A stretch of 64,000 bases of DNA from Pyrococcus sp. ST04. Lineage in GTDB: Archaea > Methanobacteriota_B > Thermococci > Thermococcales > Thermococcaceae. The stretch covers positions 227,348-291,347 of the forward strand of contig NC_017946.1 in the NCBI RefSeq assembly GCF_000263735.1. The letters are read 5' to 3'. The notes below the pieces were generated by a model, which saw nothing but the letters and a program-made list of their open reading frames with translations, ran no database searches and was not told the origin of the DNA. Position 1 is the first letter of the stretch, and every line of letters begins with the position of its first letter. Below are positions 1-64,000 of this stretch, in pieces. A program made the position numbers and the translations under genes.

Positions 1-1
1 G

Positions 2-556
2 TTAGGTGTGGAGAGAGTGATAGCAATAAACGCAGTTGGCTCACTAAAGGAAGAATATAAGCCAGGAGATATAGTGATAATCGACCAATTCATTGATTTC
101 ACAAAGAAGAGAGAGTACACATTTTATAACGGACCAAGGGTTGCCCACATAAGTATGGCAGATCCCTTCTGTCCAGAACTGAGGAAAATATTTATTGAAA
201 CGGCAAAAGAGCTAAACCTACCAGTTCACGAAAAAGGAACTTACATATGTATAGAAGGACCCAGATTCTCAACTAGAGCAGAATCGAAGATGTTTAGACA
301 ATTTGCAGATGTCATCGGAATGACCCTTGTACCAGAGGTCAACTTAGCCAGAGAACTTGGAATGTGTTATGTAAACATCTCAACAGTCACTGACTACGAT
401 GTCTGGGCAGAGAAACCAGTAGATGCTCAAGAAGTCCTCAGAGTCATGAAAGAAAATGAGGAAAAAGTTCAGAAACTTCTAAGAAAGGCAATTCCAAGAA
501 TCCCAGAGGAGAGAAAGTGTGGCTGTGCGGACGTACTTAAGACAGCTTTCGTCTGA
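2..556 (+). CDS. mtnP: S-methyl-5'-thioadenosine phosphorylase, 3' part only
   Basis: This is the C-terminal 184 residues of a gene whose start lies before the window; the frame is open from base 2, so the GTG at 8 is internal. The enzyme splits methylthioadenosine with phosphate to give adenine and methylthioribose-1-phosphate, a cytosolic purine and methionine salvage step. Visible family features are the purine phosphorylase core ([37 protein letters not shown]) and the CGC motif near the C-terminus that forms disulfides in the P. furiosus enzyme. The gene reads toward the origin. Product is confident; the N-terminus is unseen. Confidence 0.93.
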
Positions 557-633
557 TTCTTTCTTCACCTTTTGAGTAATAATTGAGCGTCTCGCTATTA
601 TTATAAGTATTTGAGCATTTCTATCTTTATCGA

Positions 634-666
634 AAAACCCCCAGAGTTTCATTTCCACTGGAACTC
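634..666 (-). repeat. Long ORB element 1 (Orc1/Cdc6 binding site)
   Basis: On the minus strand it reads GAGTTCCAGTGGAAATGAAA then CTCTGGGGGTTTT. It is the inverted copy of the element at 925-957, differing by one G in the G-string. The dyad core plus G-string is the ORB signature bound by archaeal Orc1/Cdc6. Its G-string faces outward, away from the AT-rich segment. Confidence 0.9.
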
Positions 667-924
667 CACGAGAGAGGTATCCCACAAAATTTTTGACGAT
701 ACAAAATATGTAAAGAATATGACAGCGTCATGTTTACAATTGTAAAGTAAACAATGTTCATATAATGTACATTTTTGTACACCAACTTTGTATGTTTTTT
801 CAGTAAAAAATTTTAGACATTTATAAGCTGTTCATAGATAAATATTTAAATAGGAAGTCGATCTAATAGGGGAGAGTGTTTGTTTCACAAGAGAAAATAA
901 AAATTTTCTATGGTGTTTGCCGCC
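667..924. other. AT-rich segment between the ORBs, candidate unwinding element
   Basis: 258 bases, strongly AT-rich, flanked by the two inverted long ORBs. It includes short palindromic stretches (TTTACAATTGTAAA at about 732-745) and a TATA-like box AAATATTTAAATAGG at about 839-853 with no gene downstream. Unwinding is inferred from composition and position; nothing here proves the melting site. Confidence 0.6.
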
Positions 925-957
925 GAGTTCCAGTGGAAATGAAACTCTGGGGGGTTT
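925..957 (+). repeat. Long ORB element 2 (Orc1/Cdc6 binding site)
   Basis: Reads GAGTTCCAGTGGAAATGAAA followed by CTCTGGGGGGTTT. It is the near-perfect inverted partner of the element at 634-666, with the G-string pointing toward orc1. The pair is the strongest dyad in the region and has the structure expected of the principal initiator sites. Confidence 0.9.
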
Positions 958-1040
958 CACTTCTGTTTAATTTTACATGATATGTAAACCAAATCTTTTA
1001 ACAAAATTGGACATATTTGCTCAAAAATGGATTTATTTTG

Positions 1041-1058
1041 TTGGACAAATATGTCCAA
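1041..1058. promoter_or_regulatory. Palindrome TTGGACAAATATGTCCAA in oriC
   Basis: An 18-base near-perfect palindrome directly left of a mini-ORB. A half copy, TTGGACATATTTG, lies at 1007-1019. The arms GGACA/TGTCC recur in the palindrome upstream of the aminotransferase (45167-45180). It looks like a dimeric regulator site; the binding protein is unknown. Confidence 0.35.
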
Positions 1059-1064
1059 TTGGAC

Positions 1065-1076
1065 TCCACTGGAAAT
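1065..1076 (-). repeat. Mini-ORB
   Basis: TCCACTGGAAAT, the central dyad of the ORB without the G-string. It is one of four mini-ORBs between the second long ORB and orc1. Confidence 0.7.
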
Positions 1077-1238
1077 CGGGAACTCCTTTACATTTGGAAA
1101 TCAACTAAAGTGAACAGATTAGTTCATTCGAGTAGTTTTTCTTATGAAATGATTTCAAATGAGATTATACTCAATTATATATTTGACATGTGAATGTTTA
1201 AGCAAAGCATAAAAACTCTCAGTGAGATATCAACGTTG

Positions 1239-1271
1239 CTTTCCACTGGTTCGTGTGGTTCGTGTGGAAAG
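1239..1271. repeat. Mini-ORB with tandem 9-mer inside an inverted repeat
   Basis: CTTTCCAC (1239-1246) and GTGGAAAG (1264-1271) form a perfect 8-base inverted repeat around a mini-ORB core TTCCACTGGT and two perfect tandem copies of GGTTCGTGT (1248-1256, 1257-1265). It sits immediately before the likely orc1 TATA box. Confidence 0.55.
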
Positions 1272-1272
1272 A

Positions 1273-1285
1273 CTTAAATATATAT
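1273..1285 (+). promoter_or_regulatory. Putative orc1 TATA box
   Basis: CTTAAATATATAT is a good archaeal TATA element about 130 bases before the orc1 ATG. Mini-ORBs flank it on both sides, so Orc1 binding could repress its own transcription. The start site is not determinable by reading. Confidence 0.4.
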
Positions 1286-1354
1286 GTCATATGGGGGATT
1301 TGAGTATAACTTAATGTCATATTTAATGGTGTCTATTTAACAATATGTGTTCCA

Positions 1355-1405
1355 TTTCCACTGGAAACACAGGTCATGTAATTAAAAAGCATAATTTCCA
1401 CTGGA
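1355..1405. repeat. Two mini-ORBs overlapping the orc1 leader
   Basis: TTTCCACTGGAAA at 1355-1367 and TTTCCACTGGAG at 1395-1406 lie 10-60 bases before the orc1 ATG. The second overlaps the ribosome binding site (GGAGGG at about 1403-1408). Initiator bound here would cover the leader, which suggests autoregulation. Confidence 0.65.
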
Positions 1406-1414
1406 GGGACATCA

Positions 1415-2674
1415 ATGAACGAAGGTGAACAGTTACACCTGGATAAGCTCTTTGAAAGACTGCTCAAGGCAAGGAAGATATTCAAGAACAAAGAGGTACT
1501 TAGACATAGCTATACTCCAAGAGACCTACCTCACAGACATGAGCAGATAGAGACGCTAGCACAGATACTAGTTCCTGTTCTTAGGGGTGAGACTCCATCG
1601 AACATTTTCGTTTATGGGAAGACAGGGACTGGAAAGACCGTGACTGTAAAATTTGTGACTGAAGAGCTTAAGAAAATCTCCAAAAAATATAACATTCCAG
1701 TTGATGTCATATACATAAACTGCGAGATCGTTGATACTCACTACAGGGTTCTAGCTAACATTGTCAATCACTTCAAGCATGAGACTGGAATTGAGGTTCC
1801 TCTCGTGGGCTGGCCGACGGATGAAGTTTATGCGAAGCTTAAACAAGTGATAGACATGAAAGAGAGGTTCGTCATTATTGTTCTTGATGAGATTGACAAG
1901 CTTGTAAAGAAGAGTGGAGATGAAGTTCTGTACTCATTAACGAGAATAAACACCGAGTTGAAGAGAGCGAAGGTTAGCGTTATTGGAATATCTAATGACT
2001 TGAAGTTTAAGGAGTATCTTGATCCAAGAGTCCTCTCAAGCCTTAGTGAGGAAGAAGTAGTGTTCCCTCCATATGATGCGACTCAGCTTAGGGATATACT
2101 AACACAGAGAGCTGAGGAGGCGTTTTATCCTGGAGTTCTAGATGAGAGCGTGATTCCCCTGTGTGCAGCTCTTGCAGCTAGAGAACATGGAGATGCGAGG
2201 AAGGCTTTAGACTTGTTAAGAGTTGCTGGAGAAATTGCAGAAAGGGAAGGTGCTAGTAAAGTTACTGAGAAACATGTATGGAAGGCTCAAGAAAAGATAG
2301 AACAAGATATGATGGAAGAAGTTATAAAAACGCTTCCGCTTCAGTCAAAGGTTCTCTTATATGCTATAGTTCTTCTGGACGAAAATGGGGAGTTACCAGC
2401 GAATACAGGTGAGGTGTACTCTGTGTATAGAGAGCTCTGTGAACATCTTGACTTAGAACCCCTAACTCAAAGGAGAATTAGTGATCTTATAAATGAGCTT
2501 GATATGTTGGGCATCATAAATGCAAAGGTCGTTAGTAAGGGAAGGTATGGGAGGACAAAAGAGATAAGGCTAAATGTTACCCCATATAAAATTAGGAATG
2601 TATTCAGATATGACTATACAATCCAGCCCCTGCTTACGATATCTTTTGAAAGTGGTCAGCGGAGGTTGATTTAA
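1415..2674 (+). CDS. cdc6: Orc1/Cdc6 replication initiator
   Basis: A 419-residue AAA+ initiator that binds ORB elements, opens the origin and loads MCM. Visible are Walker A GKTGTGKT (about residue 68), Walker B VIIVLDEID (about 155-163), a sensor region around VIGISNDLKF, and a C-terminal winged-helix domain (about 300-410) that reads the ORB. The ATG at 1415 follows the strong site GGAGGG. The stop overlaps the polB start as TAATG, so translation is probably coupled. It lies directly beside the origin, as in other Pyrococcus species. Length is normal for the family. Confidence 0.97.
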   Translation: MNEGEQLHLDKLFERLLKARKIFKNKEVLRHSYTPRDLPHRHEQIETLAQILVPVLRGETPSNIFVYGKTGTGKTVTVKFVTEELKKISKKYNIPVDVIYINCEIVDTHYRVLANIVNHFKHETGIEVPLVGWPTDEVYAKLKQVIDMKERFVIIVLDEIDKLVKKSGDEVLYSLTRINTELKRAKVSVIGISNDLKFKEYLDPRVLSSLSEEEVVFPPYDATQLRDILTQRAEEAFYPGVLDESVIPLCAALAAREHGDARKALDLLRVAGEIAEREGASKVTEKHVWKAQEKIEQDMMEEVIKTLPLQSKVLLYAIVLLDENGELPANTGEVYSVYRELCEHLDLEPLTQRRISDLINELDMLGIINAKVVSKGRYGRTKEIRLNVTPYKIRNVFRYDYTIQPLLTISFESGQRRLI

Positions 2675-4620
2675 TGGATGAGTTTGTGAGGGCTTTAATC
2701 AAAAATAACTACCTCATAACCCCTTCAGCTTATTATCTCCTTGCTGAGCACTTTAGAAAGCAGAATTTTTCTCTATCTGAGCTAATAAAATTTGCAAAGA
2801 CTAAAGGGACTTTTATAATTGATGACCTAGTAGCTTCTGAGTTTCTTAAATTAAAAGAGCTTGAAGTTCCAGTGGAAACAAAACCCTCTTATATTTCCAG
2901 TGGAACTCCTGTTGAAAAAAGTTTAGTCTCTCTTGGAGAGGATAATATATCTGAAGAAACTAGTACTTCTGAAATGCAGAGTTCTATTTCCACTGGAGAA
3001 CCCTCCATAGAAATGAGTGAACAGCCCTCTTCAAGCGTTGAATCAAAGATCTCTGAGGAGATATTCCAGGGGGAGAGTTCTATTTCCACTGGAAGTGAAG
3101 GGGTTGCAGAGGGAGAAGAAGCAGAAATTATAGAAACTGTTGAGGAAGTTGCAAGCGTTCCTTCCAATGGAAGTGAATTTGAGAGTGAGGAAGAAAATGG
3201 GAATGGTGTAGCTGTCGTAGCTGATAAATATGGATTGCCAATGGTATACGAGCCCGAGGAAATAGTCGAGGAGAAGGAGTACTCTCTCTATGAAGATTTT
3301 GTCATTCAACCGAATCCCGAATTCAAGTTTGCTAAAATAACCCCCGAGTACGAGATAAAGTTTGATATAAGAAACTTCAAACTTAAGCCTCCAAAACCAA
3401 AAAATGGGAGTGGGAAAGAGGGTGAAATCATCGTTGAGGCTTATACATCCCTATTCCGGAGCAGACTTAGAAAGCTAAGGAGAATCTTAAGAGAAAATCC
3501 TGAACTTAATACTGTTGTTGATATTGGGAAGCTTAAGTATGTTAAGGGGGATGAAGAAGTTACGATAATAGGACTTGTCAACAGTAAAAGAGAAACGAAC
3601 AAAGGGCTAATATTTGAAATAGAAGACCAGACAGGTGTTGTTAAGGTGTTCCTTCCAAAGGATTCCGAAGACTACAGGGAAGCTTTCAAAGTTCTACCTG
3701 ATGCCGTGGTTGCATTTAAAGGTTTCTATTCTAAGAAAGGTTTATTCTTTGCAAATAGATTCTATCTTCCGGATGTTCCACTGTATAGGAAGCAAAAGCC
3801 ACCCTTGGAGGAAAAAGTATACGCTATCCTAATAAGTGATATTCACGTTGGAAGTAAGGAATTCTGCGAGAAGGCCTTTATGAAGTTCCTCGAGTGGCTG
3901 AATGGTTATGTTGAAAGTAAGGAGGAAGAGGAAATTGTGAGCAGGGTAAAGTACCTTATAATAGCGGGTGATGTTGTAGATGGTATTGGTGTTTATCCTG
4001 GCCAGTACTCTGACTTAATAATCCCAGATATATTTGATCAGTACGAGGCTCTTGCCAATCTATTGGCAAATGTTCCTGATCATATAACGATGTTCATTGG
4101 ACCTGGAAATCACGATGCCGCCAGGCCAGCAATTCCTCAACCAGAGTTCTATGAGGAGTATGCAAAGCCTATATACAAGCTTAAGAACGCTGTAATAATA
4201 AGTAATCCTGCAGTAATAAGATTACATGGTAGGGACTTTCTAATAGCCCACGGTAGGGGCATTGAAGATGTTGTTGCAAATGTCCCTGGACTCACTCATC
4301 ACAAACCTGGCCTACCAATGATTGAACTTCTTAAAATGAGACACCTGGCTCCAACCTTTGGAGAGAAAGTTCCAATAGCTCCCGATCCGGAGGATCTTCT
4401 TGTCATTGAAGATGTTCCCGACCTAGTTCAGATGGGCCATGTTCATGTTTATGATGCGGTAACATATAGGGGAGTCCAACTTGTGAATTCTGCGACGTGG
4501 CAGGCTCAGACAGAGTTTCAGAAGATGGTAAATATAGTCCCTACACCTGCAAAGGTTCCGGTTGTAGATGTCGAGAGTGCAAAAGTTGTTAAGGTTCTTG
4601 ATTTTAGCAGGTGGTGCTGA
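2674..4620 (+). CDS. polB: DNA polymerase D small subunit DP1 (3'-5' exonuclease)
   Basis: A 648-residue small subunit of the archaeal replicative polymerase PolD, giving proofreading exonuclease activity in complex with DP2. The order is an N-terminal helical domain (1-65), a long Ser/Glu/Thr-rich linker (about 66-200), an OB fold (about 285-370), and an Mre11-like phosphoesterase with metal motifs DIHVG (about 389), GDVVDG (about 432), GNHD (about 478), HGRG (about 525) and GHVHV (about 588). The start overlaps the orc1 stop and the stop overlaps the polC start (TGATG). The linker DNA carries five ORB-like elements (2866-3172), listed separately. Confidence 0.97.
   Translation: MDEFVRALIKNNYLITPSAYYLLAEHFRKQNFSLSELIKFAKTKGTFIIDDLVASEFLKLKELEVPVETKPSYISSGTPVEKSLVSLGEDNISEETSTSEMQSSISTGEPSIEMSEQPSSSVESKISEEIFQGESSISTGSEGVAEGEEAEIIETVEEVASVPSNGSEFESEEENGNGVAVVADKYGLPMVYEPEEIVEEKEYSLYEDFVIQPNPEFKFAKITPEYEIKFDIRNFKLKPPKPKNGSGKEGEIIVEAYTSLFRSRLRKLRRILRENPELNTVVDIGKLKYVKGDEEVTIIGLVNSKRETNKGLIFEIEDQTGVVKVFLPKDSEDYREAFKVLPDAVVAFKGFYSKKGLFFANRFYLPDVPLYRKQKPPLEEKVYAILISDIHVGSKEFCEKAFMKFLEWLNGYVESKEEEEIVSRVKYLIIAGDVVDGIGVYPGQYSDLIIPDIFDQYEALANLLANVPDHITMFIGPGNHDAARPAIPQPEFYEEYAKPIYKLKNAVIISNPAVIRLHGRDFLIAHGRGIEDVVANVPGLTHHKPGLPMIELLKMRHLAPTFGEKVPIAPDPEDLLVIEDVPDLVQMGHVHVYDAVTYRGVQLVNSATWQAQTEFQKMVNIVPTPAKVPVVDVESAKVVKVLDFSRWC
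2866..3172. repeat. Cluster of five ORB-like elements inside the DP1 coding region
   Basis: Five copies of the ORB core TTCCA(C/G/A)TGGAA in about 307 bases: 2866-2887 (plus-type), 2894-2909, 2977-3002 (minus-type, extended), 3074-3094 (minus-type, extended) and 3162-3172 (weak, central A). The two extended copies share AGAGTT-N2-ATTTCCACTGGA with the long ORBs; 2977-3002 matches the 26-base ORB segment at 21 positions. They encode the DP1 linker peptides VPVET, ISSGT, ISTGE, ISTGS and PSNGS. Motif presence is seen directly; Orc1 binding is inferred. Confidence 0.65.
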
Positions 4621-7600
4621 TGGAGCTTCCAAAAGAAATTGAAGAGTATTTTGAAATGCTTCAAAAGGAAATTGATAGGGCATATGAAATAGCAAAAAAG
4701 GCGAGAGCTCAGGGAAAGGATCCCTCACTAGATGTTGAAATTCCTCAAGCCACTGACATGGCTGGAAGAGTTGAGAGCTTGGTTGGTCCACCTGGTGTAG
4801 CTAAGAGAATAAGGGAGTTGGTGAAGGAATACGGTAAGGAAATAGCTGCTCTTAAAATAGTTGATGAAATTATAGAAGGCAAGTTTGGTGATTTTGGAAG
4901 CAAAGAAAAGTATGCCGAGCAGGCTGTTAGAACGGCACTTGCAATTCTTACCGAGGGGATAGTTTCGGCTCCAATAGAGGGTATAGCTGATGTTAAAATA
5001 AAGAGGAACACCTGGGCTGATAACTCTGAGTATCTAGCCCTCTACTATGCTGGTCCAATAAGAAGTTCGGGTGGAACCGCTCAAGCTCTTAGTGTTCTCG
5101 TAGGAGACTATGTTAGAAAGAAGCTTGGTCTGGACAGATTTAAACCAAGTGAAAAGCATATAGAAAGAATGGTTGAGGAGGTAGACCTCTATCACAGAGC
5201 TGTTACTAGATTGCAGTATCATCCATCTCCCGAAGAAGTTAGACTTGCTATGAAAAATATTCCAATAGAGATTACTGGCGAAGCTACAGATGACGTTGAG
5301 GTGTCTCATAGGGATGTTCCAGGTGTTGAAACTAACCAGTTAAGAGGTGGAGCTATCCTGGTACTGGCCGAGGGTGTTCTCCAGAAGGCAAAGAAGCTTG
5401 TGAAGTATATTGACAAGATGGGCATTGAGGGATGGGACTGGCTCAAGGAATTCGTTGAAGCAAAAGAAAAGGGAGAAGGGAAAGAGGATAAAGAGGAGAA
5501 AAGTGAGAATACTTCTCAAGCAGAGACTGCCGTTGAAGAACTTAGGGTTGAAGTTGAGAAGGGGTTTTACTATGAGCTCTATGAAAAGTTCAGGAGTGAA
5601 ATTGCTCCGAGTGATAAGTATGCTAAGGAAATCATAGGCGGAAGGCCATTATTTGCAGGTCCTTCTTCAAATGGTGGATTTAGGCTTCGCTATGGCAGAA
5701 GCAGGGTAAGTGGTTTTGCTACATGGAGCATTAATCCTGCAACAATGATACTTGTTGATGAGTTCTTAGCTATTGGGACTCAAATGAAGACCGAAAGGCC
5801 AGGGAAGGGAGCCGTTGTTACACCCTCAACGACTGCAGAAGGTCCAATAGTTAAGCTCAAGGATGGAAGCGTTGTGAGAGTTGATGATTATCAGCTTGCC
5901 CTAAAGATACGGGATAATGTTGAGGAAATTCTCTACCTAGGTGACGCAATAATAGCTTTTGGAGACTTTGTTGAGAACAACCAGACTCTTCTTCCTGCCA
6001 ATTATGTTGAAGAGTGGTGGATTCAGGAGTTTGTTAAAGCTGTGAAAGATATCTATGAGGTTGAATTGAGGCCTTTTGAAGAAAACTCTAAAGATGCCGT
6101 TGAAGAAGCAGCTGATTACCTTGACGTGGATAAGGACTTCCTCTTCAAAATGCTTTATGACCCTTTAAGGGTTAAGCCTCCAATTGAGCTTGCCATTCAC
6201 TTTTCCAAAATATTAGACATTCCGCTCCATCCTTACTACACACTCTATTGGAACTCCTTGGAACCTGAAGATGTAGAAGAGTTGTGGAGGATACTTAAAG
6301 ATAATGCTGAGATTGAATGGGACAGCTTTCGAGGAATTAGACTCGCAAAAAAGATTAAAATCTCCTTAGAGTCTCTTGGAAAGGCTAAGAGATATCTGGA
6401 ACTTCTCGGATTGCCTCATACTCTTAGTGATGGAGTTGTTATCATTGAGTATCCATGGAGTGCAGCTCTTCTAACACCTCTTGGCAATTTAGAGTGGGAA
6501 TTCAAAGCAAAGCCAATGTTCACGGTTATAGATATAATAAATGAAAATAATGACATTAAACTTAGAGATAGGGGAATCAGCTGGATTGGTGCTAGAATGG
6601 GAAGACCAGAGAAAGCTAAGGAGAGAAAAATGAAACCACCAGTTCAAGTTCTGTTCCCAATTGGTTTGGCTGGTGGATCTTCAAGAGATATAAAGAAGGC
6701 GGCCGAGGAGGGTAAAATAGCGGAAGTTGAAATAGCCTTCTTTAAGTGTCCGAAGTGCGGTCACGTTGGTCCTGAACATATTTGCCCAAGATGTGGAACA
6801 AGAAAAGAGTTGCTATGGACATGCCCAAAGTGTAAAGCTGAGTATCCGGAGGAGCAGGCTAAGGGATACGATTACACTTGTCCAAAGTGTAACATTAAGC
6901 TCAAACCCTTTGCTAAGAGGAAGATAAAGCCATCTGAGCTTCTGAACAGGGCAATGGAGAACGTTAAGGTTTATGGAGTAGACAAGTTGAAAGGCGTCAT
7001 GGGAATGACATCTGGCTGGAAAATGGCTGAACCTCTCGAAAAAGGACTTCTCAGAGCTAAAAATGAAGTTTATGTGTTCAAAGACGGGACGATAAGATTC
7101 GATGCAACAGATGCTCCAATAACTCACTTCAAACCAAGAGAAATTGGAGTTTCAGTAGATAAGCTGAGAGAACTTGGATATACGCATGACTTTGAGGGTA
7201 AACCACTAGTTAGTGAGGATCAGATCCTGGAGCTTAAGCCACAAGATATAATTCTCTCAAAAGAAGCTGGAAAATACTTATTAAGGGTTGCTAATTTTGT
7301 AGATGACCTGCTTGAGAAATTCTATGGCCTACCAAGATTCTACAATGCGGAGAAGATGGAAGATCTTATAGGGCATCTTGTTATAGGACTTGCTCCCCAT
7401 ACGTCCGCAGGAATAGTAGGGAGGATAATAGGATTCGTTGATGCATTAGTTGGATATGCCCATCCTTACTTCCATGCGGCTAAAAGAAGAAACTGCTTCC
7501 CTGGGGACACGAGAATTTTAGTTCAAGTAGATGGAAAGCCAGCTAGAATAACAATTCGTGAACTTTACGAGCTTTTCGAAGATGAGAGTTATGAGAAAAT

Positions 7601-9746
7601 GGTCTATGTTAGGAGAAAGCCCAAAAAGAACGTTAAGGTGTATTCCTATGACCCAGTGAGCAATAAGGTTGTCCTTACTGAGATCGATGATGTCATAAAG
7701 GCACCAACCACGGATCATCTCATTAGATTTGAGCTTGAGCTTGGCAGGAGTTTTGAGACTACTGTGGATCATCCAGTTCTAGTTTACGAGAATGGGAAAT
7801 TCATTGAGAAAAAGGCTTTTGAAGTTAGAGAAGGCGATTTAATCCTGATTCCAAGGCTTGAACTTCCAAGCGAGAATGCTGAGAAAATTGACGTTTTAGA
7901 AATTCTTTCATCTGAAGAGTTCAGTGAGATTTGGGATGGGATTGTTGTTAGGGGCATTGTCCCCTGGCTTCGCTCGAAAGGAGCAAATATTGTTGGGGAC
8001 TCACTACCAGTTTCAAAGCTTCTCAGAATTCTTAAGGATTTAAAGATACCCCTTGATGAAGTTCCAGACTGTAAACTTTTCTTAAAGGATGATGACGTTG
8101 AAATAAGTCGCTTTATTCCAATGAAGCCCTTCTTACGAGTACTTGGCTACTATCTTGCTAGGGGATATACTAAGAGTCCCAATGGGATTGAGTTCTTGAT
8201 AGAGAGTGATGCTGGAAGAGAAGATTTGGTGAGGTCACTTGGACTGGCCTTTGGTGGTAATATTGAAGTAGAGAGCAAAGATAATAAGGTGGTAATAAAC
8301 TCTAAGGTTGTTCACTTGCTCCTTGTAAAACTACTCAAGGCTGGAGAGAGTACTGACACTAAGAGAGTTCCAGCTTTTATGTTCTCTCTTGCTCCAGAAC
8401 TCGTTGCCGAATTCCTTAGGGCATACTTTAAGTACAAAGGAGAAGTCGTGGAGGAAACTTCGAGTGCAATTGTTTATGCCGACAACAGATTATTACTCGA
8501 GGACATTGAACTTCTGTTAATCTCAAAATTTGGCATCCTGGGTCACTATGCAGTGGGCAAAGATTCAGTGTATTCACTAAAAATCACGGGTGAGCACTAT
8601 CTAAAGTTCCTTGACAGTATTGGTCTCGATAGTAAGCGCAAAGTCGAGATTCCAAATGGGAAAAATCTTATTTCGCAAGAAACTGGATGGGTTGTTAGGG
8701 TTGAAAAAATTAAGTACCTTAAGCCAAAGGAGAAGTTTGTATTCTCACTAAGTGCCAAGGATTATCACAATGTTATAGTCAATGAAGGAATTTTGGTTCA
8801 CCAGTGTGATGGGGATGAAGATGCTGTAATGCTCCTTTTAGATGCTCTCCTTAACTTCTCCCGCTACTATCTTCCAGAGAAGCGTGGTGGAAAAATGGAT
8901 GCTCCTTTGGTCATTACTACTCGGCTTGATCCGAGAGAAGTTGATAGCGAGGTTCATAATATGGACATAGTTAGATATTATCCACTTGAGTTTTATGAAG
9001 CTACTTATGAACTTAAGTCTCCAAAAGAGCTAGTTGGAGTAATTGAGAGGGTTGAAGATAGACTAGGAAAGCCTGAAATGTACTATGGAATAAAGTTTAC
9101 TCATGATACAGATGATATAGCACTTGGTCCCAAAATGAGCCTCTACAAGCAGTTGGAGGATATGGAAGAAAAAGTTAGGAGGCAATTGAACCTTGCAAGA
9201 AGGATTAGAGCTGTTGATGAGAACTATGTTGCCGAAACAGTTCTTAATTCTCATTTAATTCCAGATCTGAGAGGTAATTTGAGAAGCTTTACAAGGCAAG
9301 AGTTCCGCTGTGTTAAATGTAATACCAAGTTTAGAAGACCTCCTATGGGAGGTAAGTGTCCAGTATGTGGTGGAAAGATAGTTCTCACGGTAAGTAAGGG
9401 AGCTATTGAGAAATACCTAGGAACCGCTAAGATGCTTGTTACGGAGTATAAGGTTAAGAATTACACGAGACAGAGAATTTGCCTAACGGAGAAGGACATA
9501 GATGCCTTGTTTGAGCATTTATTCCCGGAAACTCAGCTGACATTGGTTGTTAATCCAAACGATATTTGCCAGAGAATGATAAGGGAGAGAACCGGTCATG
9601 TAAGTAGTGGTGGACTATTGGAGAACTTTAGGTCAAATAATGCTGAGAACAAGAAGGATTCCGATAATAGACCTAAGAAAAAGGCAAAAGAAAAGCCAAA
9701 GAGGAAGAAAATCATAAGTTTAGAGGACTTCTTCTCTTCTCGCTAA
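4620..9746 (+). CDS. polC: DNA polymerase D large subunit DP2, with intein
   Basis: Catalytic subunit of replicative PolD. I start it at the ATG at 4620, coupled to the DP1 stop as TGATG, instead of the GTG three codons upstream; MELPKEIEEY is the familiar family N-terminus. The precursor is 1708 residues: 437 of intein and 1271 of mature DP2. Visible are a Lys/Glu-rich linker near 280-305, a zinc-binding region with several CPKC pairs (about 708-775), the catalytic DGDED motif directly after the intein, a C-terminal zinc finger (CVKCNTKF to CPVCGGK) and a C-terminal PCNA-binding-like motif ISLEDFF. Last gene of the coupled orc1-polB-polC set. Confidence 0.97.
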   Translation: MELPKEIEEYFEMLQKEIDRAYEIAKKARAQGKDPSLDVEIPQATDMAGRVESLVGPPGVAKRIRELVKEYGKEIAALKIVDEIIEGKFGDFGSKEKYAEQAVRTALAILTEGIVSAPIEGIADVKIKRNTWADNSEYLALYYAGPIRSSGGTAQALSVLVGDYVRKKLGLDRFKPSEKHIERMVEEVDLYHRAVTRLQYHPSPEEVRLAMKNIPIEITGEATDDVEVSHRDVPGVETNQLRGGAILVLAEGVLQKAKKLVKYIDKMGIEGWDWLKEFVEAKEKGEGKEDKEEKSENTSQAETAVEELRVEVEKGFYYELYEKFRSEIAPSDKYAKEIIGGRPLFAGPSSNGGFRLRYGRSRVSGFATWSINPATMILVDEFLAIGTQMKTERPGKGAVVTPSTTAEGPIVKLKDGSVVRVDDYQLALKIRDNVEEILYLGDAIIAFGDFVENNQTLLPANYVEEWWIQEFVKAVKDIYEVELRPFEENSKDAVEEAADYLDVDKDFLFKMLYDPLRVKPPIELAIHFSKILDIPLHPYYTLYWNSLEPEDVEELWRILKDNAEIEWDSFRGIRLAKKIKISLESLGKAKRYLELLGLPHTLSDGVVIIEYPWSAALLTPLGNLEWEFKAKPMFTVIDIINENNDIKLRDRGISWIGARMGRPEKAKERKMKPPVQVLFPIGLAGGSSRDIKKAAEEGKIAEVEIAFFKCPKCGHVGPEHICPRCGTRKELLWTCPKCKAEYPEEQAKGYDYTCPKCNIKLKPFAKRKIKPSELLNRAMENVKVYGVDKLKGVMGMTSGWKMAEPLEKGLLRAKNEVYVFKDGTIRFDATDAPITHFKPREIGVSVDKLRELGYTHDFEGKPLVSEDQILELKPQDIILSKEAGKYLLRVANFVDDLLEKFYGLPRFYNAEKMEDLIGHLVIGLAPHTSAGIVGRIIGFVDALVGYAHPYFHAAKRRNCFPGDTRILVQVDGKPARITIRELYELFEDESYEKMVYVRRKPKKNVKVYSYDPVSNKVVLTEIDDVIKAPTTDHLIRFELELGRSFETTVDHPVLVYENGKFIEKKAFEVREGDLILIPRLELPSENAEKIDVLEILSSEEFSEIWDGIVVRGIVPWLRSKGANIVGDSLPVSKLLRILKDLKIPLDEVPDCKLFLKDDDVEISRFIPMKPFLRVLGYYLARGYTKSPNGIEFLIESDAGREDLVRSLGLAFGGNIEVESKDNKVVINSKVVHLLLVKLLKAGESTDTKRVPAFMFSLAPELVAEFLRAYFKYKGEVVEETSSAIVYADNRLLLEDIELLLISKFGILGHYAVGKDSVYSLKITGEHYLKFLDSIGLDSKRKVEIPNGKNLISQETGWVVRVEKIKYLKPKEKFVFSLSAKDYHNVIVNEGILVHQCDGDEDAVMLLLDALLNFSRYYLPEKRGGKMDAPLVITTRLDPREVDSEVHNMDIVRYYPLEFYEATYELKSPKELVGVIERVEDRLGKPEMYYGIKFTHDTDDIALGPKMSLYKQLEDMEEKVRRQLNLARRIRAVDENYVAETVLNSHLIPDLRGNLRSFTRQEFRCVKCNTKFRRPPMGGKCPVCGGKIVLTVSKGAIEKYLGTAKMLVTEYKVKNYTRQRICLTEKDIDALFEHLFPETQLTLVVNPNDICQRMIRERTGHVSSGGLLENFRSNNAENKKDSDNRPKKKAKEKPKRKKIISLEDFFSSR
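7494..8804 (+). mobile_element. DP2 (Pol II) intein with degenerate LAGLIDADG endonuclease
   Basis: A 437-residue in-frame intein between RRN and CDGDED, residues 959-1395 of the precursor. Splicing block A is CFPGDTRILV with Cys1; block B is FETTVDHPVLV; blocks F/G are YHNVIVNEGILVHQ, ending in Gln where most inteins have Asn; the +1 extein residue is Cys. The homologous P. abyssi Pol-II intein is known to splice with a C-terminal Gln. Two endonuclease-like helices are recognisable (VLGYYLARGY and LRAYFKYKG), but the acidic catalytic positions are Arg and Lys, so the endonuclease is probably dead. Confidence 0.93.
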
Positions 9747-9752
9747 CCACAA

Positions 9753-9766
9753 CTTTTAAGTTATAT
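9753..9766 (+). promoter_or_regulatory. Putative promoter for the hydrolase-radB pair
   Basis: AACTTTTAAGTTATA is a TATA-like element 30-45 bases before the hydrolase ATG, in the 51-base gap after polC. It suggests that the next two genes have their own transcript. Confidence 0.4.
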
Positions 9767-9797
9767 GTTGAGAATAAAATCCCTGGAGGCTTAGCCA

Positions 9798-10430
9798 ATG
9801 AAGATAGTTTGGTATGGACACGCTTGTTTTTTAATTAAAACTGAAGGAGTGAGTATCCTAATAGATCCTTATCCAGATGTTGATGAAGACAGAATGGAGA
9901 AAGTAGATTACATCCTAATAACTCATGAGCACATGGATCATTATGGGAAAACTCCTTTGATAGCAAAACTTAACGACGCCGAGGTCATAGGGCCAAAGAC
10001 AGTATACCTAATGGCAATTAGTGATGGACTCACAAAAGTCAGAGAGATTGAAGCAGGTCAAGAAATTGAGCTTGGTGATGTTAAAGTTGAAGCATTTTAT
10101 ACAGAGCATCCTACCAGCCAATACCCCCTGGGATACCTAATAAAAGGTGAGAAAAATGTTGCCCATCTTGGAGATACATATTACAGTCCGACATTTAAAC
10201 AGCTTAGAGGGAAAGTGGATGTTCTTCTGGTTCCGATAGGTGGTAGATCCACTGCAAGCGAGAGAGAGGCTGTAGATATCATTGATATAATAAAGCCTAG
10301 AATAGTCGTTCCAATGCACTATGGAACATATGGGCCAAATAATGTTGAGAACTTTAAACAAGAGCTCATAAAAAGGAGGGTTTGGGTTCTTGTAAAGGAC
10401 CTAAAGCCTTATGAGGGTTTCGAAGTTTGA
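9798..10430 (+). CDS. UPF0173 metal-dependent hydrolase (metallo-beta-lactamase fold)
   Basis: A 210-residue cytosolic protein of the MBL-fold UPF0173 family. The metal site HEHMDH is at residues 43-48, with further ligands likely in HPTS, GDTYY and the late PMHYG. The ATG is preceded by CTGGAGG. The substrate is unknown; short MBL proteins of this type include lactonases and phosphodiesterases. It is followed 10 bases later by radB and is probably cotranscribed with it. Family assignment is confident; function is not. Confidence 0.85.
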
Positions 10431-10440
10431 GGGTAAAGAA

Positions 10441-11121
10441 ATGTTGCTAACTACTGGAGTTAAGGGGTTAGATAGGCTTTTGGCTGGTGGAGTTGCTAAG
10501 GGTGTTATTTTGCAGGTGTATGGCCCCTTTGCTACGGGCAAAACAACTTTTGCTATGCAAGTTGGATTGCTAAACGAGGGTAAGGTTGCATACGTTGATA
10601 CGGAAGGTGGTTTTTCCCCAGAAAGACTTTCTCAAATGGCCGAGGCAAGGGGAATTGATCCACAGAGAGCCCTTGAGAAGTTTTTAATTTTTGAACCTAT
10701 GGATTTAAACGAGCAGAGGAAAATAATCTCAAAGCTGAAGACAATTATTAATGAGAAATTCTCTTTAGTTGTTGTTGATTCCTTAACCGCCCACTATAGG
10801 GCTGAAGGAAGGGATTATGGGGAAATAGCGAAGCAACTTCAAGTTCTTCAGTGGATAGCGAGGAAGAAAAATGTTGCAGTTATAGTTGTAAATCAGGTGT
10901 ATTATGATTCATCAAGCGGAGAACTCAAGCCAATAGCCGAGCACACTCTTGGGTACAGGACGAAGGATATTCTGAGATTTGAGAAGCTTAGGGTTGGGGT
11001 TAGAATTGCAGTCTTAGAGAGGCACAGGTTGAGGCCAGAGGGGGGAATAGTGTACTTTAAAATAACTGACAAAGGGCTAGAGGATGTTGAGGTTGAAAAT
11101 TGGAAAAATAGGGAGGATTAA
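10441..11121 (+). CDS. radB: RadB, RadA/RecA paralogue
   Basis: A 226-residue recombinase paralogue consisting of the ATPase core only, without the N-terminal helix-hairpin-helix domain of RadA. Walker A is GPFATGKTT (28-36) and Walker B is LVVVDS. RadB binds RadA, Hjc and DNA and is thought to be a recombination mediator. I chose the ATG at 10441, after GAGGGTAAAGAA, over the ATG at 10411, which lies inside the upstream gene; the product then begins [11 protein letters not shown] as in known RadB. The 3' end overlaps the convergent FAU-1 gene by 4 bases. Confidence 0.95.
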
Positions 11122-12527
11122 ACTCTGTCGTAGACTTCTTTGGCTATTTTGAGAGTCGCCTTGTAAAGCTTTTCGCTTATTATTCCATCTTCGTAGTGTT
11201 CCTTGAGTTTTTCCTTATCTATTATCTCTTTTTTTCCATCTGGCCACTTAACTATGTCAACTTCTAAGTCTATGTATCTCGCCCTGTCTGGGTAGATTTC
11301 TACTGGAGTGTTTATGTTGTAGAACTCTCCTTTCAGGTTTCCTTCCTTGTCATAATATCTATGAACGAACCACCATTTTCCAGCTTCTATTTCGGTTATT
11401 GCATAATCTCCATGCTCTATAGGAACCCCTAGTCCATCATACAGCTTCTCTGGCTTTAGAAATCTCTTAATTTTGACTTTTAGCGGATTGGTTGAAACCT
11501 CTATTATCTCCCCTGGCCCTATTTTTATTACCTGTCCATCTGGCTTTACGTGGTTCAGCGTAAATAGCCATCCAACCTTTGGCCCTTTGTTTTGAATTAC
11601 TGCCTCTATAAACCCCTCGCTAATCTTCTGTCTTTGGGAGGGTATCTTTGCCAATATCCCCTCCGCAACTTCCACGGCAAGCGTGAATTCTGGGTCATAG
11701 GATTTAAATTGATGGTGTCCCTCTATAGTTGGGACGACTTTGTTCCTTATCTCATCAAGCTTTTTCTTTGCTCCTCCACCGAATTCTACTTCGTAAATTT
11801 CTCTGCCTTCAACGATTTCTGCAGGGGCGGAGTATTTCTCGGCTTCTTTTAGCTTATCAGCTATTTTTGAGAGTCTAACTAGTTCATCCCTTAAAACGTT
11901 CCACTCCTTATACGCAGCGGCTGTTCTCCAAAGAACTCCCCATTCTCCGAGATCTACACTAAGTCCTAAAATCCTAAGCCTTTCCCTTTCTTCTGGATCT
12001 CTAATCTTTCTTGATATCTTAACATGTCTTTGCACACCAATTGGCTTTGGTATTAAGACTGCGTAGTCTCCAGGTATGGTTATGAGAACGCTTAGGTGGG
12101 GAAGAACATTGTGTTTTTTTACTTGAACTACAACCTCATCCCCCTCTACAGCATCTGGAAGCTCTTCAATGAGTACAGTTCCAATGGCATTTCCTATGTC
12201 AACGTAGACATATCTGTCGTCTCTTTTCACTACTATGCCTTTATATATCCCGTACAACTTATAGGGGAGCTTTCTGAAGAAGACATCAATTAACTCCTCT
12301 TCGAGGGCTTTTCTAACCTCCTCAACTCCAGTTCCAACCATAGTTATCCCATGGTTTTTATCATAAATATCTACGTCGAAGTCCTCAAAGCTCTTCTCAA
12401 TTCCTAGCCTCTCTGCTATAACGTCACTTGGTTGGACAATCTTAAACCCCTTATCCATTAGCAGCTTTGTAAGGGCCGTACTATAAATTCCCCTAATCCT
12501 CACCGAGATCTCTGAGTCTGTAGACAC
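11118..12527 (-). CDS. fau-1: FAU-1 type RNA-binding ribonuclease (RNase E/G-like, DUF402)
   Basis: A protein of about 469 residues matching FAU-1, first described in P. furiosus as an AU-rich RNA-binding protein and later linked to RNase E/G-type 5S rRNA processing. An S1/RNase E-like N-terminal half ([26 protein letters not shown]) is followed by a central helical part and a C-terminal DUF402 domain ([31 protein letters not shown]). I place the start at the GTG at 12527, which has GAGGTG six bases upstream; the ATG at 12554 would lengthen it by nine residues and deepen the overlap with the upstream gene. Confidence 0.88.
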
Positions 12528-13272
12528 TTTCACCACCTCTTTCCATTCTTTCAATTACTCCAATGAGAGCTAGACCATCAAGGATATCCACTATTTCATC
12601 CCTCGAAATTCCAGTTTCCTTTTCTAAGTGCCAAATTTCAATCCATTTAAGCCCCATTTCGTTTAATTTTCTAATTGAAAACTCGACTTTGAAAACGTCT
12701 GAAGGCCTATGATAGAGATACTTTAAGAACTTTATTAATGCTTCAAATCTTTCAAAGATTTTCTCAACATTTGATATTTTTTCGAGAATTGAAGAGGGTA
12801 TGCCTCCCTCCTTAATTAGTCCAATGAATTCCGCGTAAGTTATCATTGAGTTGAGGTTTTCGGTTATCAAATAGTCGTAATTTCTGTTAAACTGGATAAT
12901 CTTTTTTATTGAAAATTGAAACTTATTCAAGTCTTCAGTATTTAGCATGGCTTCTTCTATCATCCCTTTCATTTGAATCATTAGTCTTAATGTTTCTTTT
13001 ACTGTGTTTTCAAAATCTTTGCCTATCTTGAAGCCGTTGTCAGCTATTTGGGATATTAGTCTAATTTCCTCATTTATTGTTTGATATGCCTCTTCCAATA
13101 TTGATTTTTCATTTCCTATACGTGGCAGTATTCCTTCAAAATTCCTATGTAATTCTCGGACTTTCTTTAATTCCTCAATCAATATTCTCCCCCATACTAT
13201 ATTTTCTTTCATAAAATATATCAAGATTTCAGTTGTCTTAGAGGAGATCCTCACCAATAAATCTATTAACAC
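12493..13272 (-). CDS. Uncharacterised protein with C-terminal winged helix
   Basis: I do not recognise this 259-residue protein. Most of it is predicted long alpha helix, with repeated Ile/Glu/Lys heptad-like stretches over about 30-190. The last 60 residues look like a winged helix ([20 protein letters not shown] then [14 protein letters not shown]). It overlaps the start of the FAU-1 gene by about 35 bases, so the two are probably cotranscribed. The start is uncertain: the GTG at 13272 and the ATG at 13212 both lack a clear ribosome site. A DNA-binding or dimeric regulatory role is possible but unproven. Confidence 0.7.
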
Positions 13273-13292
13273 TCTATGTATACAAACTCAAA

Positions 13293-15075
<1,783 letters not shown>

Positions 15076-15124
15076 CGCAAAGGCTTATTTTTATCATTTC
15101 ACCTGTCCTTCTTAGGAGGTTGCA

Positions 15125-16045
15125 ATGTTCATAGACAGATTCGGAAGGCCTGTTACTAACCTTCGAATATCTTTAACAAAAGAGTGTAATCTCAACTGCT
15201 TTTACTGCCATAGGGAAGGTCAGCTTGATGGAGAGCGGAGAATGACTCCTGAGGAAATAGAGAGGATAGTTAGGATAGCTTCTCGATTAGGAATCAAAAA
15301 AGTTAAGCTCACGGGAGGAGAACCAACAATAAGGAAAGACATAGTCGAAATCGTGAAGAGGATAAGGCCCTATGTGATAGACTTGTCTTTAACCACGAAC
15401 GGAACTACGCTGTACACACTGGCAGATGACCTCAAAGAAGCTGGGCTTGATAGGGTTAACATAAGTCTTGATACACTTGACAGAAAGAAGTATAAGATGA
15501 TAACAGGTTTTGACGTTCTTGATCAGGTTATAAAAGGAATTAAGAAAGCCGTAAAGCTGTTCTATCCGGTAAAGCTAAACATGGTCGTCATGAGGGGAAT
15601 AAATGATGACGAAATCTGGGATATGATAAAGTTTGCTGGCGACGTTGGGGCAATTCTTCAGTTGATAGAGATAGAGGTTCCCAGGGAGATGGAAAACTCT
15701 CAGTTTTTTAGGGATTTCTTTTATCCTTTAAAACCCCTCGAGGAGGAATTTGAAAAGATTGCCGTTGAGATAAGGGAGCGGAGAATGCATAGAAGGAGGA
15801 AGTACTTCCTACCAGTGGATGGAAAAGTTGTGGAGGTTGAAGTAGTTAGGTCGATGCATAATACTGTATTCTGTATGAACTGTACTAGATTAAGACTTAC
15901 TGCCGATGGTTACCTAAAGACATGCCTGCTTCGAAAAGATGACTTGATAGACATTCTTGGACCTATGAGGAGAGGTGCAAGTGATGCGGAGCTTGTAGAG
16001 ATATTCAAGAGGGCTGTATATATGAGGAAACCCTATTGGATTTAA
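15125..16045 (+). CDS. moaA: GTP 3',8-cyclase MoaA, molybdenum/tungsten cofactor synthesis
   Basis: A 306-residue radical SAM enzyme catalysing the first step of molybdopterin synthesis (GTP to 3',8-cyclo-7,8-dihydro-GTP), needed for the tungsten enzymes of Pyrococcus. The N-terminal cluster motif is C21-x3-C25-x2-C28 (CNLNCFYC), followed by the SAM-binding GGEP. The C-terminal cluster is C-x2-C-x13-C ([10 protein letters not shown] to LKTC). The ATG follows TTAGGAGG. The family usually ends in GG; this one ends KPYWI, as far as I recall common in archaeal versions. moaE lies at 25327. Confidence 0.95.
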
Positions 16046-16070
16046 ATAAAAACGGAGGAAGGGACTAGTC

Positions 16071-17516
16071 TTATTTCTTCTTAATAAAGTCGAAGAGTGT
16101 AACTTGCTTTCCTTTCTTCTTCTCTTTTGGTTTTTCTTCTTTAGCTTCTTTTTTCTCTTCCTCTTCCTTCTTCTCAATATTTTCCTCCTCGACTTCCTCC
16201 TCTGCTTCTTCTACCTCTCCCTCCTCTTCATGCTCTTCTATTTCTTTTTCTTCCTCAGCTTTAGTGAGCTTGAGTTTTCTCCTTATTGCTAGAGCCTTTC
16301 CCCAAATTGTGCCTGCATTATCCTTTCCAGCTAAGAATTCAACTTCTTTTTCACTAAGCCCCAAGAAAACTGTAAAGTGGGCTGCTAGATCCAAGTTATT
16401 TTCGAATATCGTCCTTAGTATCTTCATTGTTTCAAGGGCCTCAAGCTTGCTCATGTGCATCTCTTTCATTATTTTTTTCAGTATGGAGTCCCTTGTTGAT
16501 CTCTCCTCTTTGCTCTCTGCCAGTATCTTTAAGGTGTTTGGTGGATAAAACTTTGCAAATCCTCTTTTCTTAGTTCCGGCGACAGCCACTCCGGCGGTCA
16601 TCATATCTATAGCGTACTTCCACAGGGAGTAGTTTCCGGTTCTGGAGGCCCTTCCTAGGTATATATCTGCCCTGCTTATTGCATCGTATGCCTTTGCCAT
16701 CTCTTCCGGCCTAAGATACATATGGGGAATGTTTTCGTCAACCCAGAGTAAGAATTCGTCGGGAGACATGTCAAGGTTCCAGAGTGCCATTTTGGCCTTT
16801 TTTGCATTATCACTTGAGAAAACGAGACCAAGTGCTTGAAATACAGTCTTTTCGACGTCTCTATATGCAAGTATTTGCTTTGCATCTTCAATTCCACCAA
16901 TTGCTACTGTTTGCAGGTCATTTATTGCCGCTCTGAGGTCTCCACTGGCTCTTTTTGCTATTTCAACGAGAATTTCTTTTGGAATTGTTATTCCCTCTTT
17001 TTTCAGTATTCTAACCATTGCTGTCATTAGGTCTCTCTGGGTGAGTCTTTTGTACTCGACTAACTCTGCTTTCTCTCTGATTTCCTTTGGAACTTCCCAA
17101 TACTTGTTTGCTGCCATTATTATGGGATTTCTTGCCTTATCAATTAATTTGGCTATCTCTTTCGCTCCACTTGGTTCTATGTTATCTGCCTCATCTAAGA
17201 ATATCAGCTTTCTCCTTTTTCCAAATATATCCATAGTGTATGCCGCTTGAACGTACCTTGCTATTTTCTCGTAAGTTCTTTCGTCACTTGCATTTAGCTC
17301 TATGACTTCGAAGTTGTACTCGTTAGCTATGGCGTAAACTGTAGTTGTTTTTCCGCTCCCTGGAGGCCCAGCTAAGAGTAATGCTTTCTTTTTTGGAGGA
17401 TTCCCATGAAGCCAGCTTTCTATCCACGCTTTAACTTTCTCTATAGCCTGCTCTTGGTTAACTATTTCACTTAATCTCTTCGGTCTATACTTCTCAACCC
17501 AGGGAAGCTCTGGCAT
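16071..17516 (-). CDS. rfcL: Replication factor C large subunit
   Basis: A 481-residue clamp-loader subunit that with RFC-S opens and loads PCNA. The RFC N-terminal box [12 protein letters not shown], Walker [10 protein letters not shown] (50-58), Walker B LIFLDEAD and sensor MAANKYWE are visible. After the AAA+ and collar domains comes a tail of about 60 residues, almost all Glu and Lys, ending in the PCNA-interacting motif QVTLFDFI at the very C-terminus. It starts 6 bases after the rfcS stop on the same strand, so the two form an operon. Confidence 0.97.
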
Positions 17517-17522
17517 GTTTCA

Positions 17523-20126
17523 TCACTTCTTCCCTATTAGCGTGAACTGGGCTAGCAAGGCTTCAAGCTGTATCATTTCATTTGCACCTTCAACGAGTCT
17601 GAAGTTGTACTCTCCTATTTTGTCTGCGAGCTGGACTTTTTTGGGCTCTGATATTGGTAGGTTGAACACTTCCTTGTGCATCTGAACCAAGACGTCTTCT
17701 CCGCTCAACCCCTGTTTCAGAAGTATCTCTCTGAGTTTTTCCCTAGCTTTGAGGAAGTTTCCTTCGAGTGCTAGGAGCATCATCTGCCTAACATCCTCGG
17801 GCCTTGCCCTGCTAGCAACCATAAAAACATTTTCATCTGTTATTTTCTTGTCTAAAGCTGCTGCGGCTTGCAGTATGTTTATAGCTCTTCTCATATCTCC
17901 TTCCGCTATATACAGAATCGCTTGGAGTCCCTCCTCTGTTAATTCCAATCCTTCATTTTCAGCTATGAACTTCAGCCTTTTTGCTATATCTTCATCCCTC
18001 AAGGGTCTAAAGCGGAAGATTGCACATCTGCTCTGTATGGGCTCAATTATCTTGGAGGAGTAGTTGCAGCTGAGTATAAACCTCACGTTGATGGAGAACA
18101 TTTCCATAGTCCTCCTCAGGGCCTGCTGGGCATCCTGCGTCAGTGCATCTGCCTCGTCGAGGAATATTATTTTGAAGCTTGCTCCGCCTATGGGCTTAGT
18201 CCTAGCGAATTCCTTTACTTTCTCTCTAATAACGTTTATCCCGCGCTCATCGCTCGCATTCAGCTCAAGGAAGTTGTGGCGCCAGTTCTCGCCGAAAAGC
18301 TCCCTAGCAAGGGCCAAAGCAGCAGTTGTGTTGTGGAGAACCGTTGGGAGGTTCCCACCTATGAAGTTGTGGTAACCAGGAACGTGCAGGTCATAGATTA
18401 TGAAGTCCCCCTTAAGCTTCTCAATCTCAACTATCTCATCCCATAGAAGTTCATTTTGGTTTAGGAAGATCAGGTAAGCTATTCCTCTCTTAAGTTTTTC
18501 ATCACTCAGTATGTCCCTAAGGAGTTTCAGCTCTGCTTTCCTAATCTCTTCAAGGACATCTATCCTCTCTGTGTTGCCTTCAAGGATTCCCTTGACGCTT
18601 GAGTTCCACATCCCAACGAGTCTTCCAATTTCTGCATAGCTGGAATACTTCCTAGCAAAGAGGCGCATTGCTTCTACGGTTTCCTTCATATCAATTCCAA
18701 GTGCCTCTGCTATTTTCAGGTAGTTCCTTAAACTTGGCCTTCTCTCGCCCTTTATATACTTAAGAATTCTATCTACCCTTATTCCTGTCTTTTTGGCTAT
18801 TTCTTCCTTTCTCTTCCGAATCTCTTCCCAGTCGATTATGAGACTCCTAGACAGGGCATTTTCCAATCTCTCAAGCTCGCTGAGGCGGTGATATATCTCC
18901 TTCATTAGTTCCCATGATATCTTTCTAGCTTCCTCAGGGCTCCAGTGAGCCTTGTTCTCGTGGAATGTTAGCCTGAGTTTGTTCCTAACGTAAGAGATCA
19001 ACTCTCTATCGATGTAAAGGTAGCCAATGTTCTGATTAGAGCCTCTTATAAGGGTTTCTGCCTTCTTTCTCTTATCTTCCACTGAGAAGCCAACTTCGGT
19101 TAAGAAGCGCGAAACATTGTTCTGGCCAGAGATTACCACGTAATAATGGGAGCGTCCCTTTTCATGCCTTTCTTTAACTCTGCTTATGATTCCTAGTCCG
19201 GATAAGGCGTATGAAATCTGCTCTGCCATTTCTTTGCTGGCGGTGGAGAGAACTATGCCATCTTTCTCAACACTGGCGTCACAATCAAAGTATGCCCTTA
19301 GGAAGGAGCGCAGGCCCTTCCATCCCTGGGGAGGTATGTAAATCTTATCGGCCTTTTTACCAACGAGACCAAGGTTTTTAACTAGTTCCTTGGCCTTCTT
19401 TGAGTTCACGTAGACATAAGGTGTGCGGTTTTCCCGGGTCTTCTCTCTTATCTTTGCATCGGGGAAGAGCTTCTCTGTTAGCTCCATGAAGCGTCTTCTA
19501 AGCCTCGTGTTCGTGTTTGTGAATATTATAACGTTGCTCTGCATATTGGCATAACCACTTCCCATGAAGTATCCGAGCCATTCCGCGAGAGGATCCTCCT
19601 CGAGGATCACAGGGAGAAAGCGCGGAACAGCTAGCTTGTCACCGGGCCTTAGCTCCTCGGCTTTCACCCATTCGATTTTACCATCTTTCCTGTTAACGAG
19701 GAGAGGGTGATAGGGTGTTACCTTGAGCTCCCTTCCGAGTTTCGTTCTTATTCTGACTAACTCGTTTGTTCTATCCTTGTAAACGTACTCCACAGGCAGC
19801 TCCTTAATCTTACCGTCTTCGTCAATACCAAGAACTACAAGACCTTTGACAGGTGTTGGCCCGAATCTGCCTCCAGATATCCTCTCAACGAGCTCCCCTA
19901 TTGTAGTTAGCTCGCCGTTAACTATGACTTTTGCTTCTCCAGTAAGACACTTTCCAACACCTGGTGGTCCAGCAAAGAGTAGGTGAGGCATTGAACCAGT
20001 CTTAACGTAGTGTTTAAGCCTCTTGACGATATGTTCCTGTCCAACTATATCGTCAAGCCTTTGTGGTCTATACTTTTCAACCCAGGGCTTTTCAAGAACT
20101 TTAACTTCCCTGACTTCTTCGCCCAT
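17523..20126 (-). CDS. rfcS: Replication factor C small subunit, with intein
   Basis: The small clamp-loader subunit, four copies per complex. The precursor is 867 residues from the ATG at 20126 (AGGTG upstream; the GTG at 20132 is too close to it): 540 of intein and 327 of mature RFC-S. The N-extein holds [18 protein letters not shown] and the P-loop GPPGVGK; the intein sits after this Lys and the C-extein resumes [11 protein letters not shown]. Walker B IIFLDEAD, the SRC-type motif QSRCAIFRF and the collar domain follow. Activity needs splicing to rebuild the P-loop as GPPGVGKTT. GC content is raised in the intein and the adjoining C-extein. Confidence 0.97.
18330..19949 (-). mobile_element. 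RFC intein with LAGLIDADG endonuclease
   Basis: A 540-residue intein inserted in the clamp-loader P-loop. Block A is [14 protein letters not shown] with Cys1; block B is [11 protein letters not shown]; blocks F/G are [16 protein letters not shown] and VLHN; the +1 residue is Thr. Endonuclease motifs are [10 protein letters not shown] and [10 protein letters not shown]; the second keeps its Asp and the first has Ser at the usual acidic position. A helix-turn-helix-like segment ([20 protein letters not shown]) lies between the endonuclease and the C-terminal splicing blocks. GC is above 50% over long stretches, against about 35-45% in most neighbouring genes, which suggests acquisition from a GC-richer host. 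Confidence 0.94.
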
Positions 20127-20209
20127 GCTCACGCACCTAATTCACTACAAGAAATATGGGAAAGTTAAATCTTGCGGCACTATGGTGAGAACTTTTGTGT
20201 TCTACTTCG

Positions 20210-20222
20210 CGAAATATTTAAA
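20210..20222. promoter_or_regulatory. Shared TATA region between rfcS and the YdjM-like gene
   Basis: CGAAATATTTAAACA reads as BRE/TATA toward the plus-strand gene, about 28 bases before its ATG at 20245, which implies a leaderless mRNA. The symmetric AT core could also serve the divergent rfcS. Confidence 0.45.
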
Positions 20223-20244
20223 CAGGAACTAGAAACTTGAAAAC

Positions 20245-20703
20245 ATGGATCCGGTGGAGCATGCTTCGATACCAGCGATTGCATACATGGCTTTTTCTCA
20301 AAATCCTGATCCGATACACCTAGCTTTTCTGATTTTCGGGGCAATTTTTCCTGATTTAGATGTTTTTGCTAAGGAGCATAGATCTTATCTTCACTCCTTC
20401 TTCTTACTTCTCCCTCTTTTCTTATTGTCGTTTGTCTCCCCTTATCTAATGATGTTCTCATTGGGTATTTTGTCACATCTTCTCTTAGATATGTTTTCAG
20501 GTGTTATTCCCTTCTTCTATCCTATAAAGAGGATTGGATATGGAGTAGAAATTCTTGCTCATGTTAAAGACTTTAGCGTAAGAATAGACTGGAGGGTCGT
20601 TAAAAGGTATCCAGATCCAAAAATTGAGAGAACCTTAGAACTCAACAGAACGATTCCTCTTGGAATTTTGGCACTAATAATGATAATAAAGAGGTTTAGC
20701 TGA
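20245..20703 (+). CDS. YdjM-like membrane-bound metal-dependent hydrolase
   Basis: A 152-residue integral membrane protein of the YdjM/DUF457-like family of putative metal-dependent hydrolases. Family residues are the N-terminal His (EHASIP), GAIFPDLDVF, HRSYLHS and SHLLLDMFSG, with three to four hydrophobic segments between 25 and 95. No ribosome binding site precedes the ATG, and the TATA spacing fits a leaderless transcript. Its 3' end overlaps the convergent pdo gene by 8 bases. A relative is encoded at 51745. The substrate is unknown. Confidence 0.8.
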   Translation: MDPVEHASIPAIAYMAFSQNPDPIHLAFLIFGAIFPDLDVFAKEHRSYLHSFFLLLPLFLLSFVSPYLMMFSLGILSHLLLDMFSGVIPFFYPIKRIGYGVEILAHVKDFSVRIDWRVVKRYPDPKIERTLELNRTIPLGILALIMIIKRFS

Positions 20704-21376
20704 GAGCGGCAAGGAGCTTTTCGAGGAACATCTTCTCTGGGTAAGCACCCTCAAATTGTACCTTGTCTTCGCCGTTGACCTGAATGACGATCTTTGGAAC
20801 CGCCATGACGTTGTATTGATCTGCCCACTCTGGATATTCAATTGCCTCAACCATGTCTCCAAGGATTTTGCCTTTTCCAGCTTTGGTGTTTTCTATAGCA
20901 AATTTATGTGCCATTCTGACTGCCAGTGGGCAGTATGGGCAGGTTGGTGTTACGAATACGAGTATCCTAACGTCTTGGTCTATGTTTCTAAGTGCTTCTT
21001 TGCTTTCATCCATTAGATCAGTTTGGGCATTGCTAACATCTACTATGTCCTCAAGGAATGCTGCAAACTCATGACCAGCTGGAAGGCCAAAGTACCTGAC
21101 TCCAAAGTCCTTTCCATCCTGGGTTATGGTGGTAGCTGGGGCTCTGTCGATTCTGTACTTCCTTGCTAACTCCTGTCCCTCTGGAGTGTCAAAGTCGACT
21201 ATTTCGTAAGTGAGCTTATCTGAAAGCTCAGATAGCTCTTGAACGAGCTGCTTTAACTGGTCACAATATTGACAATGTTCTTTTCCAATGAATACGATGA
21301 GCTTAACTGGGTTTGTCATTTTAGAGAAGAATTCCTCTTTTATTATCTTCTTGTCAGCATCACTAATCAATCCCAT
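20696..21376 (-). CDS. pdo: Protein disulfide oxidoreductase PDO
   Basis: A 226-residue protein made of two thioredoxin folds, each with an active site: C35-QY-C38 and CPYC at about 146-149. In hyperthermophiles PDO makes and shuffles disulfides in cytosolic proteins, and it also takes electrons from a thioredoxin reductase. The start is the ATG at 21376, preceded by GGAGGTGA; an upstream in-frame ATG at 21391 overlaps that site. It diverges from surR, and the SurR-type site at 21442-21458 lies upstream of its TATA (about 21397-21405), as expected for a SurR-controlled gene. Confidence 0.96.
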   Translation of the reverse strand: MGLISDADKKIIKEEFFSKMTNPVKLIVFIGKEHCQYCDQLKQLVQELSELSDKLTYEIVDFDTPEGQELARKYRIDRAPATTITQDGKDFGVRYFGLPAGHEFAAFLEDIVDVSNAQTDLMDESKEALRNIDQDVRILVFVTPTCPYCPLAVRMAHKFAIENTKAGKGKILGDMVEAIEYPEWADQYNVMAVPKIVIQVNGEDKVQFEGAYPEKMFLEKLLAALS

Positions 21377-21441
21377 CTCACTCACCTCCATCTAAACGTT
21401 TATAACGCTCATTAGCAAACCTAAAGTTGGCTTCAATCAAG

Positions 21442-21458
21442 GTTGTCAACCGAAGGTT
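21442..21458. promoter_or_regulatory. SurR binding site between pdo and surR
   Basis: GTTGTCAACCGAAGGTT fits the published SurR consensus GTTn3AACn5GTT exactly. It lies 10 bases upstream of the surR TATA box (ATATATAAG, about 21469-21477) and about 37 bases beyond the pdo TATA, so SurR probably regulates itself and pdo from here. Confidence 0.85.
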
Positions 21459-21508
21459 GAATGCACAATATATAAGCTTTGCGCCACACATGTGGGTAGG
21501 TGGTGAAT

Positions 21509-22225
21509 ATGGAACCAGACGTCTTTTATATCCTGGGTAACAAAGTTAGGAGGGATTTGCTATCTCATTTAACATGTACTGAGTGCTACTTTAGTCTCTT
21601 AAGTAGTAGAGTTACAGTGTCTTCCACTGCAGTTGCTAAGCATCTTAAGATAATGGAAAGGGAAGGTATTCTGAAGTCTTATGAAAAAGAGGAGAGATTC
21701 ATAGGCCCTACTAAGAAGTACTATAAGATATCAATAGCCAAATCCTATGTCGTGACTCTAACTCCTGAGATGTTCTGGTATAGGGGATTTGATATAGATT
21801 CTCCAGAGCCTATTGATGTAGAAATAACACTCTCAGGCCTTAAGGAGAGCCCTCAGAATTTAAATGAGATGTTATCCGAGTTTTTAAAGGCAAATAAAGA
21901 GCTTGAAAAAGTTCTCAGGGCTTTTAAGTCGATTGAGGCTTATCGGAACATGCTCATAAGGAAGATTAAGGATGAGTATCTTAGGACTATAGGTGACATG
22001 ACCCAATTAGCCATCTTACATTACCTACTCCTCAACGGGGAGGCCACAATTGAGGAGCTTAGTGATAGGTTGAACCTTAAGGAAAGAGAAGTTAAGGAAA
22101 AAATTTCTGAGATGGCTAAATTCGTTCCAGTAAAGATGATAAATGAAAACAAGGTTGTCTTAGATGAAGCAAAGATACTTGAAGGTGATAATCATGGGAA
22201 AGAAAATAAGGGTAATGGTGAATGA
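21509..22225 (+). CDS. surR: SurR, redox-responsive sulfur regulator
   Basis: A 238-residue ArsR-type winged-helix regulator. In P. furiosus, SurR activates hydrogenase genes and represses sulfur-reduction genes; oxidation of its CxxC by sulfur releases DNA. The redox switch is C23-TE-C26 in the N-terminal helix-turn-helix, followed by the recognition segment STAVAKHLKIMEREGIL, and a second winged helix occupies the C-terminus (ATIEELSDRLNLKEREVKEK). The start is the ATG at 21509 after GGTGGTGA. It overlaps the ferredoxin gene by 32 bases, so surR, ferredoxin and the reductase form one operon. Confidence 0.95.
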   Translation: MEPDVFYILGNKVRRDLLSHLTCTECYFSLLSSRVTVSSTAVAKHLKIMEREGILKSYEKEERFIGPTKKYYKISIAKSYVVTLTPEMFWYRGFDIDSPEPIDVEITLSGLKESPQNLNEMLSEFLKANKELEKVLRAFKSIEAYRNMLIRKIKDEYLRTIGDMTQLAILHYLLLNGEATIEELSDRLNLKEREVKEKISEMAKFVPVKMINENKVVLDEAKILEGDNHGKENKGNGE

Positions 22226-22388
22226 GGATAAGTGCTATCTCTGTGGCGGTTGTGCTGGAGTTTGTCCCACCCTTGCAATAGAGGTTTCCTCTTCTTGGCA
22301 CTTTATTGAGGACAAATGCATTTCGTGCATGATATGCATAAAGGCCTGTCCAGTTGGGGCACTAACTTACGAGGAGGTGTCTCAATGA
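22194..22388 (+). CDS. Ferredoxin with two [4Fe-4S] clusters
   Basis: A 64-residue electron carrier with two complete cluster motifs: C14-x2-C17-x2-C20-x3-C24-P, and [12 protein letters not shown]. The ATG at 22194 has GGTGAT upstream and lies inside the end of surR. The stop overlaps the start of the geranylgeranyl reductase (ATGA), so it probably delivers electrons to that enzyme; ferredoxin is a known donor for an archaeal reductase of this family. The pairing here is inferred from coupling. Confidence 0.92.
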
Positions 22389-23566
22389 GATACGATGTCA
22401 TTGTAGTTGGTTCTGGGGTTGCGGGCCCAATAGTTGCTAGAAATGTTGCTAAAGCTGGTTTTTCTGTTCTGCTGGTTGATAAAAAACCTGCAATTGGGAC
22501 ACCAAAACAGTGCGCCGAGGGAATTAATGTTAACGTCTTCAAGGAATTCGACATTCCCTATGATAAAAGGTTCATCAACAGAGAAATCTATGGGGCCAGG
22601 ATATACTCTCCAAGTGGATATACTGCCGAGCTGAGGTACAAGGAAGTTAGTGGGGTTATTCTTGAAAGGAAAGTATTCGACAAAATGCTGGCATATTATG
22701 CCGCTAAGGAAGGGGCAGAGGTACTAGCTAGAACTGAAGTCGTGGATGTTCTAAAAAGGAATGGTAAAATAGTGGGAGTCAAGGCAAAGCACGAAGGAGA
22801 ACCCATAGAGATTGAGGCTGAAATTATAGTGGCTGCAGATGGTGTTGAAAGTACTGTGGCAAGGAAAGCAGGAATAAACACGTATGCTCCTCCTCATGAG
22901 TTTGATTCTGCTTACGAATATGAGATGTTGATAGAGGGGTATGATCCCGACTTAATCCATTTATGGTTTGGGAATGAAATAGCTCCTCGCGGTTACGTAT
23001 GGGTATTCCCAAAGGATGAGGACAGAGCAAATGTTGGAATTGGGATAAATTCAGACAACGAGAAGACGGCCAAATATTACCTCGATAAGTGGCTCAAGGA
23101 GAACAATATCCCCAGGAACAGGATCCTTGAAATTAACGTTGGTTTAGTTCCCGTGGGGGGATTCGTTAAGGAGTTAGTCAAGGACAATGTTCTTGTAGTG
23201 GGTGATGCTGCTAGGCAAGTTAATCCCGTTCACGGTGGAGGAATGTACGAAGCCATGAAAGCATCGACAATTGCATCCAAATGGATCGTTAGAGCCCTAG
23301 AGGAAGAGAATGTTGAGCTTTTAAAGAACTATACAAAAGAGTGGTGGGAAACTGAAGGTCCAAAGATGGAGAAGTTGCTTAGGTTAAGAAGGGCTATGGA
23401 GAAGCTAACTGATGAAGACATTGATGTATTTGTACAGCTACTTGGTGGTACGGATCTTGAGAAACTTGCTAGTGGAAATTACTTTGAAGTTGTGAAGGCC
23501 CTAATGAAGCATCCAAAAGTTTTAATGAGCAAAAGAAGGCTTGAAATACTTAAGGCTCTTGTATAA
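22385..23566 (+). CDS. Geranylgeranyl reductase family flavoprotein
   Basis: A 393-residue FAD-dependent reductase that saturates the isoprenoid chains of archaeal membrane lipids. It has the Rossmann motif [20 protein letters not shown] at the N-terminus, the family motif CAEGIN, and the second FAD motif [19 protein letters not shown]. The start is the ATG at 22385 after GGAGGTG, overlapping the ferredoxin stop; the upstream ATG at 22316 lies within the ferredoxin gene. The 3' end overlaps convergent nadE by 17 bases. The exact substrate (free or phospholipid-bound geranylgeranyl groups) is not visible. Confidence 0.92.
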
Positions 23567-24323
23567 GGTCTTCGAAACTTGGTCCTATTGGCAATCTTCT
23601 TTTATGTTCGCTATTTTTTATAAGCCTCTCAACGTATTCTACCCTCTCGAGAGGAACATTTAGCTCCTCAGCTATCTTGTCCTTTGGCATTTTCAGATCA
23701 ACAAGCCTCCATAATATTTCATCAAGCAATTTATATGTGATTCCCAGCTCATCTTCATCAGTCTGTCCTTCCCATAGTCCTGCAGTAGGCTTCTTGGCTA
23801 CTATTCTCTCTGGTACTCCTAAAATCCTTGCAATTTCCCAGACTTCAGTTTTGTAAAGATTTATTAAAGGTGCATAATCACTGGCCCCATCTCCCCACTT
23901 TGTGAAATATCCCGTTAAGAACTCACTCCTGTTGCTGGTTCCAAGGACTAGTCTTCCTAGAGAATTTGCGTGGGCATAAAGTAGAACCATCCTTGTCCTA
24001 GCCATTATGTTTCCCAAGGTCTTTTTGTCGATTTCTTCTCCTATTGCTCTCTCGAACTCGTCAACTACTGGTTTTATACTGATAATTTTGTAGTTAATTC
24101 CCAGGGATTCTGCAACAAGCTTGGCATCTTCGACATCATTGTTTTCATAGTACGGCATGATTAGGCCTAAAACTTTCTTTTTTCCTAATGCCCTTACCGC
24201 TAGATATGCTGTGGTTGCACTGTCTACTCCCCCACTTATTCCTATGACAACTCCATCCTCTGCGTTTTCTCTTATGAAGGAGACTATTCTATCAATGGCC
24301 TTGCTATAATCTAGCCTCCTCAT
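23550..24323 (-). CDS. nadE: NH3-dependent NAD synthetase
   Basis: A 257-residue ATP-pyrophosphatase enzyme that converts deamido-NAD and ammonia to NAD. The ATP loop [14 protein letters not shown] starts at residue 29; [19 protein letters not shown] and the [14 protein letters not shown] segment are also family markers. There is no glutaminase domain, so it uses free ammonia. The ATG is preceded by GGGGAGG and overlaps the stop of the upstream TPR gene, so the two are coupled. Confidence 0.96.
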
Positions 24324-25270
24324 AGTTCTGCCTCCCCTAGGAACTCTAAGAGGGAAACTAATCTCTCGTCTTTAACTTTGAGTATTATCTCGCTGACTTC
24401 TTCTCTCCCTATTTTCCCATCTTTGTATAAGGCTATCCTTCTCACCCCTTCAAAGAAGTCTCCTAGCTCCGGAAATGCGGCTTTAAACATTGGCATATTA
24501 TTGTATATCTCCTCAAACTCGTCTTCAAGCATTAGTTGCCATATCACGTCTATTAACCCATCAAATGCTACCTCAAAGAAATCTGATCCCTTAGCCTCAA
24601 GCATCGCGTATAGGCATTCTTGGATTGCTGCTTCATAATTTTCCTCATCTTCGAATATCTCTTCGAATGCAAGGTGTATTTGGGCTTTTAACTCACCACT
24701 AGGCGTCTCTGGAAGGAGTCTTGCAAGCTTCTCCTTCGCCATGACCTTATCGCCGGCTTCAAAAGTGAGATATGCCTCATAGATTTCAGCTTGGAGCATT
24801 TTTTCTTTGTTATTTGCCTTTCTAAACTCTTCTATTGCTTTTTTCATAAGCTCTAATGCTTTTTCATACTCCTGAAGTTCCTCATGAACTGTTGCCATCC
24901 CATAATATACTTCTCCTAGCTTTTCTGGATCTTCTATCTCCTTAGTAAGGTCTCTATAGACCTCAAGGGCTTTTTCTGGGAATCCTAGCAGAGCATATAG
25001 ATCGGCTAGTTGCAGTAAGCCTTCGAATCCAGCCTTCTTAGCTAGCTCCTCAAATTCGGTAATTTTGTCGATTCCAAAGAATTCTGCATAGTAATAGACA
25101 ACATTTTTGTAAAGGTCAATATTATTGGTTTTCTTGGCCAGTTCTTCAACCATTTCAAGTATTTCCTTCAGCTCTTCATCCGTTGCGGAGTCTATAATCT
25201 TTGGTAGAATTTCTCTGACCTTTTCTATGTTTTCGCTTTCTATTGCCTTTTTAATTTCTTCAATTTCCAT
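24320..25270 (-). CDS. TPR-repeat protein of unknown function
   Basis: A 316-residue, very acidic, all-helical protein with TPR-like repeats, for example [20 protein letters not shown] and [20 protein letters not shown]; the second half is more diverged. There is no signal peptide or membrane helix. The ATG at 25270 is preceded by GGGAGG. It is translationally coupled to nadE, but TPR proteins are generic scaffolds and no function in NAD synthesis can be claimed. It diverges from moaE. Confidence 0.82.
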
Positions 25271-25285
25271 CACAGCCTCCCCACA

Positions 25286-25296
25286 TAATTTTTAAG
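25286..25296 (+). promoter_or_regulatory. Putative moaE TATA box
   Basis: TAATTTTTAAGC about 33-40 bases before the moaE ATG. With no ribosome site between, moaE may be leaderless or have a very short leader. Confidence 0.35.
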
Positions 25297-25326
25297 CTGG
25301 CTCTCTTAAATATCTTGGGACCTGAG

Positions 25327-25767
25327 ATGGATGAAAAGATTGGCCTCTTTAAAAAGCCAGCGGATTTCGATTTGGAGAAGGCAATTGACTTAGTCTCCTC
25401 TGAAGAAACTGGGGGCATAGTGGTATTCTTGGGAAAGGTGAGAAACGAAAATATGGGAAAACGAGTTAAAAAACTCATATATGAAGCTTATGAAGAAATG
25501 GCATTGGCCGAAATGGAAAGAATAAGAAAGGAGGCCCTGGAAAAGTTTCCAATAAAAGATGCTTTAATATGGCATAGAGTGGGTGAGCTTGAAATTGGGG
25601 AGAACACGATTCTCGTGGTTGTGTCGGCCAAGCATAGGAGAGAGGCCTTTGATGCTTGTGTCTGGATTGTTGACGAGGTTAAGAAGAGGGTTCCGATATG
25701 GAAGAGGGAGGTAACTGAGGAGGGAGAGTTCTGGATTGAGGGTGATAGACATATTCCAGTTAAGTGA
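25327..25767 (+). CDS. moaE: Molybdopterin synthase catalytic subunit MoaE
   Basis: A 146-residue large subunit of molybdopterin synthase, which transfers sulfur from thiocarboxylated MoaD to precursor Z. Family segments are GGIVVFLGKVRNEN, the YEAYEEMA motif, IWHRVGELEIGE, SAKHRREAF and the C-terminal VPIWKREV with the catalytic Lys. The start is the ATG at 25327; the TTG at 25315 would add four residues. The MoaD partner is not in this window. It supports tungstopterin enzymes together with MoaA. Confidence 0.94.
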   Translation: MDEKIGLFKKPADFDLEKAIDLVSSEETGGIVVFLGKVRNENMGKRVKKLIYEAYEEMALAEMERIRKEALEKFPIKDALIWHRVGELEIGENTILVVVSAKHRREAFDACVWIVDEVKKRVPIWKREVTEEGEFWIEGDRHIPVK

Positions 25768-25875
25768 AAGAAGCTTTCTTTTCAATTTTTTACTCACTAC
25801 TTTGAGTGGTGTGTAAAATCCGTATAGAAAAAGTTAATATAAATCGTTGCTATCTTTATTTTTTGGTGAGTGATA

Positions 25876-26796
25876 GTGGAGAAAGCGAAAACAATAAGTC
25901 ATGAAGTGCCCGTTAGTGGTGCGAGAATAACCACTATTTCAAAACCCCCTTGGGTAGCAATTCCGCATACTGGAAAACTTGAGAGAATAATCCTCTTAAT
26001 AGGTTCTGGAAAGGGTGTCTTCTCGGACTCATCTTATATTCCAAGGAGCATTGGTTGTATTGGTAACAATAAGATAACACTGTATAGGGAGAGAATTCCA
26101 TTGGAGAAGTTCATGAAAATAATCGATGAGTTTGCAGAGATAGCAAAGGGAGGAGAAGTTTACATAACTAACTATGATAGCATTGAGGAAGCAGTTAGAC
26201 TCGCCAAATATGCAGCTTCCAAGGATCTTAAAACATATTTAATTGCCCTATTTGAGGATGTTCAAAGGATACCTAAGGATAGGAAGTTTAAAGTTGTTTG
26301 TGAGATATTCTTTAAAGAACTGGACTCATTGAACACTATAAACGACCATGACATTGACGTGCTTTTAGTTATCGCAACATATGAGCAGTATCGTGAGTTA
26401 GTAGAAAAGGAATTAGATTTTGCTGGAGAAATTTGGATAGACCTCCTATATCCTGGTTCTCTTAGAGGTCTTACCTTTAATCCAATAGAAGTAAGGAAAG
26501 TCACAAATCCCACAGCAACCCAGTATAATAACTGTATGGCTGGTTTAGTTGCTATAACACCCGATGGATTTGCTGTTCCTTGTCCTCTACTCAGAAAGTT
26601 TGTTGTTGGTGATATAACTAAGGAAAGTTTGAGAAAAATACTGAAAAAACAGAGACTAAAGAAATTCTGGAAACTTACCAAAGACTATATAGAGGGCTGT
26701 AATAAGTGTTCTTTGAGATATATTTGCCATGACTGTAGGGCTTTGGAATATCAAGCTACGGGGGACATATTTAGCATGGAGTTTTGCCTGTTGTAG
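25876..26796 (+). CDS. SPASM-domain protein with degenerate radical SAM core
   Basis: A 306-residue protein. The C-terminus is a full SPASM-type auxiliary cluster domain: NC-MAGLVAITPDG-FAVPC, then C-x2-C-x5-C-x2-C (CNKCSLRYICHDC) and a last FC. The N-terminal half reads like a radical SAM barrel (IPLEKFMKIIDEFAEIAKGG), but the CxxxCxxC motif is absent; the matching stretch is GVFSDSSYIPRSIGC. It therefore probably cannot cleave SAM. The GTG at 25876 follows TTGGTGAG. Two KaiC-like genes follow. It may be a peptide-binding or electron-transfer relative of peptide-modifying enzymes; function unknown. Confidence 0.72.
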   Translation: MEKAKTISHEVPVSGARITTISKPPWVAIPHTGKLERIILLIGSGKGVFSDSSYIPRSIGCIGNNKITLYRERIPLEKFMKIIDEFAEIAKGGEVYITNYDSIEEAVRLAKYAASKDLKTYLIALFEDVQRIPKDRKFKVVCEIFFKELDSLNTINDHDIDVLLVIATYEQYRELVEKELDFAGEIWIDLLYPGSLRGLTFNPIEVRKVTNPTATQYNNCMAGLVAITPDGFAVPCPLLRKFVVGDITKESLRKILKKQRLKKFWKLTKDYIEGCNKCSLRYICHDCRALEYQATGDIFSMEFCLL

Positions 26797-26865
26797 ATTT
26801 TCTAATTTTTATCTTTTTCAAGCACTATCCTTCTAACGATTTTGGAATTTTATAGCAAAAGGTTT

Positions 26866-26876
26866 ATATTTTTAAG
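26866..26876 (+). promoter_or_regulatory. TATA box of the KaiC-like pair
   Basis: GGTTTATATTTTTAAG, about 50 bases before the first KaiC-like ATG, is the best TATA element in the 124-base gap after the SPASM gene. It implies a separate transcript for the KaiC-like pair. Confidence 0.45.
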
Positions 26877-26920
26877 CCCAAGAACTAACGAATAGGTCAG
26901 GCTTATCTGGGGTGATGATC

Positions 26921-27667
26921 ATGAGTTATCAACCAATTAGGAGAGTTAAAAGTGGTATTCCTGGATTTGATGAATTAATTGAGGGAGGGTTTCCAGAGGG
27001 TACTACTGTTCTTCTTACAGGTGGCACTGGAACGGGTAAAACTACATTTGCTGCTCAGTTCATATACAAAGGGGCCGAGGAATACGGCGAGCCTGGAGTT
27101 TTTGTAACTCTAGAAGAGAGAGCTAAAGACTTAAGAAGAGAAATGGCCGCTTTTGGCTGGGATTTTGAGAAGTACGAAAAGGAGGGCATGATAGCGATTG
27201 TTGATGGTGTTAGTGCGACTGCAGGTCTTCCAAGTGAAGAGAGGTTCGTTTTGGAGGACAGATTTAACATCGATAACTTCCTTAGGTATATCTACCGCGT
27301 TGTGAAGGCTATAAACGCGAAGAGGCTTGTTATAGATTCCATACCATCGATAGCTCTCAGACTAGAGGAGGAAAGGCAAATAAGAGAGGTTTTGCTCAAA
27401 TTAAACACTATCCTTCTCGAAATGGGTGTGACTACTATACTTACGACTGAAGCTCCAGACCCCCAGCATGGTAAAATAAGCAGGTATGGAATTGAGGAAT
27501 TTATTGCAAGAGGTGTTATAGTCCTAGACCTCCAAGAGAGAAACATCGAGTTGAAGAGATATATCTTGATTAGGAAAATGCGTGAGACGAGGCATTCAAT
27601 GAAGAAGTATCCATTCGAAATTGGTCCAAATGGAGTTGTCGTATATCCAAGCGGAGAAATCTACTAG
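26921..27667 (+). CDS. KaiC-like RecA-superfamily ATPase (UPF0273)
   Basis: A single-domain KaiC-like ATPase of 248 residues. Walker A is GGTGTGKTT (34-42), the switch is VTLEERAKDLRREM, Walker B is RLVIDS, and the C-terminal segment KMRETRHSMKKYPFEI is the typical KaiC-family ending. The ATG at 26921 has GGGGTGAT before it. A Pyrococcus homologue has been crystallised, but the role is unknown; archaeal KaiC-like proteins are thought to be signal-transduction ATPases. It is followed 13 bases later by a second KaiC-like gene. Confidence 0.88.
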   Translation: MSYQPIRRVKSGIPGFDELIEGGFPEGTTVLLTGGTGTGKTTFAAQFIYKGAEEYGEPGVFVTLEERAKDLRREMAAFGWDFEKYEKEGMIAIVDGVSATAGLPSEERFVLEDRFNIDNFLRYIYRVVKAINAKRLVIDSIPSIALRLEEERQIREVLLKLNTILLEMGVTTILTTEAPDPQHGKISRYGIEEFIARGVIVLDLQERNIELKRYILIRKMRETRHSMKKYPFEIGPNGVVVYPSGEIY

Positions 27668-27680
27668 CAGGGGGGCCTCA

Positions 27681-28436
27681 ATGTCGGAGAATGGAGAGGA
27701 AAGAATAGAAAAGACAGTTGAGAGGATCCCCACTGGAATTTTAGATGACTTGATCAGTGGAGGTGTACCAAGGGGAAGTGTAATTCTACTTATTGGAGAT
27801 CCAAAGGCGGGTAAAAGTACGTTTTTGACTCAATTTGCATATAACCAGTTGAGGAATGGAACCCCCGTCATTGGGGTTCTAATAGACGTTTCAAAGTATG
27901 AATTCATTAGTAATGCTTTGGACTTTGGTTGGGAGTTTATGCCCTTCCTAGATGAGAAGATAATTCTTCTTGATGCTTATAGCCAGAGACTTAGAAAGGC
28001 TCCAAAGTTCTCCTTTGATGAAACAGTAATAGCAGATTTAAGTGACACTACTAGATTGCTTGATGCTATTAAAGATACAACACTCAAGATACTTTCGACA
28101 ACTCACGCTGACAAGATAGTTGGTTTTATCTCTTCAATGACACCTGTTTTCTTTGAGACATCTAGAAAAGAGATCTACAAATTCTTGGAGGAACTTAGAG
28201 AATTTGCCCACAGAAACAGGCAGGTTTGGATACTTGAGATGAACTCGGGAATTGAAGAACCCTACGTAGAAATGATGGTTAAGGCAATCGTAGATGGTAT
28301 AATCGAATTGAGGCTTATGGAAGAAGGAAAGACACTAAAGAGATATCTCAGGATTTATGGGATGAGAAGAACTGCTCATAAGCTTGATTGGATCGAGTAT
28401 AACATAACTCCTGAGGGTATTAAATTACTCCTATAA
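27681..28436 (+). CDS. Second, divergent KaiC-like ATPase
   Basis: A 251-residue KaiC/GvpD-like protein. Walker A is GDPKAGKST (39-47), the second strand GVLIDVSKYEF replaces the usual acidic switch, and the C-terminus KRYLRIYGMRRTAHKLDW mirrors KaiC. Walker B is weak (KIVGFISS in place of hhhhD), so hydrolysis may be impaired. The start is the ATG at 27681 after AGGGGGG; the longer frame from 27621 lies in the preceding gene. Pairing of a canonical and a divergent copy suggests a hetero-oligomer. Function unknown. Confidence 0.82.
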   Translation: MSENGEERIEKTVERIPTGILDDLISGGVPRGSVILLIGDPKAGKSTFLTQFAYNQLRNGTPVIGVLIDVSKYEFISNALDFGWEFMPFLDEKIILLDAYSQRLRKAPKFSFDETVIADLSDTTRLLDAIKDTTLKILSTTHADKIVGFISSMTPVFFETSRKEIYKFLEELREFAHRNRQVWILEMNSGIEEPYVEMMVKAIVDGIIELRLMEEGKTLKRYLRIYGMRRTAHKLDWIEYNITPEGIKLLL

Positions 28437-28441
28437 GATAA

Positions 28442-28452
28442 ACATATTTAAA
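28442..28452 (+). promoter_or_regulatory. TATA box of the OB-repeat protein gene
   Basis: ACATATTTAAATG centred about 27 bases before the ATG at 28474, with no ribosome binding site between, is consistent with a leaderless transcript. Confidence 0.5.
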
Positions 28453-28473
28453 TGATATTAGCAAGTTCAAAAT

Positions 28474-29607
28474 ATGCAGATTAGAGATGTGATATATTTA
28501 CTTTTGTCAATAGTTTTCTTGGGCCTTGCTCTAATAGTTTCAAATCAAGAGCCAACTAAATTATCGGATGCAAGCGAAGGAAGCCTTGTAGAGTTCGTTG
28601 GAGTTTGTGCATATTCTTCTGGTGACTTTAGCATACTTACAGATGGCCAAGTTTCAGTGCCAGTATACTCTTATCTGGAACCGGGGAAGGTATACAGGGT
28701 AGTTGGTATTTATCGGGGAAAAGGGATAAAGCCCAGGGAAATAAGGGAGGGGACATTAGAGCTTGAGGAGTATATAGGAGCGTATTGGGTTGACTATTAT
28801 CCCTCTATTCTAACCCCCAAGAAAATCAAGTTGAGATTTGGGCTACAGAATGTTACCCCGGGAGATATTGTAAAAGTCAGAGGGGTCTTCTTTGGAAGTA
28901 GATTAGTTCCAGTTGAATACGAAAAATTAGGAAGGCTAAGAGAACCGAGGGATGGTTTTCCCTTTAATTTTACTGGAGTAGTTTTATACGGTGGGAATCC
29001 GGCTTTAATGTTATGGGAAAACAGAAGTGTCAGGGTCTATCTAAGGGATAATAAAACGCTAACTCCTGGTCATAGGGTTAGTGTACTAGGTATAACTCGA
29101 GTTTCCGGAAGCAGAATTACTGTATATGCTTCGAACTTTTCAATCCTGGGAATAGCAGATGAGATGATAGTCTCCGGAGGATGCAGGATATCTGAGGTTC
29201 TTGATGACAGGGTTAAGGTCGAATGTCTAGATATGCCCCTCTCTAATGTTACTGGTAGGGTTGGGGATATTGTCGAGTTCAAAGCTTTGAAGAGATTTAG
29301 GGACTATCTCTGCCTTTCCTGTAACGTTACTCAGAGGGCTACCATGGAAAACATGATATGCCATCCTGAGATTGGGAAAGTGGGTCGTGTTTCTGGGGTC
29401 GTTGAGGAAGCTTCTATGAAAAGAGGATCTTTACTGATTAAGGTGTCAAAAAACGGCTGTAAAGTTCTTGTTAAGATCAGAGAGCAACTAAATGTGAAGC
29501 CAGGTGATAAGTTAGATGCCTTTGGGGTGTTCTCAACTTATTATTCTAATCCAGTCCTTATAGTTCAAGGGAGGGAGGACATTTGCGTGAACTCTTCCTG
29601 CAACTAA
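28474..29607 (+). CDS. Membrane-anchored protein with repeated OB-like domains
   Basis: I do not recognise this 377-residue protein. Residues 5-23 form one hydrophobic N-terminal helix (VIYLLLSIVFLGLALIV), so the rest is probably outside the cell. The body is all-beta, with a recurring strand motif of the form x-PG-x-x-V-x-V-x-G: EPGKVYRVVGIY, TPGDIVKVRGVF, TPGHRVSVLGIT, RVGDIVEFKAL, KPGDKLDAFGVF. This suggests four to five OB-like repeats. Cysteines cluster in the last third. It overlaps the permease gene by 25 bases. A binding or accessory role for that permease is possible. Confidence 0.72.
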   Translation: MQIRDVIYLLLSIVFLGLALIVSNQEPTKLSDASEGSLVEFVGVCAYSSGDFSILTDGQVSVPVYSYLEPGKVYRVVGIYRGKGIKPREIREGTLELEEYIGAYWVDYYPSILTPKKIKLRFGLQNVTPGDIVKVRGVFFGSRLVPVEYEKLGRLREPRDGFPFNFTGVVLYGGNPALMLWENRSVRVYLRDNKTLTPGHRVSVLGITRVSGSRITVYASNFSILGIADEMIVSGGCRISEVLDDRVKVECLDMPLSNVTGRVGDIVEFKALKRFRDYLCLSCNVTQRATMENMICHPEIGKVGRVSGVVEEASMKRGSLLIKVSKNGCKVLVKIREQLNVKPGDKLDAFGVFSTYYSNPVLIVQGREDICVNSSCN

Positions 29608-30707
29608 TTCAGGGAATATCTTTTGGAACGCTAACGGGATTAACCCCTGGCCTTCATGTTAATTCGCTAAGCAGGCTAGCTCTTCCAGTTCCTGTGCTTT
29701 TCATCATGGGACTTGTTCACACTTTCCTTGATTCAATACCTTCTGCACTTTTTGGTGTTCCGGATGGAGATGATACTGTGCCATCTCTGTTGCCCTCTCA
29801 TAGAATGGTTCTTCAAGGTAGATTTGGGGAATTAGTGAGACTTTCGGTAACAGCGAGTACCCTTGCCGTAATTTTGGCAATCCTTGCATATCCACTATAC
29901 GCTCGTGTTGCTCCTCTGTATAGGTTTGAAATTGGCGTAATATTCATAGTGTTTTTATCACTTTTCCTTATCCTATCTCAGCGAAACAAGATTGGCGCAA
30001 CGGTGATATTCTTATTATCTGGATTTTTGGGATACATAGCTTTCGGCATGCCCCTCAGGGATCCATTTTATCCCCTCTTTACAGGGCTTTTTGCTCTTCC
30101 CCTACTCGTTGAGGCATACTTAAATCCACCAAAGGAAGTTAAAGTTAGTGACGGTGAGCTCACAGTTGGATTTAAAAGATTGTTAAAGTTTTCCGCCCTT
30201 GGGACGTTTTTTGGAGCATTAGCCTCTTTGTTGCCAACACTGACGGCTGGTCAGGCATCTCTTCTTGGCTCAAAGTTTACTAGAGATGATAGAGACTACT
30301 TAACGATAATTTACTCAACAAACACGGCAGCCTATGCTTTCTCCCTTGCAAATCTTGCCTTAACGGGTAAAACGAGAAACGGAGTCATGGTAGCAATAGG
30401 AGAAGTTTCTGTAAACGAGCTACCCTTCTTATATTCACTCGGCCTTTCGGCGGCAATGTTGGTCATAGTCTTTGCTCCCAGACTGGCAATTCTTATGGGA
30501 AAGGTTGCCTTCAAGTGGTACAGACAGAGCATTCTGTCCATAATGGTGTTTCTGTTCGTTTTGGGCTTCGTTTACAATGGTCTTCCTGGGATATTCCTAA
30601 TGCTATCAGCAACATTTCTTGGATTTCTCGCCCCACGATGGAATGTCTTCAGGGTAACTTATATGGGAGTCTTAATGTTGCCAGTCCTCGTAGAGAGCAT
30701 TATTTAA
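29583..30707 (+). CDS. TctA-like permease (COG1784, DUF112-type)
   Basis: A 374-residue membrane protein with about nine to ten helices, resembling the TctA large subunit of tripartite tricarboxylate transporters. The family pattern GxxxGTLTGLTPGLHVN is at the start and a second inverted copy, FFGALASLLPTLTAGQASL, lies midway, with LGTxxG-like glycines. The TTG at 29583 follows GGGAGGGAGGAC, a very strong site. Neither TctB nor TctC is present nearby; instead it overlaps the exported OB-repeat gene. The substrate is unknown. Confidence 0.8.
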   Translation: MRELFLQLIQGISFGTLTGLTPGLHVNSLSRLALPVPVLFIMGLVHTFLDSIPSALFGVPDGDDTVPSLLPSHRMVLQGRFGELVRLSVTASTLAVILAILAYPLYARVAPLYRFEIGVIFIVFLSLFLILSQRNKIGATVIFLLSGFLGYIAFGMPLRDPFYPLFTGLFALPLLVEAYLNPPKEVKVSDGELTVGFKRLLKFSALGTFFGALASLLPTLTAGQASLLGSKFTRDDRDYLTIIYSTNTAAYAFSLANLALTGKTRNGVMVAIGEVSVNELPFLYSLGLSAAMLVIVFAPRLAILMGKVAFKWYRQSILSIMVFLFVLGFVYNGLPGIFLMLSATFLGFLAPRWNVFRVTYMGVLMLPVLVESII

Positions 30708-30737
30708 GCCTATGCCGTAATCAAATAGGGGATGGGT

Positions 30738-31328
30738 ATGGATGTGTATGAGCCAATTATGGGTGCGTTTCCAGTTGCAAAAAGATTGTGGAAGAAAATA
30801 GTGGATGTTAAGGGAATTCCGGATCCTGAAGAAGTTTCAAGTCTCCTTGAAGATATTGGGCTTAAGAAGCTTTATGCTGGAGAAGGGTTGGCAATATTCA
30901 GAAACAAGTTCGTTATAGCCCTCCTAATACCCCAGAAGAACATGATTGTCATTGACTTTATTTCTGCTAGTGGCGATTTAAGCGATGCACTGGAGCTAAT
31001 AGCTTACTACGACAAAGAAATTGAGTGTTACGTTGTTGAAATTTTACCGGCAAATGAACTTGAATATGAAGAAAATCTGGGCATTGAACCGGTTATAATA
31101 GATGCAAAAACATTTGAGTTGAAGAGTTATCCCGTTCTTGGTGAATTTACCCAAGGAAAGAAGACTATATACCTCCATATCGATGAAGAAACATATAAGC
31201 TGTGGAAAGAGAGTGGTAAACTCAACGTATGTCCAGTCTGCGGTGGAGAATTGAGGTGGAGAGGAAAGAAGGCGGTTTGTGTTGAGTGCGGAATTGAGGT
31301 GATAGTACATGAGGAACATCAAGCTTAA
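30738..31328 (+). CDS. Uncharacterised protein with C-terminal zinc ribbon
   Basis: A 196-residue cytosolic protein. Residues 1-145 form an unrecognised alpha/beta domain; the last 35 contain a zinc ribbon with CPVCGGELRW and CVECGIEV. The ATG at 30738 has GGGG six bases upstream; an ATG at 30732 is the alternative. The stop lies 20 bases inside the aldolase gene, so the two are coupled. No function is claimed. Confidence 0.75.
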   Translation: MDVYEPIMGAFPVAKRLWKKIVDVKGIPDPEEVSSLLEDIGLKKLYAGEGLAIFRNKFVIALLIPQKNMIVIDFISASGDLSDALELIAYYDKEIECYVVEILPANELEYEENLGIEPVIIDAKTFELKSYPVLGEFTQGKKTIYLHIDEETYKLWKESGKLNVCPVCGGELRWRGKKAVCVECGIEVIVHEEHQA

Positions 31329-31875
31329 GCTCGTTTATTACTCGAAACTTGCCCATAAGAAGGGGCTTACTGGATCATTTGGAGGAAACATAAGCGTTAG
31401 GATGGGAAAGTACGTGTTCATAAAGGCGACCGGCGGGATTATGGAGGAACTCACTCCCGAGCAAATTGCAACTATCACAATTAATGGAGACGTTATCTCT
31501 CCAATAAGGCCATCATCAGAGTATAGATTGCACATTGGGGTTTACAGGAATAGGCATGACGTAAATGCCGTTGTCCACCTTCACCCTCCATATGCTATTA
31601 CTCTCTCAATGTTTGAAAAGGAGGCCCCTATGTTAACTCCAGAAGCTGAGCTCTATCTCAGGAAAGTTCCTGTTCTCCCTTTTAGACCTGCTGGGAGTGT
31701 TGAACTTGCTGAACAGGTTTCTGAGGCCATAAAAAATTATGATGCAGTCATACTGGAGAGGCATGGAATTGTGACGGTTGGAAGGAGCCTTAGGGAAGCC
31801 TTTTACAAAGCGGAGTTAGTTGAGGAGATTTCAAGACTATGGTACCAAAGATTTATAGTAGAGAGGGAAGGTTAA
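31309..31875 (+). CDS. Class II aldolase family protein (fuculose-phosphate aldolase-like)
   Basis: A 188-residue zinc-dependent class II aldolase of the FucA/AraD family, which cleave or epimerise sugar phosphates. Markers are GLTGSFGGNISVR, the HLHPPYA zinc pair, LPFRPAGSVELAEQ, and ILERHGIVTVG with the third His. The ATG follows GAGGTGATAG. Members include fuculose-1-phosphate aldolase and methylthioribulose-1-phosphate dehydratase, so the substrate is open. The 3' end lies 7 bases from the RNase P RNA gene. Confidence 0.86.
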   Translation: MRNIKLKLVYYSKLAHKKGLTGSFGGNISVRMGKYVFIKATGGIMEELTPEQIATITINGDVISPIRPSSEYRLHIGVYRNRHDVNAVVHLHPPYAITLSMFEKEAPMLTPEAELYLRKVPVLPFRPAGSVELAEQVSEAIKNYDAVILERHGIVTVGRSLREAFYKAELVEEISRLWYQRFIVEREG

Positions 31876-31882
31876 TAATTTA

Positions 31883-32209
31883 GGCGAGGGGGCTGGGGGC
31901 TGTCGGGCTCGTACCCGAGGAAGTTCCGCCCACCGCACCGGGGCCGCGGTGCCGCAAGGCACCTCCCGAGAGGGAGGGCAACGGCACAGAAACGACACGT
32001 CCCTCGGGGGATGTGGATGAAAGCGGAGAAGGCTCCTGGCGACAGGAGCCGAGCTAACCCGCAGACAATCCCGAGGGGAGCGGTGAAACGGCCGTCCCGC
32101 GGGGTGCAAGGCCGAGTTAGGGCCAATGAGTTCCCGGTGTGAGGCCCGTGGTAGGCCGCTTAGTCGAATGCCCCCGCAGGTACAGAAGGCGGGCTATAGC
32201 CCCCTCGCC
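31883..32209 (+). ncRNA. rnpB: RNase P RNA
   Basis: A 327-base GC-rich RNA that cleaves the 5' leaders of pre-tRNA together with archaeal Rpp proteins. Stem P1 is perfect: GGCGAGGGGGCT at 31883-31894 pairs with AGCCCCCTCGCC at 32198-32209. The conserved GAGGAAGTTCC segment near 31918 and the late ACAGAAGGCGGGCTATAG (P4/3' core) identify the class. Open frames across it are chance products of high GC. The last 16 bases overlap the priS stop on the other strand. Confidence 0.95.
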
Positions 32210-33243
32210 TCAAACTCTTCCCACCATCTTTTATATGCCTCTTTAACTTCTTTTCGCCTGAACTCTGGAACTGCATGTCTAAATGGATTAAATTTTATAA
32301 CGTCTCTCTCAGTTGTTCCTATGTATTTTGCTATAAGCCCTACTTTTGAGTGAAGTGTGGAGGGTAGCCTTAGGATCCTCTTTATATCAACCGTAACTCT
32401 TCCGTCGAAATACGACTTTGAAAACCTTGTAGAGAGTGCAAAGAGTTTTGCAAGTGTTTCAACCCCTACCCCCTCAGGAAAAGATGCTAAGATTGCCTTT
32501 CTGACGAATCCTTCATATATCTCCTCTTTGGAGCTAATTATTTTCTCTGCAATATTCTTCCTTATCCCCATATTTCGGAGATGGAAGAACTTCACTCTCA
32601 GAATGAAGTATCCAAACCTCATTCTAAAAACCCTGGGGTATGAATGATGTAAAACAAACCATCCTCTCTTCTCCAATAGCAGTTTTCTGAACTCTTTAAT
32701 GTCTTCAATTTCGCTGGCTGAAACAAAGGCGAGTATTCTCTCCCTAGCCTTAGAGTCAAGCTTTAATGCCCATTCGTCTAATACTCTTATGTGAAATCCT
32801 CTGCCCGAATAAATAACGTGAACGTCATTGAATCCAAGTTCTTCTTTTAAAATTATGAGGGTGTCCTTTGCTAACTCCTTCGCGTCGTTGAGACATATTG
32901 GACAGACTGTTCCGGGTTCATGGTCGCATCTTTTTAGGGGCAAGTCCTTTGCATCTATGTCAAACACAACCTCTGCTCCAATCCATCCCTCCATTTCTGC
33001 GGGTCTTTCATAGAGGGCAACGCTTGAATATACTGCATATGGGCTTGTTGCCCTGATGTAATCTTCTAGATCCCTTATGTCATGGTACTGGTTTTTCCTG
33101 TCGCTTGGTCCCTCTCCAGTATGATCGAATCCGAATTCTCTCATTTCGAGAGTGTCCACTATGAATCTTGGTATGTCTCTTGAGCTCCATTCTTTTTTAT
33201 AGAATTCACTTCTTTCCTCTGGTGTTACTTCTCTCAGAAGCAT
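32194..33243 (-). CDS. priS: DNA primase small (catalytic) subunit
   Basis: A 349-residue catalytic subunit of archaeal/eukaryotic-type primase. The metal-binding Asp pair is in [10 protein letters not shown], the zinc knuckle is [13 protein letters not shown] and the SGRGFHIRV motif is present. Pyrococcus primase makes both RNA and long DNA strands with PriL. The ATG at 33243 has GGAGGGG upstream and lies 38 bases inside the end of priL, so the two are coupled. The last codons (E-A-R-G-L-stop) are the antisense of the RNase P P1 3' strand. Confidence 0.97.
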
Positions 33244-34375
33244 TCTTCTTCCCCTCCAAGTATAATCTCCTGAGATAATACGTTAATGGGTTTCTAATGT
33301 ATTTGCAGTGCTTATCTGGGGTACAGAGCTGGGGAGCATTGGCCTTTATTTTTTCACAGTTCGGTGGGAAGTACCATATTGAATTCCCGCTGTCCTCCAA
33401 CGATGGATTAGCAGTGTAACCGAATCCCAAATGATACCAGATATTCTTAATCTCGTTAGGTTGATCTTCGAAGAGAGGGGGAGAACATCTATTCGCCGCT
33501 TCGATAATCATTGGAAGAATTTCATCGGTAATTACTTTAAGGTCGTTTATGCAGTCTTTGACCCTGACATTTCTCCGTGGGGGGTTAGGGCATATCCTGG
33601 CATAGCTTAAAAAACTTGTGAGTAACACAGTTATTGCATAGTTTCTCAAGCCTTGAGGAACACCTCTTAAGGCGTTTTTTATACAAGGTGGGAATAGCTC
33701 TGGCTTTAGAACTCCTCCTTTAACTTCTGAAATTTTACTGTGGAATTCTTCTTCGGCAAATCTCCTTATCTCTCCCAGTAGTTCTCTATAGAATTCTGGC
33801 AACTCATCTCTAACTTCATAGAGCATGCTTATTGCCCTTTCAATGTTTCTCTCAAAGGCCAGTCTCCAAACATTCAATAAGTCTTCCTTCCTTAAATATA
33901 CAAGTCCGTGCGTTATGTAGTATTTTGAGAGTTGTTCTGCCGGAAGTAGATCTAAAAAGTCTGAAAGTTTGATAACATACTCGGGGAGTTTGCCATATAC
34001 CCTCTCAAGAACTTTCATGTCATCTGTTGGAAATTCCGTAGCTATGTTAACGTTCACGCTTATCTCTTCTGGTTTTACCTTGCCCACTCTCTTTATTCTC
34101 TCTTCATAAATCTTTAAGTTAGCTTTTTTCACTAATTCGAGTTCAAATCCATAGGGAGAGTAAGCTAGGGCTCCTAGAAGAGCGTAGAACTGGGCTAAAT
34201 CTCTTATATCCTGGATATCCAAGAATTTCTCTATGAGGCTATCATTTTTTACAATCTTAAGCCTTTCAATAGCCTCGTCAATCTCAATTATCTTTGGTAT
34301 TGTGCTCATGAACTCATTAATTGAGCCGAATTCTTTTAGTAGGTATTTAGCGGTTTCACTAAATGGATCAAGCAT
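33206..34375 (-). CDS. priL: DNA primase large subunit
   Basis: A 389-residue regulatory subunit that sets primer length and carries an Fe-S cluster. The C-terminal part has the cluster cysteines: [26 protein letters not shown] and the closely spaced [10 protein letters not shown] start at the ATG at 34375 ([13 protein letters not shown]), after a TATA-like TTTATATGAG and GGAGG; the open frame extends 61 codons further, but that stretch is antisense to the Clp1 start. It forms an operon with priS. Confidence 0.94.
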
Positions 34376-34397
34376 GGTAGTTAATATCCTCCCGCTC

Positions 34398-34405
34398 ATA
34401 TAAAG
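34398..34405. promoter_or_regulatory. Shared TATA between priL and clp1
   Basis: CATATAAAGG on the plus strand, with CCTTTATATG as its complement, lies midway between the divergent starts at 34375 and 34422. It may drive both genes, or a nearby second box may be used. Confidence 0.35.
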
Positions 34406-34421
34406 GTTAAAGGTGAGAATC

Positions 34422-35483
34422 ATGGAAGTTAATAAGGCTGTTTTCACACAAGATGTGCCCCAGGATAGGATTGATGCCATTAGAAAGATATTAGACTTAA
34501 AGAAACCTGCAAAAATAATGATAATAGGTGATATTGATACGGGAAAAACTACACTCACGGTCTATCTGGCGAATGAACTTATATCTAATGGCTTAAGAGT
34601 TGCCATAGTTGATGCGGACATTGGTCAGAAGGGGATTTTACCTCCGGCAACTATTAGCTTGGCCTTTGTTGATTCTAAATTTTCTTCCTTGGATGAGCTC
34701 ACTCCTTATGTCCACTACTTCGTTGGAAGTATAACTCCAAATCAGTTCTTTGGTGAAATGGTTGTTGGAACTTCAAGGTTAACTGAAATCGGAAGGAAAC
34801 TTGCGGATGTAGTCCTTATTGATACCACGGGAATGATATATGGGTCTGGTGTGGAGTTAAAGCGGCTTAAAATAGAGAATGTCAAGCCCGACTTAATACT
34901 TGCTCTTGAGAAGGAAGGAGAGCTTGGGCCGATAATAAGGGGATATGAGGATATAACCGTAAAGCTCGAGGTAAGTGAGAAAGCAAGACTATTTTCCAGA
35001 AATGAAAGGAGAGCTATAAGAAAGGAAAAATGGAGAAGATACTTTGAAAATTCCCAGCTAAGAAGTTTTAGCCTTTCAGAAGTTAACATAACCGGAACGT
35101 CGATATTCCAAGGTAAGCCAATTGGGAATACCGAAAAATCGCTTTTAGAAAGGTTGTTTAAGTGGGTTATACTACATGGGAGAAAGATTGGAGATAAGTA
35201 CTTTGTAGTTAAGGCTGATGTCACTGAAGGCCCAAGGGTGGTAGATAAGAATGTTGTTAGGTACTTTGATTTTTCAAAGCTTGGGAACCTTCTCGTTGGT
35301 CTTCTGGATAGGGAAGGTTTGTGTCTGGGAATTGGAATACTTAAAGGGATAAATTTCAGTGAGGGAAGAGTTGATATCTTAACTCCAGTTAAGGATGAGA
35401 ATGTGCATGAGATTAGGTTTGGTAGAATTAGGGTTAGGGAGGATGGAGAAGAGCTTGGACTACTTGACAGAGATGCTCTTTAG
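34422..35483 (+). CDS. Clp1-like polyribonucleotide 5'-hydroxyl kinase
   Basis: A 353-residue RNA/DNA 5'-OH kinase of the Clp1/Grc3 family; a P. horikoshii homologue has proven kinase activity. The P-loop GDIDTGKTT is at 36-44, followed by [20 protein letters not shown], the family's Walker B and lid region. It probably works in tRNA or rRNA processing. The ATG at 34422 follows AAAGGTGAG. It diverges from priL. Confidence 0.92.
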
Positions 35484-35546
35484 CCAAAAGATTTATGAAA
35501 CCAGTAAAGGAGTTATGTTTGTAAAGTTCAAGGATGGTGTAGCTCT

Positions 35547-36014
35547 ATGACAAGGGATAGGGTTGAGCTCACCAATAGACAGGTTGAACTTTTAAGGAAA
35601 TTGTATAGAGAAGGCAAAACAATTGAAGTTCACACAGTAGAAAAGACTCAGGACGAGCTTGCAGAAGAGTTGGGGATAACAAGGCAGGCTCTGAGCAACC
35701 ATTTAAAGGTTCTGAAAGAGCTAGGGTATATTAGGACAGGTAGGGGTTTTATAGATTTGACCGAGAAGGCCCTTGAGTTGCTTGGCGAAAAGAAAGGGGA
35801 TGTGTTCATTTTTGTTAAGATAGAACCAACAAAGAGAAAGGAGGTATATGATGCAATAAAGAAGTTAAGAGTCAAGAAAGTTTACCGTGTAACTGGAGAT
35901 ATAGATCTAATAATTGAGGCTGATAAGAGCAGACTTGATGAAATACTTGAGGAGATAGCTTCATTGGATGGTGTTAAGGAAACAATTACGCATGTTGTTC
36001 TAGGCGTTCTTTGA
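35547..36014 (+). CDS. Lrp/AsnC-like transcription regulator
   Basis: A 155-residue protein with an N-terminal winged helix (recognition segment GITRQALSNHLKVLKELGYI, about 38-57) and a C-terminal RAM-like domain (FVKIEPTKRKEVYDAIKKLR to ITHVVLGVL). This is the Lrp layout, although the helix-turn-helix is closer to ArsR/MarR types than to classical Lrp. No target can be read from context; it stands alone between clp1 and engB. The ATG at 35547 follows AAGGATGGTG. Confidence 0.8.
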   Translation: MTRDRVELTNRQVELLRKLYREGKTIEVHTVEKTQDELAEELGITRQALSNHLKVLKELGYIRTGRGFIDLTEKALELLGEKKGDVFIFVKIEPTKRKEVYDAIKKLRVKKVYRVTGDIDLIIEADKSRLDEILEEIASLDGVKETITHVVLGVL

Positions 36015-36096
36015 TCATAATATTTATTGGTGATTTGGACATTGTAATCCCACTTATTGTATTTTTGTACACAGAATTTTTTGAACATCTTTTTGG

Positions 36097-36666
36097 CTAC
36101 TTTTTTGTGAGGTTTTTAGTTGTCAGCTCGTCAATCCTTTTCTTGAGTAAATCTATATTGTCGCCAAATTTGGCAGATATTGGTATGAATACCTTCTCAA
36201 TATCAGTCCAAGGGACGCCGAACTTCTCTGCAAGGAAGTGTATAACTTTCTGGACGTTCTTTATTTTATCGAGCTTATTCACCGCAACAATAGTTGGTAT
36301 TTTTAGCTCAGAAAGAAATTGGTAAAATTCGACATCTATTGGTATCTCTCCCCTCTTTTCCCATCTTTCGATGATCTCAGGTGCCGCTTTACCATCGACG
36401 ACAAGGACGGCTACATCTATTTTATCAGCGTTCTCCTCTATGAAATGAACTATCTCGTCCTTTATTCTTTCCTGAACTTCTTTAGGCAAGCCTGCCATAA
36501 AACCAAATCCTGGCATGTCAATGATTTTGTGATTTCGCCATTCTATCTCTATGATCTTTCTTGTAACCCCTGGTCTTTTGCCCCTCCTCACTTTCTTTCC
36601 TGTAAGCCTGTATATTAGTGTGCTTTTGCCTACATTTGATCTCCCTACAAATATTATCGTCGCCAT
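36097..36666 (-). CDS. engB: EngB-type GTP-binding protein
   Basis: A 189-residue TRAFAC-class GTPase. The P-loop GRSNVGKST is at 8-16, followed by switch I RPGVTRKIIE, G3 DMPGFGF and G4 NKLD. The bacterial relatives assemble the large ribosomal subunit; the role in archaea is less clear. I use the ATG at 36666, giving MATIIFVGRSNVG; the frame runs 23 codons further but would cross the divergent MFS promoter and start. Confidence 0.92.
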   Translation of the reverse strand: MATIIFVGRSNVGKSTLIYRLTGKKVRRGKRPGVTRKIIEIEWRNHKIIDMPGFGFMAGLPKEVQERIKDEIVHFIEENADKIDVAVLVVDGKAAPEIIERWEKRGEIPIDVEFYQFLSELKIPTIVAVNKLDKIKNVQKVIHFLAEKFGVPWTDIEKVFIPISAKFGDNIDLLKKRIDELTTKNLTKK

Positions 36667-36715
36667 CACAACTGAATTGGAGGTATTCTTATAAATCCAA
36701 CTATAGGGAGAAGGC

Positions 36716-37863
36716 ATGATGTCGTACAAGCTCACAAAGAATGCCTATCTCCTTGTCCTTTACTATTTCGTTGCTTGGCTAGGAGGGACTATGGCATGGT
36801 TCGTTCAGCCTTTCTACTTTCAGTCACTTGGTTATGATTACGAAGCCCTTGGAGTCATTTTTTCAGTCATATTTCTTACCCAGGCATTTGCTCTCCTCCT
36901 TACTGGCCCATTTACTGCAAAGTTTGGGTACAAGCGAAGCATACTCCTTGCAGTTGGATTTTTCATGACAACAAGGATAATTCATGTTGTTGCCCCGGTT
37001 TATCCTCTTTTGATACTTGCCTCCATAACCTTCGGTGTAGGCATGGCACTTGAATATCCCTCCCTTATCAGCTTACTCTCCGAGGCAGTTGAAGAAGAAA
37101 AAAGAAATTATGCCTTCTCATTAAATTGGGGACTTGCAACAGTAGGAGGTGGCCTCGGAACGCTTCTTGGTGGATATCTTGCATCAATACTCGGTTATAG
37201 AACTACTCTAATAATAGCATCTTTCTTCGTTCCTCTTCAAGGGGCAATAATATACCTAGCCTCATCGGTTGAGGAAAGAGTCGTCGATGAGATAAATCTT
37301 ACACGCAGACTGATACTCAGGATAGCAATTCTCTCTATACCCATTGCTATAATAGGGATTGCGGGAGGAATAACAATGAACTACATGGGCCCGTGGTTTA
37401 GGGACTTTTATGGAGTTAGTGTGGAAGATATAGGAAAAATATTCACATTTTTCATGATATTTACTGGTTTTGGAACCCTTATTTCCCCTTATCTGGCCGA
37501 AAAATTTTCAAGTTTTTCAATAATAGTTATCTTCACGTCTGCAACGGCTGTGTTGACTTCGCTAATTCCCTTGGGGTCATTACCCCTTGCCGTGGCCTTT
37601 CATTCCCTGAGAATGCTTTTAGTAAACATGGAGACTCCTCTGTGGGATTCACTATTTTTGAAGTTTTTCGGAGAGAATGAGAAGTCCACGGCTCTCGCTC
37701 TAAAAAGCTTTGCATGGACTGTTTCTTATGGAGTGGGACAATATATTGGAGGGTGGATGTTTAACTTTTCATTAATGTGGCCATTTTATATAAGCGGGAT
37801 TGTATATCTACTTTCAGCGTTTACGTTTTGCATAGCTTATTCTAGAGAGAAAAAAAGTAGAAA

Positions 37864-37873
<10 letters not shown>
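36716..37873 (+). CDS. MFS transporter
   Basis: A 385-residue membrane transporter with about twelve helices and the two six-helix halves of the major facilitator superfamily. The loop between helices 2 and 3 ([13 protein letters not shown]) is the MFS motif A region, with a charged central loop near residue 190. The ATG at 36716 or at 36719 may be used, after GGGAGAAGG. The last 10 bases overlap the convergent pan gene. The substrate cannot be predicted. Confidence 0.87.
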
Positions 37874-39054
<1,181 letters not shown>

Positions 39055-39238
39055 AATATCACCTCTCGCTCCTTACCACTACTAAATGAAGCTACTCTTT
39101 ACTCCTTTATAAAGGTTTGTCCAAAAATGAAACCAATTTTAGCCTTCTTTGGTCAAAAAAGCTCAAATATTTTCGATTTAGCTACTAAGAGGGATTCATG
39201 GTTGTTTTTGATAGTGAATTTTTGAAAAATAAGAGAGC

Positions 39239-40324
39239 TTAGCTGAGTAGTTCAAGGGCTTTTTCACTCTTTTTGTCAAAAAGTACTATGGAGTCTTCAT
39301 TAATCTCTATCGTTACTTTTTCACCGAAGGTAAACGTTTCTCCTTCTGGAGCGAATACCTTCACAATCTCTTCGTTAACTGATACCGTAACAATTTGCTC
39401 TCTTCCCAAAGGTTCAAAAGAGTAAACTTCTCCAACTATCCCTTCGCCAATCCCCTTAATGACTCTGGCATCATGGGGTCTGAATCCTATTAGAACTTCT
39501 TTCACGTTGACTTTGCTGATAATATCTTTATACTGGCTGGGAATTGGAATTGAGCTCTCCTCTGTAATTACAAGTTTTCCATCTTCGATTCTAGCTTCTA
39601 GAAAGTTCATTGGTGGATTCCCTAAGAATCCTCCAACGAATTTATATTTTGGCTTGTAATAAACCTCATCGGGTGTGCCGACCTGTAGTATTTTTCCTTC
39701 TCTTATAACAGCAATTCTATCGGCCATGGCCAGTGCTTCTGCTTGGTCGTGAGTTACGTAGACTGCCGTTATTCCAAGGTCTTTCTGGAGTCTCTTTAAC
39801 TCTGCTCTGACCTCTAACCTTAGAAGTGCATCTAAGTTGCTTAATGGTTCGTCGAGTAATAGAACATCTGGCTCCTTTACAAGGGCCCTAGCTATTGCAA
39901 CTCTCTGTTGCTGCCCACCGCTTAGTTGCCATGGGTATCTGTCGAGTAACTTCTCTATGTGTAGCATTTTTGCTACATCCCTCACCTTCCTCTCTATCTC
40001 CTCTCTTGGAACCTTTCTGAGCTCTAGTGGAAATGCTATATTTTTATAAACAGTCATGTGGGGATAAAGTGCCCAATTCTGAAATACTAATCCTACATTT
40101 CTCTCTTTTGGGGGTAGCTCTGTCACGTCTTTTTCATCAAAATAAACCCTTCCTGAAGTTGGCTTATATATTCCTGCTATTGTATAAAGGAGGGTCGATT
40201 TTCCACTCCCTGAAGGACCTAAGAGAGCCATAAATTCCCCATCTTTGATCTCAAGGTTAACATTATCGAGTGCCGTAAAGTTCCCAAACTTCTTCACTAT
40301 ATTTTCGAGCCTTACACTCACCAT
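39239..40324 (-). CDS. Sugar ABC transporter ATPase (MalK-like)
   Basis: A 361-residue CUT1-type ATPase. Walker A is GPSGSGKST, the signature is LSGGQQQRVAIARAL, Walker B is VLLLDEPLSNLDA, and a TOBE/OB regulatory domain covers about 240-355. The ATG at 40324 has GGGGTGAG at good spacing; the GTG at 40333 overlaps the permease stop. Last gene of the four-gene operon malE-F-G-K-like, in the usual order. Confidence 0.9.
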   Translation of the reverse strand: MVSVRLENIVKKFGNFTALDNVNLEIKDGEFMALLGPSGSGKSTLLYTIAGIYKPTSGRVYFDEKDVTELPPKERNVGLVFQNWALYPHMTVYKNIAFPLELRKVPREEIERKVRDVAKMLHIEKLLDRYPWQLSGGQQQRVAIARALVKEPDVLLLDEPLSNLDALLRLEVRAELKRLQKDLGITAVYVTHDQAEALAMADRIAVIREGKILQVGTPDEVYYKPKYKFVGGFLGNPPMNFLEARIEDGKLVITEESSIPIPSQYKDIISKVNVKEVLIGFRPHDARVIKGIGEGIVGEVYSFEPLGREQIVTVSVNEEIVKVFAPEGETFTFGEKVTIEINEDSIVLFDKKSEKALELLS

Positions 40325-40329
40325 TCTCC

Positions 40330-41199
40330 TCACCCCTTAATTCCTCCAGAATACCCTCTAAGGAGTATCTGTTGGGCTGTAAGGAAGAATATTATCGTTG
40401 GAAGTAGATATAATGTCCCTGCAGCTGCAATTAGTGGCATGTGAGTATATTCTGCCTCTATGTTGGCCTCGATAAACGTTGCTAATGTCTGATCAATGAG
40501 GAACGTTCTCACGTAGATTATGTCCTGCCACCCTGCCAAGAATGCAAAGAGTGCAACTGCAAGTATTCCTGGTTTAACTAAGGGTAGCATTATTTTTCTC
40601 CAGACGGTTATCCTGGATGCACCGTCTATAATTCCACTCCACTCAAACTCCCAAGGTATTGTATCAAAGAATCCTTTCATCAGCCAAACGGACATTGGAA
40701 CTTCTAGGGCTGCCCTCGCGAAGATAACGTATATAAAAGAGTAAAGTCTAACGAGGTTCTGTTGTTCTGGAAATGAAATTCTGTATAACAAGTAAACTCC
40801 AACTATTAACGCAACTCCGGGAAATGCATGAAGAAGCATTAATGAAACTATCATCCATTTTCTCCCTTTAAAGTCCATTCTTGAGAGTGCATATCCTGAC
40901 ATCACGCTTATCAGCGTTACAAGTCCTGAGACCCCCAATGCTACTATTAGTGTGTTGATAATTATCCTAACCATATTAACTCTAACGCCACCTGTAATGG
41001 CAAGTTTCCCTCTAAACACATTTATCCAATTCTCTATTGTTGGTTGAAAGCTCTTCAAGTCAAAGTTTGTAACCATATCCTTGCTAAAGCTTGAAAGCAT
41101 TAGGAGACCAAATCCAATAATCAGAGGAAGTGTAGCGAGGAATATTGCTAATATTAGAACCCATTCATATTTCTTAGGTCTTGTCTCAACGTCTTTCAT
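40330..41199 (-). CDS. Sugar ABC transporter permease (MalG-like)
   Basis: A 289-residue inner permease with six hydrophobic segments and the EAA-loop signature near residue 195 (EWSGIIDGASRITVWRKIML). CUT1 family. The start overlaps the malF-like stop as TGATG, with GGGGTGAC before it, so translation is coupled. Confidence 0.9.
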   Translation of the reverse strand: MKDVETRPKKYEWVLILAIFLATLPLIIGFGLLMLSSFSKDMVTNFDLKSFQPTIENWINVFRGKLAITGGVRVNMVRIIINTLIVALGVSGLVTLISVMSGYALSRMDFKGRKWMIVSLMLLHAFPGVALIVGVYLLYRISFPEQQNLVRLYSFIYVIFARAALEVPMSVWLMKGFFDTIPWEFEWSGIIDGASRITVWRKIMLPLVKPGILAVALFAFLAGWQDIIYVRTFLIDQTLATFIEANIEAEYTHMPLIAAAGTLYLLPTIIFFLTAQQILLRGYSGGIKG

Positions 41200-42137
41200 C
41201 AGAAGTCACCCCTTGGTTTCTTGATCATTTTCTCAAACTGAAGAACCTTCAGGGTTATTGTACCTCCAATAATCCCAATTATCGAGAGTATTACTGCAGC
41301 CGCAGCCGCTAACCCTTGATCTTGTTCTCCTCTACCGAATGCTGTATTGAATACATACAGGGCTAACGTTGTTCCGTAATCCCTATCCACTAGGTCCCAT
41401 TCAACTAGTAGGAAGAGGTGAGGATACGTCGTTAGTAGGCTTAGGAACTGCCAGGTCAAAACGTAAAGGAAGTGCCACTTCATTAGTGGGAGCAAAATTT
41501 TTCTGGATATCTCCCATGCTGATGCACCATCAACTCTCGCGGCTATAACTAGCTCTTTTGGTATCTGATTTAGGGCTGAGGTAAACACTATCATCCCAAA
41601 GCTAACTCCTACAAGCCCATTAACAAATATTATCACACTCCAAGCTCCCCAAGGTACTATTTGACCCCAAGCTATTGGTTCGTGAATTAATCCAAGCTTT
41701 ATGAGTATTGAATTTAGGGTTCCAATTGAGCTACCATGGAAGAAGTAGTACCAAACCAAACTATAAACAGCAATTGGGGACATTCTAGGTAATAACCATA
41801 ATAGCCTGAAAGTTGATGCGGGTTTATCTTCCATAAAAAACGTCGCTAAGGCCAGGCCAAGACCACCGAGAACGTTTATCATGAGTGTTATAAGGACGAA
41901 CACAATGGTGGTAAGAATAACGGCCTTAAAAGTAGGGTCATATTTGAACATATGAAACAGTCTCTCATAATTATATAGCCCAACTGTTTGAGAAAGGTAC
42001 TTATCTACGTTCCAATTCCTCATGCCGGTAAAGCTTATGTAGACGGTCAGAACTAGGGGTATTACATAAAAGAGAACGACCATGAAAATCATGGGAAAAA
42101 GGAAGAAAGAAAGATCTCTTAGCTTTTCATTTTTCAT
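41199..42137 (-). CDS. Sugar ABC transporter permease (MalF-like)
   Basis: A 312-residue permease with six membrane segments and the EAA loop AARVDGASAWEISRKILLPL. It lacks the long periplasmic P2 loop of E. coli MalF, like other Gram-positive and archaeal CUT1 permeases. It begins 4 bases after the binding-protein gene, with GGGGTGAT as ribosome site. Confidence 0.9.
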   Translation of the reverse strand: MKNEKLRDLSFFLFPMIFMVVLFYVIPLVLTVYISFTGMRNWNVDKYLSQTVGLYNYERLFHMFKYDPTFKAVILTTIVFVLITLMINVLGGLGLALATFFMEDKPASTFRLLWLLPRMSPIAVYSLVWYYFFHGSSIGTLNSILIKLGLIHEPIAWGQIVPWGAWSVIIFVNGLVGVSFGMIVFTSALNQIPKELVIAARVDGASAWEISRKILLPLMKWHFLYVLTWQFLSLLTTYPHLFLLVEWDLVDRDYGTTLALYVFNTAFGRGEQDQGLAAAAAVILSIIGIIGGTITLKVLQFEKMIKKPRGDF

Positions 42138-42141
42138 TTAA

Positions 42142-43764
42142 TCACCCCTGGGGAAACTTCCAGTCAGTTGGTATTTCTCCAATTATCTCTACGTTCTCTG
42201 CGAGCTCTTTGTCTGCTGAGATCTTGTCTTTTATGAACTTAATTGCTTCCTCGGGTGTCATCTCCCCTCTCAAAACTTTGTCTACAGCCTCCTTAAAGAT
42301 GTCTGCGAGGGCTGGATACTTTGGATGAGCTGGAGCTAAATGGGTGTACTCTAGCATGTAGCTTACATCTGCCAAGAATTGAGCGTTTATTGGGTTAACT
42401 GTCTTTTCAACGATTTCTTTTATGTTATCCTTGACTTCTGGAGCAAGATCTAGATCTAAGTTCTTTAGTTTGTTGAGCCATGCTTCGTCTTTTATTAACT
42501 TAGCAGCTTCTTTTCTCACTGGTAAGTGGGCAGAGATGACGCTGTGGATTGCATTTATCTCTGGATCGCTTGCCTTGATTACCATCAAGAATGCTAATGC
42601 ATGGTAGACATCCTTGAGTTCCTCATACTTGGGGTTTAGTTGGCCTGCTTTTGAATTTATCATCCAGATGAAGGGCTGGCTTAAAGTTACTGGCTTGTCT
42701 CCCTTCTCTCCAGCTGGGAAAAGGGTGTAGGCAAACCACTCTTTAACTTCTTCTGGCTTGAGTCCCCTTCCATGGTAGTACTGTTTGGTCTGCCACTCGG
42801 TCCAGTACCATGTTCCACCAATATCAAAGAGCGTTTTTCCTTCAACGATCGTTGGGTGTATCTGCTTTGCCCAGTCCCAGCTCATAATGTCTTTTGGCAA
42901 CAGTCCATCCTGAGCGAATTTCCACTCAACGTAAAGCCACTTGTACACCGCGGGAACATCAAGAACTAGCTTTCCTGTCTTCTCATCATAGAGTTTGCCA
43001 TTGAATGCGAATATGAACTGAATGAGGTCTGGATGTGCGGAGCCTTTCCTGTGTATTAATCCCCACTCTGCACATCCCTTTTCCTTTGCAATCTTAGCCC
43101 AATGGTAGACATCGCTCCATGTGAATTCTCCATTCTTGACTTTTTCCGGCAACGTTGTAACGTCGAGACCCGCACACTTTGCTACATCCTTTCTTATGTA
43201 AAGGGGTCTAGCTTCAGTGTCTTGGGGGAGGCCATATAACTTCCCCTTGTATTTTGCAGCCTCGAGGAGTGATGGATAGAAGTCGTTTATCACGTTCTGA
43301 TATGCATTGGCGTAGTCGGTTATGTCGAGTATGTATCCCTCTTCTGCCAAGGTTGGCAGGAATGCATAGCTGTTAACGAAAAAGTCACCGGCTTGGCCAA
43401 GAGGTTGCTTGCTTAGGAACTCATTAAATTGATCTTTGAAACTCTGGTCGTACTTCGTTGTGACTGTTATCTTTACCTTAATTCCGTTTTGTTCCCAAAT
43501 TCTGTTTATCTTGTAGGCTGCGTCCACTATTCCATAGACTCTCATTACGCTGTTTGGATCTCCTGAGCCCCAAGCTGCAAACTTCACCTCATTAATTCCG
43601 TTCTTCTCAAGAATCTTTCCTATCTCAACAACGTCTTTAGTGAAGTCCCCTGTTAAGGTTACTTTTGTTGCAGTTTCAGTTGCTGTTTCTCCTCCTCCAA
43701 TACAGCCACTAGCGAAGACTCCAAACAGAAAAACAGCGATCAATAGTATACCCTTCCACTTCAC
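42142..43764 (-). CDS. Sugar ABC transporter lipoprotein, extracellular solute-binding
   Basis: A 540-residue binding protein, longer than the roughly 430-450 residues usual for MalE-type proteins. The signal peptide ends in the lipobox FASGC (about residues 17-21), followed by a Thr-rich linker that is probably glycosylated, so it is membrane-anchored outside the cell. SBP_bac_1-like segments such as KYKGKLYGLPQDTEARPLYI and SWDWAKQIHPTIVEGKTLFD suggest an oligosaccharide ligand. The GTG start has GGAGGTGA upstream. No glycosidase lies nearby, so the sugar is unknown. Confidence 0.85.
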   Translation of the reverse strand: MKWKGILLIAVFLFGVFASGCIGGGETATETATKVTLTGDFTKDVVEIGKILEKNGINEVKFAAWGSGDPNSVMRVYGIVDAAYKINRIWEQNGIKVKITVTTKYDQSFKDQFNEFLSKQPLGQAGDFFVNSYAFLPTLAEEGYILDITDYANAYQNVINDFYPSLLEAAKYKGKLYGLPQDTEARPLYIRKDVAKCAGLDVTTLPEKVKNGEFTWSDVYHWAKIAKEKGCAEWGLIHRKGSAHPDLIQFIFAFNGKLYDEKTGKLVLDVPAVYKWLYVEWKFAQDGLLPKDIMSWDWAKQIHPTIVEGKTLFDIGGTWYWTEWQTKQYYHGRGLKPEEVKEWFAYTLFPAGEKGDKPVTLSQPFIWMINSKAGQLNPKYEELKDVYHALAFLMVIKASDPEINAIHSVISAHLPVRKEAAKLIKDEAWLNKLKNLDLDLAPEVKDNIKEIVEKTVNPINAQFLADVSYMLEYTHLAPAHPKYPALADIFKEAVDKVLRGEMTPEEAIKFIKDKISADKELAENVEIIGEIPTDWKFPQG

Positions 43765-43786
43765 GATGTGTCACCTCCAATCGATA

Positions 43787-43811
43787 TTTTTGCCAATATG
43801 TTGGGCAAAAA
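43787..43811. promoter_or_regulatory. Inverted repeat upstream of the sugar ABC operon
   Basis: TTTTTGCC (43787-43794) and GGCAAAAA (43804-43811) form a perfect 8-base inverted repeat with a 9-base spacer, 23-47 bases before the GTG of the binding-protein gene. It is a likely operator; it differs from the TrmB and TGM consensus sequences I know. Confidence 0.5.
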
Positions 43812-43904
43812 ACGACAATATAATCTAAGGCTAAATTACCTAAAAGGTCTAAAAAGAATTTCGGTTTGATGAAATATTATAAAAAATTTAGCAAGGTATC
43901 TTTG

Positions 43905-45146
43905 TTATAACTCCTCTTTAATTGTCTCTGCAAGTCTCTTTACACCTTCTCTAATCTGCTCCTCGTCCACATATGTGAAATTGAGCCTCATTGTGTTCTT
44001 TACATCTCTATGAGCATAGAACGCCTCTCCGGGAACGTATGCGACTCCCTTGCTAATGGCTTTTTCAAGCATTACTTTCGTGTCTATTTTCTCCGGAAGT
44101 GTAACCCAGACGAACATTCCTCCATCTGGCTTCGTCCACGTTATCCCATCGGGCATGTACTCTTCTAAGGCTTCAAGCATGGCATCTCTCCTTGGCCTGT
44201 AGAACTCTATTATCTTGGGGATATGCTTCTCTAAGTAGCCTCCTTCCAAGTATCTCCATGCAACAACCTGGCCGAAAGCATTGGTACAGAGATCAACGCT
44301 CTGCTTTGCTATCTCTAATTTCCTGATAAAGTGGGGTTCCCCAGCTATCCATCCCAACCTAAATCCTGGAGCTAATATCTTTGAGAATGTTCCTAGATAA
44401 AGTACTCTTCCTTCAGTATCCAGGGCTTTTATTTTTGTAACTGGCTTTCCTGAGTATCTAAGCTCTCCATAGGGATCGTCTTCTACTATTATAAAGTCAT
44501 ATTCACTGGCAAGTTCTAGGAGATGTTTTCTCCTTTCCTCACTCATTGTTACCCCAGCCGGGTTCTGGAAAGTTGGAACCGTATAGACGAGTTTAACTTT
44601 CTTTCCTTCGGATTTTAGCTTCCTCAGTTTCTCCTCCAAAACTTCGGTTTTCATACCCTCCTCATCTAGAGGAATTTGAATGTATGTTGGTTCGTAAAAG
44701 CCAAAGGCTTGAAGTGCTGCAAGGTATGTTGGTGCCTCGACAACAACTATGTCTCCAGGGTTGAGAAACACCCTACCTATTAAATCAAGGGCTTGCTGAG
44801 AGCCACTAGTCACAAGTATGTCAACTTTCGATGTTGGTATGTTGTATCTTTTCCTTAGCCATTCCGCTATCGCAAGTCTCAGTGGAGTGAATCCCTTGGT
44901 AGTTCCATATTGGAGGGCTTTATCGGCATGTTCTCTCATCACTTCATCGAGTATTTCATCAATGATATCGACGGGGAATGTCTTTGGATTAGGAAGACCT
45001 CCCGCAAGGCTTATGACGTCACTTGTTTCAACGAGCTTGAGAAGCTCTCTAATCTCGGAAGCCTTCATCTTTAACGCTTTCTCAGAAAAATAAGCTTCAA
45101 AATTAAGAGGACCTTTCTCGAGTTTTCTCTTAAGGACTTCTTCCAT
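43905..45146 (-). CDS. PLP-dependent aminotransferase (aspartate/2-aminoadipate type, fold I)
   Basis: A 413-residue class I/II aminotransferase. The PLP Lys is in LGTFSKILAPGFRLGW; NPAGVTMS, EDDPYGELRY and the C-terminal MRLNFTYVDEE are family markers. It resembles the multi-substrate aromatic/aminoadipate aminotransferases of Pyrococcus (LysN/ARO8-like). The ATG at 45146 has GGGGTGA six bases upstream; the ATG at 45152 is too close to that site. A perfect GGACATATATGTCC palindrome sits 21-34 bases upstream. Confidence 0.9.
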   Translation of the reverse strand: MEEVLKRKLEKGPLNFEAYFSEKALKMKASEIRELLKLVETSDVISLAGGLPNPKTFPVDIIDEILDEVMREHADKALQYGTTKGFTPLRLAIAEWLRKRYNIPTSKVDILVTSGSQQALDLIGRVFLNPGDIVVVEAPTYLAALQAFGFYEPTYIQIPLDEEGMKTEVLEEKLRKLKSEGKKVKLVYTVPTFQNPAGVTMSEERRKHLLELASEYDFIIVEDDPYGELRYSGKPVTKIKALDTEGRVLYLGTFSKILAPGFRLGWIAGEPHFIRKLEIAKQSVDLCTNAFGQVVAWRYLEGGYLEKHIPKIIEFYRPRRDAMLEALEEYMPDGITWTKPDGGMFVWVTLPEKIDTKVMLEKAISKGVAYVPGEAFYAHRDVKNTMRLNFTYVDEEQIREGVKRLAETIKEEL

Positions 45147-45166
45147 AATCATTCACCCCTCACAGT

Positions 45167-45180
45167 GGACATATATGTCC
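45167..45180. promoter_or_regulatory. Perfect palindrome GGACATATATGTCC
   Basis: A 14-base perfect palindrome 21-34 bases upstream of the aminotransferase ATG, overlapping the probable transcription start. This is a position typical of archaeal repressor operators. Lrp-type control would suit an aminotransferase but is not shown. Confidence 0.5.
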
Positions 45181-45364
45181 GTCTGAACATTTTTATGCAT
45201 TAGGTATTTTTAGTTGATTAAATATAAAGCTTTCGGCATTCGTTGGTGTTCTTCTTTACGTTTGTAAAGTAAATGTACACAATATTTCCTCAAGCTATCA
45301 AGTTAAGTATCAATGAACTTAAATGTCTTTCGGACATCTTTAATGATGGCAAATGTTCGAGAAA

Positions 45365-45427
45365 AGCGGGGGTATTAACCCGCCCAAGTTCATCGACCCC
45401 GCCCTCGGCGGTGCTCCCCGGGCTAGA
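45365..45427. ncRNA. GC-rich structured element, candidate small RNA
   Basis: About 63 bases with GC far above the surrounding AT-rich spacer. Two hairpins are visible: GCGGG...CCCGC (45366-45383) and CCGCC-CTC-GGCGG (about 45399-45411), followed by CTCCCCGGGC. In Pyrococcus such GC islands usually mark structural RNAs. It does not show C/D boxes or a 3' ACA at the right place, and no tRNA fold fits. The strand is undetermined. A terminator or attenuator for the isomerase or aminotransferase is the main alternative. Confidence 0.45.
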
Positions 45428-45460
45428 AATAAATAGTATTAACTCCTTAAAATGTCTTCG

Positions 45461-46818
<1,358 letters not shown>

Positions 46819-46886
46819 TTTCCTTCACTCTTACTCTAGTTAGGATGAATTTAGTCTTTATTTTGTTACTTCACGGAGCTAAAACC

Positions 46887-46900
46887 TTTTATATCTATAT
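46887..46900 (+). promoter_or_regulatory. TATA box of the TrmBL1-type gene
   Basis: CTTTTATATCTATAT about 50 bases before the ATG at 46946. No clear TGM-type palindrome adjoins it. Confidence 0.4.
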
Positions 46901-46945
46901 AATTCCATATACCACTAAGGATGAGACATTGTTGGGGGTTTTGTC

Positions 46946-47974
46946 ATGATTGAGGAAGAAATAATTCAAAAGTTACAGAGGTTTGGGTTAACAAAGTATG
47001 AAAGCTTAGCTTACATTACCTTGCTAAAACTAGGTCCGAGTAAGGCTACTGACGTTACAAAGGAAAGTGGAATTCCTCATACAAGGATATACGACGTTTT
47101 AAGTTCCCTTTCAAAGAAAGGGTTTGTGGATATAATGCATGGAACTCCAAGACTCTACGCTCCTGTTAACCCAGAACTTGTTTTAGAAAGACTGAAAAAA
47201 GAGCTTATGAATGATATTGAGAGCCTCAAAAATGCTTTTGAGGAGTTATATAAGGAAACCCACGGGGAAGAGTTACCTGAGATTTGGACGATTCATGGGT
47301 TTGAAAATACAGTGGAAAGAGCTGAGTATATAATAAAGAGTGCAAAACATGAGATCCTCATTAACACTCCATATGAGTTCCTTAGGCAGCTAAGGGATGC
47401 AATAGAAAAAAGAACTAGTGGAATCATGGTGATCATAAGTAACTTTGATGAAGTTCCAAAATGGCTCGAAGGTAAGGAAAACGTTATTCTTGCTAGAAGT
47501 GGTGAGGCCCCATGGCTTATGGGTACTTGGGTGATAGGTGACGTTAGCTATGCTTTATTCTTTGGAACGCTTCCAGAAAACAAAGGAAAAGAAAGATTTT
47601 ACTCATTTTGGGCTAAGTCTGCAAAGCTAATTCAGAATTATGTTCATTGGTTCTACACAATGTACTTTGACAATAGCACCTTAATAAAACCTCTAGAGTA
47701 TGAAAAATTAGAAAAGCCAATAGTTTTTGCCCATATAAGAACCTTAATTACAGTTCTAAAACAGATTGGAGTTAACAGAAAAGTTGAAGTTGTTGGAAGA
47801 ACTGTGAAGGATAAGAAACAAGTGACAATACAGGGCAAAATAGTCGAGTTTGAATACACCCCTCTGACAGCAAATATAACAGTAGAGACCGAAGATGGCA
47901 AAAAGTTCAAGGTTGGTGGCTTGGGAAGTTATTTGGAAGATATAGAAGGAGACTCATTCATAATATTTGAGTAA
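46946..47974 (+). CDS. trmBL1: TrmB-family sugar-responsive regulator, TrmBL1-like
   Basis: A 342-residue regulator. The N-terminal winged helix (LTKYESLAYITLLKLGPSKA, recognition SGIPHTRIYDVLSSLSKKGF) is followed by a coiled segment (about 75-110) and a sugar-binding TrmB domain. TrmBL1 (Tgr in Thermococcus) controls glycolysis, gluconeogenesis and sugar uptake through the TGM site. Length and neighbourhood (isomerase, speE) match the TrmBL1 locus as I recall it in P. furiosus, rather than TrmB of the maltose operon. It might control the nearby sugar ABC operon, but no TGM was seen there. Confidence 0.87.
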   Translation: MIEEEIIQKLQRFGLTKYESLAYITLLKLGPSKATDVTKESGIPHTRIYDVLSSLSKKGFVDIMHGTPRLYAPVNPELVLERLKKELMNDIESLKNAFEELYKETHGEELPEIWTIHGFENTVERAEYIIKSAKHEILINTPYEFLRQLRDAIEKRTSGIMVIISNFDEVPKWLEGKENVILARSGEAPWLMGTWVIGDVSYALFFGTLPENKGKERFYSFWAKSAKLIQNYVHWFYTMYFDNSTLIKPLEYEKLEKPIVFAHIRTLITVLKQIGVNRKVEVVGRTVKDKKQVTIQGKIVEFEYTPLTANITVETEDGKKFKVGGLGSYLEDIEGDSFIIFE

Positions 47975-47984
47975 ATGCTTTCCC

Positions 47985-48206
47985 TTATTTTTTCTTACTA
48001 CTAGTCGCTTCAACTAAAATAATGTCTCCTACTGCCGTAACTCTATCATAAGGGATTCCTACCTTTCTCTCCCCAGGTAGGGCCAATATTAATACCTTCC
48101 CATATTTCTCCCCAATGTCAATTATAACTTCATCGACTTCCCCAACGTATTTTCCCCTCGTGTTGTATATCTTCTTCTTGTAGATCTTGGATAGTCTCAT
48201 GACCAT
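47985..48206 (-). CDS. PRC-barrel domain protein
   Basis: A 73-residue single PRC-barrel domain (KKKIYNTRGKYVGEVDEVII to GIPYDRVTAVGDIILVE). PRC-barrels act in RNA metabolism (RimM) or as small adaptor domains; stand-alone archaeal copies are uncharacterised. I use the ATG at 48206, which follows AAGAGGTGACT; the frame extends ten codons further upstream. It is convergent with trmBL1, 10 bases away. Confidence 0.82.
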   Translation of the reverse strand: MVMRLSKIYKKKIYNTRGKYVGEVDEVIIDIGEKYGKVLILALPGERKVGIPYDRVTAVGDIILVEATSSKKK

Positions 48207-48317
48207 TTTAGTCACCTCTTGAGGGAACTTGGGCATTGAGCTTTAAAAATGTTGGTAATGTATGATGCAAATTTTTATAAAATCCCACCCTTAAACATCC
48301 CCTTCGTAGTGATGTAA

Positions 48318-49652
48318 ATGGTGGTGTTTAGGATTCCAAGGGGGAGTGCGAAAGTTAAAGTAGAGAGAGCAGATCCAAAAGTGTACTTCCAGATCTACAA
48401 CTTACTAACATTTAGGCGAGACTTTGGAAAATGGGACAAGGCTGAAAGTCTATATGATCCTTATACGAATACTTTTCCCATCGGTTTGTTACCTAGGGTA
48501 AAGAGATTCCTGAATTCTAAGGGATATCGAGTTAGGATAAAGGATGAGAGAGTTGTTGAAGGTGAGCCATTAAATTCAAACTGGAATGAAAAATACGTCT
48601 TAAGGGGATACCAAAAGAAAGCAGTAAAGCTGGCGATAAAAGAAAAAATGGGCGTTTTAGCTTTGCCTGTAGGAAGTGGGAAAACTATAGTTGGATTGAG
48701 GATAATCCATGAAATTGGCAAATCTGCCTTAATAATAGTACATACTAAAGAACTCCTATACCAGTGGGCTGAGAGAGTAGAGGACGTTTTGGGTGTGAAT
48801 GCGGGAATAGTTGGAGATAATAAGTGGCATGAAGGTCCAATAACTGTGGCCATGATACAAACTCTTCTCTCAAGAGGGGTGGACAAGCTACAGAATAAAT
48901 ATGCGGTGGTTATGTTTGATGAATGTCACAGAACTTCTGCTGCTGAGAAGTTTTATCAAGTTGGAATGAGTCTTCCTCAGGTTTATAGGTTTGGTTTATC
49001 CGCAACTCCTTGGAGGAGATTGAGAGGAGAAGAAATGAAAATTGAAGGAGTAGTTGGGCCTATAATTTACGAAGTTAAGGCTGAAGATTTGATAAAAGAA
49101 GGCTTTCTGGCAAAACCAAAATTCGAAGTCATAGAATATACATCTAAAATGCCTGCTTTGGCTGATAGATATAAAGAACTTTATGAAGAAGCCATAATGG
49201 AGAATGAGGAGAGAAATAAAGCAATTGTTGAAAAGGCAGTTGAGTTAGCAAAACATGGACATAGAGTGCTTATAGACGTTAAGAGGATAGATCATGGTGA
49301 AATTCTTGTGAAAATGCTGAGAGAGAGGGGGATAAATGCAGAGTTTTTAAGCTCTCAGAGTCCTAACAGATGGGAAATCTTGGAGAAGTTTAAGAATGGT
49401 GAAATCCCCGTTTTGGTATCAACGCTTCTAAAGGAGGGAGTAGATATTCCGGAAATTTCTGCGATAATTCTAGCCGGGGGAGGAAAGAGCGATGTAATGA
49501 CAATCCAAACTATAGGTAGGGCGTTAAGGCCGAAGGCTGGTGGTGAGGCTGTTATAGTAGATGTCAAAGATACAGATCCCTTACTTTTCACTCACTTTAT
49601 AGAAAGACAAAAAGCGTTAAAACAATATTATGGCAAATATTATAACCTTTGA
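48318..49652 (+). CDS. XPB-like superfamily 2 helicase
   Basis: A 444-residue SF2 helicase. Walker [13 protein letters not shown], the DEAD-like box MFDECHRT, motif [11 protein letters not shown], and the C-terminal helicase lobe with motif [14 protein letters not shown] are complete. An N-terminal damage-recognition-like domain precedes the Q-motif [11 protein letters not shown]. This matches archaeal XPB, which often pairs with the nuclease Bax1; no Bax1 gene adjoins it here. The 3' end overlaps convergent speE by 13 bases. Confidence 0.88.
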
Positions 49653-50482
49653 AGAATTTCTCTTATGTACTTAGGCATCTGAAAGAGTGCCTCATGTCTT
49701 TCCGGATCGTAGTATTCAAGATTAAGTTTCTTAGCCTTTTCTGTGTTGACTTTTCTGAAGTCTATCTCTCCTTTTATCCCCACCAGGAAGGCCCAAGGAG
49801 AAGCATAACCTATTACAGGAAAGCTATAATAATAAACTCCATCAAACACCTTCTTCATCTTTGAGTATGCTGAAGTCAGCTCTTCTGTAAACAGGTAAAC
49901 ACTACCGGCTTGTGTCACGTAAATTCCGGGATCGTTTAGGGCTCTGTAAGCAGTTTTGTAAAACTCTTCGCTGAATAACATCTCAGCAGGACCCACGGGA
50001 TCCGTTGAATCCACTATAATGACATCAAACCCAGAGTTCTCTCTTATGAACTTCACTCCATCCCCTATAATTAGCTTAGCCCTTTTACATTCATTGTTTA
50101 GCATTCTTGTCAATATCCCACCATCGATCTGAACGTGCTTGGCTGATATCTCAACAACCTCCTTATCTATCTCCACCATCACTGCTTCTTCGACTTCCTC
50201 ATGTTTTAGGACTTCTCTTATTGTTCCTCCGTCTCCTCCACCAATAATGAGTACCCTCTTTGGATTAGGATGGGCAAGCATAACTGGATGGACTAGTGGC
50301 TCGTGGTAGCTTTTTTCACCCTCACTAACAAGCTGTACTGTTCCATCTATTGCTAAAAGCTTTCCAAATCCTTCCGTTTCATATACTTCTATCTTCTGAT
50401 ACTTAGATTTCTTTTCGAGGACTTTTTTCTTGACTTTAAATGCAACACCATATCCTTTTGGATACCATTCAATGAACTCCAT
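49640..50482 (-). CDS. speE: Spermidine synthase (polyamine aminopropyltransferase)
   Basis: A 280-residue aminopropyltransferase that uses decarboxylated SAM. The family motifs are [31 protein letters not shown] and [18 protein letters not shown] with the catalytic Asp. In Thermococcales it likely prefers agmatine or longer amines and feeds long and branched polyamines. The ATG at 50482 has GGTGAG upstream; the frame's first ATG at 50497 is less well placed. Confidence 0.95.
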
Positions 50483-50554
50483 ACATCTCACCAGCAACTG
50501 GTGTTATATAAAAGTTTTATAAGAATGGTGCAATATGAGTTTGGAGGGACACCA

Positions 50555-51748
50555 ATGGAAGGCACTTTGCGCATCTATGCTTCCCCATCATACGAGGTTT
50601 ATGGCCTCTCAAAGAACCCATTTATGGAATTAGCAAGTGAGGGAATTAAAGATATAGAGTCTATTCACGTTTATCAGGAAGTTGATATGAAAATTTCTTC
50701 CCTTCTCTCAGATGTTATTAGTAATAAAAGCTCAATAACATTTTCAATTGTTGGACCACTAGGAATGGGTAAAACACAGAGGTTAAAGAGCATTGCAAAG
50801 GCTATAGAGGAGAAAGGGGGAAAAGCAATTTACATTAAAGTTGACACGACGGATATACTAAAAATAACAAGGGATATATTCAGCACATTAAAGCCCCCCA
50901 AGAATAGAACCAACATATTCCTTGAAAATCTCTCAAGAAAACTTGGCTTTATAAACAGACTAGAAAAAATGTTATCCTCGGTTGATGAATATAAGAGCAG
51001 GGACATAGCTGAAATGCTTACCCAGGAGCTCTCAAAGTATCCTTACTCGGCTCTTCTATTAGACGAGATGGAAAATATGCAAGGCGCTAATGAAAAAGAG
51101 AAGATACTGTTCTTTGAGATGCTCAGACATTATATAAGCAACATGCCTCCTGGGAGTGTTTTTGCCTTTGCTTGTGTGCCCGAGGCTTATGAGGGGTATT
51201 CCAAATTATTCCCCGCGTTTTTCATGAGATTACACTATGAGTTCAAACTAAGACCGATGAGTTATGAAGAAACCCTCGAACTCGTGAAGAAAAGATTGGC
51301 CAAAGTTAGGGTGAGGGATACTGCAGATCCTATCTATCCGTTTACTGAGGATGCAATAAAATTAATCCACGAACTTGGAAAGGGAAATCCGAGGCAAATT
51401 CTTAGGCTTTTAAATTACGTTCTCAGTGAGGCTGTCAAGCATAAGTTTGATCCCATAAATGAATACGTTGTAACTACAATTCTTGAGGAACCAAAGACCC
51501 TCGAGGAGTATCTGGCAAGAATTCCAAGCGAATACAAGCCCCTTGTTAAGATCATAGTAGAGAAGTTTAAGGGCGGTCCAGTGAGCTACATAGAGATAGC
51601 AAAAGAACTGAAGATACCAGGGTCTGAAGCCTATGAGAAGCTAGAATACTTAGTGAGTTTGAACTTTCTAGTTGGAGACCCAAGAGGGAACTACAAGGTT
51701 CCAGATTATGTAAGGAAGTTTATAGAAAAGGAGGAGAAAAAGGAATGA
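50555..51748 (+). CDS. AAA-family ATPase, Orc/ExeA-like, function unknown
   Basis: A 397-residue P-loop ATPase. Walker A is GPLGMGKTQ (67-75), Walker B SALLLDEMEN, a sensor follows in FAFACVPEAYEG, and RIL-type GNPRQILRLLNYVL closes the lid. A C-terminal winged helix is likely (GPVSYIEIAKELKIPGSEAY). The layout is like Orc1/Cdc6 and ExeA-type ATPases, but it is not the initiator. The ATG at 50555 follows TTTGGAGGG. It is coupled (ATGA) to a YdjM-like membrane gene, so a membrane-linked role is possible. Confidence 0.8.
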   Translation: MEGTLRIYASPSYEVYGLSKNPFMELASEGIKDIESIHVYQEVDMKISSLLSDVISNKSSITFSIVGPLGMGKTQRLKSIAKAIEEKGGKAIYIKVDTTDILKITRDIFSTLKPPKNRTNIFLENLSRKLGFINRLEKMLSSVDEYKSRDIAEMLTQELSKYPYSALLLDEMENMQGANEKEKILFFEMLRHYISNMPPGSVFAFACVPEAYEGYSKLFPAFFMRLHYEFKLRPMSYEETLELVKKRLAKVRVRDTADPIYPFTEDAIKLIHELGKGNPRQILRLLNYVLSEAVKHKFDPINEYVVTTILEEPKTLEEYLARIPSEYKPLVKIIVEKFKGGPVSYIEIAKELKIPGSEAYEKLEYLVSLNFLVGDPRGNYKVPDYVRKFIEKEEKKE

Positions 51749-52248
51749 ACTACGAAGAACACGTTTTAGCCGGTCTAATTACATATCCCCTTTTTGTTGT
51801 TTTTGCAGAGTTTTTGTCCAAATATTTGCCATTAAAAATTACTTTCATGGCATTGGCTATTGGTTACGCTTTCTACGTCTTGGGTAGCGATCTTCCTGAC
51901 ATAGACCATCCAGATTCTTTAATTCACAGAGGAATAAAGCCGATATTCTCTGTGATATTGGGGAGTATGGTTGCTTATAGAGTTCTTCAATACCTTCCAA
52001 TGACGTATGCTTGGGGTGTTGGAGGAGTTGCTGCGGTAGTTGGTTGGTTCCTATTCTCGGCTATAATGCCAAGGCATAGAGGAATAGTTCATTCAATTCT
52101 CTTTGCAGTAATCTATGGTGTGGTAAGCTTTCTGGGAGTTAGGTATGGTTTGGCTTTCTCTTCAGGTGAAAGCTACTTAATAGGTCTTGCATCATTCAGT
52201 GGATATATGTTACACTTGATACTTGACAGGAGCGTTAAGCTCCTCTGA
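51745..52248 (+). CDS. YdjM-like membrane-bound metal-dependent hydrolase
   Basis: A 167-residue membrane protein of the same broad family as the product at 20245. Visible are the N-terminal [34 protein letters not shown] and LHLILDRS, which supply His and Asp for a metal site, with four to five hydrophobic helices. Its start overlaps the AAA ATPase stop. The 3' end overlaps convergent marC by 14 bases. The substrate is unknown. Confidence 0.8.
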
Positions 52249-52843
52249 GTATGTTCACAATAATTCCACCAGCGCCTGCAATCATCATTTGAGCTCCAAT
52301 TGCCATTATGAAAAGTCCAATTATTCTTATCGTAACACTCAGAACAGTTTTATTCACCCTTTTCATTGCATATAGTGCTATCATCATCAAGATTGCAGTA
52401 ATTGCTATAGCTATTGTAGTGGCCATTACGGAAACATGTATCCCGTACTCAGCTGTTAGTGTTATTGCTGCAGTAATCGCTGCAGGCCCAGCTATTAAAG
52501 GAGTTGCTACGGGAACTGCTGCGAGGGCTAAAATATTTTTCTCTTTCTTTATTGTAACCATTCCACCGCTTTCCAAGGCTTCCAGCCCGATCTTAAATAA
52601 TACAAATCCTCCCGCAACTCTTAATGCGTCAAGCTCAATGTGAAATATATCCTGAAGGATAATTTTTCCAGCAACAGCGAAAATTAGGAGAAGAAGCCAT
52701 CCTATGAAATTTGCCCTAACAATCAGGCTTTTAACATCTTCTATATGAAAATCTTCCCTTAGCAAACTAACTAGTAAGATCTTATCACTTGGATCTATCA
52801 TTATCAGCATTAGCAAGGCTGAGCTTAATATTTCCTCGAGCAT
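52235..52843 (-). CDS. MarC-family integral membrane protein
   Basis: A 202-residue protein with six hydrophobic helices and the MarC-family segments [14 protein letters not shown] near the start and [19 protein letters not shown] in the middle. The family was once linked to antibiotic resistance, but its real role is unknown. The ATG at 52843 follows GGAAGGATC. Confidence 0.86.
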
Positions 52844-52903
52844 GATCCTTCCTGCTCCTTAACCTATAAATACCTTAGTGTTGAACTCCTGGGGGGTGAG
52901 ATA

Positions 52904-53794
52904 ATGGGAAAAGTTGCTGGAATAGTTGGTGTATTGTTCTTGTTATGGCTAATATATACTGGTTATTTTTTGATGACACTAAATCCGAGCGTCTCGGCGT
53001 ACTGGGGTCCTGTTGAAGGAGACAACGTTAGCATATACTTCAAAATAGACCTTGGAAATCCCTCTCCAGTCCCAATAAAGTTGGAGAACTTGGTTCTTAA
53101 ATTGAGTGGTATTCCTATAGCGAAAGTTGAGAATGTGAACCTAGGATTCCTAAAGAGAGATGTTTCTGGATCATCCGAAGTCAATCTCAACAACCTTATA
53201 GATGCCCTTATAGTTCATATAAAAAACAAGGAAAACAGTAAGATTGAGGTAGTAGGGTCAGTCAAAATATTAAACATTATCCCATACAACTTCTCCAAAG
53301 ATTTTGAATTTAGGACAAATATCCTTGAGTATCTCAAAAATATCAGGGCTGAGCCAAGGACATATACGGTTGCTGGTATCCTTCCATTAAAGACCCCGGG
53401 AGTGGAGGGAATATATGCTAGATGGGGGAAGGTTTCTGAGGATTCCCTGGAAGTCGTTGGTGTTGTAAAGTTGTACAATCCAAATAACTTCCCCTTACCA
53501 ATTGTTAACATTGGAGGAGAGATTTATTTAAACGGCATACATGTTGGTAGAGGATCTGTAATGAAGACAGTAACTTTGCCAGCTAAAGGAAGAGGAGAAG
53601 TTCCTATAAGATTACAGTTGTATCCGAAGGAGTTAAAGGAGGCTCTAAAATCACATATACTCAATGGAGAGAGAAGTGTCCTAAGGCTAGATCTAACTTT
53701 CATGTTGAAGGTCAGTGGTGAGGTGGTTGAGGTTAAAGTTGGGGATATCGAGACTACAATTGAGACGCACATCTTGGAGAACATTAAGGTTTGA
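52904..53794 (+). CDS. Membrane-anchored LEA14-like protein (two WHy-type domains)
   Basis: A 296-residue protein: one N-terminal helix (about 4-27) and two beta-sandwich domains of the LEA14/WHy type (about 35-140 and 155-290). Each has the pattern of a strand followed by NPSPVPIKLENL or NPNNFPLPIVNI. The domains probably face outside. LEA14 proteins are linked to desiccation and stress in plants; the archaeal role is unknown. The ATG follows GGGGGGTGAG. It is the last gene before the rRNA operon. Confidence 0.8.
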   Translation: MGKVAGIVGVLFLLWLIYTGYFLMTLNPSVSAYWGPVEGDNVSIYFKIDLGNPSPVPIKLENLVLKLSGIPIAKVENVNLGFLKRDVSGSSEVNLNNLIDALIVHIKNKENSKIEVVGSVKILNIIPYNFSKDFEFRTNILEYLKNIRAEPRTYTVAGILPLKTPGVEGIYARWGKVSEDSLEVVGVVKLYNPNNFPLPIVNIGGEIYLNGIHVGRGSVMKTVTLPAKGRGEVPIRLQLYPKELKEALKSHILNGERSVLRLDLTFMLKVSGEVVEVKVGDIETTIETHILENIKV

Positions 53795-54073
53795 TTGCTT
53801 CACATGTATTAGTTTATTTTATTGTGCATTTCTTTCTAATTATTGCCACATTTTTGGCAAATGTTTACCCTTGTGCAAAAATTTTTCATTATAGGGGTTC
53901 GGGACTATTGGGTGGAGCCCCCGAATAAGGGGGCGAAAACCCAGGGGTCATGACGGCGGCGTCGGGGGGATTGGGGGCAAAGCCCCCGGCATGAACCCCG
54001 CCCTCCTCCCCTGGGTATAGAAAGATGCGCTCCCGAGGAAAACCCCCGAAACGGGGGGACCCCTCGGGGGCAA

Positions 54074-55702
<1,629 letters not shown>

Positions 55703-55715
55703 TCTTCTAATTGGT

Positions 55716-55793
<78 letters not shown>

Positions 55794-55866
55794 CGAAGAG
55801 ATGCACGTCCCGAGCTAATGCTCGGGGCGGAAGGGCCCTAGGCCCCCTAACAGGGGGCGACGATGA

Positions 55867-59012
<3,146 letters not shown>

Positions 59013-59080
59013 TTAATCATGGTTCTCTCTTCTGAAAAATCTTAAAATCCTAGCATTTAATATACACTTTAGGTGGTATA

Positions 59081-60562
59081 ATGAAGATTCTCGAAAATCT
59101 TGAATATAGGTATCCACCTCGCTATGGTCCAGAATGGGGAAGTGGCGGAATATATGGTCTAAGGTATCACAATGGAACCTTGTACTTCACTTTGGCATTT
59201 GAAGGAGAAGCCCACTTTATTACTGAGGATTCTCACAAGAAATATGAGTTTGAACTAGTAGGTCCAAGACCTACTTCTGGAGGAGACACATACAACGCCG
59301 TGGAAGTTGTCGATGAGTTTATATATTTCGGTGGATGGGTGCATGCACCTGCGAAATTCCGAGGAAAAGAGCATGGAAATGCCACCATAGACTTCTCTCA
59401 TAAGCATTCACATGTTCATGAGTATGACACCGAGAATGGAAGGATAAGACTAGTATGGAAGGAATCATATAAACATCCAGAGCAGTGGGTTGGGGAAGTA
59501 AGTGACATACTGTATAATCCCTACAAGGATGAGCTTCTCCTAGCGAGAGAAGATGGGCATGTAAATCTTGGTGTTTACTCTCTCGATAGAAGAAGTGGAA
59601 AGGTGGAGAGACTCAACGATAAACCAAGTGCTAAAGGTTGTCAGGTTCACGATATTGCATACTTTGGAATTGGAAAGAACTACACAAAGGGACTTGAGGA
59701 AATTCATGCGTATGACATGGTCTCGGGCAAGTGGGAGAGGTTTTCTTTAGGAGGTAGTGTTGATGGCGGAGCATATCTCCATCCACACCTTGGAGCGATG
59801 GCTTCCATTTATAACAGGGCTTTTGCTTTTGTGCGAGGTGGTTTATTCGTTGGAAATCCATACAATGATGAGCACTTTACCTTCGTTAGATTGTTTGACT
59901 TCTATACATTCTACGCCCCATTCAGGATAAATGCTCTTCCTATAGGAGGAGGTGTGCTTATAGCCTTCAACTCCCACCATGATACATATTACAGGCCAAG
60001 AACTGAGGGGGAGAAGGAATATTATGAGTTCACGAACACCATAATTGGGCCGAGTGTCTTGGTATACTTCGCCCCACCGATAGTTAAGATAGTTGGAGTT
60101 TTTGGGGCGAGGATAACATCTCTAGAAAAGGTTGGAGGGAAGATTCTAGTCGCAACAAGCAACACTCCAAACGTTGGCGCATTGGATGCTACGCCCTTTG
60201 ATACTGGGTGGAGGGATATCGTTATTCTTGAGGAGAGGGATTTAAATAAGAAACCTCCATCAGTTAGGTTCTCTGTTCCCTTAAGCTTCATCGCAAAGGC
60301 CAAAGAGCTTGGTGCTGGTGTCTTTGGAGGAATTCCACTGGATGGGTATTCAAACGCTAGGCTCATACTGAGGGTATCTGGAGATAACACCTTAAGGATT
60401 TATGAGTATGACCTAACGCTTCCCTTGAGGGAGGCTGAAGAGGAGAAGTATGATCTGAAAGTTGGAAGAAACGTCATTGATCTGAGGGCATTTTCTGGGA
60501 TAGTTTCTTTTGAGCTTGAGAAAAGCGATCCAAAAGGGTTCGCTATAATAGAGATGTGGTGA
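59081..60562 (+). CDS. DUF2139 protein, probable beta-propeller
   Basis: A 493-residue protein with many short beta strands and repeated aromatic/Gly motifs (EFIYFGGWVHAPA, KDELLLAREDGHVNLGVYSL, EIHAYDMVSGKWERFSL), consistent with a multi-bladed propeller, as proposed for the DUF2139 family. His-rich segments (HKHSHVHEYD, HPHLG, FNSHHDTYY) could bind metal. There is no signal peptide, so it is cytosolic. The ATG follows TAGGTGG. The function is unknown to me. It is coupled to the DUF366 gene. Confidence 0.75.
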   Translation: MKILENLEYRYPPRYGPEWGSGGIYGLRYHNGTLYFTLAFEGEAHFITEDSHKKYEFELVGPRPTSGGDTYNAVEVVDEFIYFGGWVHAPAKFRGKEHGNATIDFSHKHSHVHEYDTENGRIRLVWKESYKHPEQWVGEVSDILYNPYKDELLLAREDGHVNLGVYSLDRRSGKVERLNDKPSAKGCQVHDIAYFGIGKNYTKGLEEIHAYDMVSGKWERFSLGGSVDGGAYLHPHLGAMASIYNRAFAFVRGGLFVGNPYNDEHFTFVRLFDFYTFYAPFRINALPIGGGVLIAFNSHHDTYYRPRTEGEKEYYEFTNTIIGPSVLVYFAPPIVKIVGVFGARITSLEKVGGKILVATSNTPNVGALDATPFDTGWRDIVILEERDLNKKPPSVRFSVPLSFIAKAKELGAGVFGGIPLDGYSNARLILRVSGDNTLRIYEYDLTLPLREAEEEKYDLKVGRNVIDLRAFSGIVSFELEKSDPKGFAIIEMW

Positions 60563-60567
60563 TTAAG

Positions 60568-61131
60568 ATGGAATTGTTAATAGTCAGGGATAGAAAGATT
60601 AACTATGATGGCTCAGCAATTAAAAGCCACTGGGCGTACAGGAATTTTGGTATTCTTGGCGATTCCTTAGTTGTTTTTAGAGGAAAATGCAATGTTAAGG
60701 TTGAGGAAATGGTTGATATAGAGGATCTTAGGATGCGGAAGGAAATAAAGTCTGACGACATGGTTCATTATATAGTGGAGCTATTCTGGGGTACTGATAT
60801 TTTCCTGGCATCCTCCCTTCAAAAATTGCTCATTGCTAGGTTAGGAGAGCTGTTGAGGGCAAAAGGAGTGGCAGTTGTTAGGAAAGGTGATGATCTGTTC
60901 GTTGAAGGTAAAAAGCTCAGCATATCCATTGCCACAATATCTCCCGTTAGTATAAAGATTCACATCGGCCTGAACGTTACTAGTAAGGGAGTTCCCAGGG
61001 ATGTTAGTGCTATAGGGCTTGAAGAAATTGGAATTAATGTTGACGAGTTTATGGAAGAGAGTGGAAAAGCTTTAGTGGAAGAAGTACTGAAAGTGAAGAA
61101 AGATGCCATGAAAGTTAGATGGGTGTCTTAA
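60568..61131 (+). CDS. DUF366 family protein
   Basis: A 187-residue soluble protein of the DUF366 family. Conserved-looking parts are IKSHWAYRNFGILGDSLVVF, the Glu/Asp-rich VDIEDL, and HYIVELFWGTDIFLASSLQKLL. The ATG at 60568 has GGTGAT just upstream, overlapping the DUF2139 stop. The C-terminal end overlaps the convergent membrane gene by 17 bases. The biochemical role is unknown. Confidence 0.8.
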   Translation: MELLIVRDRKINYDGSAIKSHWAYRNFGILGDSLVVFRGKCNVKVEEMVDIEDLRMRKEIKSDDMVHYIVELFWGTDIFLASSLQKLLIARLGELLRAKGVAVVRKGDDLFVEGKKLSISIATISPVSIKIHIGLNVTSKGVPRDVSAIGLEEIGINVDEFMEESGKALVEEVLKVKKDAMKVRWVS

Positions 61132-61732
61132 GGAGAATTATTGCTCCCACTAGTGGAACCATTATATTGTCGTCAATGAATTTCTGATATTCCGCAAGTG
61201 TTAGTAAAAGTGCCCACGGAATCGCTTTAAGTCCAAAAAATGGTCCTCCTATTATGATTGCACTACTAAAGAAAGCCAAGCTTCCACTCCAATGCTTCTT
61301 TAATTTTACATTGAATCCTATTCTTTTAAAGTAATAAAACCTGACTATTCCAGTTAGGCCGTCACTTATGGCCATAACTAAGAGTATTGGGGTTGCTTTT
61401 TCAACAGGTAGAGCTAGAGAAATTATACTCGCAGATATTGCAAAGTAAACTTCCCCATAATTCCCTTTTATTTGAAACCACTTGAATTCTTTTTTGAATG
61501 CATGGAATAGTAATTGGCCAAGTGCAAAGGCCATTGCAAATCCTGAGAATATAGACTTCGGTATAAATCCCAGGTATAGCATTATTATTGCTGGTGTTAT
61601 AGAAAAATGGATTATCTTCCTGTTAACCCAGGCATACTCTTCTCCAAGATCTTTCGTTATCCACATCGCTACGATTATTGATGCCAGTGCTATTGCGACA
61701 TGGATCCAGGGCATAGTTGAGTATATAATCAT
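61115..61732 (-). CDS. Dolichol kinase/CTP-transferase-like membrane protein
   Basis: A 205-residue protein with about six membrane helices. [36 protein letters not shown] and KKHWSGSLAFFSSAIIIGG fit the CTP-dependent lipid kinase / phosphatidate cytidylyltransferase superfamily (SEC59-like), in which DGxxxxxG and K-x-x-SG are typical. It may phosphorylate a polyprenol or activate archaeal lipid. The start is uncertain between 61732 and 61714. Confidence 0.75.
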   Translation of the reverse strand: MIIYSTMPWIHVAIALASIIVAMWITKDLGEEYAWVNRKIIHFSITPAIIMLYLGFIPKSIFSGFAMAFALGQLLFHAFKKEFKWFQIKGNYGEVYFAISASIISLALPVEKATPILLVMAISDGLTGIVRFYYFKRIGFNVKLKKHWSGSLAFFSSAIIIGGPFFGLKAIPWALLLTLAEYQKFIDDNIMVPLVGAIILLKTPI

Positions 61733-61797
61733 CCTGAAATTTAACGGTAGCGATAAATTATTATTTTAGTTGTCCAAGATGGTTGGGAGGTGGTGAT

Positions 61798-63369
61798 ATG
61801 GTTCACTGGGCAGATTATGTTGCTGATAAAATCATCAAGGAGAGAGGAGAGAAGGAGATATACGTAGTTGAAAGCGGGATAACACCAAGCGGTTATGTTC
61901 ACATAGGGAACTTCAGGGAGCTCTTTACAACCTACATAGTCGGCCATGCTCTTAGGGATAGGGGTTATGAGGTCAGGCATATTCATATGTGGGATGATTA
62001 TGATCGTTTCAGGAAGGTTCCTAAAAACGTCCCTCAGGAGTGGAGGGAATACTTGGGAATGCCTGTTAGCGAAGTTCCTGACCCTTGGGGCTGCCACGAC
62101 AGCTATGCAGAGCACTTTATGGAGAAGTTTGAGGAAGAGGTTGGAAGGCTTGGAATAGAGGTGGATTTCCTTAGAGCAAGCGAGCTATACAAAAAAGGAG
62201 AGTATAGTGAGGAAATAAGAAGAGCCTTCGAGAACAGGGATAAGATCATCGCTATTCTAAATAGGTTTAGAGAAATCGCCAAACAGCCCCTACTTCCAGA
62301 TAGTTGGTGGCCTGCGATGGTATACTGTCCAGAGCACAGGAGGGAGAGTGAAATCATAGACTGGGACGGAAAGTGGAAGGTCAAGTACAGGTGTCCAGAA
62401 GGTCATGAAGGATGGACGGACATTAGGGAGGGGAATGTTAAGCTCAGATGGAGGGTCGACTGGCCAATGCGCTGGGCACACTTTAACGTCGACTTTGAAC
62501 CTGCTGGGAAGGATCATCTGGCTGCGGGTTCAAGCTACGATACTGGGAAGGAAATAATAAGGGCTGTATATGGAAAAGAACCTCCTGTTCCCTTAATGTA
62601 CGAGTTCGTTGGTATCAAAGGACAAAGAGGCAAGATGAGTGGGAGTAAGGGGAATGTAATACTGCTATCCGACTTATACGAGGTTCTTGAACCTGGTCTA
62701 GTGAGGTTCATATTTGCCAGACATAGACCAAACAAGGAGATAAAGATAGATGTGGGTCTCGGCCTGCTTAACTTGTATGATGAGTTTGATAGAGTCGAGA
62801 GAATATATTTTGGAGTTGAGGAGGCGAAGGGAGACGAGGAAGAACTAAAAAGAACTTATGAACTCTCTGTTCCGAAGAGGCCTGAGAGATTGGTAGCACA
62901 AGCTCCTTTTAGATTTCTTGTTGTTCTTGTTCAGCTTCCTCATATGGATGAAGACAGGATAATATCTACCCTAATATCCCAGGGTCACGTTCCTAAAGCT
63001 CTCGATTACGAAGATGTTGAGAGGATCAAACTCAGGATTAAACTCGCCAAAAACTGGGTCGAGAAGTATGCTCCAGATGAAGTGAAATTTACTATTTTGG
63101 AGGAGCCGCCAAAAATAGAAGTTCCCAATGAAATTAGGGAAGCAATGTTAGAGGTTGCGGAGTGGCTTAAGGATCATGAAAAGTTTACGGTTGATGAGCT
63201 AAATAACGTCCTATACAATGCCGCCAAGAAGAGAAATATACCTAGCAGGGAGTGGTTTAAGGTGCTTTATAAGATCTTCATTGGCAGGGAGAGGGGTCCA
63301 AGACTTGCAAATTTCTTGGCTTCCTTGGATAAGGAATTTGTCATTAGAAGACTTAGACTTGAATCCTAA
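61798..63369 (+). CDS. lysS: Class I lysyl-tRNA synthetase
   Basis: A 523-residue class I LysRS, the type found in most archaea in place of the class II enzyme. The HIGH-like motif is HIGN (35-38) and the KMSKS-like motif KMSGSKG starts near 279. A zinc-binding-like CPEHRRES to CPEGHEGW segment lies about 180-205. The C-terminal helical domain resembles a class I anticodon-binding cage. The ATG at 61798 follows GGGAGGTGGTGAT. Confidence 0.97.
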
Positions 63370-63380
63370 CTTTTTAAACT
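63370..63380 (+). promoter_or_regulatory. TATA box of the last gene
   Basis: ACTTTTTAAACT about 25-30 bases before the ATG at 63400, with no ribosome site between. This fits a leaderless transcript that begins right after lysS. Confidence 0.45.
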
Positions 63381-63399
63381 CCTTTTCCTAATTTTAACC

Positions 63400-64000
63400 A
63401 TGCTTAATGTTTCAGAAATTGGGATCAAGTTCCTAGGAGAAAATGTTGAAGAGTTCAAAGAAGGCTTTAAAACTTTATTTGCTAGAAGATATCTACCTGA
63501 CGTTCGAGAGAGTGTTGAAAAACCAAGTATAGTTATAGAGAGGTTCAGAGGAGAAGAATTTAGGATTTTCAGTGCAACATACGATCATATGGGTGTTGAT
63601 GAATATAAGATAGAATCTCCCAAACCTTCCGCTTATGGGAATGAAGCACCAATATTCTTTCTTCTTCAAGCTGTTGCGAGGGCCAGTGCCAAGGTTGGGC
63701 GAGTAGTAGTTACAGACTCAGTAGCCGTTTATGAAGATGGAGAGGTTGTACTTTTTGTTGGCTATCCCCACACGGGGAAGAGTACAATTTCTGTCCTAGC
63801 ATTAGCTAAAGGGCTTAATGTTCTCAGCACGGAGAATACTGTGGTTGAAGTAAAAGACAGTTTGAGGGTAGTTGGTGGAACCGAGGTATTAGTTTATGAT
63901 CCCTCTGTTAAACATATTTATGGGGTTAATGTTCCCCATGACTCCTCGACGAAGAGTGGCTATCTCATAAAGGATCTAAAGGGAGAGATGAGGGAGAATA
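63400..64000 (+). CDS. HPr kinase/PCK-like P-loop protein, 5' part
   Basis: 200 residues of a gene that runs off the window. The P-loop VGYPHTGKSTISVLALAKGL (about 120-139) with the preceding VVVTDSVAVYEDGEVVLF resembles HPr kinase/PEPCK-type nucleotide-binding proteins, which are common and uncharacterised in archaea. The N-terminal 110 residues are unrecognised. The kinase substrate and the C-terminal half are not visible. Confidence 0.7.
   Translation, partial: MLNVSEIGIKFLGENVEEFKEGFKTLFARRYLPDVRESVEKPSIVIERFRGEEFRIFSATYDHMGVDEYKIESPKPSAYGNEAPIFFLLQAVARASAKVGRVVVTDSVAVYEDGEVVLFVGYPHTGKSTISVLALAKGLNVLSTENTVVEVKDSLRVVGGTEVLVYDPSVKHIYGVNVPHDSSTKSGYLIKDLKGEMREN

Follow-up and report, generated by a model that had tools for sequence, protein, structure and literature searches.

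A protein encoded by a single-copy gene of Pyrococcus sp. ST04 represents an archaeal family of pseudo-radical-SAM/SPASM proteins in which the CX3CX2C motif is missing and the former SAM site looks, from conservation, rebuilt rather than decayed. The family thus offers what appears to be a plain example of a radical-SAM enzyme stripped of its defining chemistry, with a site that was remodeled and then strictly conserved throughout essentially all of the Thermococcaceae. From gene context we tentatively favor (at a probability of about 40%) a role as an Fe-S accessory of tungstopterin synthesis over its main rival, a role with exported proteins or peptides, which comes close behind. The gene lies within a stretch of 64,000 nucleotides, referred to below as the window, whose relevant features are collected in Table 1.

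Table 1. Features of the gene and its surroundings; positions are those of the window.
Feature	Position	Strand	Remarks
moaE, molybdopterin synthase large subunit	25315..25767	+	PF02391 6e-40
Palindromic operator TTTTACTCACTACTTTGAGTGGTGTGTAAAA	25788..25818		conserved upstream of most orthologues
Putative BRE/TATA element AGAAAAAGTTAATATAAA, the gene's own promoter	25826..25843	+	read by eye; upstream of orthologues in nearly all genera
Pseudo-radical-SAM/SPASM coding sequence	25876..26796	+	306 aa from GTG 25876; start in ORF list GTG 25870 (308 aa)
Former cluster loop, residues 53-66	26026..26067	+	aligned with the CX3CX2C loop of intact relatives
N101-Y102-D103, where the SAM-holding GGE stood	26170..26178	+	conservation and MAFFT
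SPASM domain	26533..26787	+	cysteines C222, C238, C277, C280, C286, C289, C306

GTG 25876 is probably the true start, and was favored over GTG 25870 because orthologues begin at the residue that it encodes. Residue numbers are counted from GTG 25870 and drop by 2 with the shorter start. The C-terminal domain was recognized as SPASM by Pfam (PF13186, 2.3e-9, 37.9 bits for a cut-off of 21.5) and by TIGR04085 (39.1 bits for a cut-off of 27). With its seven cysteines in the arrangement C222-X10-G-X4-C238 ... C277-X2-C280-X5-C286-X2-C289 ... C306, it bears out the preliminary description, which had claimed a full SPASM set; the sixth cysteine is spaced CX2C (CHDC) as opposed to the usual CX3C. The cysteines predict that this tail should hold two Fe-S clusters. 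By analogy with anSME, three cysteines (C222, C238 and C289) would coordinate AuxI, possibly leaving an open iron site, and four would coordinate AuxII. No Pfam or NCBIfam profile matched the N-terminal part above its cut-off, the radical-SAM profile PF04055 failed to match the protein in the Pfam search, and PADLOC gave no credible match. A PDB sequence search returned no confident relative, its top match being anSME (E 0.34, within SPASM). As had been stated from the initial reading, CX3CX2C was absent both from the protein and from the open frame upstream of it.

Kinship with radical-SAM enzymes, suspected at the outset, emerged from profile comparison and structure prediction. Aligned by hhalign, a profile of 28 family members matched one of eight intact radical-SAM/SPASM proteins over barrel and SPASM alike (probability 99.65, E 4e-25). 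An AlphaFold model for which only family members were used (pLDDT 70, weak over SPASM) resembled EpeE, SuiB, SkfB and, more weakly, MoaA in a Foldseek search of the PDB. A second model, from a deeper alignment of 78 sequences including intact relatives (pLDDT 91.8, pTM 0.91), resembled anSME and SuiB; the first is the more independent test of the fold, because the alignment behind the second held intact relatives. TM-scores to radical-SAM structures were moderate, about 0.42-0.57. Together, alignments and models identify the protein as a true radical-SAM relative with a homologous (beta/alpha)6 barrel. The suggestion that it had kept only its auxiliary cluster domain must therefore be abandoned: the barrel is present, and the former SAM site is among its most conserved parts.

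The hhalign and, independently, the MAFFT alignments placed RSxGC on the KCxHC of the intact proteins. Accordingly, S60 stands in for the second cluster cysteine and C63 corresponds to the third, and the first has been lost. The MAFFT alignment also set TNYD against TGGE. Conservation was assessed in 96 family proteins from about 90 Thermococcaceae genomes. CX3CX2C occurred in none of them, and the loop I-P/R-R-S-x-G-C-x-G-N (IPRSIGC in the ST04 protein) in all 96, with R59, S60, G62, C63, G65 and N66 invariant. C63 is the only invariant cysteine outside SPASM. All seven SPASM cysteines are kept in the family, C289 in 95 of 96; the sole loss observed was in genome G041, which has CHDP for CHDC (L155:123-1070). 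Forty-seven columns were invariant or had one exception, and 23 of these fall in residues 25-103, in the stretches KPPW, GxGxGxFxE after strand 1, IxRSxGCxGN and NYD. The last is near-invariant (Y102 and D103 invariant), and the SAM-binding GGE motif is absent. It is because about half of the near-invariant residues line the former SAM site that the site looks rebuilt.

Conservation and the second model place D103 and D130 after strands 2 and 3, and E145 and D191 near the ends of strands 4 and 6. Acids at such strand ends face the pocket in barrels of this type, and the predicted secondary structure suggests that those of strands 2, 3, 4 and 6 do so here. The glycine-rich loop, the invariant Ser/Cys pair and the invariant acids would thus make up a new pocket, for which we infer a ligand. 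Standard radical-SAM chemistry should not be expected from the family. That the protein carries out radical-SAM catalysis from a non-standard cluster site is very improbable: other motifs do serve some superfamily members, as in ThiC and Dph2, but here a single invariant cysteine (C63) lies outside SPASM, and GGE no longer occupies the SAM-binding position. The conserved pocket bears equally on the proposal of a redox or Fe-S sensor, or an electron conduit, whose barrel would be a docking surface only. We consider this proposal unlikely. It would agree with the complete set of SPASM cysteines and with a conserved operator suggestive of regulated expression (see below), but a mere docking surface would not need a former active-site pocket as conserved as the cluster domain, and the protein carries no fused DNA-binding or signaling domain.

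Homologues, full-length or truncated by contig ends, were recovered by an alignment-based scan of genome collections in 92 of 94 Thermococcaceae genomes; a single-sequence scan of the collections had found none. The two genomes without a homologue are incomplete assemblies (75% and 80%). Since both also lack moaE, the absences fit one missing stretch of assembly. No full-length homologue was found in 21 genomes from other families of the class Thermococci. Orthologues with an intact motif, the finding that would have pointed to a local mutation, were sought and not encountered (0/96), so the loss of the motif is not local. The likelihood that the gene once encoded an ordinary radical-SAM enzyme and suffered local mutation or is in decay is negligible. 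Nothing was found in favor of this reading for this gene, although a second copy has decayed in another genome (G077), and the same replacement in all 96 orthologues, together with the 47 near-invariant columns, rules it out. With its SPASM tail kept and its new pocket unusually conserved, the protein family is therefore real, and it probably functions in these hyperthermophilic archaea.

In genus g4 the gene occurs twice: one copy adjoins moaE and has no operator, and the other adjoins an Lrp-like gene and has a similar upstream element. Genomes of g4 keep one or both (L122-L126, L177-L187); in G077 it is the moaE-side copy that decayed while the other persists. Elsewhere in the window, apparent inteins were noted by eye in the genes for the replication factor C small subunit (17523-20132, minus strand) and the DNA polymerase II large subunit (4611-9746, plus strand).

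The case for tungstopterin synthesis begins with gene order. Of the 90 genomes with both genes, 84 have moaE as the immediate upstream neighbor in the same orientation. Thermococcus shows the series moaD, moeB, an oppositely oriented lipoprotein gene, moaE and the pseudo-radical-SAM/SPASM gene; judging by position, the moaD-moeB pair would correspond to UblB (TK2118) and its E1 (TK2117). UblB serves the tungsten cofactor of GOR in T. kodakarensis, where roughly half of the molybdopterin derivative forms independently of any Ubl (PMC11323500). The ST04 genome encodes just one further SPASM protein, a W_rSAM_matur protein (TIGR04317, 506.7 bits for a cut-off of 380) whose gene lies beside moeA. 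We tentatively propose that the family acts next to MoaE as an Fe-S accessory without SAM chemistry, which might hold the pterin or pass electrons or sulfur to it. Against this reading, the gene does not adjoin moaE in genera g2 and g6, and neither does the second copy in g4; transcription would start from a separate promoter, with an operator common to surface-protein genes that was not seen at moaA, moaD or moaE; other Thermococci hold moaE without this gene; and the MoaE encoded here looks intact. A more specific and improbable version would make the protein a non-radical Fe-S sulfur donor or holder for molybdopterin synthase, working via the orphaned C63 and explaining the half of T. kodakarensis molybdopterin that is independent of sulfur carriers. 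An unexplained sulfur route has been reported in tungsten-cofactor synthesis (PMC11323500), and if the link with moaE is real, an unrecognized component is added to that pathway.

The promoter region is what keeps the exported-protein or peptide alternative alive. A 31-bp palindrome with the consensus TTTTGCNNACT-N9-AGTNNGCAAAA, followed by AAAATCNGNATAGAAAAAGT and a TATA-like element, precedes the gene in nearly all genera, including those with moaE elsewhere. Allowing up to two mismatches, 39 sites were found in 26 genomes, while a reversed control gave 0. Other genes preceded by the operator encode lipoproteins, secreted proteins of about 400-1100 aa, DUF4855 proteins and a cysteine-bearing protein of 75-78 aa with a divergent methyltransferase gene. 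This small protein reads LPC...YYGGIPID..C..C...VC (L199:1235-1462(-), L207:1230-1466(-), L247:3144-3380(-)) and could be a peptide or an Fe-S protein. In two Thermococcus genomes a gene of about 70 aa with the operator is convergent with moeA (L237:3467-3796(+); L240, about 3250-3500(-)); in one of the two it adjoins apparent tungstate-transporter genes. In G093 a weaker site (three mismatches) stands upstream of an ABC exporter. Among the Pyrococcus genomes searched, the element was clearly seen only with the pseudo-radical-SAM/SPASM gene. In Thermococcaceae the palindrome appears to mark a regulon of limited size and changing content, made up of surface and exported proteins, of which this gene is the most widespread member (window 25788-25818; L231-L250). 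To judge from these sites, the gene is linked to exported proteins at least by regulation.

A candidate for the regulator of the gene is an AsnC/Lrp-type HTH protein of about 305 aa, encoded tail-to-tail with it in most genera and elsewhere in Pyrococcus (L034:8904-9821(-); G000:C1:402455-403366). As a functional partner the Lrp-like gene was rejected: Pyrococcus has it at an unlinked position, so its adjacency in other genera is not enough to tie it to the family.

In the exported-protein or peptide alternative, the family would act, as GwsS presumably does, as a non-radical SPASM partner that binds exported proteins or peptides and helps them mature. We consider this, and the peptide-binding chaperone suggested from the initial reading, to be possible, with less confidence than the tungstopterin role. 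Its SPASM is of the 'FRYxCHDCR' type found in peptide-maturase SPASMs and in GwsS; the operator is common to genes for lipoproteins, secreted proteins and the 75-78 aa cysteine-bearing protein, and its weaker site lies upstream of an ABC exporter. In the g4 genome G076, moreover, the second copy lies near PqqD-like, radical-SAM/SPASM and exporter (drrAB) genes, and in another g4 genome, G080, near a radical-SAM gene and exporter fragments. On the other side, the family is without a PqqD-like N-terminus, which is found both in GwsS and in the intact relatives, and a search of the ST04 genome for a PqqD-type peptide-binding domain found none. No precursor-like gene adjoins; the intergenic gaps on both sides are about 110 bp and the upstream one is taken up by promoter sequence, leaving scant space for a peptide gene. 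Finally, the set of surface-protein targets changes from genome to genome, and a search of Pyrococcus genomes found none of them, whereas the gene is universal. On balance the tungstopterin role is still the one we prefer. Either way, the family makes the role of a SPASM protein without SAM testable in a genetically tractable host.

The preliminary description had called such a protein rare, which overstated the case: the motif is absent in 7 of 7 examples of GwsS (TIGR04193), and NCBIfam names further pseudo-rSAM/SPASM families. A search of the literature on pseudo-rSAM, GwsS and the presumed locus tags TK2113-TK2115 found nothing useful. GwsS was the best NCBIfam match, at 64.1 bits in the SPASM region and below its cut-off of 175 bits. 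Like the present family it has a SPASM with CHDC and no CX3CX2C, but its profile aligns with the family over SPASM only, and its N-terminal region can be aligned with the PqqD-like region of intact proteins, a region that the family lacks. The ATP-grasp ligase and GG-type precursor peptide that neighbor GwsS were not seen among the neighbors read here. Intact PqqD-rSAM-SPASM proteins with CHDC (L058, L061-L063, L071-L074) are homologous over barrel and SPASM (E 4e-25), but they retain both CX3CX2C and GGE and carry an additional N-terminal region, assigned to PqqD by Pfam on L058. TIGR04150, TIGR04304 and TIGR04347 are pseudo-rSAM/SPASM families by their names only; the first two match SPASM weakly, with scores far under their cut-offs. 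The tungsten cofactor oxidoreductase radical SAM maturase of TIGR04317 sits beside moeA much as the family member sits beside moaE, but it is an intact radical-SAM enzyme whose similarity to the family is weak and confined to SPASM. Pseudo-radical-SAM/SPASM proteins are thus a known kind of protein, among which the present family falls under no NCBIfam equivalog and has a rebuilt pocket.
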